In this document: one piece after another, positions 1 to 32,069 of the stretch
Layout of the letters: the number at the start of each line of letters is the position of its first letter
How positions within the stretch are numbered: position 1 is the stretch's first letter
Source of the DNA: Natronolimnohabitans innermongolicus JCM 12255
Lineage (GTDB): Archaea > Halobacteriota > Halobacteria > Halobacteriales > Natrialbaceae
DNA: 32,069 nucleotides
Direction of reading: 5' to 3'
NCBI RefSeq assembly: GCF_000337215.1
Contig: NZ_AOHZ01000018.1
Coordinates: forward strand, 87,753-119,821
Translations under genes and position numbers: made by a program
Notes under the pieces: generated by a model
What the model saw: only the letters and a program-made list of their open reading frames with translations
What the model was told of the DNA's origin: nothing
Databases searched by the model: none

Positions 1-18
1 GACGATCGAACAGTGTCG

Positions 19-1164
19 TTACTCGGAGAGTAACTGGTCGCCGATCGTGTTCCGCAGCACTTCGCTGGTCCCCTCGTAGATCTCGTTGAGCTTGGCGTCG
101 CGGTAGAACCGCTGGGCGGCGAAGTCCTTGGTGTAGCCGTAGCCGCCGTGGATCTGGATGCCCTCGTTGGCGACCTCGCGGCTCACCTCGCTGGCGTAGA
201 GTTTCGCCTGCGAGGCGTCTTTGATGTAGTCCTCGCCGCGAATCTTCTTGTCCGCAGCCTTGTGCATGAGCATCTTGGCGGCCTGAATCTTCGTGTCCAT
301 ATCCGCCAGCTTGTGTTTGATCGACTGGAACTCGCCGATCGGCTGCTCGAACTGCTCGCGTTCGTTCGCGTAGTCGCGAGCCTCCTCGAAGGCCGCTCGA
401 GCGATACCGACGCCGCGGGCGGCGATGGTGATCCGACCGCCGTTTAAGGTCTTCAGCGCGTGGACGAAGCCGTCGCCCTCCTCGCCCAGCAGGCGGTCTT
501 CGGGAATCCGGAGGTCGTCGAACCGGAGTTCGGCCGTGGGACAGCCCTTGTCGCCGAGTTTCTCCTCCGTGCCCTCGACGATGAAGCCGTCGTCCTCCTC
601 TGGACGCACGATAAAGGAGGAAATGCCCTTGTTCCCGGCGTCGGGGTCGGTCTTGGCGAACAGCGTCACCGTGTCCGCGACGGAGCCGTTCGAGATCCAG
701 AGCTTGCCGCCGTTAATGACGTACTCGTCGCCTTCTGCTTCGGCGGTCGTCTCCATCGCCGGCACGTCGCTGCCCGCGCCGGCCTCCGAGAGCGCGAACG
801 CGCCGATATCCGTTCCCTCGGCCAGCGGCGTGAGGTACTCTTCTTTCTGGGCGTCGTCGCCGAACTCGTAGAGCATATTCCCCGCCAGCGAGGTGTGGGC
901 GGCGACGATCGTGCCGAGTCCGCCCGAACCCCGTGAAATTTCCTCGAGACCGATCGCGTAGGAGTGGTAGTCCAGTCCGGCGCCGCCGTACTCTTCCGGG
1001 AAGGGCATCCCCATCAGGCCGAGGTCGGCCATTTCGCTGACGAGATCCGCGGGGAACTCGTCGTCGTGGTCGATCTCGTCGGCGACGGGGACGACCTCCT
1101 CGTCGACGAACTCCGAGACCATCTCGCGGATCTGCTCCTGTTCGGCCGAGAGTGCGAAGTCCAT
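19..1164 (-). CDS. acyl-CoA dehydrogenase
   Basis: FAD-dependent acyl-CoA dehydrogenase of about 381 residues, the usual size for the short/medium-chain family. It would catalyse the alpha,beta-desaturation of an acyl-CoA in beta-oxidation or branched amino-acid breakdown and pass electrons to ETF. The N-terminal helical domain (LSAEQEQIREMV), the middle-domain motif FALSEAGAGSD, the C-terminal motif QIHGGYGYTKDF and YEGTSE near residues 363-368 (catalytic Glu of the YEG type) are all present. I start it at the ATG of MDFALSAEQ at 1164. An in-frame extension to 1203 adds 13 non-acidic residues unlike the family. The stop is at 19. A 3-hydroxyacyl-CoA dehydrogenase lies about 2.6 kb away, consistent with fatty-acid oxidation, but the two are not in one operon. 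Chain-length specificity cannot be read from the sequence. Confidence 0.93.
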   Translation of the reverse strand: MDFALSAEQEQIREMVSEFVDEEVVPVADEIDHDDEFPADLVSEMADLGLMGMPFPEEYGGAGLDYHSYAIGLEEISRGSGGLGTIVAAHTSLAGNMLYEFGDDAQKEEYLTPLAEGTDIGAFALSEAGAGSDVPAMETTAEAEGDEYVINGGKLWISNGSVADTVTLFAKTDPDAGNKGISSFIVRPEEDDGFIVEGTEEKLGDKGCPTAELRFDDLRIPEDRLLGEEGDGFVHALKTLNGGRITIAARGVGIARAAFEEARDYANEREQFEQPIGEFQSIKHKLADMDTKIQAAKMLMHKAADKKIRGEDYIKDASQAKLYASEVSREVANEGIQIHGGYGYTKDFAAQRFYRDAKLNEIYEGTSEVLRNTIGDQLLSE

Positions 1165-1256
1165 ACTCGTGCCTTCGGTGCGACGGTTTGTTACTGTTCT
1201 CACTTCTCGAGGTCCGTTCCCTCGAGTTTATCCGTGAGCTGACAGTCGCCGCGAGC

Positions 1257-1901
1257 TCAGGCCGCCCCGACGGACTCGAGGGCGTCCGCGATCGGCTCCT
1301 CGCCGCCGAGCAGTTCGAACGTCTCGTCGACGAGCCCGTCGCGCTCGAGGGACTCGACGAGGACTTCGGCGACGTCTTCGCGGGGAATATCGCCCTCGCC
1401 GAGGTCGAACTCGCCGACCCGGATTTGGCCTGTTCCGTCCTCGTCGGTCAGTTCGCCGGGCCGAACGATCGTGTGATTCAGGTCGCTCTGGCGGAGTCGC
1501 TCGTCGGCCTCCGCTTTCGCGATCAGGTAGTCCTCGAGCGGGTCGGGGCCGGACTGGGGGTCGTCGGCGCCCATCGAACTGAGCATGACGAACCGCTCGA
1601 CGTCCGCGCCCTCGGCGGCCTCGATGAGAGTGATCGCCCCGTCACGGTCGACGCCGTAGACGTCGTTGCCACCCGAGCCCGCGGCGAAGATGATCGCGTC
1701 GCAGCCGTCGACGGCGGCCTCGAGGGAGTCCGGTTCGGTCAGGTCCGCGACGATCGGTTCGCCGCCCAGTTCGTCGATGATTTCCGCCTGCGCGTCGTCC
1801 CGGATCATGCACCTGTCGTCGTGGTCGCTCTCGCCGAGTCGCGTCGTCACGTGCTGTCCGACGCCGCCGTGGGAGCCCGCGAGAAGAACAGTCAAGGGCA
1901 T
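1257..1901 (-). CDS. NAD(P)-binding SDR / NmrA-like oxidoreductase
   Basis: A 214-residue Rossmann protein of the atypical short-chain dehydrogenase group (NAD(P)H-binding, NmrA/YwnB-like). The N-terminus VLLAGSHGGVGQHV holds the glycine-rich dinucleotide loop. DAIIFAAGSGG is the fourth-strand motif and FVMLSSMGADDP the active-site Ser segment. There is no canonical YxxxK, as is common in this subgroup; the equivalent region reads YLIAKAEADERLRQS, with Y and K spaced as YLIAK. The substrate is unknown; such proteins act as epimerase-like enzymes, flavin/biliverdin-type reductases or redox sensors. It is followed by the acyl-CoA dehydrogenase on the same strand after a 92-nt gap, and is divergent from the squalene/phytoene synthase. 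Confidence 0.88.
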   Translation of the reverse strand: MPLTVLLAGSHGGVGQHVTTRLGESDHDDRCMIRDDAQAEIIDELGGEPIVADLTEPDSLEAAVDGCDAIIFAAGSGGNDVYGVDRDGAITLIEAAEGADVERFVMLSSMGADDPQSGPDPLEDYLIAKAEADERLRQSDLNHTIVRPGELTDEDGTGQIRVGEFDLGEGDIPREDVAEVLVESLERDGLVDETFELLGGEEPIADALESVGAA

Positions 1902-2087
1902 ACGGCATCATCGACGGTCTCGCAAATAGTCCCCGTGGTGGAATACGCCGGGACCGGTGACGGTCGGAGACCGGTCGATGGGGTCCGCCCGTACCAAGAC
2001 GTCTTCTCCATCGGTACCCAGATGCCCGGAATATCCGGCCGCGACCGCGGTGTTTTTCCGGGATGACGCCTAAATGCAGTTCAGTCA

Positions 2088-3140
2088 ATGACCACGGGCC
2101 AGACCGACCCTTCCACTAATGCAGATCTGGAGTGGTGTTACGACGCGGTTCACGGCGTTTCCCGGACGTTCTCTATCACTATCGATCGACTCGAGGAACC
2201 GATGGCGAGACACATCTGCGTCGGCTACCTTCTCTGTCGCGTCGCCGACACGATCGAAGACGCGGGCCACATCCCGCCGGAGACCCAGACCGAGCTGCTC
2301 ACGGCCTACGACCGGTTGCTCGACCCCGCTACCGACGCGAGCGTCGACGCGTTCATGGACGACGTCGAGCCGTGGCTCCCCGAGCCCGAGGAGCGAACCG
2401 ACGACTGGGAGGTCGTCGCCGAGACGCCCCGCATCCTGCGGACCTTCGAATCCCTGGACGAAGAGCCCCGCGAGATCATGCGCGAACCCGTCCGCGAGCT
2501 CGTCGACGGCATGGCGATGTTCACCGATCGGTACGCCGACGAGGGCGGCCTCCGGCTCCAGACCGTCGACGAACTCGAGGAGTACTGCTGGTACGCCGCC
2601 GGCACCGTCGGAACGCTCATCACCGGCCTGGTTTCACGCGGCGTCTCCAACGACCGCGCCGAGGAGATGCGCGAAAACGCCCGTTCGTTCGCCCTCCTGC
2701 TCCAGCTGGTCAACATCGCCAAGGACGTCGAGACGGACTACCACGAGGAGAACAACGTCTACCTGCCCGCCGAGTGGCTCGAGGAAGAAGACGTCGCCCT
2801 CGAGAACGTCACCGACGAGCGCAACCACGGCGGCGTCACGAACGTCATCAAACGGGTCACCAGTCGCGCCGAGACCTACCTCGACGACGCCCAGCGCTAC
2901 CTCGAGGTTGTCCCCGAGAGCCACGGCAACACGCTCTCGGCGTGGGCGATCCCCTACCTGCTCGCGGTCGGCACGATGCGCGAGCTGCGCGAGCGGCCCG
3001 AAGACGTCGTCCGCGAGGGCAACGTCAAGATCTCCCGTGCAGAAGTGTACGCGCTCATACAGACGTTCGAAGAAGAAGTCTCTCGAGCGCATCTGGCGGA
3101 GCTCCGCAAGGAGATGGCCGAGAAGCCGTTACATCAGTGA
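2088..3140 (+). CDS. squalene/phytoene synthase family protein
   Basis: A 350-residue all-helical prenyl transferase that condenses two isoprenyl diphosphates head to head. The two Asp-rich Mg-diphosphate motifs are clear: DTIED (residues 54-58) and DVETD (213-217), the latter followed by VYLP (224-227), which is typical of the family. The substrate-binding segments SRTFS (25-29) and YAAGTVG (169-175) are present. Haloarchaea usually have one phytoene synthase (carotenoid/bacterioruberin) and one squalene synthase. The N-terminal block RHICVGYLLCRVADTIED looks closer to the squalene-synthase type, but this is an impression and I leave the product open. It is monocistronic as far as visible. 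A T-rich stretch near 3203-3213 could end the transcript. Confidence 0.9.
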   Translation: MTTGQTDPSTNADLEWCYDAVHGVSRTFSITIDRLEEPMARHICVGYLLCRVADTIEDAGHIPPETQTELLTAYDRLLDPATDASVDAFMDDVEPWLPEPEERTDDWEVVAETPRILRTFESLDEEPREIMREPVRELVDGMAMFTDRYADEGGLRLQTVDELEEYCWYAAGTVGTLITGLVSRGVSNDRAEEMRENARSFALLLQLVNIAKDVETDYHEENNVYLPAEWLEEEDVALENVTDERNHGGVTNVIKRVTSRAETYLDDAQRYLEVVPESHGNTLSAWAIPYLLAVGTMRELRERPEDVVREGNVKISRAEVYALIQTFEEEVSRAHLAELRKEMAEKPLHQ

Positions 3141-3223
3141 TCGACGGCGGAAACGCCCACGGCCGATGATCGAGAGGAACTAGCCTCGGTCGTTCCTGTC
3201 GGGGTTTCCTTTTGAGGGGGCGC

Positions 3224-3670
3224 TCAACAGACATCTGACGGCGTAACGCGACTCTCGAGTTCGCCATCGGCCGTCGCCACCAACTGAACGTTCGCACAGT
3301 CGGTTCCCCAGCCCGCGTCCTCGAGTCGAGCCCGGATCTCCGTGGCGGTGAGCTCGAGGCGGCGATCTCCGACCGACGCCTCGACGCGCCACTCGCCGGC
3401 GTGTTTCATCCAGTGTCCGGAGAGGTGCGACTCGTTACCGTTGGTGGGGTCCAGCGTCACGGTTCGCGTCCCCTCGCGGTCACCGGCCTCGTCCGTGACG
3501 CTCACCTCGAACCGGACGGTCTCGTCGGACTCGTTGACGGCCTCGAGGTGGTACAGCCGAATCGAGTGTCGCGTTCGGTACTGCGACCACGCGTAGCTCC
3601 CCGTGACCAGCGCTCCGAGAGCGCTGACGCCGATTCCGACGAGCGTCCGTCGGCCGTACCGAGCGACCAT
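3224..3670 (-). CDS. membrane-anchored hypothetical protein
   Basis: 148 residues, not recognised. The N-terminus RRTLVGIGVSALGALVTGSYAW (about residues 7-28) is one hydrophobic segment after a positively charged start, so it is a signal anchor or signal peptide. The remainder is an extracytoplasmic beta-rich domain with balanced charge: LYHLEAVNESDETVRFEV and later strands resemble an Ig-like fold. Two cysteines (TDCAN and the C-terminal Cys) might pair. It converges with the squalene/phytoene synthase gene. The RR near the start resembles but does not meet a full Tat consensus. Confidence 0.7.
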   Translation of the reverse strand: MVARYGRRTLVGIGVSALGALVTGSYAWSQYRTRHSIRLYHLEAVNESDETVRFEVSVTDEAGDREGTRTVTLDPTNGNESHLSGHWMKHAGEWRVEASVGDRRLELTATEIRARLEDAGWGTDCANVQLVATADGELESRVTPSDVC

Positions 3671-3722
3671 ATCGATAGTTATCGCTAGCTAACATAAATC
3701 CCCTCGTCGCGTCGAGGTGCGC

Positions 3723-4577
3723 TTACTCGTACTCGTAGAACCCCTCGCCAGTTTTCTTCCCGAGGTCGCCGGCCTCGACTTTGCGTTTGAGCAGGTACGC
3801 CGGCTTGTACCGATCGCCGAGTTCCTCGTGGAGCGTTTCGGAGGCGTGCAAGCAGATGTCCAGCCCGATGTGATCGGCGAGCGTCAGCGGTCCCATCGGG
3901 ACGTTCGTCCCGAGTTCCATGCCGGCGTCGATGTCCTCCTTCGTGGCGACGCCCTCGTCGTAGGCCCGAATCCCCTCGTTGATCCACGGCATCAGGATCC
4001 GGTTCGTGACGAAGCCGGGTTTGTCGTCGGACTCCCAGGTCGTCTTCCCCAGTTCCGCGGCGAGGTCGTGGGCCAACGCGGTCGCCTCGTCGGTCGTCTT
4101 CTCGCCGACGATGACCTCGACGCCCTCCATCACGGGGACGGGGTTCATGAAGTGCAGCCCGACCACGCGCTCGGGGTGCTCGAGGGCCGACGCGATCGAG
4201 GTGATCGAGAGCGTGCTCGTGTTCGTCGCGAGCAAGATGTCGGCGTCGCAGACTCGCTCCAGGTCGGCGAAGACCTCCCGTTTCACGTCGAGTTCTTCGA
4301 GGGCGGCTTCGACGACGAGGTCGCAGTCGGCCAGATCGCCGACTGCCGTGGTTCCCTCGATCCGACCGCGGATCGTCTCGGGGTCGTCCTCGAGTGCGTC
4401 CCGACTCTCGAGTCGCGAGAGGCTGTCGTCGATCGTCTCGAAGCCGCTCTCGACGAACTCCGCCTCGATATCACGCATGACGACGTCGTAGCCGGCGGCG
4501 GCGGCCACCTGCGCGATACCGCTGCCCATCGTTCCCGCGCCGACGACGCCGAGTCGCTCGAGTTGGTCGCGAACCAT
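3723..4577 (-). CDS. hbd: 3-hydroxyacyl-CoA dehydrogenase
   Basis: 284-residue NAD-dependent L-3-hydroxyacyl-CoA (3-hydroxybutyryl-CoA) dehydrogenase that oxidises 3-hydroxyacyl-CoA to 3-ketoacyl-CoA. The Rossmann loop GAGTMGSG lies at residues 13-20, LLATNTSTLSI at about 115-125 marks the substrate pocket, and HFMNP has the catalytic His at 142. KPGFVTNRILMPWINEG begins the C-terminal helical dimerisation domain. The length matches the single-function Hbd/PaaH type, not the large fusion with crotonase. Beta-oxidation is the likely pathway, together with the acyl-CoA dehydrogenase at the window start. The start ATG at 4577 gives a normal short leader peptide before the beta1 strand. Confidence 0.94.
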   Translation of the reverse strand: MVRDQLERLGVVGAGTMGSGIAQVAAAAGYDVVMRDIEAEFVESGFETIDDSLSRLESRDALEDDPETIRGRIEGTTAVGDLADCDLVVEAALEELDVKREVFADLERVCDADILLATNTSTLSITSIASALEHPERVVGLHFMNPVPVMEGVEVIVGEKTTDEATALAHDLAAELGKTTWESDDKPGFVTNRILMPWINEGIRAYDEGVATKEDIDAGMELGTNVPMGPLTLADHIGLDICLHASETLHEELGDRYKPAYLLKRKVEAGDLGKKTGEGFYEYE

Positions 4578-4742
4578 GGTCGTGGTTCTCCGGAAGCGGC
4601 CGTAAGCGTGGGGGTCGTCACATTCGCGACCGGGACCGTCGGTGACGTGGCGAGTGCGGGACGGCCTCCCGCTCGGTCAGTTTCGCTCCGGGGACAAGTT
4701 TCAAGACGAGACAGTGAGAGTTATCGACAACTGGTGGATGGC

Positions 4743-5603
4743 GTGAGCAAGAACGACGCTGTGAGCGAGCGGGGTGGGAGTCACACGGGTGACCGCGAGC
4801 ACAGCGAACGCGGCGTCGAATCGGTCGACCTCGGCATCGGCATCGCGGTCGATCTCGACGTCGGAGCCGCTGGCCTCGAGACCGGTTCCGAGAGCCGCAG
4901 GAACGCCGAATCCGGATCCGGATCCGACGACAACTCCGGCGTCGAACTCGTATTCGACGAAGCCGAGGCGATCGACGGATCCGGGACGGCCGATGCGTCG
5001 ACCGACGCCGTCTCTACCGACGGACCGTCGGTCGTCGAGAACGAGGATGGCCGAGCCGACCGCGACGCTCAGCTGACGGCCGACGAGCGCGACGCCCTCG
5101 CGGACGCCGCCGTCGATCCCGACGAAATCCGCGAGAAACGACGCTCCTACCGCGGGCTCCTCGACGCCGGCGTCGACGAGGCGACCGCGTCGGCGCTTCG
5201 GCGTCGCTTCTCGCTGCCGTGGTCGTTCGAGGGCGACGACGGCGACCTCGAGCGTCGTTCGAACGAGGTCCGCGGGCTGGGTGCAGCCGAACGGGAGTGG
5301 ATCGCCGTCAGCAGCGACGAGCGCTGGCAGGCCTTCGAGTACGACCACTCGCCGATCGCCGCCGTCGGCCGCGAGCGCCCGACCGAGCGACCGTGGCCGA
5401 AACCGACGCCGGCGACGTCGGTGACCGGCGTCGGACCCGACGACGCCGACCGATTGGCCGAGGCCGGGATCCGGTCGGCGGAGCGTCTGGCGACGATCGA
5501 CGCCTTCGCGGTTGCGAAGGCGCTGGACCTCGACGTCCTCCACGTCCGCAGCTGGCGACACAACGCGCGGGAACTGCTCGAGTACGGATCATCGACTCAG
5601 TGA
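4743..5603 (+). CDS. helix-hairpin-helix domain protein with disordered acidic N-terminus
   Basis: 286 residues from the GTG at 4743, which is preceded by a GGTGG Shine-Dalgarno-like run at 4732-4736. The frame stays open upstream to 3717, but that part lies antisense to hbd and is not coding. Residues 1 to ~115 are low-complexity, rich in Asp/Gly/Ser/Glu, and probably disordered. A conserved-looking middle block follows: LTADERDALADAAVD, then the RRSYRGLLDAGV region and a Trp/Phe-containing FSLPWSFEGDDGDLERR. The last ~60 residues (225-286) are a helix-hairpin-helix fold: TSVTGVGPDDADRLAEAGI has the GVG hairpin, as in RadA, Pol and topoisomerase C-termini. Such HhH domains usually bind DNA or mediate protein contacts. 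No catalytic domain is visible. Confidence 0.82.
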   Translation: MSKNDAVSERGGSHTGDREHSERGVESVDLGIGIAVDLDVGAAGLETGSESRRNAESGSGSDDNSGVELVFDEAEAIDGSGTADASTDAVSTDGPSVVENEDGRADRDAQLTADERDALADAAVDPDEIREKRRSYRGLLDAGVDEATASALRRRFSLPWSFEGDDGDLERRSNEVRGLGAAEREWIAVSSDERWQAFEYDHSPIAAVGRERPTERPWPKPTPATSVTGVGPDDADRLAEAGIRSAERLATIDAFAVAKALDLDVLHVRSWRHNARELLEYGSSTQ

Positions 5604-5606
5604 TTC

Positions 5607-5716
5607 ATACTGTCGGACAGCAGTCAGTGCGCAGTCGTTCGCGAGTTCACAGTCGGCTCCGACGGCGACGACCGCAGTCGCGCGACCGGTCGTCAACTCG
5701 TGCTGTCCGGCAGTAT
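5607..5716. repeat. 110-bp segment bounded by 16-bp inverted repeats
   Basis: The left end (5607-5622, ATACTGTCGGACAGCA) and the right end (5701-5716, TGCTGTCCGGCAGTAT) are inverted copies with 15 of 16 positions matching, and the odd pair would still be G-U in RNA. The left arm contains its own palindrome (CTGTC-G-GACAG). It sits directly after the stop of the helix-hairpin-helix gene. It could be a small non-autonomous mobile repeat, a transcript-end structure or a regulator site pair. No transposase is nearby. Confidence 0.55.
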
Positions 5717-5802
5717 CAGTAGGCGAGCTATCGACTCGAGTAGCCGAATCGTCGGTTTTCGCCGGTTCGCCTCGGTTCTCCGCCGCGTCTGGTTCCAGAA
5801 AG

Positions 5803-5810
5803 CATTTACC
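5803..5810 (+). promoter_or_regulatory. TATA-like box of the small membrane protein gene
   Basis: CATTTACC is centred about 27 nt before the ATG at 5833. That is the spacing expected for a haloarchaeal leaderless transcript starting at the start codon. Confidence 0.45.
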
Positions 5811-5832
5811 GAGTACGTCGCCACCACGGGTA

Positions 5833-6150
5833 ATGGCCACGCGTCAGTTCGCCGAACGGGCAAGCGGGACGATCGGAAAATCCACCCTGTTCGCGACGCT
5901 CTTCGTCATCACGTTTCTGGCGCCGTTTCTCACGCTGCTGTTGCCGCTCGGTCTTCCGGACGCCGGTACCGCGCTCCTCCTGTTCCCGTTCGTGTGGACG
6001 GTCGAACGGTTCGGATTGTTGCTCTCCGAGTCGTGTGGGGGTTTCGGCTGCGTCGCCGTCGTCGTGTTCGCGCTGTACGTGCTCTATGCGCTCCTTGTGG
6101 CGCGGGTCGCGACAGCCGTCGTCTGGTACGGGCTGCAGTGGCGACGGTGA
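5833..6150 (+). CDS. small membrane protein, unknown function
   Basis: 105 residues, not recognised. After a short soluble N-terminus there is a long hydrophobic stretch (FATLFVITFLAPFLTLLLPL, about residues 20-40), a second segment around ALLLFPFVWTVERFGLLL and a third (CVAVVVFALYVLYALLVARV), so three membrane helices are likely. Two Cys flank a Gly-rich turn (SCGGFGC). The ATG at 5833 is preferred because a TATA-like box sits 27 nt upstream. The frame is open further upstream but runs through the inverted-repeat segment. Confidence 0.7.
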   Translation: MATRQFAERASGTIGKSTLFATLFVITFLAPFLTLLLPLGLPDAGTALLLFPFVWTVERFGLLLSESCGGFGCVAVVVFALYVLYALLVARVATAVVWYGLQWRR

Positions 6151-6245
6151 AACGACGTGCGCCGTCGTGTGCGTTCCCCTCGAGTAGTCGGCGCCAAACC
6201 GTCGTCGCTTGCGTTGGTCGGGACGGTCGGCACTCCCTAGGGCCG

Positions 6246-6257
6246 GTAGTTAACTAC
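6246..6257. promoter_or_regulatory. 12-bp perfect palindrome upstream of the aldolase promoter
   Basis: GTAGTTAACTAC is a perfect palindrome about 36 bp before the TATA box of the aldolase-FBPase unit. It overlaps a second dyad (TACT-GA-AGTA, 6255-6264). Position and symmetry suit a dimeric regulator site upstream of the promoter, as expected for an activator. The regulator is unknown. Confidence 0.45.
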
Positions 6258-6292
6258 TGAAGTACGTAATATCGATGCTTCGGACCACCAGA

Positions 6293-6300
6293 GATATATA
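6293..6300 (+). promoter_or_regulatory. TATA box of the aldolase-FBPase operon
   Basis: GATATATA is centred 29-30 nt before the ATG at 6326, so the mRNA should start within a few bases of the start codon. It is one of the clearest promoters in the window. Confidence 0.7.
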
Positions 6301-6325
6301 GCGGCCTCGTGGACCGTTCTAACAG

Positions 6326-7120
6326 ATGATTCCGATCGACGACTCTCCGATCGTTCGCGACGGTAAGTCACTGATTCTGGCGATGGACCACGGATTAGAG
6401 CACGGTCCGGTCGACTTCGAGGACGTGCCGGAGAAGCTCGATCCGTCGACGGTCTTCGAGACGGCGACCCACGACGCCGTCACCGCGATGGCCGTCCAGA
6501 AAGGTATCGCAGAGGGCTACTACCCCAGCTACGAGGACGACGTGAACCTCCTGTTGAAGGTCAACGGGACCTCGAACCTCTGGATGGGCGAGTACGACTC
6601 GGCCGTCAACTGCTCGGTCGACTACGCGGCCGAGATCGGCGCCGACGCGATCGGCTTCACCCTCTACGGCGGCTCGAACCACGAAGTCGAGATGGCAGAA
6701 GAGTTCCGCGACGTCCAGGAGGACGCCCGCGAGCACGACCTCCCCGTCGTCATGTGGTCGTACCCGCGCGGCCAGGGCCTCAAAAACGACACCAAGCCGG
6801 ACGTCATCTCGTATGCGAGCCGTCTCGGTCTCGAGCTGGGCGCCGACATCGCGAAGATCAAGTACCCCGGCAGTCCCGAAGCGATGGAACACGCCTGTAA
6901 GGCCGCCGGCAACATGAAGGTCGTCATGAGCGGCGGTTCGAAGACCTCCGACTACGAGTTCCTCTCGACCGTCGAGGCCGCCATCAACGCCGGCGCGAAG
7001 GGACTCGCCGTCGGCCGCAACGTCTGGCAGCGCGAGAACCCAACCCAGCTCCTCGATGCCCTTGAGAAGGTCATCTACGACGAGGAGACGGCCGACGCCG
7101 CACTCGAGGCGACCGAGTAG
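6326..7120 (+). CDS. class I fructose-bisphosphate aldolase (archaeal DhnA type)
   Basis: 264-residue TIM-barrel aldolase of the archaeal class I (FbaB/DhnA) family. It cleaves or forms fructose-1,6-bisphosphate from DHAP and glyceraldehyde-3-phosphate through a Schiff base. LILAMDHGLEHGP (residues 16-28) is the N-terminal family signature. DIAKIKYPG has the Schiff-base Lys at 177 (KIK), and VMSGGSKTSDYEF with GLAVGRNVWQ forms the phosphate-binding end of the barrel. FBPase follows 2 nt after the stop, so the pair is one operon, and the joint product points to gluconeogenesis. Members of this family can also act on related aldol substrates, for example in aromatic amino-acid precursor synthesis (ADH synthase), but the FBPase neighbour favours FBP. 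Confidence 0.92.
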   Translation: MIPIDDSPIVRDGKSLILAMDHGLEHGPVDFEDVPEKLDPSTVFETATHDAVTAMAVQKGIAEGYYPSYEDDVNLLLKVNGTSNLWMGEYDSAVNCSVDYAAEIGADAIGFTLYGGSNHEVEMAEEFRDVQEDAREHDLPVVMWSYPRGQGLKNDTKPDVISYASRLGLELGADIAKIKYPGSPEAMEHACKAAGNMKVVMSGGSKTSDYEFLSTVEAAINAGAKGLAVGRNVWQRENPTQLLDALEKVIYDEETADAALEATE

Positions 7121-7122
7121 GA

Positions 7123-7980
7123 ATGACTGATACGGATCCGATCGACGACGTCGTCGCCACGATCGCCCGCTCGGCCTCCGAAATCCGACAGGGGTTGATC
7201 GGGCGACGGGGCAAGGCCGACGAGACGAACCCGAGCGGCGAGGTGCAGGCTGAGGCCGACGTCTGGGCCGACGAACTGCTCGCCGACCGGCTGTCGTCGA
7301 TCGACGGCGTCGCCCAGTACGCAAGCGAGGAGCGCTCCGAGATCATCGACGGCGGAGACGACGCCTACTGCGTCGCCGTCGACCCGCTCGACGGCTCGTC
7401 GAACCTCAAATCGAACAACACGATGGGGACGGTGTTCGGCATCTACGACGAACCACTCCCGGCGCCGGGATCCGCGCTCGTCGCCGCGGGGTTCATCCTC
7501 TACGGGCCGATCACGACGATGGCCTACGCCCGCAACGGGACGGTCACGAAGTACGAACTCACCGGCGGCGGCCGAACCGTCGTCGAGGAGGACGTGACGA
7601 TCCCTGACGATCCGCTCGTCTACGGCTTCGGCGGTCGGGTCCCCGACTGGCCCGCCGACTTCCGGGAGTACGCCCGCGAGATCGAGTCCGATCCGAGCAA
7701 CAAGCTCCGCTACGGCGGCGCGATGATCGGCGACGTCAACCAGGTGCTGACCTACGGCGGGATCTTCGCCTACCCCGCCCTCGAGGACAGTCCGCGCGGA
7801 AAGCTCCGACTCCAGTTCGAGGGGAACCCGATCGCCTACGTCATCGAGGCGGCCGGCGGTCGCTCCTCAGACGGCAGCCAGTCGATCCTCGAGGTCGAAC
7901 CGACCGACCTCCACGATAGGGTGCCGCTACACGTCGGCAACACCGACTGGATCGACCGACTCGAGGCCGTCCTCGAGTAG
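7123..7980 (+). CDS. fbp: fructose-1,6-bisphosphatase, class I
   Basis: 285-residue phosphatase of the FBPase/inositol monophosphatase superfamily. The metal site DPLDGSSN is at residues 87-94 with an upstream Glu pair (SEE, 68-70). EVQAEADVWADELL is the family's N-terminal helix, LRYGGAMIGDVNQVL the substrate loop and EAAGGRSSDG the C-terminal signature. It removes the 1-phosphate of FBP in gluconeogenesis and is translated 2 nt after the aldolase stop. It is classic-FBPase-like in length; the unrelated archaeal bifunctional aldolase/phosphatase is ~360 residues. It converges with the RimK-fusion gene, 47 nt apart. Confidence 0.92.
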   Translation: MTDTDPIDDVVATIARSASEIRQGLIGRRGKADETNPSGEVQAEADVWADELLADRLSSIDGVAQYASEERSEIIDGGDDAYCVAVDPLDGSSNLKSNNTMGTVFGIYDEPLPAPGSALVAAGFILYGPITTMAYARNGTVTKYELTGGGRTVVEEDVTIPDDPLVYGFGGRVPDWPADFREYAREIESDPSNKLRYGGAMIGDVNQVLTYGGIFAYPALEDSPRGKLRLQFEGNPIAYVIEAAGGRSSDGSQSILEVEPTDLHDRVPLHVGNTDWIDRLEAVLE

Positions 7981-8027
7981 GTCGAACTGCGATTCTTGCG
8001 TCGGCGTTCAGCGCTCGACAGCGACGG

Positions 8028-9359
8028 CTACTCCTCGCGCCGTTCGTCGATTCCGTCGTCGTACGTACTGCCGACGTCGATCCGAAAGTCGTCCAGCACG
8101 TCCCGACCGAGAACGAGCGGATACGTCGCCGCTGACCGGTCCTCGACCGTCGCATCGACGGTGCGTTCGGTACCGGCGATTCCGACGACGACGTCGACGA
8201 TCGGCTCCCGCTGCGTCGTTTCGTCCCGGCCGGGTCTCGAGTCGTCGACCCGGATCGGCCCGGCGCCGACCGCGGCGGCGAGTTGCAGGTCGATTCGAGT
8301 TCGTGCCCGCCCCGTGTCGGCGCGTCCGACCGCCGCCTTCGTATCCGTCGTCCCGCTGACGACGACGCGTTCGGTGAGGCCGACGGTCGGCGCCTCGTCT
8401 TCGATCCCGTGGCCGCGAGTCGGCACGCTCGAGGGGATCGAGTCGTCGAGCGTCCCGCGCAAGGCAGCGACTCGATCGGCGTCGACCGACCCGCCGGCGC
8501 GCTCGATCGCGAGCGCCGCGATATCGGGCGCCGGGCTTCGTCCCGTCGCCCGGAAGAGCCCTCTGAAGCCGGCGGTCGGGTTGACCTCGAGGACGTACCA
8601 GCCGTCCGCGCCCTCGATGAGATCGACGCCCGCACAGTCCAGTCCGACCGCGGCCGTCGCGCGCCTGGCGATCCCGTCGACGGAGTCGGGAAGCGATGTC
8701 GTCACGTCCTCGACCGAACCGCCGCGCGAGACGTTGGTCCGCCACTCCTCCTCGGCCGCGTAGCGATACATCGCCCCGACGACGGCGTCGTCGACCACGT
8801 AGACGCGGAGATCTCGAGGACGTTCGCCCTCAGTCTCGACGAGTTCCTGGAGGAACGCCCGCCGGGAGCCGACGGTCCCCGTGAGCAGGTCCGATCGGTC
8901 GACCTTCCAGGCGCCGCCGCCGTGGGTTCCGACGACCGTTTTGTAGACGTGCTCCGCGCTGAATTCGGGCCTGACGCGCGCGAGTGGGCCCGAGCCGAGT
9001 GCGAGCGCCGTCTCGGGGACCGGAACGCCGGCCGCGACCAGCGCCGCGCCCGCCGCGATCTTGTGCGAGGCGAGCGCCGCGGCGTCGGGGTGGTTGACGA
9101 TCGGACGGAAGCGAGCGATCGCGTTCGCGAACCCGGCCGCCTCGGCGGGCTGTGTCGCCGTCGACAACAGCAGTCGGTTGATCACCACGTCGACGTCCGG
9201 CTCCAGAACGAACCCCTCGTCCGTGAACCGTACAAGGACGTTCGTCTCGCGGAGCCAGACGGGTTCGTGGCCGAGGTCCTCGACGGCGTTACAGATCGCT
9301 TTCGACTCCTTGCTGTCGTGAAAGCTCAGGACGCCGACCCGGACCGGAGCGGCCGTCAT
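8028..9359 (-). CDS. RimK-type ATP-grasp ligase fused to retropepsin-like (DUF785/Zn_protease) domain
   Basis: 443 residues in two parts. Residues 1 to ~290 are a RimK-type glutamate-ligase-like ATP-grasp: VRVGVLSFHDS, the nucleotide-binding KTVVGTHGGGAWKV (140-153), DLRVYVVDDAVVGAMYR, and the metal-binding GVDLIEG plus VLEVNPTAGF (256-265). Residues ~325-430 look like the retropepsin-like family found beside rimK in bacteria: ADTGRARTRID carries a DTG triad (348-350) and LVLGRDVLDDF (415-425) is the typical LxLGRxxL strand. A ~35-residue linker separates them. The ligase would add amino acids to a carboxylate, possibly a protein tail. The second domain may be a protease acting on the product, but this is inference. 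The ATG overlaps the TGA of PEP synthase (ATGA), so translation is coupled to it. Confidence 0.85.
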   Translation of the reverse strand: MTAAPVRVGVLSFHDSKESKAICNAVEDLGHEPVWLRETNVLVRFTDEGFVLEPDVDVVINRLLLSTATQPAEAAGFANAIARFRPIVNHPDAAALASHKIAAGAALVAAGVPVPETALALGSGPLARVRPEFSAEHVYKTVVGTHGGGAWKVDRSDLLTGTVGSRRAFLQELVETEGERPRDLRVYVVDDAVVGAMYRYAAEEEWRTNVSRGGSVEDVTTSLPDSVDGIARRATAAVGLDCAGVDLIEGADGWYVLEVNPTAGFRGLFRATGRSPAPDIAALAIERAGGSVDADRVAALRGTLDDSIPSSVPTRGHGIEDEAPTVGLTERVVVSGTTDTKAAVGRADTGRARTRIDLQLAAAVGAGPIRVDDSRPGRDETTQREPIVDVVVGIAGTERTVDATVEDRSAATYPLVLGRDVLDDFRIDVGSTYDDGIDERREE

Positions 9360-11638
9360 CGGTTCTCCCGTTCGAACTCCGCCACCGTCAGTATCGTCTC
9401 GACGGCGACATCCGGCGAGACCGAGATCGAGTCGATTCCCTCCTCGAGCAGGAATTCGGAGTACGACGGGATCGTCGAGGGTGCGTCGCCGCAGATTCCG
9501 ACCGGGCTGTCGTGACGGTGGGCTTCTTCGATCAGCTCGCTGATCGATCGTTTCACCGCGTCGTCGGACTCGTCGAACAGCGGCGCGAGCTTCTCGGAGT
9601 TTCGGTCGACGCCGAGGGTGAGCTGCGTGAGGTCGTTCGATCCGATCGAAAACCCATCGAACAGCTCCGCGAACCGGTCCGCGAGGACGATGTTCGAGGG
9701 CAGTTCAGCCATCACGTAGACGTCCATCTCGTCGCTCGAGAGGCCGTACTCGGCCATGATCTCGAGGACGCGCTCGCCCTCATCGGGCGTCCGACAGAAC
9801 GGGACCATCACGATGACGTTGTCCAACCCCACTTCCTCGCGGACCTGGCGGAGCGCCTCGCACTCGAGGCGAAACGCCTCCCGAAACGCCTCGTCGTAGT
9901 ACCGTGACGCGCCGCGCCAGCCGAGCATCGGGTTCGCCTCGTCGGGTTCGAACTTCCAGCCGCCTTCCAGATTCCGATACTCGTCGGTCTTGAAGTCGCT
10001 GAGCCGGAAGACGACCTCGTCGGGGTAGAACGCGGCGCCGATCTTCGCGATTCCCGTCCGGAGGGCGTCGACGAACTGCTCTTCCTCGCCGCGCTCGAGC
10101 AACTCGAGGGGATGGGAGCCGACGTGGGAGGTAACGATGAACTCCTCGCGGGCCAGACCGACACCGTCGACGGGGAGGGTCGCGAGCGCGAACGCTCGAC
10201 CGGGATCTCCAAGGACCAGTCTAACGTCGGTGTCGGTCTCGGGGAGGTCGTCGACGACCGCTTCGGTGACCTCGTACTCGAGGTCGCTCGCGTACACGCG
10301 GCCGGTGTCGGTCGAACAGTCGACGGTGACGGACTCGCCGCTGGACAGCGAGTCGGTCGCCGAGCCGGTGCGAACGACGGCGGGAACGCCCAGTTCTCGA
10401 GCGACGATCGCGGCGTGGGAGGTTTTGCCCCCTCTGTCGGTGACGATGGCGCTCGCTCGCTTCATCACGGGCACCCAGTCGGGGTCGGTCATCTCGGTGA
10501 CGAGCACGTCGCCGTCCTCGACAAGATCCATCCCGCGGTGGTCCTCGAGGACTCGGACGGTCCCGCCAGCGATCGCGTTCCCGATCGCGACGCCCTCGAG
10601 CAACGACTCGTCGGTCTCCTCGAGGCTGTACGTCCGGAGGACGGTTCCCTCGGCTGCCCCGTGGACCGTCTCCGGTCTGGCCTGGACGACGAACAACTCG
10701 TCGAGGTCGCCGTCGACGAGCCACTCGATATCCTGCGGCGTTCCGAAGTGGTCCTCGATTCGCGTCGCATACCGCGTCAACTCTCGGATTCGGTCGTCCG
10801 AGAGCGCGAACTCCGCTCGCTTTTCGTCCGGCACTGACTCGAGTTTGGTGCCGCCGTTGCGCCGGACCATTTGCTGGGACTTCCCGCCGCATTCTTTCTC
10901 GACGATGCCGGTCGTCGGCTTGAAGACGACGTACCGATCGGGATCGACGACGCCCTGGACGATCGGTTCACCGAAGCCGTAGGCGGCCTCGATCGTGACG
11001 ACCTCGTCAAACCCGGTATCGGGGTCGAGCGTGAACAGGACGCCCGACGAGGCGAGGTCGGCCCGCCCCATCTTCTGAACCGCGCAGGCGAGTTTGACGT
11101 CGAAGTGATCGAAGTCGTTGTTCTCGCGGTAGACGATCGCGCGGTCGGTAAACAGCGAGGCGAAACAGTGTTTGATCGACTCGAGCAGTTCGGTTTCGCC
11201 GGCGACGTTCAGGAACGTCTCCTGCTGGCCGGCGAAGGAGGCTTCGGGGAGGTCCTCGGCGGTCGCGGAACTTCTGACTGCGACCTCCGGCTCGTCGATT
11301 CCGAGTTCGTCTCCCAGCGCGTCGTATCGCTCGCGGATCGCCGACTCGAGTTTTGGCGGCATCGTGGCCTCCGAAATTGCGCGTCTGATCCGCTCTCCGC
11401 GTCGCTGGAGGGCCGTGACGTCGTCGACGTTCAGTCCCTCGAGTTGCGATTCGATCTCGGCGTGGATCCCGGTCTCCTCGACGTAGTAGTCGTAGGCCGA
11501 CGCGGTCGTCGTGAACCCGGGCAGGACGGGCACGTCGAGGTCGGCGAGTTCGCCGAGGTTCGCGCTCTTGCCGCCGACGGCGTCGGTGTCGTCGCCGCTC
11601 AACGCTTCGAGCCATCGGACGAACGAATCTCGTGACAT
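9356..11638 (-). CDS. ppsA: phosphoenolpyruvate synthase
   Basis: 760-residue PEP synthase (pyruvate, water dikinase): pyruvate + ATP + H2O to PEP + AMP + Pi, the entry to gluconeogenesis. Domain order is standard. The N-terminal ATP-grasp runs over 1-~330 (VGGKSANLGEL, VRSSATAEDLPEASFAGQQ at 121-139, DIEWLVDG and VVQARPET). The swivelling phosphohistidine domain has TDRGGKTSHAA with His408. The C-terminal PEP/pyruvate barrel has VMVPFCRTPDEGE, FSIGSNDLTQLTLG and GICGDAPS, whose Cys is the proton donor. The C-terminus overlaps the start of the RimK fusion by 4 nt. The promoter faces the divergent ADP-dependent kinase across 104 bp. Confidence 0.96.
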   Translation of the reverse strand: MSRDSFVRWLEALSGDDTDAVGGKSANLGELADLDVPVLPGFTTTASAYDYYVEETGIHAEIESQLEGLNVDDVTALQRRGERIRRAISEATMPPKLESAIRERYDALGDELGIDEPEVAVRSSATAEDLPEASFAGQQETFLNVAGETELLESIKHCFASLFTDRAIVYRENNDFDHFDVKLACAVQKMGRADLASSGVLFTLDPDTGFDEVVTIEAAYGFGEPIVQGVVDPDRYVVFKPTTGIVEKECGGKSQQMVRRNGGTKLESVPDEKRAEFALSDDRIRELTRYATRIEDHFGTPQDIEWLVDGDLDELFVVQARPETVHGAAEGTVLRTYSLEETDESLLEGVAIGNAIAGGTVRVLEDHRGMDLVEDGDVLVTEMTDPDWVPVMKRASAIVTDRGGKTSHAAIVARELGVPAVVRTGSATDSLSSGESVTVDCSTDTGRVYASDLEYEVTEAVVDDLPETDTDVRLVLGDPGRAFALATLPVDGVGLAREEFIVTSHVGSHPLELLERGEEEQFVDALRTGIAKIGAAFYPDEVVFRLSDFKTDEYRNLEGGWKFEPDEANPMLGWRGASRYYDEAFREAFRLECEALRQVREEVGLDNVIVMVPFCRTPDEGERVLEIMAEYGLSSDEMDVYVMAELPSNIVLADRFAELFDGFSIGSNDLTQLTLGVDRNSEKLAPLFDESDDAVKRSISELIEEAHRHDSPVGICGDAPSTIPSYSEFLLEEGIDSISVSPDVAVETILTVAEFERENR

Positions 11639-11664
11639 AAGTCTGTCACTCGGACCACGTCGAC

Positions 11665-11674
11665 GACAATAAGT
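11665..11674 (-). promoter_or_regulatory. TATA-like box of ppsA
   Basis: On the minus strand this reads CTTATTGTCG-like sequence about 30 nt before the ppsA ATG at 11638. It is the only AT-rich patch at a plausible distance, implying a very short leader. Confidence 0.45.
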
Positions 11675-11708
11675 TCGCAGGGGGTGACGGACGGCACGAG
11701 CACCCCAG

Positions 11709-11716
11709 GATTATCC
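11709..11716 (+). promoter_or_regulatory. TATA-like box of the ADP-dependent kinase gene
   Basis: GATTATCC is centred about 30 nt before the ATG at 11743. It lies back to back with the ppsA promoter, with about 35 bp between the two boxes, so one bound regulator could affect both directions. Confidence 0.5.
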
Positions 11717-11742
11717 CGCTGGGTCTGGGAGGGAGCCGTGCT

Positions 11743-13116
11743 ATGCAGGACGCCCACGCCCGACTGGAAGCGGACATCGCCGCGCTCGAGGAGTTACCCG
11801 TGTTCGTCGCCTACAACGCGAACGTCGACGCGATCGTACGGGTCGGCGAGGAACTCGAGTCGTTCCTCGAGCGCCCGTCCGATCCGGGTTCCGAACTGCC
11901 GTCGAGTCCACTCGAGTCGAAACGGGAACTCGCGGCGGCGATCGCGCACACGATGGCCGCCGGCCGCGGCGACGAAATCGCGATGGCGGACGAGTTCGCC
12001 GCGACGCTCGAGGCGGAGTTAGCGCCCGACAGCCAGCAGATGGGGGGCCAGGCGGGGATCATGACGAACCTGCTCACCGCGCTTGGAACCGCACCGATCA
12101 CGTACACGTATCTCGTTTCCGAGCGACAGCTGTCGATGTTCGACCGCCCCGACGAGGTGCGGTATCCGAGCGTCGAGGACGGCCGGGTGAGCTACGTGCC
12201 CCTCACCGAGGCCGTCAACACGGACCGAACGAAGATCAACTGGGTGTTCGAGTTCAGGGAGGGCGACGAGTTCTTCGGCGTGACCGCGCCGGAAGACACC
12301 CGGTTCATCGCGGCCTCGAGGCCGCCGGAGTTCGATCTCTCCGCGGGAGAACTCGACGAGGCGATCGATCAGGTCGGCGAGGACGTCGAGGGCGCATTAC
12401 TGGCAGGATATCACAATCTCACGCCCGACCACGTCGAAGAGGGGTACGAGGAGACTCACAAACACGCACGCGAGGTTATCCGCCGACTTCGGTCGGAAAG
12501 CGACGTCGACGTCCACGTCGAGTACGCCGTGACCCACGACGACGACCTCAGAGACAGCATGTACGAGTGGATCCTGCCGGAGGCGAACGTCGTGGGGGCG
12601 GATACGCACGAGCTGACGATGTTGCACGACGACGCAGGTATCGACGCCGTTGAGGAGCCACCGTCGGAGGCGACGCCGTTCGAGCCCGAGGAGATACTCG
12701 ACCACTACCGAATGCTCGAGGCGGTCCGCGAGGAACTCGGCGTCGACTGTCTGCAACTCCACGCGATGGAGTACCACCTCGCCGTGATGGAGTCGTACCA
12801 CTCGCCCGAGGCGCTCCGACGGGGCCTCGAGTTCTCCGCCGTCAACGCCGCGACGAAGGCGGCGCTGGGACATATCTCCGAACCCAAGGATCTCGAGACC
12901 GGGCTGGAGTACGAGCCCTCGACGAAGGGGCGGGAGGCGATCGAACTACTGGCTGATCACGTCGTCGAGACGGCCGAGGACGGCGTCCTCGAGACCCCCA
13001 CCGTCGCCGCCTGTCCGAACCGCGTCGTCGACGAGCCGGCGGGGACGGTCGGCATCGGGGACATCGTCTCCTCGTCGAGCTTTATTCTGGAACTCGCCGC
13101 TGCCAACGACCGGTAA
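11743..13116 (+). CDS. ADP-dependent glucokinase/phosphofructokinase family protein
   Basis: 457-residue sugar kinase of the ADP-dependent GK/PFK family (ribokinase-like fold), which phosphorylates glucose or fructose-6-phosphate with ADP as donor. VAYNANVDAIV (about 23-33) is the sugar-binding start, QMGGQAGIMTNLL the GG hinge and LLAGYHNL the central strand. VEYAV and NVVGADTHEL precede the C-terminal signature VGIGDIVSSSSF (436-447), whose Asp440 matches the catalytic base of GxGD. Haloarchaeal glucose breakdown is thought to run mainly through the semi-phosphorylative Entner-Doudoroff route, so its substrate is uncertain. The divergent arrangement with ppsA places it in sugar-phosphate metabolism. 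It converges with the UspA gene. Confidence 0.88.
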   Translation: MQDAHARLEADIAALEELPVFVAYNANVDAIVRVGEELESFLERPSDPGSELPSSPLESKRELAAAIAHTMAAGRGDEIAMADEFAATLEAELAPDSQQMGGQAGIMTNLLTALGTAPITYTYLVSERQLSMFDRPDEVRYPSVEDGRVSYVPLTEAVNTDRTKINWVFEFREGDEFFGVTAPEDTRFIAASRPPEFDLSAGELDEAIDQVGEDVEGALLAGYHNLTPDHVEEGYEETHKHAREVIRRLRSESDVDVHVEYAVTHDDDLRDSMYEWILPEANVVGADTHELTMLHDDAGIDAVEEPPSEATPFEPEEILDHYRMLEAVREELGVDCLQLHAMEYHLAVMESYHSPEALRRGLEFSAVNAATKAALGHISEPKDLETGLEYEPSTKGREAIELLADHVVETAEDGVLETPTVAACPNRVVDEPAGTVGIGDIVSSSSFILELAAANDR

Positions 13117-13145
13117 GCGGGTGAGACGGTGGCCGAACGGCGCCA

Positions 13146-14039
13146 TCACGGCTGCTCGGCGCTCACCGGCACGCAAAACACCGGCACCTCGGCCTGGCGG
13201 ACGACGTTTTCCGTGACGCTCCCGAGGAACCACTGGCCGATCCCCGTTCGGCCGTGAGTCCCCATGACGATCAGGTCGACGTCGGTCTCGGTCGCGTACG
13301 CGGGAATCTCCCTCACCGGGGAGCCAGTTACGGTCGACCCCGAAACGCTCACGCCGACATCCTCGCCGCGTCCTTTGACCGAGGCGATCGTTTTTTCGCC
13401 CCTGTGTTCGAGCGCCTCGAGGAGTTCGGTAGCCGCCGGCTCGTCGGCGAACGGACTCGTATCGATCGAGTAGAGCGCATGTACCGACGACTCGAGTCGG
13501 CGTGCGAGTTCGATCCCCCACTCGGTCGCGATCGCCGCGCCGTCGCTGCCGTCCGTGGGCAGAAGGAACCGATCGAACGGGACCTCGTCGATCGCGGGCT
13601 CGTCGGCGTTCGGCGGCACCGCGAGCACGGGGGTTCGTGCCGTTCGAAGGACGTTTTCGGTCACGCTGCCGAGGAGCACCCTGTCGAGCCCCGTTCGGCC
13701 CTTCGTCCCCATGACGATGACGTCGATCTCGCGTCGACTGGCGTACTCTCTGATCGACTGGAACGGCGTGCCCGTCCTGATCGTCGTCGTAACGTCGAGT
13801 TCGTCGTCGTGGTCCGCGGCCAGCCGGGCGATCTCCTCGACTGCGTCCTCGGCGCGCTCTTCGAGGGGCGGAAACTCGAGGTCGTCGAACTCCCCTTCGC
13901 GGACTTGGGATTCGACGACCGATACGACGTGGACGTCGGCGTCGATCCGCGATGCGAGCGCGATCCCGCGTTTGGCTCCGGCGAGCGCTCCGTCGCTGCC
14001 GTCGGTCGGTATCAGTATCGCTTCGATGAACCGGCTCAT
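13146..14039 (-). CDS. tandem universal stress protein (two UspA domains)
   Basis: 297 residues from the ATG of MSRFIEAILIPTDGSDG; a longer in-frame start at 14108 adds residues outside the fold. Two UspA domains follow each other (about 1-145 and 150-297). Each opens with a (L/I)PTDGSDGA strand-turn and ends with the ATP-binding pattern G-2x-G-9x-GS: GTKGRTGLDRVLLGS in the first and GTHGRTGIGQWFLGS in the second. Both should bind ATP. Usp proteins are stress-linked cytoplasmic proteins without a settled reaction. It lies 73 nt downstream of the TreT-like gene on the same strand and is probably co-transcribed with it, which would fit an osmotic or starvation response. Confidence 0.92.
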   Translation of the reverse strand: MSRFIEAILIPTDGSDGALAGAKRGIALASRIDADVHVVSVVESQVREGEFDDLEFPPLEERAEDAVEEIARLAADHDDELDVTTTIRTGTPFQSIREYASRREIDVIVMGTKGRTGLDRVLLGSVTENVLRTARTPVLAVPPNADEPAIDEVPFDRFLLPTDGSDGAAIATEWGIELARRLESSVHALYSIDTSPFADEPAATELLEALEHRGEKTIASVKGRGEDVGVSVSGSTVTGSPVREIPAYATETDVDLIVMGTHGRTGIGQWFLGSVTENVVRQAEVPVFCVPVSAEQP

Positions 14040-14112
14040 AGGTGGGTCCCGGATTGCTTCACCGCCTCGGCGGATAACTGTGTGGGGGTCCCGGCGGTCG
14101 GACGCCACGCCG

Positions 14113-15354
14113 TCAGGACTTGCTCTCTAGGGCCTCGACGAAAATCTCGAGCAGGTCGACGACCTGCCGGGGCAGCAAGAACCGTTCCCGGACGTGTTCC
14201 CGGGCGTTGTCGCCGAACGTTCGTCGACGCTCGTCGTCCTCGAGCAGGTCGACGATCCGGTCGCCGGCACTCGTCGCGTCGTCCGGCTCGACGAGGAAGC
14301 CGTTTCGACCGTCTTCGACCTGGAGCGGGATCCCACCGACCGTCGAGCCGATCACCGGCGTGCGCTTCCAGAGCGCCTCCGAGACGACGAGTCCGAACCC
14401 CTCGCGCAGGGACTTCTGGACGACGACGTCCGACAGCCGCTGGAGGGCGTTGATCGTCGCGTCCGGGAGGTCGGTCAGGACGTGGACGTCCGGATCGTCG
14501 ACCGCTTCGTCAGCGACCCGCTCGTAGAACTCGAGGCCCTCCGGATCGTCGCCGGCCATCCCGCCGGCCAGCGCCAACTGGAGTTCCGGAACCTCGGCTT
14601 TGGCGGTTCGATACGCCTCGAGCGTTCCGAACTGGTCCTTCCACGGGTCGAAGCGAGACACCTGCGTCACCACCGGCGTGTCGAACGAGAGCGGATCCAG
14701 GTGGTCGCGTTCGGCCGCCAGCTCTCCCTCCTCGAGCGATCGATTCTTTGCCGTCACCGGATCGATCGAAGGGTAGACGATGCTCGTCGCCGGGACGTCG
14801 ACCGCCGCGTACGCCGAGCGACTGAAGATCGCGTGGTCGATCGGATCGGTGTACGCCGAGACGAACGCGAGGTAGTCCTCGACCGGATCGGTGAGATCGA
14901 CGTGACACCGCCAGAGGATGGGCGCGTCCGGCAGTCGTTCCTCGAGTCGCTCGAGCATGCCGAGCGTCTGGGGATCGTGAGCCAGCACGAGGTCGTACTC
15001 GTCTTCGATCTCGACGGCGTTGGCTTCGGTCACCTCGCGATAGGTCGCTTTCATCTCGTCGGTCAGCGGCTCGGCGTTCCCCTGGAGCCCGTTGTGCATC
15101 GCCTTCGTGACTTCGAAGAAGTCATCGTCGGCGTCCATGACGAGCCAGTCGGTTTCGACGTCGAGGTCGTTGCAAACCGGCACGATCGAGCGGAGCAACT
15201 CCGCGACGCCGCCGCCAGTCGCGGTCGAATTGACGTGAAGGACCCGGACGTCCGAAAGCGTCTCGGCGAGCTCGCGGAGCCGCTCGAGGCGGTCGCCGCT
15301 CGTCACGGGGGCGTAGGCCTCGATCGATCGGTTCGAAAGTGAGGGGGGATGCAT
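14113..15354 (-). CDS. treT: TreT-like trehalose synthase (GT4 glycosyltransferase)
   Basis: 413-residue GT-B retaining glycosyltransferase of family GT4. The N-terminal segment VRVLHVNSTATGGGVAELL (37-54) closely resembles trehalose glycosyltransferring synthase TreT, as do FFEVTKAMHNGLQG and DLVLAHDPQTLGM. The C-terminal domain has VTQVSRFDPWKD, which begins the nucleotide-sugar site, and LREGFGLVVSEALW with the E-x7-E catalytic pair. TreT joins NDP-glucose and glucose into trehalose, a compatible solute. The gap-pgk-nucleotidyltransferase unit diverges from it, and its third gene could make the NDP-glucose. The TreT name is by motif resemblance; another GT4 acceptor is possible. Confidence 0.83.
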   Translation of the reverse strand: MHPPSLSNRSIEAYAPVTSGDRLERLRELAETLSDVRVLHVNSTATGGGVAELLRSIVPVCNDLDVETDWLVMDADDDFFEVTKAMHNGLQGNAEPLTDEMKATYREVTEANAVEIEDEYDLVLAHDPQTLGMLERLEERLPDAPILWRCHVDLTDPVEDYLAFVSAYTDPIDHAIFSRSAYAAVDVPATSIVYPSIDPVTAKNRSLEEGELAAERDHLDPLSFDTPVVTQVSRFDPWKDQFGTLEAYRTAKAEVPELQLALAGGMAGDDPEGLEFYERVADEAVDDPDVHVLTDLPDATINALQRLSDVVVQKSLREGFGLVVSEALWKRTPVIGSTVGGIPLQVEDGRNGFLVEPDDATSAGDRIVDLLEDDERRRTFGDNAREHVRERFLLPRQVVDLLEIFVEALESKS

Positions 15355-15459
15355 CGTCTACGCGACACCACCACGACGACGCTCGTATCAGTTGGGGTCG
15401 ATCCGATCAAAACGAATTAGAAGCCTTGTATCTCCCGATATCCAACGTCTCGGGCCAAC

Positions 15460-15468
15460 AAATTTACC
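15460..15468 (+). promoter_or_regulatory. TATA-like box of gap
   Basis: AAATTTACC is centred 27 nt before the ATG at 15491, predicting a leaderless mRNA for gap and the genes behind it. Confidence 0.55.
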
Positions 15469-15490
15469 CACCGAAGGTGGAGTCCCCTCC

Positions 15491-16561
15491 ATGAACGGGA
15501 ACACGAACGACGGCTCCGAAAGCGACGAAACGCTTCGCATCGGACTCAACGGCTTCGGACGGGTCGGGCGGTGTCTCCTCCGTGCGTCGCTGACCCACGA
15601 CGACGTCGACGTCGTGGCGATCAACGACGTGATGGACGACGACGACATGGAGTATTTGCTCACGTACGACTCGGTCCACGGGCGGCTCGACGGCGTCTCT
15701 CGCCGCGACGACACGCTCTTCGTGGACGACCAGGAGTTCCGGTTGTTCTCCGAGCGCGAGCCGTCGGAACTCCCGTGGGACGAACTGGACGTCGACGTCG
15801 CCTTCGAAGCGACGGGGCTGTTCCGGACCCGCGACGAGGCCGCCCAGCACCTCGAGGCCGGCGCGGACAAGGTGATCATCTCCGCACCGCCGAAAGGCGA
15901 GCAGGACGTACCGATGTTCGTCTACGGCGTCAACCATCACGAGTACGACGGCGCGGACGTCCTCTCGAACGCCTCCTGTACGACGAACTCGGTCGCGCCG
16001 GTTCTCCAGGTTCTCAACGAGGATTTCGAGATCGTCTCCGGACTCCTGACGACCGTCCACGCCTACACCGGCAGTCAGGGGCTCGTGGACGGCCCCATGG
16101 AGAAGCGACGGCGCGGCCGCGCCGCCGCCGAGAACATCGTTCCGACGACGACCGGTGCGGCCGGGTCGACCAGCGAAGTGCTTCCCGAGTTCGAGGGTAA
16201 ACTCGAAGGGATGGCGATGCGGGTCCCGGTTCCGAACGGGTCGGTTACCGACATCACCGTCAACATCGAGGAGGACATCGAGCGCGAGGAGGTGATCGAC
16301 GCGATCCAGGCGGCGGCCGACGACAGGCTGGCCGGCGTTCTCGGCTACACCAACGACGAGATCGTCTCGCGGGACATCGTCGGGCTGCCGTTCGCCTCGT
16401 ACGTCGACCTCGAGTCGCTGATGGTCGCGGCCAAAGACACGGTAAAAGTACTGGCCTGGTACGACAACGAGTACGGCTTCTCGAACCAGATGATTAAACT
16501 CGCGAAACACGTCGCGAGCGAATCGGAGAGCATCGACGCCGACCGAACCGTCGCGCACTGA
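15491..16561 (+). CDS. gap: type I (bacterial-type) glyceraldehyde-3-phosphate dehydrogenase
   Basis: 356 residues from the ATG at 15491, which fits the TATA spacing; a frame extension to 15392 crosses the promoter. It is the phosphorylating, bacterial-type enzyme, not the archaeal class II form. It has GLNGFGRVGR (18-27) for NAD, with Asp46 of IND suggesting NAD preference. SNASCTTN carries catalytic Cys163, and TTVHAYTGSQ carries His190. RRRGRAAAENIVPTTTGAA and AWYDNEYGFSNQM complete the fold. It converts glyceraldehyde-3-phosphate to 1,3-bisphosphoglycerate. Haloarchaeal type I GAPDH is generally held to be the catabolic enzyme and acquired from bacteria. The short acidic N-terminal tail (1-14) is an addition. 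pgk follows 34 nt downstream. Confidence 0.96.
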   Translation: MNGNTNDGSESDETLRIGLNGFGRVGRCLLRASLTHDDVDVVAINDVMDDDDMEYLLTYDSVHGRLDGVSRRDDTLFVDDQEFRLFSEREPSELPWDELDVDVAFEATGLFRTRDEAAQHLEAGADKVIISAPPKGEQDVPMFVYGVNHHEYDGADVLSNASCTTNSVAPVLQVLNEDFEIVSGLLTTVHAYTGSQGLVDGPMEKRRRGRAAAENIVPTTTGAAGSTSEVLPEFEGKLEGMAMRVPVPNGSVTDITVNIEEDIEREEVIDAIQAAADDRLAGVLGYTNDEIVSRDIVGLPFASYVDLESLMVAAKDTVKVLAWYDNEYGFSNQMIKLAKHVASESESIDADRTVAH

Positions 16562-16595
16562 CGAGCGGAACTCGCGTACGCACCAGTCACCAACT

Positions 16596-17807
16596 ATGAC
16601 TACGTTTCAGACGATCGACGATCTCGAGCCCGGGCGTCGACTGCTCGTCCGGATCGACGTCAACGCCGCCGTCGAAGACGGTATCGTCCAGGACAGTCGC
16701 CGATTCGCCCGCCACGCCGAAACGATCCGGGAGTTGCTCGCGGACGACCACGCGGTCGCTCTGCTCGCCCACCAGGGTCGACCGGGGCGGGACACGTTCG
16801 TCTCGCTCGAGGGTCACGCCGAGATCCTCGCCGACCACCTCGATCACCCCGTCGCGTTCGTCGCTGACACGGCCGGCGAGGACGCGCTCGCGGCCATCGA
16901 GGACCTCGAGTCGGGCGACGTGCTCCTCCTCGGGAACGTCCGGATGTGCGACGAGGAGTTACCCGAGGAAGAGCCCGACGTGAAAGCCGAGACGGCTCTC
17001 GTCCGAACGCTCGCCCCGGCGTTCGACGCCTACGTCGGCGACGCGTACTCGGCCGCGCATCGATCTCACGCCTCGATCGTCGGCTTTCCGCGCGTCATGG
17101 ACGCCTACGCCGGTCGGGTGATGGAACGGGAGTACACGGCAATCACCGCCGTCCGGGAGCGCGAGTTCGACGGCCCGGTAACGATGGTTCTCGGCGGCAC
17201 GAAGGCGGAAGACACCATCCCGATCGTCGAACGGCTCGACGACACCGTCGACAGGTTCTGTCTCGGCGGCGTCGTCGGCGAACTGTTCCTGCGGGCCGAC
17301 GGTCACGACGTGGGGTACGACGTCGCGGGTAGCTCCCGATTCGACCACCAGTGGGAAACGCATCGTGACGACCTCGAGCGTATCCTCGACGCCTACCGCG
17401 ACGAGCTGTTTCTCCCGACCGACCTCGCCGACGAAGACGGCGACGGGAACCGCAGGGAGGTCCCGGTCGACGGGATTCGAAAGAGCCAGCCCTTCCTCGA
17501 CGTCGGCTCCGAGACGGCCGATCGCTACGCGGACCTCGCGTCCGACTCCGCAGCGGTGTTCGTCAAGGGCGCACTCGGCGTCTTCGAGGACGAGCGCTTC
17601 GCCGACGGCACCGTGACGGTCGTCTCGGCGATCGCCGAGTCCGACTGCTTCTCCGTCGTCGGCGGCGGCGACACCGCTCGCGTCGTCGAACTGTACGACG
17701 TCGACGAGGACGACTTCTCGCGCGTCACGATCGCCGGCGGGGCGTACGTTCGAGCGCTCACGGGCGAACCGCTCGTCGGCATCGACGTCCTCGAGGACCA
17801 GCACTGA
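16596..17807 (+). CDS. pgk: phosphoglycerate kinase
   Basis: 403-residue two-lobed kinase for 1,3-bisphosphoglycerate + ADP to 3-phosphoglycerate + ATP. The N-lobe substrate motifs are RIDVNAAVEDG (replacing the usual RVDFNVP), AHQGRPG, LGNVRM and DAYSAAHRSHAS. The C-lobe has VLGGTKAEDTI, GAYVRALTGEPL and the nucleotide loop VVGGGDTARVV. The N-lobe RIDVNAA is a visible departure from the usual consensus but keeps the Asp and Asn that contact the substrate. It is in an operon with gap (34 nt) and a nucleotidyltransferase (23 nt), giving both reactions of the ATP-forming step from one transcript. Confidence 0.95.
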   Translation: MTTFQTIDDLEPGRRLLVRIDVNAAVEDGIVQDSRRFARHAETIRELLADDHAVALLAHQGRPGRDTFVSLEGHAEILADHLDHPVAFVADTAGEDALAAIEDLESGDVLLLGNVRMCDEELPEEEPDVKAETALVRTLAPAFDAYVGDAYSAAHRSHASIVGFPRVMDAYAGRVMEREYTAITAVREREFDGPVTMVLGGTKAEDTIPIVERLDDTVDRFCLGGVVGELFLRADGHDVGYDVAGSSRFDHQWETHRDDLERILDAYRDELFLPTDLADEDGDGNRREVPVDGIRKSQPFLDVGSETADRYADLASDSAAVFVKGALGVFEDERFADGTVTVVSAIAESDCFSVVGGGDTARVVELYDVDEDDFSRVTIAGGAYVRALTGEPLVGIDVLEDQH

Positions 17808-17830
17808 CACCCACCCTGACCGATTCACTC

Positions 17831-18811
17831 ATGACCACGACCACCACTGCCGTCGTTCTGGCCGGCGGCTACGCGACTCGCCTGTGGCCGCTCACGAGAC
17901 ACCGCCCCAAGATGTTCCTCCCGCTCGGGGAGACGACCGTCATCGAGCGAATCTACGCCGAACTCGAGGCGATCGATCGAATCGACGAGGTCTACGTGAG
18001 CACGAACGAACGGTTCGCCGCCGACTTCGAGGCCCACCTTGCGGACAGTCCGTACGAGAAACCGCGCCTGTCCGTCGAGGAGACCGAACACGAGGACGAG
18101 AAACTCGGCGTCGTCGGCGCGCTCGCCCAGTTGATCGACCGCGAGGGGATCGACGACGACCTGCTCGTGATCGCGGGCGACAACCGCTTCGACTTCGCGC
18201 TCGAGGAGTTCCTCGAGTACTTCGATCGCCGGGAGGGGCCGGCGATCGCCGCCCACGACGTCGGCTCCCGGGAGCGAGCCACGTCCTACGGCGTGCTCGA
18301 ACTGGACGGCGAACGCGTCGTCGACTTCCAGGAGAAACCGGACGAACCGGAGAGCACGCTCGTCTCGATCGGCTGCTACGCGTTCCCCGGGGAGACCCTG
18401 TCGCTGTTCGGACCGTACCTCGAGGCGGGAAACGATCCGGACGAGCCCGGCTGGTTCGTCCAGTGGCTTCAGGATCGGGAATCGACGTACGCCTACGTCT
18501 TCGAGGACGCCTGGTTCGACATCGGAACCCGAGAGAGTTACCTCGACGCCGTCGCCTGGGCGCTCGACGGCGAGTCGCGCGTCGCCGATTCGGCGACCGT
18601 CCGGGAGAGCACCGTCGGCGACGGCGTTCACGTACTTCCGGGCGCGACGCTCGTCGACGCCGACGTCGAACGGTCGGTGGTTTTCCCCGACGCGACCCTC
18701 GAGTCGACGACGGTACGGCGATCCGTCGTCGACGAGGGCGCGACCATCAGCGGCTACGACCTCGACCGCGCGCTGATCGGCGCCTACACGCGATTGCCGG
18801 ACGAGCGGTGA
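17831..18811 (+). CDS. sugar-1-phosphate nucleotidyltransferase
   Basis: 326 residues. The N-terminal nucleotidyltransferase domain (about 5-235) opens with VVLAGGYATRLWPLTRHRPKM, the GG loop and the Lys of the pyrophosphorylase signature. It continues with LLVIAGDNRFDF (metal Asp of the GDN type), YGVLELDGERVVDFQEKP and AWFDIGTRESYLDAV. The C-terminal ~80 residues are hexapeptide-like repeats (VADSATV, GVHVLPGATLVD, GATISGYDL) of a left-handed beta-helix. It makes an NDP-sugar, most likely UDP- or dTDP-glucose, from NTP and glucose-1-phosphate. It is third in the gap-pgk row and its product could supply the divergent TreT-like enzyme. Base and sugar specificity cannot be read directly. Confidence 0.9.
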   Translation: MTTTTTAVVLAGGYATRLWPLTRHRPKMFLPLGETTVIERIYAELEAIDRIDEVYVSTNERFAADFEAHLADSPYEKPRLSVEETEHEDEKLGVVGALAQLIDREGIDDDLLVIAGDNRFDFALEEFLEYFDRREGPAIAAHDVGSRERATSYGVLELDGERVVDFQEKPDEPESTLVSIGCYAFPGETLSLFGPYLEAGNDPDEPGWFVQWLQDRESTYAYVFEDAWFDIGTRESYLDAVAWALDGESRVADSATVRESTVGDGVHVLPGATLVDADVERSVVFPDATLESTTVRRSVVDEGATISGYDLDRALIGAYTRLPDER

Positions 18812-18839
18812 CGTCGCCGTCGGCGTCGCCCCTCACGCA

Positions 18840-19076
18840 TCAGTCCCGCCACGCGGCCGTGACGGCGACGTAGAGGCCGATACCGCCGATTAACAGGACG
18901 TAGAACAGCCACCGTGGCCAGGCGTTTTCGAGGAACAACAGCGTCAGGAGCAACACCCAGCAGGTAGCGACGAACAGGTCGACGGCGAGTCGCAAGACGG
19001 TGTAGATCGCGCTCCGGACGGATCGGTTGTCGCGAGCGGTGTCGGCGGGACTGTCGGTTGCGGTGTCAGTTGCCAT
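18840..19076 (-). CDS. small two-helix membrane protein, unknown
   Basis: 78 residues, not recognised. The N-terminus (1-~22) is polar and Thr/Asp-rich. Two hydrophobic segments follow: LRLAVDLFVATCWVLLLTLLFL and LFYVLLIGGIGLYVAVTA, joined by a short ENAWPRW turn. Its ATG begins 6 nt after the protease stop, so it is very likely co-translated with that gene and may serve it, for example as a membrane anchor or immunity-type partner. That link is inference from spacing alone. Confidence 0.75.
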   Translation of the reverse strand: MATDTATDSPADTARDNRSVRSAIYTVLRLAVDLFVATCWVLLLTLLFLENAWPRWLFYVLLIGGIGLYVAVTAAWRD

Positions 19077-19082
19077 GGATGA

Positions 19083-20252
19083 TCAGAAGTGATAGCCGTA
19101 CGCTTCGGTCAGCTTGTACGCGCCAACGCCCCAGACGTAACTCTGGCCGGGCCACCACGTCCGGGCGTTGTTGAACCCCGCGACGAGGACGTCGCCGTCT
19201 TCGCCTTCCGGGTCGGCGTGAAAGCTCACCGAGCCGCTGTCGCCGTCGGTCAGGTCCATCTCGCCGCCCCAGCGAATCTGCCCGTACCGGCAGAATTCGT
19301 CGGTGAAACAGGTCACCGCGTCGATTCCCTGGATCGCACCGGTCGTGTGGCCGGTTACGGCACCGACTTTCTCGAGTTCCTCGCCGCGTGCGATGAGATC
19401 CGCGAGCCCCATCCGGGTGTACTGTCCGCGAACGCGACTCGGTCGAGTCGTGTCGATCGTCGGCGACGGGGCGACGTCGCCGTTCGACGCGACGGCGGCG
19501 ACGTCTTCGACCGGATGGGCGTGTTCGACGACCCCCAGATCGATCGCGTCCTCGTTTGCGATCGGAAGCGAGAGGACGTCCTCGTTCGGTTCGGCGCCGT
19601 CCTCGAAGGCGTGTTCGGCCGTCACGAAGTACTCGCGTTCCGTCTCCGGATCGTACATCGCGGGGCCGAGCGTGGCGATGCTCCCCGGCGTCTCGCAGGC
19701 GACGCCGCTCGGAACGTCGCTCGAGCGCGACTCGAGGAACCGCGGTTCGACGCTCTCCGGTCCGTCCCCGATGTCCTCGATGTCGATGATCGATTCGAAG
19801 TCGATCGTGACGTTGTCGAAGAGGCCGTCGAACGTCTCGCGAAACGAGTCGAGGTCGGTCGAGATGCCGACGGAGACCGAGGCCGTGCCGTCGTCGTAGG
19901 AGCCGGGAACGACCGCGCTGCCGAGGTAGCCCGTAAACGCCGTCCGCGCGAGCAGTTCGTTCAACTCGAGGGCCTGCTCGACGGCGGCGTACCAGTCGGC
20001 CGGTACGTACCGGACGCGTTCCTCGATCGACCACGGATCGTCGGGATCCGAACGGACGAGCGCGGTGACGATCGGCACCTCGCCGTCGTCGGCCGCCAGA
20101 AAGTCGTCGACGCCGAGAACGCTGGCGAGTCCCACTGCGTACCCGCCGGTAGCCAGGGTCCGCAGAAACTCGCGCCGGTCCATGCCCGCGTCGATTCGAT
20201 CGCGGAGCGTCGCGAGTCGGTGTTCAAGAGATGGAGATTGTGTGCCTACCAT
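19083..20252 (-). CDS. Tat-exported trypsin-fold (S1-like) serine protease
   Basis: 389 residues from the ATG at 20252; a later in-frame ATG at 20183 would put the Tat motif nearer the N-terminus. MDRREFLRTLATGGYAVGLAS (24-44) is a twin-arginine signal. Residues ~55-195 look like a propeptide or extra domain. A chymotrypsin-like core follows: FVTAEH with His214, AIDLGVV with a candidate Asp238, KVGAVTGHTTGAIQG (the streptogrisin/trypsin-type GxTTG strand) and TDGDSGS with Ser339. C315 and C321 (TCFTDEFC) could form a disulfide. It is expected to be folded in the cytoplasm and secreted across the S-layer side. The family call rests on ordered His/Asp/Ser motifs and is not a database hit. It is followed 6 nt later by a small membrane protein. 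Confidence 0.78.
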   Translation of the reverse strand: MVGTQSPSLEHRLATLRDRIDAGMDRREFLRTLATGGYAVGLASVLGVDDFLAADDGEVPIVTALVRSDPDDPWSIEERVRYVPADWYAAVEQALELNELLARTAFTGYLGSAVVPGSYDDGTASVSVGISTDLDSFRETFDGLFDNVTIDFESIIDIEDIGDGPESVEPRFLESRSSDVPSGVACETPGSIATLGPAMYDPETEREYFVTAEHAFEDGAEPNEDVLSLPIANEDAIDLGVVEHAHPVEDVAAVASNGDVAPSPTIDTTRPSRVRGQYTRMGLADLIARGEELEKVGAVTGHTTGAIQGIDAVTCFTDEFCRYGQIRWGGEMDLTDGDSGSVSFHADPEGEDGDVLVAGFNNARTWWPGQSYVWGVGAYKLTEAYGYHF

Positions 20253-21130
20253 GCCGCACTGGTGAATCCGAGTGTCGATTTCTCCCGTGCGGTCATAGCT
20301 AATGTCCACATACACGGGCCGATCGATGACAACCGAATGTAACGACGAATTCGACAAAAGCGGTTATGCCTGCAGCTGCCGCTGATACCGACCGTTTTGC
20401 ACCTCCATAAGACGACATATTTTCCGGTATCGTCCCGAGCGCACGTAGTCGCCAGCAGCGGTCGCTCGCTGGGTCTCGTCGGTCCGCGAGTGACGGGATA
20501 GCGACGAACCGACCCGTCGAAGGTCGTGGCGCACCCGATATAATACGTGGACGACTGAACGCAAGCGTTCGTGTCGGTCGCCCGGCCAGCATACAGTGTC
20601 TCCGTGCTGGTGACCACGGAGGCAGACACTGCCGGCGGGCCGGTTCGACGATCGCACTCGCGAGGACTCGAACGGCGCTTCGCTCGGTGGTACGACTCAC
20701 TCCCGATCGGTTCGCGTCCCGCGACACGCGATCCTCCTCATCCCCTCGTGGCGAGCTTCGAACGATCAGTGGCGGTCTGTGGACGCGAACCGCTCTCTCC
20801 TCTCTTTCCCGCTGTGTCTCGAGCCGGTGCTCGGTTCTACGGCTCGAGTCGCGACGGAGTCGCTCGTGTTATGCCGCGGTTACGACCTGCAGCCGGCGAC
20901 AAATCCGCCGCCGGCGACGAGACCGATGGTCGTCACGCCCGAGTTGTTCTCGCACCGTCTGTGCAGGTGTCGCTGAGTCGTTCCGACCGTTTGTCTCGGC
21001 TTACCACGCCGTAACGCCGCCCCGGACGCGTCTACGACTGCCATAACAATATTGGAAATTGTGGAATCGTCGTCCGACCCGGCTCCTGACGGTCGCTTCG
21101 GACGCTCGGTTCGACTCCGGCGAGGGGCCT
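20253..21130. other. 878-bp gap without a convincing gene
   Basis: Open frames on both strands here are rich in Arg/Ser and lack the acidic composition and recognisable domains of the true genes, so I call none. The first ~60 bp should hold the protease promoter. A TATA-like box (20537-20546), a small palindrome (20557-20570) and a strong stem-loop (20594-20631) stand out and are listed separately. An AT-rich patch at 21040-21060 may be the promoter of the next gene. Decayed coding sequence is possible but not demonstrable by eye. Confidence 0.6.
20537..20645 (+). ncRNA. candidate small RNA with promoter and stem-loop
   Basis: GATATAATAC (20537-20546) is a good archaeal TATA box. A transcript starting ~26 nt later would open near GAACGC-AA-GCGTTC (20557-20570) and run through a long hairpin. 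In that hairpin CAGTGTCTCCGTG (20594-20606) pairs with CACGGAG and ACACTG (20615-20631), with a 4-nt bulge on the right arm. No protein frame fits. It could equally be a terminator or leader structure, so the call is tentative. Confidence 0.3.
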
Positions 21131-21478
21131 ATGAGTTCCGACGGCGCGTACGTGCAGTACGATCTCCCCGACATCGATACGGTCGCCCTCGAGCGAGCCC
21201 TGTGGGTCCTCGTCGCCCTCTCGTTGATCGGCGACGTCGTGACGACGTTCGTCGGGCTCCACCTCGGGCTGGCCGAGTCGAACCCCGTCGCCCGAAGTGC
21301 GATCGAGGGGTACGGCCTGCTCGGCATGCTCGTGTTGAAGGCGCTGGCGATCGGCGTCGGACTGGTCTGTCGGCCGTTGCTCCCCGAGGCGTATCGGCCG
21401 ATCGTCCCCGCGGGACTGGCGCTTCCCTGGACCATCGCGGTCTTTATCAATCTCTACATGATCTCGATGACGTTCTGA
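21131..21478 (+). CDS. DUF5658-like membrane protein
   Basis: 115 residues. Start at the ATG of MSSDGAYVQYDLPD, preceded by a weak GAGGGG. Three to four hydrophobic helices are visible: ALWVLVALSLIGDVVTTFVGL, GLLGMLVLKALAIGVGLV, and VPAGLALPWTIAVFINLYMI. The DVVTTFVGLHLGLAESNPVAR segment (Asp-Thr-Thr in the first helix, then ESNPxAR) resembles a short archaeal/bacterial membrane family annotated DUF5658. Function is unknown. It converges with the PH-domain gene, 13 nt apart. Confidence 0.8.
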   Translation: MSSDGAYVQYDLPDIDTVALERALWVLVALSLIGDVVTTFVGLHLGLAESNPVARSAIEGYGLLGMLVLKALAIGVGLVCRPLLPEAYRPIVPAGLALPWTIAVFINLYMISMTF

Positions 21479-21491
21479 CGGCCTGTTTCTC

Positions 21492-22172
21492 CTATTTCTC
21501 CCCGTCGTGCTCGAGAGTGACGCGCTCGTCGGTCGTCGGCCGGCGCTCACACCCATCCTCCTCGAGCGCCGTTCGGATCGCCCGGAGTTCGTAGAGGATC
21601 TCCTCGAGAACGTCGTCCGACGCCGGTGCTCCGCCGGGTCGGTCGGTATCGCCTCGGGAGGGCGAGACGCGACTGCTGATCAACTGCTGAATCTCGCGAG
21701 GCGTCGGGATCGATCGAAACCGCATCTCGACGCCGGCGCCGCCGGCCGAGCTCACCGCGACGTCGCCGTAGCCCAGTCGCGTCCCCAGCGCGGTCTGGTT
21801 GTAGGCGGTGTTCTGGACCTTCTCGAAGTCGATTCGCTTGACGTCCCGCGAGAGGACGCCGCGTTTCTCGTAGAGTCCGCTCGTGGTGATCACGTAGTCC
21901 GTGGTCCGTACCTGAAGGACGGCCCAGCCGACGATCGGGACCGTTAACAGCGCGAGCAAGACGGTCGCAACGAGGCCCAGAACGGGCTCGAAGGGGACGA
22001 AGAGCACGGCGAGCGCCGGCAGGGCGAGCGAGCTCGCCGCCGGAAGCACGGTGCGTTTGTCCGGACCGCCGGCCCACAGCACCGATTCGTCGGCGTCCAG
22101 CGAGAGCCACTCGAGGTCGCGGTCGGCGGTGGCCTCGTCGGGTCCGTGCGTCGTAGAGGCGGAGTTGGGCAT
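21492..22172 (-). CDS. PH-domain (bPH2/DUF304-like) membrane protein
   Basis: 226 residues from the ATG of MPNSASTTHG, chosen because a T-rich box lies ~28 nt upstream; the open frame beyond it is Arg-rich antisense noise. Two adjacent membrane helices (LPAASSLALPALAVLFV and LGLVATVLLALLTVPIVGWAVL) are followed by a bacterial PH-like domain: TTDYVITTSGLYEKRGVLSR, RIDFEKVQNTAYNQT, GYGDVAVSSAGGAGVEMRFRSIPTPREIQQLI. The last ~60 residues are charged and probably cytoplasmic, with a helix EEILYELRAIRTALEE. Such YdbS/YdbT-like proteins have no settled role. Confidence 0.85.
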   Translation of the reverse strand: MPNSASTTHGPDEATADRDLEWLSLDADESVLWAGGPDKRTVLPAASSLALPALAVLFVPFEPVLGLVATVLLALLTVPIVGWAVLQVRTTDYVITTSGLYEKRGVLSRDVKRIDFEKVQNTAYNQTALGTRLGYGDVAVSSAGGAGVEMRFRSIPTPREIQQLISSRVSPSRGDTDRPGGAPASDDVLEEILYELRAIRTALEEDGCERRPTTDERVTLEHDGEK

Positions 22173-22228
22173 CAGTTCGGACTCACGGTGTGACGGGAAA
22201 AGTGTGCCCGTCGCGCGGCCGTCGAGCG

Positions 22229-23629
22229 TTATTCGACCGGATCGCTCTCCTCGCCGGCGTCGTGTTGAACCCAGATCGTCTTCGCGTTGACGAACTCGCG
22301 GATGCCGTCGCGAGCGAGTTCGCGGCCGTAGCCCGAGTCTTTCACCCCGCCGAACGGAAGCCGGGGATCGGACTTGACGAGTTCGTTGACGAATGCGAGC
22401 CCCGACTCGAACCGCCGGGCGACGCGTTCGCCGCGCTCGAGGTCGGCGGTCCAGACGCTCGCGCCGAGCCCGAACCGGGTGTCGTTGGCTTTCTCGACGG
22501 CCGCTTCCTCGTCGGGGACGCGAAAGACCGATGCGACGGGACCGAACAGTTCCTCCCGATCCGCGGGCGCGTCGTCGGGGACGTCCGTGAGCACCGTCGG
22601 CGGGTAGAACGCCCCGTCGCGGTCCATCGGCTCGCCGCCGAGTCGACACTCGCCGCCGGCCTCAAGGGTCTCCTCGACCTGTCCGTGGAGCTCGTCCAGC
22701 AGATCCTCGCGCGCCTGCGGGCCGACGTCGGTGTCCTCGTCCATCGGATCGCCGACGACCTGCTCGTCCAGTTCGTCGGCGAAGCGGTCGACGAACTCGT
22801 CGTAGACGTCGTCGACCACGATGAAGCGCTTCGCCGCGATACAGGACTGCCCCGAGTTGAGCAGCCGTGCCTGGACCGCCGTCTCGACCGCTTCGTCCAT
22901 CGGTGCGTCCTCGAGGACGACGAACGGATCGCTGCCGCCGAGCTCGAGGACGCTTTGTTTGAGTTCGCTGCCGGCCGTTTCGGCGACCGCGCGACCGGCG
23001 CCGTCGCTGCCGGTGAGGGTGACGCCCCTGACGCGGTCGTCGGCGATCACGGCGTCGATTTCGTCGGAACCGATGAGGAGGGTCGTGAACGCGCCCTCGG
23101 GGAACCCCGCCTGCTCGAAGACGTCCTGAATGGCGCTGGCGCAGCCGGGGACGTTCGAGGCGTGTTTCAGCAGGCCGACGTTGCCCGCCGCGAGGTTCGG
23201 CGCGGCGAAGCGAAACACCTGCCAGAAGGGGAAGTTCCACGGCATGATCGCCAGGATCGGCCCCAGCGGCTGATAGGCCACGACCGTCTTCGCGTCGGGT
23301 TCGCCCGCGAGGGTCTCGTCGGCGAGGAACGCCGCGGCGTGTTCGGCGTAGTAGTCACACACCCAGGCGCACTTTGCGACCTCGTCGCGGGCCTGCCCGA
23401 TCGGTTTGCCCATCTCCCTGGCCATCAACTCGGCGTACTCGTCGGCGTTTTCGCGGAGGATCTCGGCCGCGTTCGACAGGAGCCGTTGGCGCCGTTCGAC
23501 CGGCGTCTCGCGCCACTCCTCGAAGGTGTCGCTGGCTCGCTCGAGGCGATCCTCGAGTTCGTCCGTCGACGTCTCCTCGAAGGTGTCGACGACCGCTCCC
23601 GTGGCCGGATTCGTGCTCTCGATGGACAT
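22229..23629 (-). CDS. NAD(P)-dependent succinate-semialdehyde-type dehydrogenase
   Basis: 466-residue aldehyde dehydrogenase from the ATG of MSIESTNPATG. Motifs: ILAIMPWNFPFW (Asn132, oxyanion), ALPxK-like VGLLKHASNVPG, LELGGSDPFVV with general base Glu229, and NSGQSC with nucleophile Cys263. The short N-terminus and the tail DSGYGRELARDGIREFVNAKTIWV match the succinate-semialdehyde dehydrogenase (GabD/Sad-like) subgroup, which oxidises succinic semialdehyde to succinate. Substrate assignment within the ALDH superfamily is approximate. It is divergent from the ACR3-like transporter; the shared 340-bp region holds an ORB-like site. Confidence 0.9.
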   Translation of the reverse strand: MSIESTNPATGAVVDTFEETSTDELEDRLERASDTFEEWRETPVERRQRLLSNAAEILRENADEYAELMAREMGKPIGQARDEVAKCAWVCDYYAEHAAAFLADETLAGEPDAKTVVAYQPLGPILAIMPWNFPFWQVFRFAAPNLAAGNVGLLKHASNVPGCASAIQDVFEQAGFPEGAFTTLLIGSDEIDAVIADDRVRGVTLTGSDGAGRAVAETAGSELKQSVLELGGSDPFVVLEDAPMDEAVETAVQARLLNSGQSCIAAKRFIVVDDVYDEFVDRFADELDEQVVGDPMDEDTDVGPQAREDLLDELHGQVEETLEAGGECRLGGEPMDRDGAFYPPTVLTDVPDDAPADREELFGPVASVFRVPDEEAAVEKANDTRFGLGASVWTADLERGERVARRFESGLAFVNELVKSDPRLPFGGVKDSGYGRELARDGIREFVNAKTIWVQHDAGEESDPVE

Positions 23630-23782
23630 AGAACGACTCACCATCCCGGGGTGCTTGAAAGGCGAGCCACGCAGACGACGGGACCGTCGGTGTGACTCGA
23701 ATGGTGGGGGACTCGAGTGACGGCAACCGGCTCGAGAAGTGGGAACTCGAGGTGAGGGCCGAGACCGAGGGGAACGCCCCAC

Positions 23783-23801
23783 ACCCCTCGTTCAGACTGA
23801 A
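23783..23801 (-). promoter_or_regulatory. outlying ORB-like Orc1 binding site
   Basis: On the minus strand it reads TTCAGTCTGAACGAGGGGT, which is the dyad plus G-string layout of the boxes in the origin at 27.7-28.8 kb. The dyad half is the perfect TTCAG-A-CTGAA form. It is about 4 kb from the origin, between two divergent metabolic/transport genes. Confidence 0.65.
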
Positions 23802-23829
23802 ATAGGTGTTGATGATGGATGGATCGTGC

Positions 23830-23872
23830 GAGGACGGTGCGCTCGAGACGCGTGAGGACGGTGCGCTCGAGA
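23830..23872. repeat. two direct copies of a 19-bp sequence
   Basis: GAGGACGGTGCGCTCGAGA occurs at 23830-23848 and again at 23854-23872, a period of 24 nt. It lies in the untranslated region ahead of the transporter gene, downstream of the ORB-like site. Confidence 0.8.
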
Positions 23873-23969
23873 AGGTTGCAGCGTGTCGAACGGCGACGAC
23901 GGACGAACCGGCGTTTGCGTCGACGGAAGCCGTACACTTACGCCCACGCCGTCGAACTGTCGAGCGGGG

Positions 23970-24968
23970 ATGGATTTCGTCGAAACGTACCAGACCGTGC
24001 TCGTCTTCGGAGCGATCGTCGGCGGCCTCGCGCTCGGTCAGGTCCCCGGTGTCGCACCCATTGCGGACGCGCTTCTTCTCCCGTTCCTGATGGTGATGCT
24101 GTTCGGCGCGTTCGCGGGGATGCCGCTCTCGAGGCTCCGAGCCGCCTTCGGAAACCGTCGCGTCGCCGGCTCGAGTCTCCTGGTGAATTTCGTCTGGAAT
24201 CCCGTCCTCGCCGTCGTTCTCGGGGCGGTTTTCCTGCGCGAGCATCCCGCGCTGTGGGTCGGCCTGCTCATGCTCATGGTCACGCCGTGTACGGACTGGT
24301 ACCTGATCTTCACCGATATCGCCGACGGCGACGTTCCGCTTGCGACGTCCATCCTCCCGTACAATCTCGTCTTGCAACTCGTCCTGTTGCCCGTCTACCT
24401 CTACGCGTTCGCGGGCGAACTCGTCGACCTACCGCTCGAGCTACTGATCGAGAGCGTCGTTCTGGTGTTGCTCGTCCCGCTCGTTCTCGCCGTGATCGCT
24501 CGACGGGGACTGACCCGCTGGCGAAGCGACCGGTGGTTTCGACGGTCGTTTCTCCCGAAACTCAGCCCGCTTCAGGTCATCTTTCTGAGTCTCGCTATCG
24601 GCGCGATGTTTGCTTCGCAGGGTCAGGAGGTGGTAGAGAATCCGACGCTGCTCGCACTGCTTGCGGTCCCGGTCGTCCTGTTCTACGCCATCAATCTCGC
24701 GCTCGGGGTCGGAATCGGGCGGGCGCTATCGTTCTCGTACGGAGAGCTGGTCTGTTTCAACAATACGGTCCTGTCACGGAACTCCCCGACCGCGCTCGCG
24801 ATCGCGGTCGTTGCGTTTCCACACGAGCCGTTGATTCCGCTCGCGCTGGTCATCGGGCCGCTGTTGGAACTCCCGCTGTTAGGGGTCATCGCACGGGTAC
24901 ATCAGGGGATTCGGAGACGAGAGTGGTGGGCAGCCGACTCGACCGTGTCGGCCGATAGAGATGCGTAA
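23970..24968 (+). CDS. ACR3 / bile-acid:sodium symporter-like transporter (arsenic resistance type)
   Basis: 332-residue integral membrane protein with about ten hydrophobic helices, the size of the bile-acid:Na+ symporter/ACR3 superfamily. The first half contains FLMVMLFGAFAGMPLSRL and the conserved helix break MLMVTPCTDWYLIFTDIADGD, whose Pro-Cys resembles the essential PC of ACR3 arsenite exporters. In the second half VCFNNTVLSRNSPTALAIAV is the matching discontinuous helix with an N-P break. Relatives are often annotated as arsenic resistance proteins. No arsR or arsC lies nearby, so the substrate could instead be another anion. The ATG at 23970 is favoured by a TATA-like box 30 nt upstream. 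The stop lies inside a tandem repeat. Confidence 0.82.
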   Translation: MDFVETYQTVLVFGAIVGGLALGQVPGVAPIADALLLPFLMVMLFGAFAGMPLSRLRAAFGNRRVAGSSLLVNFVWNPVLAVVLGAVFLREHPALWVGLLMLMVTPCTDWYLIFTDIADGDVPLATSILPYNLVLQLVLLPVYLYAFAGELVDLPLELLIESVVLVLLVPLVLAVIARRGLTRWRSDRWFRRSFLPKLSPLQVIFLSLAIGAMFASQGQEVVENPTLLALLAVPVVLFYAINLALGVGIGRALSFSYGELVCFNNTVLSRNSPTALAIAVVAFPHEPLIPLALVIGPLLELPLLGVIARVHQGIRRREWWAADSTVSADRDA

Positions 24969-25067
24969 CGTCGGTGCTGTAACGGAGACGCGTAACGTCG
25001 GTGCTGTAACGGAGATGCGTAGTACCGGCGTCGCAACTGAGATGCGTGACGTCCGCGCTGCCGTGCT
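24960..25067. repeat. four tandem 27-bp repeats between convergent genes
   Basis: Units start at 24960, 24987, 25014 and 25041. The first two are identical except one base (GATGCGTAACGTCGG... versus GACGCG...). The third and fourth keep the GATGCGT start and are more divergent. The array begins within the transporter's last codons and ends on the stop codon of the convergent acidic protein. The period is a multiple of three, so it encodes a 9-residue repeat in any frame, but no gene uses it. Confidence 0.85.
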
Positions 25068-26212
25068 TAGCCCTGCTTATCACGGTATTCGTCTTCGATC
25101 GGCTGCGCTCCGTCGCCGGCACCGAGGGACTCACCCTCCTCGAAGGCATCTTGCGGATCGTCCCACTCCTCGAGCGGCCACGGCTCGGATTCGCCCATCT
25201 CGATCTGGTTGCGCTCGGTCGCCCAGCCGGCGTCGGTCGCCTGCGAGATTCCGGCTTCGTAGCCCGCGTAGTACTGGGCGATCATTTCGGCGGCGAGTTC
25301 GCGCTCTTCGTCGGACCACTGGTCGTCGTTCTCGCCGTCGTCGCCGTTCTCGTCACTGTCGTCACCGTTCTCGCCGTTCGCGCCATCGTCAGCGGCGGGA
25401 GAGACGACGACGTCGTACGTGCTTTCGTAGTGGTCCGCCTCGAGGGTCACCGGGATCTCGGTCGGTTCTTCGACGTCGGGCATCTCGCCGGTGAGGATCA
25501 CGTCGGTGCCGTAGTCGGCGAGCCCGCTCCCGCCGGCGGCGGCCTCGTAGCTGGTGGTGTCGACGACTTCGCCGTCGACGCGCAGTTCGGCGTCACCGCT
25601 CACTTGCTCGTTGGCGTGGATGAGAATTCCGAAATCGTATGACTCTCCGGCTTCACCCGACGGCGTCATGACGTGGTACTCGACCTCCTCGATCGGATCC
25701 TCGGCTGCGTCGTCGGGGTCGTCGTCCCCTTCGGCTGGCTCGACGGGAGCCTCGGCTGCGTCGTCAGCGCCGTTCTCTGTCGGGGCCTCGTCGCCGTCCG
25801 ATTCCTCGCCATTCGACGTCTCACCGTTCGCAGACGACGCGTCGTCGTCACCGACTTCGGCTGGCCGTTCGACGCCGTTCTCGGTCGGCGGGTCGTCAGT
25901 GTCCCCGTCCGACGTGTCCGTGCTATCGTCCTCGTCCCCGCCGTTCGCACCGCCTTCGTCGGTCTCGTCCGCGCCGTTGCCGTCACCCGTCTCGTCGTCA
26001 CTCGGACCTGTATCGTCACTCGAAGCAGCATCTTGATCGCCTTCGTCGGTCGCGATCTGATCGTCGTCGGTCTCGTTGTCATCGTCGATCGCTGGCACGA
26101 CGCTGGCGCCGGCGAACGCGACGCCGCCGACCAGGAGCCCGACCGCCAGGAGGACGGCGACGACGCCGACGGCGAGTTGCGTAGTCGTGAGTTGGGATGC
26201 GCGTCCACTCAT
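25067..26212 (-). CDS. acidic, low-complexity surface protein
   Basis: 381 residues from the ATG of MSGRASQLTTTQ. One N-terminal hydrophobic segment (LAVGVVAVLLAVGLLVGGVAFAG, about 13-35) is a signal anchor. Residues ~40-165 are almost only Asp, Glu, Gly, Asn, Thr and Ser with many N-G/N-x-T spots, a disordered spacer suited to glycosylation. A folded segment follows (~168-285): VEYHVMTPSGEAGESYDFGI through VTLEADHYESTYDVVV looks like a beta-sandwich. After a second acidic linker, the C-terminal region WSDEERELAAEMIAQYYAGYEAG is helical. Not recognised; probably a cell-surface protein. It ends inside the 27-bp repeat array. Confidence 0.75.
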   Translation of the reverse strand: MSGRASQLTTTQLAVGVVAVLLAVGLLVGGVAFAGASVVPAIDDDNETDDDQIATDEGDQDAASSDDTGPSDDETGDGNGADETDEGGANGGDEDDSTDTSDGDTDDPPTENGVERPAEVGDDDASSANGETSNGEESDGDEAPTENGADDAAEAPVEPAEGDDDPDDAAEDPIEEVEYHVMTPSGEAGESYDFGILIHANEQVSGDAELRVDGEVVDTTSYEAAAGGSGLADYGTDVILTGEMPDVEEPTEIPVTLEADHYESTYDVVVSPAADDGANGENGDDSDENGDDGENDDQWSDEERELAAEMIAQYYAGYEAGISQATDAGWATERNQIEMGESEPWPLEEWDDPQDAFEEGESLGAGDGAQPIEDEYRDKQG

Positions 26213-26351
26213 AACGCAGCACCTACCTGTTAGCAATGGTAGTTATCCGTGTGCTACAGCGTCGACAGCCGCGGAAATAGTTCATTTTGCTGTCGTTCGG
26301 GATCGGCGCCGTTGCTCCGTCCGCTGTGCGCTGACCGTCTCTGACGTACCG

Positions 26352-26383
26352 GCTCGAGGCACTCGAGCTACGGTTCTCCGTAG
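26352..26383. terminator. two adjacent hairpins downstream of orc1
   Basis: GCTCGAG-GCA-CTCGAGC (26352-26368) and CTACGG-TTCT-CCGTAG (26368-26383) lie 28-59 nt beyond the orc1 stop. There is no U-tract, so intrinsic termination is unproven; they might instead be mRNA-end structures. Confidence 0.3.
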
Positions 26384-26410
26384 AAGAAGACGAGGACGAA
26401 GCGGTCGTCC

Positions 26411-27700
26411 TCAGGAGAACGACGAGAGATCCACGTCCCGGTCGCGTCCGGCGGCTCCGCCGCCGCTGTCTGCGAGTCGGTCGTACGGCGGCAGCTCCTC
26501 GAGCGAACTGTCTCGCCGGACGGCCTTGACGATGTGTTTGGGATCGGTGACGAGTCGGTGGAGGAGGTAGCTGCCCTGCGAGCGGCCGCCGCCGGTCTTC
26601 TCGGATTCGATGACGCCGAGGAAGGCCTGTTCTTTGAGCTGGCGGTAGAGTCCGTTTTCCGTGATGGGATCGGTCGCGACCAGCTCGCAGATGTCGACGT
26701 AGCGCTCGTAGATCTCGCGGGTCTTGTAGGTCTCGCGCTCGCCGGTGATGATGTGACTCGCCAGCGCGTAGAGGGCGAGTTTGGCGTGGACGGTCGCGCC
26801 GCTCGTGAGCTCCTCGATGCGGTTGATCTCGGCGACCTCCTGGGCCTGTTTGATGTGGGTCTCCGCGACGCCCTCGGAACCGGTGCGTCGTGCGAGTTCG
26901 CCCGCTTCCTTGAGGATCTCGATCGCCTTGCGCGCGTCGCCGTGTTTCTTCGCTGCGAGTGCAGCACAGAGCTCGATGGTCCCATCCTCGAGGACGCCGG
27001 GCTGGAAGGCGTCCTCGCGATTTCGCATGATCTCCCGGAGCTGGGAGGCGTCGTAGGGATGAAAGAACAGCTCTCGGTGCCCGAAGCTGCTGTCGATGCG
27101 CTCGTCTAACGTCTCGCGGTATTTGACCTTGTTACTGATGCCGATGACGCCGATGTAGGCGCTGGTCTTTCGGGCTTCGCGAGCGCGAGAGAGTTGCATC
27201 AGGATGTTGGAGTTGTCGAGTTTGTCGATCTCGTCTAAGATGACGATGACCGCATCGAAGAAGTCCTCGAGGATCTCCCAGATGTGCTGGTAGTACTCCA
27301 TCGTGCCGACGCCGCGGACGGGGATGTTCTCCTCGTAGCCCGTCTGTTCTTTCAGACTCAGCGCCATCTGTCGCGTCGCCCGCGTTTCCGTGTTCGCTTC
27401 CGAGCAGTCGACGTAGAGCACGCCGCAGTCGATCTCGTTTCCTCGAGCGGCGCTTTGAGCGCGCGTCGCGACGTGACGCGAGATGAGACTCTTCCCGGTG
27501 CCGGTCTTGCCGTAGATCATCACGTTGTTCGGCGGATCGCCCCGCGTGATCGCACCGACCTCGGCGGCGACGGACTCGATCTCGTCGTCCCGCCCGACGA
27601 TCCGATCCTCCTCGGGAACGTGCCCGACGTGGAGGAGCTCCTTCCGATTGAAGATCGGATCGTGTGATTGAAAGAGCGGGTCCCCTGCCTGATCAGCCAT
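26411..27700 (-). CDS. orc1: Orc1/Cdc6 replication initiator
   Basis: 429-residue AAA+ initiator that binds ORBs, melts the origin and helps load MCM. Walker A GKTGTGKS is at residues 64-71, Walker B VIVILDEID at 151-159, the sensor-1 Asn in GISNKVKYRE at ~190, and sensor-2 Arg257 in GDARKAIEIL. A C-terminal winged helix (~300-400) with SYLLHRLV follows. The N-terminus FNRKELLHVGHVPEEDRIVGRDDEI is strongly family-typical, and the start ATG at 27700 sits 24 nt after a TATA box. Transcription runs away from a gene-free region full of ORBs, the arrangement of a conserved orc/cdc6-linked origin (oriC1 type). An ORB half-site just upstream of its promoter suggests self-regulation. Confidence 0.97.
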   Translation of the reverse strand: MADQAGDPLFQSHDPIFNRKELLHVGHVPEEDRIVGRDDEIESVAAEVGAITRGDPPNNVMIYGKTGTGKSLISRHVATRAQSAARGNEIDCGVLYVDCSEANTETRATRQMALSLKEQTGYEENIPVRGVGTMEYYQHIWEILEDFFDAVIVILDEIDKLDNSNILMQLSRAREARKTSAYIGVIGISNKVKYRETLDERIDSSFGHRELFFHPYDASQLREIMRNREDAFQPGVLEDGTIELCAALAAKKHGDARKAIEILKEAGELARRTGSEGVAETHIKQAQEVAEINRIEELTSGATVHAKLALYALASHIITGERETYKTREIYERYVDICELVATDPITENGLYRQLKEQAFLGVIESEKTGGGRSQGSYLLHRLVTDPKHIVKAVRRDSSLEELPPYDRLADSGGGAAGRDRDVDLSSFS

Positions 27701-27723
27701 ATCTCGCTTCTCGAAGACGGTCG

Positions 27724-27733
27724 TAATAAATCT
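27724..27733 (-). promoter_or_regulatory. TATA box of orc1
   Basis: On the minus strand this reads AGATTTATTA, with 23 nt between it and the orc1 ATG at 27700, so the transcript is essentially leaderless. Confidence 0.65.
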
Positions 27734-27744
27734 ATGGAAGGTAG

Positions 27745-27755
27745 TTCAGACTGAT
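27745..27755. promoter_or_regulatory. degenerate ORB half-site at the orc1 promoter
   Basis: TTCAGACTGAT keeps the ORB dyad (one base off the perfect TTCAG-A-CTGAA) but lacks the CCCCTCG G-string. It ends 11 bp upstream of the orc1 TATA box. Confidence 0.45.
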
Positions 27756-27817
27756 AACAACCCTCGATACGGCCTTCTAACCGGTGTTTCGACCGCATTC
27801 CCTCGAGGACATCTCGG

Positions 27818-27835
27818 TCCCGGATTCAGACTGAA
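27818..27835 (-). promoter_or_regulatory. ORB-like element, degenerate G-string
   Basis: TCCCGGATTCAGACTGAA has the perfect TTCAG-A-CTGAA dyad at 27825-27835, with CCCGGA where the strong boxes have CCCCTCG. It is the outermost box on the left arm of the origin that still shows both parts. Confidence 0.5.
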
Positions 27836-27915
27836 GAGTGTGACGACCGGTTCGAGACCGGTCGGCGGCGAGATCGGTCGTTGTGACCCGTGAAACGATC
27901 GGCGGTGGGGGAGGG

Positions 27916-27935
27916 ACCCCTCGTTCAGAGTGTAA
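27916..27935 (-). promoter_or_regulatory. ORB, left inner
   Basis: ACCCCTCGTTCAGAGTGTAA on the plus strand, so the box reads towards the left with its G-string distal to the AT-rich element. It mirrors the box at 28229. Confidence 0.85.
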
Positions 27936-27945
27936 CGGTGGTCGA

Positions 27946-27969
27946 GGGTGGGGGAGGGGTGGCGGTGGG
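27946..27969 (+). other. G-quadruplex-forming motif inside the origin
   Basis: Four G-runs are separated by loops of 1, 1 and 7 nt: GGG (27946-27948), GGGGG (27950-27954), GGGG (27956-27959) and GGG (27967-27969). That meets the canonical G3+N1-7 pattern. It lies 10 bp inside the left inner ORB, on the side of the unwinding element. Confidence 0.65.
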
Positions 27970-28017
27970 TGGTCGTGTGGAGTAACGCCGAACGCTGTCG
28001 ATACGGCCGAATATTCG

Positions 28018-28156
28018 ACGAGACTCTCTCTCTCTCAACGAGAGACTATTCCTACTACTCTCTCTACTACTCTAGCTAGACCGCTAGACTAGTAGTATTA
28101 TATTTTACTACTGAGGAAGATAGATCCTCCTTCCGAATGGTTATTATTGTATTCTG
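28018..28156. other. AT-rich duplex-unwinding element with inverted repeats
   Basis: This is visibly the most AT-rich stretch of the window. It starts with a CT repeat facing CGAGAGA (28024-28046). It then has an imperfect inverted repeat at 28065-28097 (TACTACTCTAGC against GCTAGACTAGTAGTA), and AGTAGTA/TACTACT arms (28091-28097 and 28106-28112) around TTATATTT. It is centred between the inner ORBs and is the likely site of first melting. Confidence 0.8.
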
Positions 28157-28206
28157 GACCTCACTCTCGACCTCCGTCTCGGACCATCGACTCTCGCCGA
28201 ATTCAA

Positions 28207-28222
28207 CCCCCTCCCTCCCACC
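28207..28222 (-). other. C-tract (G-rich on minus) mirroring the left G-rich motif
   Basis: CCCCC-T-CCC-T-CCC-A-CC on the plus strand is G-rich on the minus strand and lies 6 bp inside the right inner ORB. It has three runs of three or more and a final run of two, so it is a weaker quadruplex candidate than the left tract. Confidence 0.55.
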
Positions 28223-28228
28223 ACGCTC

Positions 28229-28250
28229 TTTCACTCTGAACGACGGGGGT
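28229..28250 (+). promoter_or_regulatory. ORB, right inner
   Basis: TTTCACTCTGAACGAC followed by GGGGGT, with the G-string pointing away from the AT-rich element. It is the inverted partner of the box at 27916-27935. Confidence 0.88.
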
Positions 28251-28401
28251 GGGTCCAGGGTCGAGTCACGGCGGAACCGGAATGGATCCAGAAACGAGTA
28301 CACGCCATCACCGATGTTAGCTTCCAACAATCGTCACAACCGGGTTTGCAGCTACTACCGTCTGTCAGCGTATTCGAGAGAACTCACTCGAGAGAACGCA
28401 C

Positions 28402-28420
28402 ACCCCTCGTTCAGAGTGAA
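28402..28420 (-). promoter_or_regulatory. ORB, first of an inverted pair
   Basis: ACCCCTCGTTCAGAGTGAA on plus. Together with the box at 28459 it makes an inverted pair with 38 bp between, G-strings outward. Confidence 0.87.
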
Positions 28421-28458
28421 TTACGACGCCGTCAACACCCGTCCCGACTCGTGGACCG

Positions 28459-28480
28459 TTTCACTCTGAACGACGGGGGT
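28459..28480 (+). promoter_or_regulatory. ORB, second of an inverted pair
   Basis: The 22-bp sequence is identical to the right inner ORB at 28229-28250 (TTTCACTCTGAACGAC then GGGGGT). It is oriented with its G-string to the right. Confidence 0.88.
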
Positions 28481-28690
28481 CTCTCCCACCGTCTCTTCGC
28501 CCACCTCATTCCATCTTTCCCCACTCTATCCCGTCTCACCCTCTCTCATCCCATTCCACCTCATCAAACCCTATCCAACTCTTCTTGCCCGATTTCGACT
28601 CGAGCCCGGCCTCACGCTTACTCCCGGCCTCGCGCTTGCTCCCCTTCTCACTTGATTCCGACCGTTCTCACTCCCACAACTCCCACTGCT
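28481..28690. other. polypyrimidine-biased stretch
   Basis: About 200 bp in which the plus strand is dominated by C and T (for example CTCTCCCACCGTCTC and CTATCCCGTCTCACCCTC). It has no gene and no ORB and lies between the ORB at 28459 and the outermost ORB at 28732. Confidence 0.6.
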
Positions 28691-28731
28691 ACCCGCGCCG
28701 ATCCCGAGCGACCGTCTCCACTGCCGCCCGA

Positions 28732-28751
28732 TCACTCTGAGCGAGGGGTGT
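28732..28751 (+). promoter_or_regulatory. ORB next to the CitE-like gene promoter
   Basis: TCACTCTGAGCGAGGGGTGT differs from the inner boxes by one base in the dyad spacer (GAGC for GAAC). It ends 60 bp before the citE-like ATG at 28812 and about 20 bp before its likely TATA region (GAGATACTCC), so bound Orc1 could affect that promoter. Confidence 0.78.
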
Positions 28752-28811
28752 CCGTCGCTCCGAGCGTAGAACGGGAGATACTCCTATGGGTGTGGCTCGA
28801 TGACACATCGT

Positions 28812-29702
28812 ATGGTTCGCAGAAGCGTTCTGTTCACCCCTGGCGATCGCCCCGAAATGCTTCGCAAGGCGCCCGATTCGGGCGCGGACGTGATCGTGTT
28901 CGACCTCGAGGATGCGGTTGCACCGGCGCGAAAGACCGAGGCTCGCGAGGCGGTCCGCGAGGTATTGGCCGATCCCGCGTTCGATCCGGCGTGTGAGGTT
29001 TGCGTTCGGGTCAACGCCGCGGATTCGATGCGACGGGACGACCTCGGAACGATCCTGGACCCAGAGGTCGTCGGGTCCGACGGGGGCGAACGCGACGACG
29101 GGTTCCGCCTCGACAGCGTGATGCTCCCGAAGGTCGACGCGGCGGACGACGTCCGCGACCTCGCCGACGACCTCGCGACGTACGACGTATCGTTGCCGGT
29201 GTTCGCGTTGATCGAGAGCGCGGCGGGCGTCCTCGCGGCGCCGGAGATCGCGGCCGCTCGAGCGACGGACGCACTCGCGTTCGGCGCGGAGGATCTCTCG
29301 GCCGATATCGGGGCGACCCGGACCGCCGAGGGAACTGAAGTGCTTTACGCGCGCGAGCGCGTTGTGATCGCCGCCGGGGCCGAAGATTGTGACGCGATCG
29401 ACACGCTCGTTACCGACTTCGAGAACGAGCAGCAACTCCGGGAGGACGCCGCGTTCTCCGTCCAGCTCGGCTACGACGGAAAACTCGCGATCCATCCCGC
29501 CCAGATCGGGCCGATCAACGCCGCGTTCACGCCGACGGCCGAAGAACGCGAGTGGGCCACCCGCGTCCTCGAGGCCAAACGCGAGGCCGACGCCGAGGGG
29601 CGGGGCGTCTTTCAGGTCGACGGCGAGATGATCGACGCGCCGTTGATCGCTCGAGCCGAACGGATCGAAAAACGGGCGGCTGCATCCGACGGAAAGAAAT
29701 GA
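28812..29702 (+). CDS. CitE-like CoA ester lyase (HpcH/HpaI aldolase family)
   Basis: 296-residue TIM-barrel enzyme of the citrate-lyase-beta / malyl-CoA lyase group. VRRSVLFTPGDRPEML is the N-terminal signature, DVIVFDLEDAVAP the first Asp/Glu block, and VMLPKVD a barrel strand. IESAAGVLAAPEIA holds the metal-binding Glu, AFGAEDLSADIGA the metal-binding Asp region, and KLAIHPAQIGPIN the C-terminal signature. Relatives cleave malyl-CoA or beta-methylmalyl-CoA, or hydrolyse malyl-CoA. In haloarchaea these steps belong to the methylaspartate cycle, and the glutamate dehydrogenase downstream fits that. Which reaction applies is not readable here. An alternative ATG at 28800 adds four residues. 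The 109-nt gap to gdh has its own promoters. Confidence 0.9.
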   Translation: MVRRSVLFTPGDRPEMLRKAPDSGADVIVFDLEDAVAPARKTEAREAVREVLADPAFDPACEVCVRVNAADSMRRDDLGTILDPEVVGSDGGERDDGFRLDSVMLPKVDAADDVRDLADDLATYDVSLPVFALIESAAGVLAAPEIAAARATDALAFGAEDLSADIGATRTAEGTEVLYARERVVIAAGAEDCDAIDTLVTDFENEQQLREDAAFSVQLGYDGKLAIHPAQIGPINAAFTPTAEEREWATRVLEAKREADAEGRGVFQVDGEMIDAPLIARAERIEKRAAASDGKK

Positions 29703-29778
29703 TCGTTCGTCCAGTATAAAAGGTCAATGTGACGAACCAATATAACGGGAGGCACTCCCCATTGATAGATATTCGCTA

Positions 29779-29786
29779 CGCTTATC
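29779..29786 (+). promoter_or_regulatory. TATA-like box of gdh
   Basis: CGCTTATC lies about 28 nt before the ATG at 29811. A second, stronger-looking TATAAAA at 29715-29721 lies farther upstream and would give a ~65-nt leader containing the CCCC-GAAA-GGGG hairpin (29794-29805) just before the start codon. Two promoters are possible. Confidence 0.45.
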
Positions 29787-29810
29787 CTCCCGTCCCCGAA
29801 AGGGGCAATC

Positions 29811-31067
29811 ATGGCCGAGGACGCGAACCCTTTCGAAAGCCTGCAATCGCAGATCGACGAGGCCGCGACTCACATTGATGTCGCCGACGACGTGATCGAA
29901 CGGCTCAAATATCCTGAACGAGTTCTCGAGACGAATCTTACGGTCGAACTGGACGACGGCACCCTCGAGCGCTTCAAGGCGTTTCGCTCGCAGTTCAACG
30001 GTGACCGCGGCCCCTACAAGGGCGGTATTCGCTACCACCCACAGGTCTCCCGCGACGAGGTGAAGGCGCTGTCGGGTTGGATGACCTACAAGACGGCGAT
30101 CGTCGACATCCCGCTTGGCGGCGGCAAGGGCGGAATCGTCATCGATCCCGACAACTACTCCGAGAGCGAACTCGAGCGCGTTACGCGAACGTTCGCTACG
30201 GAGTTGCGGCCGCTGATCGGCGAGGACCGCGACGTTCCCGCACCCGACGTGAACACGGGTCAGCGGGAGATGAACTGGATCAAAGACACCTACGAGACGC
30301 TCGAGAACACGACGGAGCCGGGTGTCATCACCGGGAAAAACCTCGCCAGCGGCGGCAGCGAGGGTCGCGTCGAGGCGACGGGTCGGTCGACGGTCCTCGC
30401 CGCTCGCGAGGCCTTCGACTACCTCGACAAGGATCTCGAGGGCGCGACGGTCGCCGTCCAGGGCTACGGGAACGCCGGCTGGATCGCCGCGAAACTGATC
30501 GACGAGATGGGTGCGACGGTCGTCGCCGCCAGCGACTCTTCGGGCGGGATCTACAACCCCGACGGCTTCGATCCCGTCGCCGCGAAAGACCACAAAAACG
30601 AGACCGGCAGCATCGTCGGCTACGAGGAAAGCGAGGAGGAGATCACGAACGAGGACGTCCTGACGATGGACGTCGACCTCCTGATTCCCGCGGCGCTGGA
30701 GAACGCCATCGACGCCGACCTCGCTGAAGCGGTCGAGGCCGACGTCATCTCCGAGGCCGCAAACGGGCCGCTGACGCCCGCCGCCGACGAAGTCCTCGAG
30801 GGCAAAGACGTCTTCGTCATCCCGGACATTCTGGCCAACGCCGGTGGCGTCACCGTCTCCTACTTCGAGTGGGTCCAGAACCGTGACCGCTTCTACTGGA
30901 GCGAAGAGAAGGTCAACGAAGAACTCGAAGGCCACATCGTCAACGCCTTCGACGCGCTCGTCGAAACCTACGAGGAGCACAACCTCGACAACCCTCGGAC
31001 CGCAGCCTACGTCGTCGCGATTCAGCGCGTGGCCAACTCGTTCGAGGAGTCCGGCAGCTGGCCCTGA
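29811..31067 (+). CDS. gdhA: glutamate dehydrogenase
   Basis: 418-residue Glu/Leu/Phe/Val dehydrogenase that interconverts glutamate and 2-oxoglutarate + ammonia. The substrate lysines are in [12 protein letters not shown] (Lys70), GWMTYKTA (Lys94) and PLGGGKGGI (Lys106). [15 protein letters not shown] carries the catalytic Asp, with NTG in place of the usual [28 protein letters not shown] leads into the Rossmann domain with [30 protein letters not shown] is the C-terminal signature. The length is normal for archaeal hexameric GDH. Coenzyme preference is not clear. Sitting beside a CitE-like lyase, it may supply glutamate for the methylaspartate cycle, besides general nitrogen assimilation. 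Confidence 0.96.
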
Positions 31068-31228
31068 GTCGGGGTTCGCCTCGAGTCATCGTTCGCCCCG
31101 TCTGTGTCAGTCGGTTCCCTGCGACTCTCGCGGTCATCGAAGGCTTTGCTGTCCGTATGATGAGTGTGCCTCGTGACAATCATTTCATAGCATACGTTCG
31201 CTCCCGGTATCTTTTTCTCTATCCGTTG

Positions 31229-31241
31229 TGTCCGACGGACA
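31229..31241. promoter_or_regulatory. 13-bp perfect dyad just before the DUF2062 gene
   Basis: TGTCCG-A-CGGACA ends six bases before the ATG at 31248. With a CTTTTTC box at ~31211-31217 the transcript would start inside or just after this dyad, so a bound repressor would block initiation. No regulator is known. Confidence 0.35.
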
Positions 31242-31247
31242 GTGTGG

Positions 31248-31751
31248 ATGGTTCGAGAGCGACTGGCCAGGTATCGTGACCGCGCCCGTCGAAAACTGCT
31301 CGAGGCCTTTCGGGAGAAGCATACGCCACATCAGGTCGCTGCGAGTTTCGCAATTGGGATCTTTATCACGTCGCTGCCGACCGGCGGTCTCGGGATCGGC
31401 CTGTTTTTCGTCCTAATCTCGCTGCAGTCCTGGATCAGCAAACCCGCAATTTTCGCCTCCGTCGCCGTGCTCAACCCGTTCGTCAAGCCCGCAGTCTACG
31501 TCGCGAGCTTTCAGTTGGGCGGAACCTTACTCGGCTCGAGCGCGGTCGACTCCTGGGACGAGTCAGCGGGCGAGGCCGCCGCGATCGCCGTCCAGCAACT
31601 GCTGCTTGGCAATCTCGTGATCGCCGTTTTGCTCACGGGAGTCGCGTACGCGACGGTGTTTCACCTGACCAGAGCCCACCGCCGTCGCTCGGGCCAACAG
31701 TCGGAGACGTCGTTCGCATCGCTCATTCTGGGGCTGTTCCGTCGTCCCTAA
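31248..31751 (+). CDS. DUF2062 membrane protein
   Basis: 167 residues from the ATG at 31248; a GTG two codons upstream is also possible. A basic N-terminus (RERLARYRDRARRKLLEAFREK) precedes HTPHQVAASFAIGIFITSLPTGGLGIG, which matches the start of DUF2062, with the P-x-x-A/S-x-G-x-F-I pattern. Then come LFFVLISLQSWISKPAIFASVAVLNPFVKP (the NPxxxP segment) and a final helix LLLGNLVIAVLLTGVAYATVF, for about three to four membrane helices. Relatives are small inner-membrane proteins of unknown function, sometimes fused to glycosyltransferases. The basic, Arg/Ser-rich tail is cytoplasmic. Confidence 0.88.
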   Translation: MVRERLARYRDRARRKLLEAFREKHTPHQVAASFAIGIFITSLPTGGLGIGLFFVLISLQSWISKPAIFASVAVLNPFVKPAVYVASFQLGGTLLGSSAVDSWDESAGEAAAIAVQQLLLGNLVIAVLLTGVAYATVFHLTRAHRRRSGQQSETSFASLILGLFRRP

Positions 31752-31888
31752 CCGGCTGCTGTCGTGTAACGGACATGTACTGGATCGCGACCATCGCTGG
31801 GCTGGAGAGGAGTACGAACGACTGTGAGTTGATAGAACACTCCTGCTTCCAATAAATTCTTATAAACGGGACTCACATTGGTTCGGAA

Positions 31889-32069
31889 ATGAAGCGACGA
31901 ACGCTACTCGGTGGACTCGGTGCGGCCGGACTCGCGAGCCTCGCGGGTTGTCTGGACACCGTCGGTCTGGCCAAACACGAGTCGGCACCGGCCGGCGTCG
32001 AAGCGAGCGTCCGCGACGAGACGGGCTACCAGCAGACGACCGTCGACGATATCGTCGTCGAGGAGACCG
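31889..32069 (+). CDS. Tat-type lipoprotein, N-terminal fragment (runs off the window)
   Basis: Only the first 60 codons are inside the window. MKRRTLLGGLGAAGLASLAGC is a twin-arginine signal ending in the lipobox LAGC (Cys21), so the mature protein is lipid-anchored outside the cell. The visible mature part (APAGVEASVRDETGYQQTTV) resembles the start of haloarchaeal lipoproteins annotated DUF6517, but too little is present to be sure. An AT-rich box (TTCTTATAAAC, 31857-31867) about 27 nt upstream predicts a leaderless start. Confidence 0.85.
   Translation, partial: MKRRTLLGGLGAAGLASLAGCLDTVGLAKHESAPAGVEASVRDETGYQQTTVDDIVVEET

Follow-up and report, generated by a model that had tools for sequence, protein, structure and literature searches.

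In haloarchaea, the name oriC1 is given by definition to the origin adjoining the Orc/Cdc6 that all haloarchaea have in common (PMC3528665), and at oriC1 of H. hispanica G-rich inverted arms act as an enhancer (PMC3936714). At oriC2 of H. hispanica, ORBs downstream of the initiator gene lower origin activity, probably through initiator titration (PMC3936714). The oriC4-cdc6H pair of H. mediterranei is a dormant origin with inverted ORBs, a recent acquisition that is found in three Haloferax species and is rare (PMC4595724), and the oriC5-cdc6-oriC6 fragment of Natrinema sp. J7 (ARS3, pFJ3) replicates autonomously with weak transformation (PMC5350488). The locus compared here with these systems lies in a stretch of 32,069 nucleotides of Natronolimnohabitans innermongolicus JCM 12255 (contig NZ_AOHZ01000018.1, positions 87,753 to 119,821), referred to as the window; the source assembly, a draft, comprises 121 contigs, and that of the window stops ~4 kb beyond the origin locus. 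With a probability of about 0.7, the locus is a secondary, dispensable, lineage-specific origin module of Natrialbaceae with probable autoregulation and initiator titration, and not oriC1.

The initiator gene and its upstream ORBs

The original prediction of an orc1-linked origin named at least five strong ORBs, two degenerate ones and an intact orc1/cdc6 gene next to them, and each of these was recovered (Table 1). The gene is an intact orc/cdc6 of more than 300 aa that encodes AAA+ and winged-helix regions, and the intergenic region beside it contains G-string ORBs. A weight matrix made from 151 sites of the window locus and related loci, the window's own sites included, gave the consensus TTTCACTCTGAACGAGGGGTG and scored six window sites at 23-38 bits, of which the five upstream of orc1 reach 23.3-36.2 bits, against a top score of 11.3 in 60 windows simulated with a first-order Markov model. 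The ORBs are real even though the matrix contains the window's own sites, because direct matching alone suffices: without a matrix, four matches to the ORB consensus with at most three mismatches were found, versus none in 100 shuffles. One of the four, matched at 23781, is the ORB downstream of orc1, which lies beyond the interval considered originally and had been missed. In a repeat search, three direct copies similar to one another came up together with inverted counterparts. The two degenerate sites are conserved ORB cores that lack the G-string.

Table 1. Positions of the initiator gene, its ORBs and flanking features in the window.
Feature	Positions	Strand	Remarks
Downstream ORB, past the 3' end of orc1	23782..23802	-	38.0 bits
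orc1/cdc6 initiator gene	26411..27700	-	Intact, 429 aa; Cdc6_lid and Cdc6_C (winged-helix) domains, TIGR02928
TATA-like box of orc1	27724..27731	-	5' end at -29/-30 in Natrialbaceae relatives
Promoter ORB core without G-string, TATCAGTCTGAAC	27744..27756	-	Near the TATA-like box, on its upstream side
Second ORB core without full G-string	27824..27836	-	Core at -85 to -160 in 25/37 loci
ORB-A	27915..27935	-	34.6 bits; on the orc1 side of the AT-rich element, with the G-string pointing outward; orientation and position conserved
G-rich arm of the inverted repeat, on the inner side of ORB-A	27938..27973		The two arms have 15-16 G or C in 20 nt
AT-rich element, probable duplex unwinding element	28001..28160		AT content; nested inverted repeats 28064-28076/28083-28095
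Opposite arm of G-rich/C-rich inverted repeat	28207..28223		Inside the ORB pair
ORB-B	28229..28249	+	34.1 bits; G-string outward
ORB-C, auxiliary	28401..28421	-	36.2 bits
ORB-D, auxiliary	28459..28479	+	34.1 bits
Weaker outer ORB	28730..28750	+	23.3 bits; directly before the HpcH/HpaI-type lyase gene
HpcH/HpaI aldolase/citrate lyase family gene	28800..29702	+	PF03328; module flank
Glutamate dehydrogenase gene (gdh)	29811..31067	+	PF00208/PF02812; synteny-conserved module flank

ORB-A and ORB-B are inverted around the AT-rich element, where AT content is 54-66% over 28001-28150 compared with ~35% across the window. The element holds a 13-nt inverted repeat at 92%, and its foldback is only moderately better than that of shuffles (z -2.1). 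The pair, the element and the nested inverted repeats were all as predicted, but the two ORBs do not face each other: both G-strings are directed away from the element. Most relatives likewise have an outward ORB pair with an AT-rich stretch in between. The G-rich inverted repeat inside the pair had been overlooked; its G-rich/C-rich arms are clear in the window and in a good part of the relatives, and are weak or absent in several Natrinema, some of which combine absence of the repeat with a weaker ORB-A, a point that weighs against the secondary-origin reading. The repeat resembles the oriC1 enhancer of H. hispanica (PMC3936714); since it is present at the window locus, it is not a feature exclusive to oriC1.

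Thirty-seven loci were compared, 34 from Natrialbaceae and three from Haloferacaceae. The layout of the 34, read in the orientation of orc1, consists of outer ORBs, an ORB pointing off the AT-rich element, the element itself, ORB-A, an ORB core at -53/-54, a TATA-like box from -29/-30, orc1, and one or two downstream ORBs. ORB-A faces orc1 from ~170-340 nt upstream of the start in the Natrialbaceae loci, and is present only in weak form in Natrinema zhouii. Sister species likewise have conserved ORBs next to the orthologous gene; this was one of the points on which the original prediction had offered itself for refutation, and there it held. The position of the TATA-like box is consistent with a leaderless orc1 transcript. 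Synteny with gdh extends across genera, and several loci have gdh/lyase on one side and an aldehyde dehydrogenase gene on the other. The same Orc family, with 74-76% identity and an identical ORB consensus, occurs in Halegenticoccus, Halobellus and Halogeometricum, at whose loci none of the window's neighbour genes is present. On a plasmid of Halobellus ramosii (NZ_CP101826.1), the same-family orc1 is followed by five tandem ORBs with 53-54 bp spacing (L211 7326-7559), and an outward ORB pair lies ~2.7-2.9 kb upstream of it. These tandem ORBs resemble plasmid iterons. They are also similar to the titration region oriC2D in H. hispanica (PMC3936714).

The promoter core and the downstream ORB

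The promoter ORB core is found at -53/-54 in 34 of 34 Natrialbaceae loci, and its 8-mer in 36 of the 37 loci versus 10 occurrences in 486 kb of flanking DNA, which corresponds to ~0.001 per promoter-sized interval. This core is probably an Orc1 operator. The second core is missing in Natrialba and some Natronorubrum. Upstream of other Orc families, a promoter ORB core is clear in the genome's own paralogues L002, L003 and L010, and at L068/L069; none was found for the group with 53% identity, in a search that left out the minus-strand paralogues L004, L007 and L008 (the tabulation of conserved cores also omits L005 and L011). The pattern suggests that many, but not all, other Orc families have promoter ORBs. 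Feedback by an archaeal initiator through an ORB that lacks the G-string was not found in the literature searched.

All 37 loci, the three Haloferacaceae included, have an ORB downstream of orc1, in the position that is typical of oriC2D. Where measured, it usually lies 31-206 nt past the orc1 stop; the window's copy, from which extra DNA separates the stop by 2.6 kb, is still nearly perfect. The extra DNA (23803-26330, ~2.5 kb) contains ORFs without Pfam matches, one of which apparently encodes a secreted product, and its counterpart is absent at that place in a close relative (L017). The number of downstream ORBs is two in most Natrialba, three in Halogeometricum pallidum and five on the Halobellus ramosii plasmid. 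The single downstream ORB of the window is probably an initiator-titration site.

Distribution of the module and its relation to oriC1

The source genome encodes ~15 Orc/Cdc6-like genes, among which the window's orc1 belongs to a clade of its own in the Orc tree (100/100 support), with 83-95% identity within Natrialbaceae. Among eight sampled Natrialbaceae genomes without a window-type orc1, six gave no match to the ORB at two or fewer mismatches and two gave only stray ones. At the clean empty site of a genome that lacks the module (G062), 66 bp stand in place of the 2.39 kb that hold every ORB and orc1 in Natrinema zhouii, homology stopping at the position that matches 9480 and restarting at the one that matches 7091. 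When presence and absence are placed on a gdh tree, at least five state changes are required, three of them imposed by branches with good support. This patchy distribution is most simply explained if an old module was lost repeatedly; re-gain by recombination at the same site may be an alternative. A single ORB-like site of 23 bits in another genome without window-type orc1 (G094:C1:987458, L200:12457), ~6 kb from the lyase gene, is a possible relic. In Natronorubrum bangense the locus is identical on chromosome and plasmid, which first resembled plasmid use; every piece checked of NZ_CP031305.1 1-358 kb matches NZ_CP031306.1 1-358 kb reversed, and the two copies were excluded as evidence because this reversed identity over ~358 kb is probably assembly redundancy. 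A scan of viral contigs for the ORB pattern gave one match in each of ten contigs and no cluster, which is not meaningful.

The original prediction regarded the locus as a main, conserved chromosomal origin of the oriC1 type, with which it shares its general architecture (an outward pair of G-string ORBs, an AT-rich element and a G-rich inverted repeat inside the pair) and for which the conserved synteny with gdh could be cited. This assignment is opposed by another contig of the source genome, C52, which encodes the Orc/Cdc6 that defines oriC1: its product is clearly the one that corresponds to SsoCdc6-1 (365 bits versus 195 for the window's gene), clusters with SsoCdc6-1 and ApeOrc1 in the Orc tree (99/97 support), and belongs to a family found in 144 of 145 Halobacteria. 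Beside the C52 gene are canonical ORBs of the CCANNTGAAACGAAGGGG type, CCAGTTGAAACGAAGGGG(-) and CCACCTGAAACGAAGGGG(+), at C52:7834 and 8152, which flank an AT-rich region with G-rich/C-rich arms. ORBs of oriC1 type, at this locus as elsewhere, have the form CCANNTGAAACNAAGGGG with an extended G-string, which the window ORBs, conforming to the family consensus given above, do not. The window's orc1 is neither universal in haloarchaea nor related to SsoCdc6-1 in this way, its family being present in 17/145 Halobacteria and 58/117 Natrialbaceae genomes, and the block is absent as a whole from sister genomes. By its phylogenetic placement, the window's orc1 is not the oriC1 (Cdc6A) orthologue, and because the C52 gene is universal and the window's gene is found in only part of the genomes, the window locus is, by these comparisons of sequence, not oriC1, which in the source genome lies on C52. 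With the family assignment already contradicted, the chance that the window locus is the chromosome's main origin of oriC1 type is close to negligible. What stands of the original prediction is an orc1-linked haloarchaeal origin with G-string ORBs and an unwinding element; the true oriC1 is elsewhere in the genome, which corrects the origin's identity. The C52 region proposed as the true oriC1 (C52:7834-8668, L175) has another ORB, its third, right where the cdc6A-type gene of 597 aa starts.

Predicted origin function and comparison with known systems

From the observed sequence elements, their orientation, spacing and conservation, the family assignment, the block-wise presence and absence, and the co-occurrence of orc1 with ORBs, a pathway of Orc1 binding, unwinding, firing, autoregulation and titration can be predicted for a secondary origin at the window locus. 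Its own Orc1 would bind the outward ORB pair that flanks the AT-rich element and, by extension from the literature on archaeal initiators, load MCM at this element for bidirectional replication, the G-rich inverted repeat being a probable enhancer. Judging from position, Orc1 bound to the core without G-string at -54 of its own promoter would exert autoregulation, and the ORB beyond the 3' end of orc1 would draw off initiator. Initiator, origin and control sites are thus retained or lost together, as one block. A further, tentative reading, with somewhat less than even odds, is that of a self-contained control circuit in which one Orc1 family recognises sites of three kinds, arranged in a fixed geometry (ORBs with a G-string for firing, the G-string-less promoter core for feedback, and the downstream ORB for titration), the whole being retained or lost as a unit and tuned by the number of downstream boxes, with five ORBs at the plasmid-like end and one at the chromosomal end.

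The inversion of GC skew that was predicted to accompany the origin is absent from the locus in the Natrinema zhouii chromosome (half-sampled) and equally absent from the oriC1 of that chromosome, and the skew along the window's own contig is flat. Since GC skew is flat at a window-type locus and at oriC1 alike, it does not discriminate and was dropped as a test. The oriC5-cdc6-oriC6 fragment of Natrinema sp. J7 has five ORBs upstream and one downstream of cdc6 (PMC5350488), and the same count is found for the window-type locus in Natrinema gari, pallidum and altunense; on the strength of these ORB counts, pFJ3 would belong to the Orc family of the window, and its autonomous replication would then count in favour of the secondary-origin reading. 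The weak transformation by this probable counterpart (PMC5350488) is compatible with a dormant or relic origin that is complete but silent in wild type and usable only once other origins are deleted, as are the recurrent absence within genera that is evident from the gdh tree and the precedent of H. mediterranei oriC4 (PMC4595724). Dormancy of this kind is nevertheless unlikely at a locus where orc1, ORB orientation and the promoter core are strongly conserved over many genera; moreover, oriC4 is reported to be rare and of recent acquisition, and the window-type locus is neither. It is more doubtful still that the locus is the remnant of an integrated plasmid that no longer functions as an origin and retains its ORBs mostly as regulatory or titration sites of orc1: a fixed position adjacent to gdh across genera, flanked at several loci by the aldehyde dehydrogenase gene, and retention in most relatives of the ORB pair around an AT-rich stretch are set against the family member with iteron-like downstream ORBs on the Halobellus ramosii plasmid and the presence or absence of the locus as a block. 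The preferred reading is the secondary origin module outlined above.

Compared with oriC1 of H. hispanica (PMC3936714), the window locus differs in Orc/Cdc6 family and in ORB core, and possesses additional upstream ORBs and an ORB downstream of orc1. With H. mediterranei oriC4-cdc6H (PMC4595724) it shares the character of a complete extra origin-initiator pair besides oriC1 with a patchy distribution, but loci of the window type are syntenic over many genera of Natrialbaceae. With oriC2-cdc6E/oriC2D of H. hispanica (PMC3936714) it shares the presence of ORBs on both sides of the initiator gene, although oriC2D has 11 downstream ORBs and the window has one. The relatives of the window locus constitute a natural comparative series for the control of extra origins in archaea, in which the same initiator family and sites are accompanied by one to five downstream ORBs, and which is completed by sister genomes from which the module has been removed. 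The module is of a known kind; less expected are its invariant promoter core, its invariant downstream ORB and its block-wise loss.
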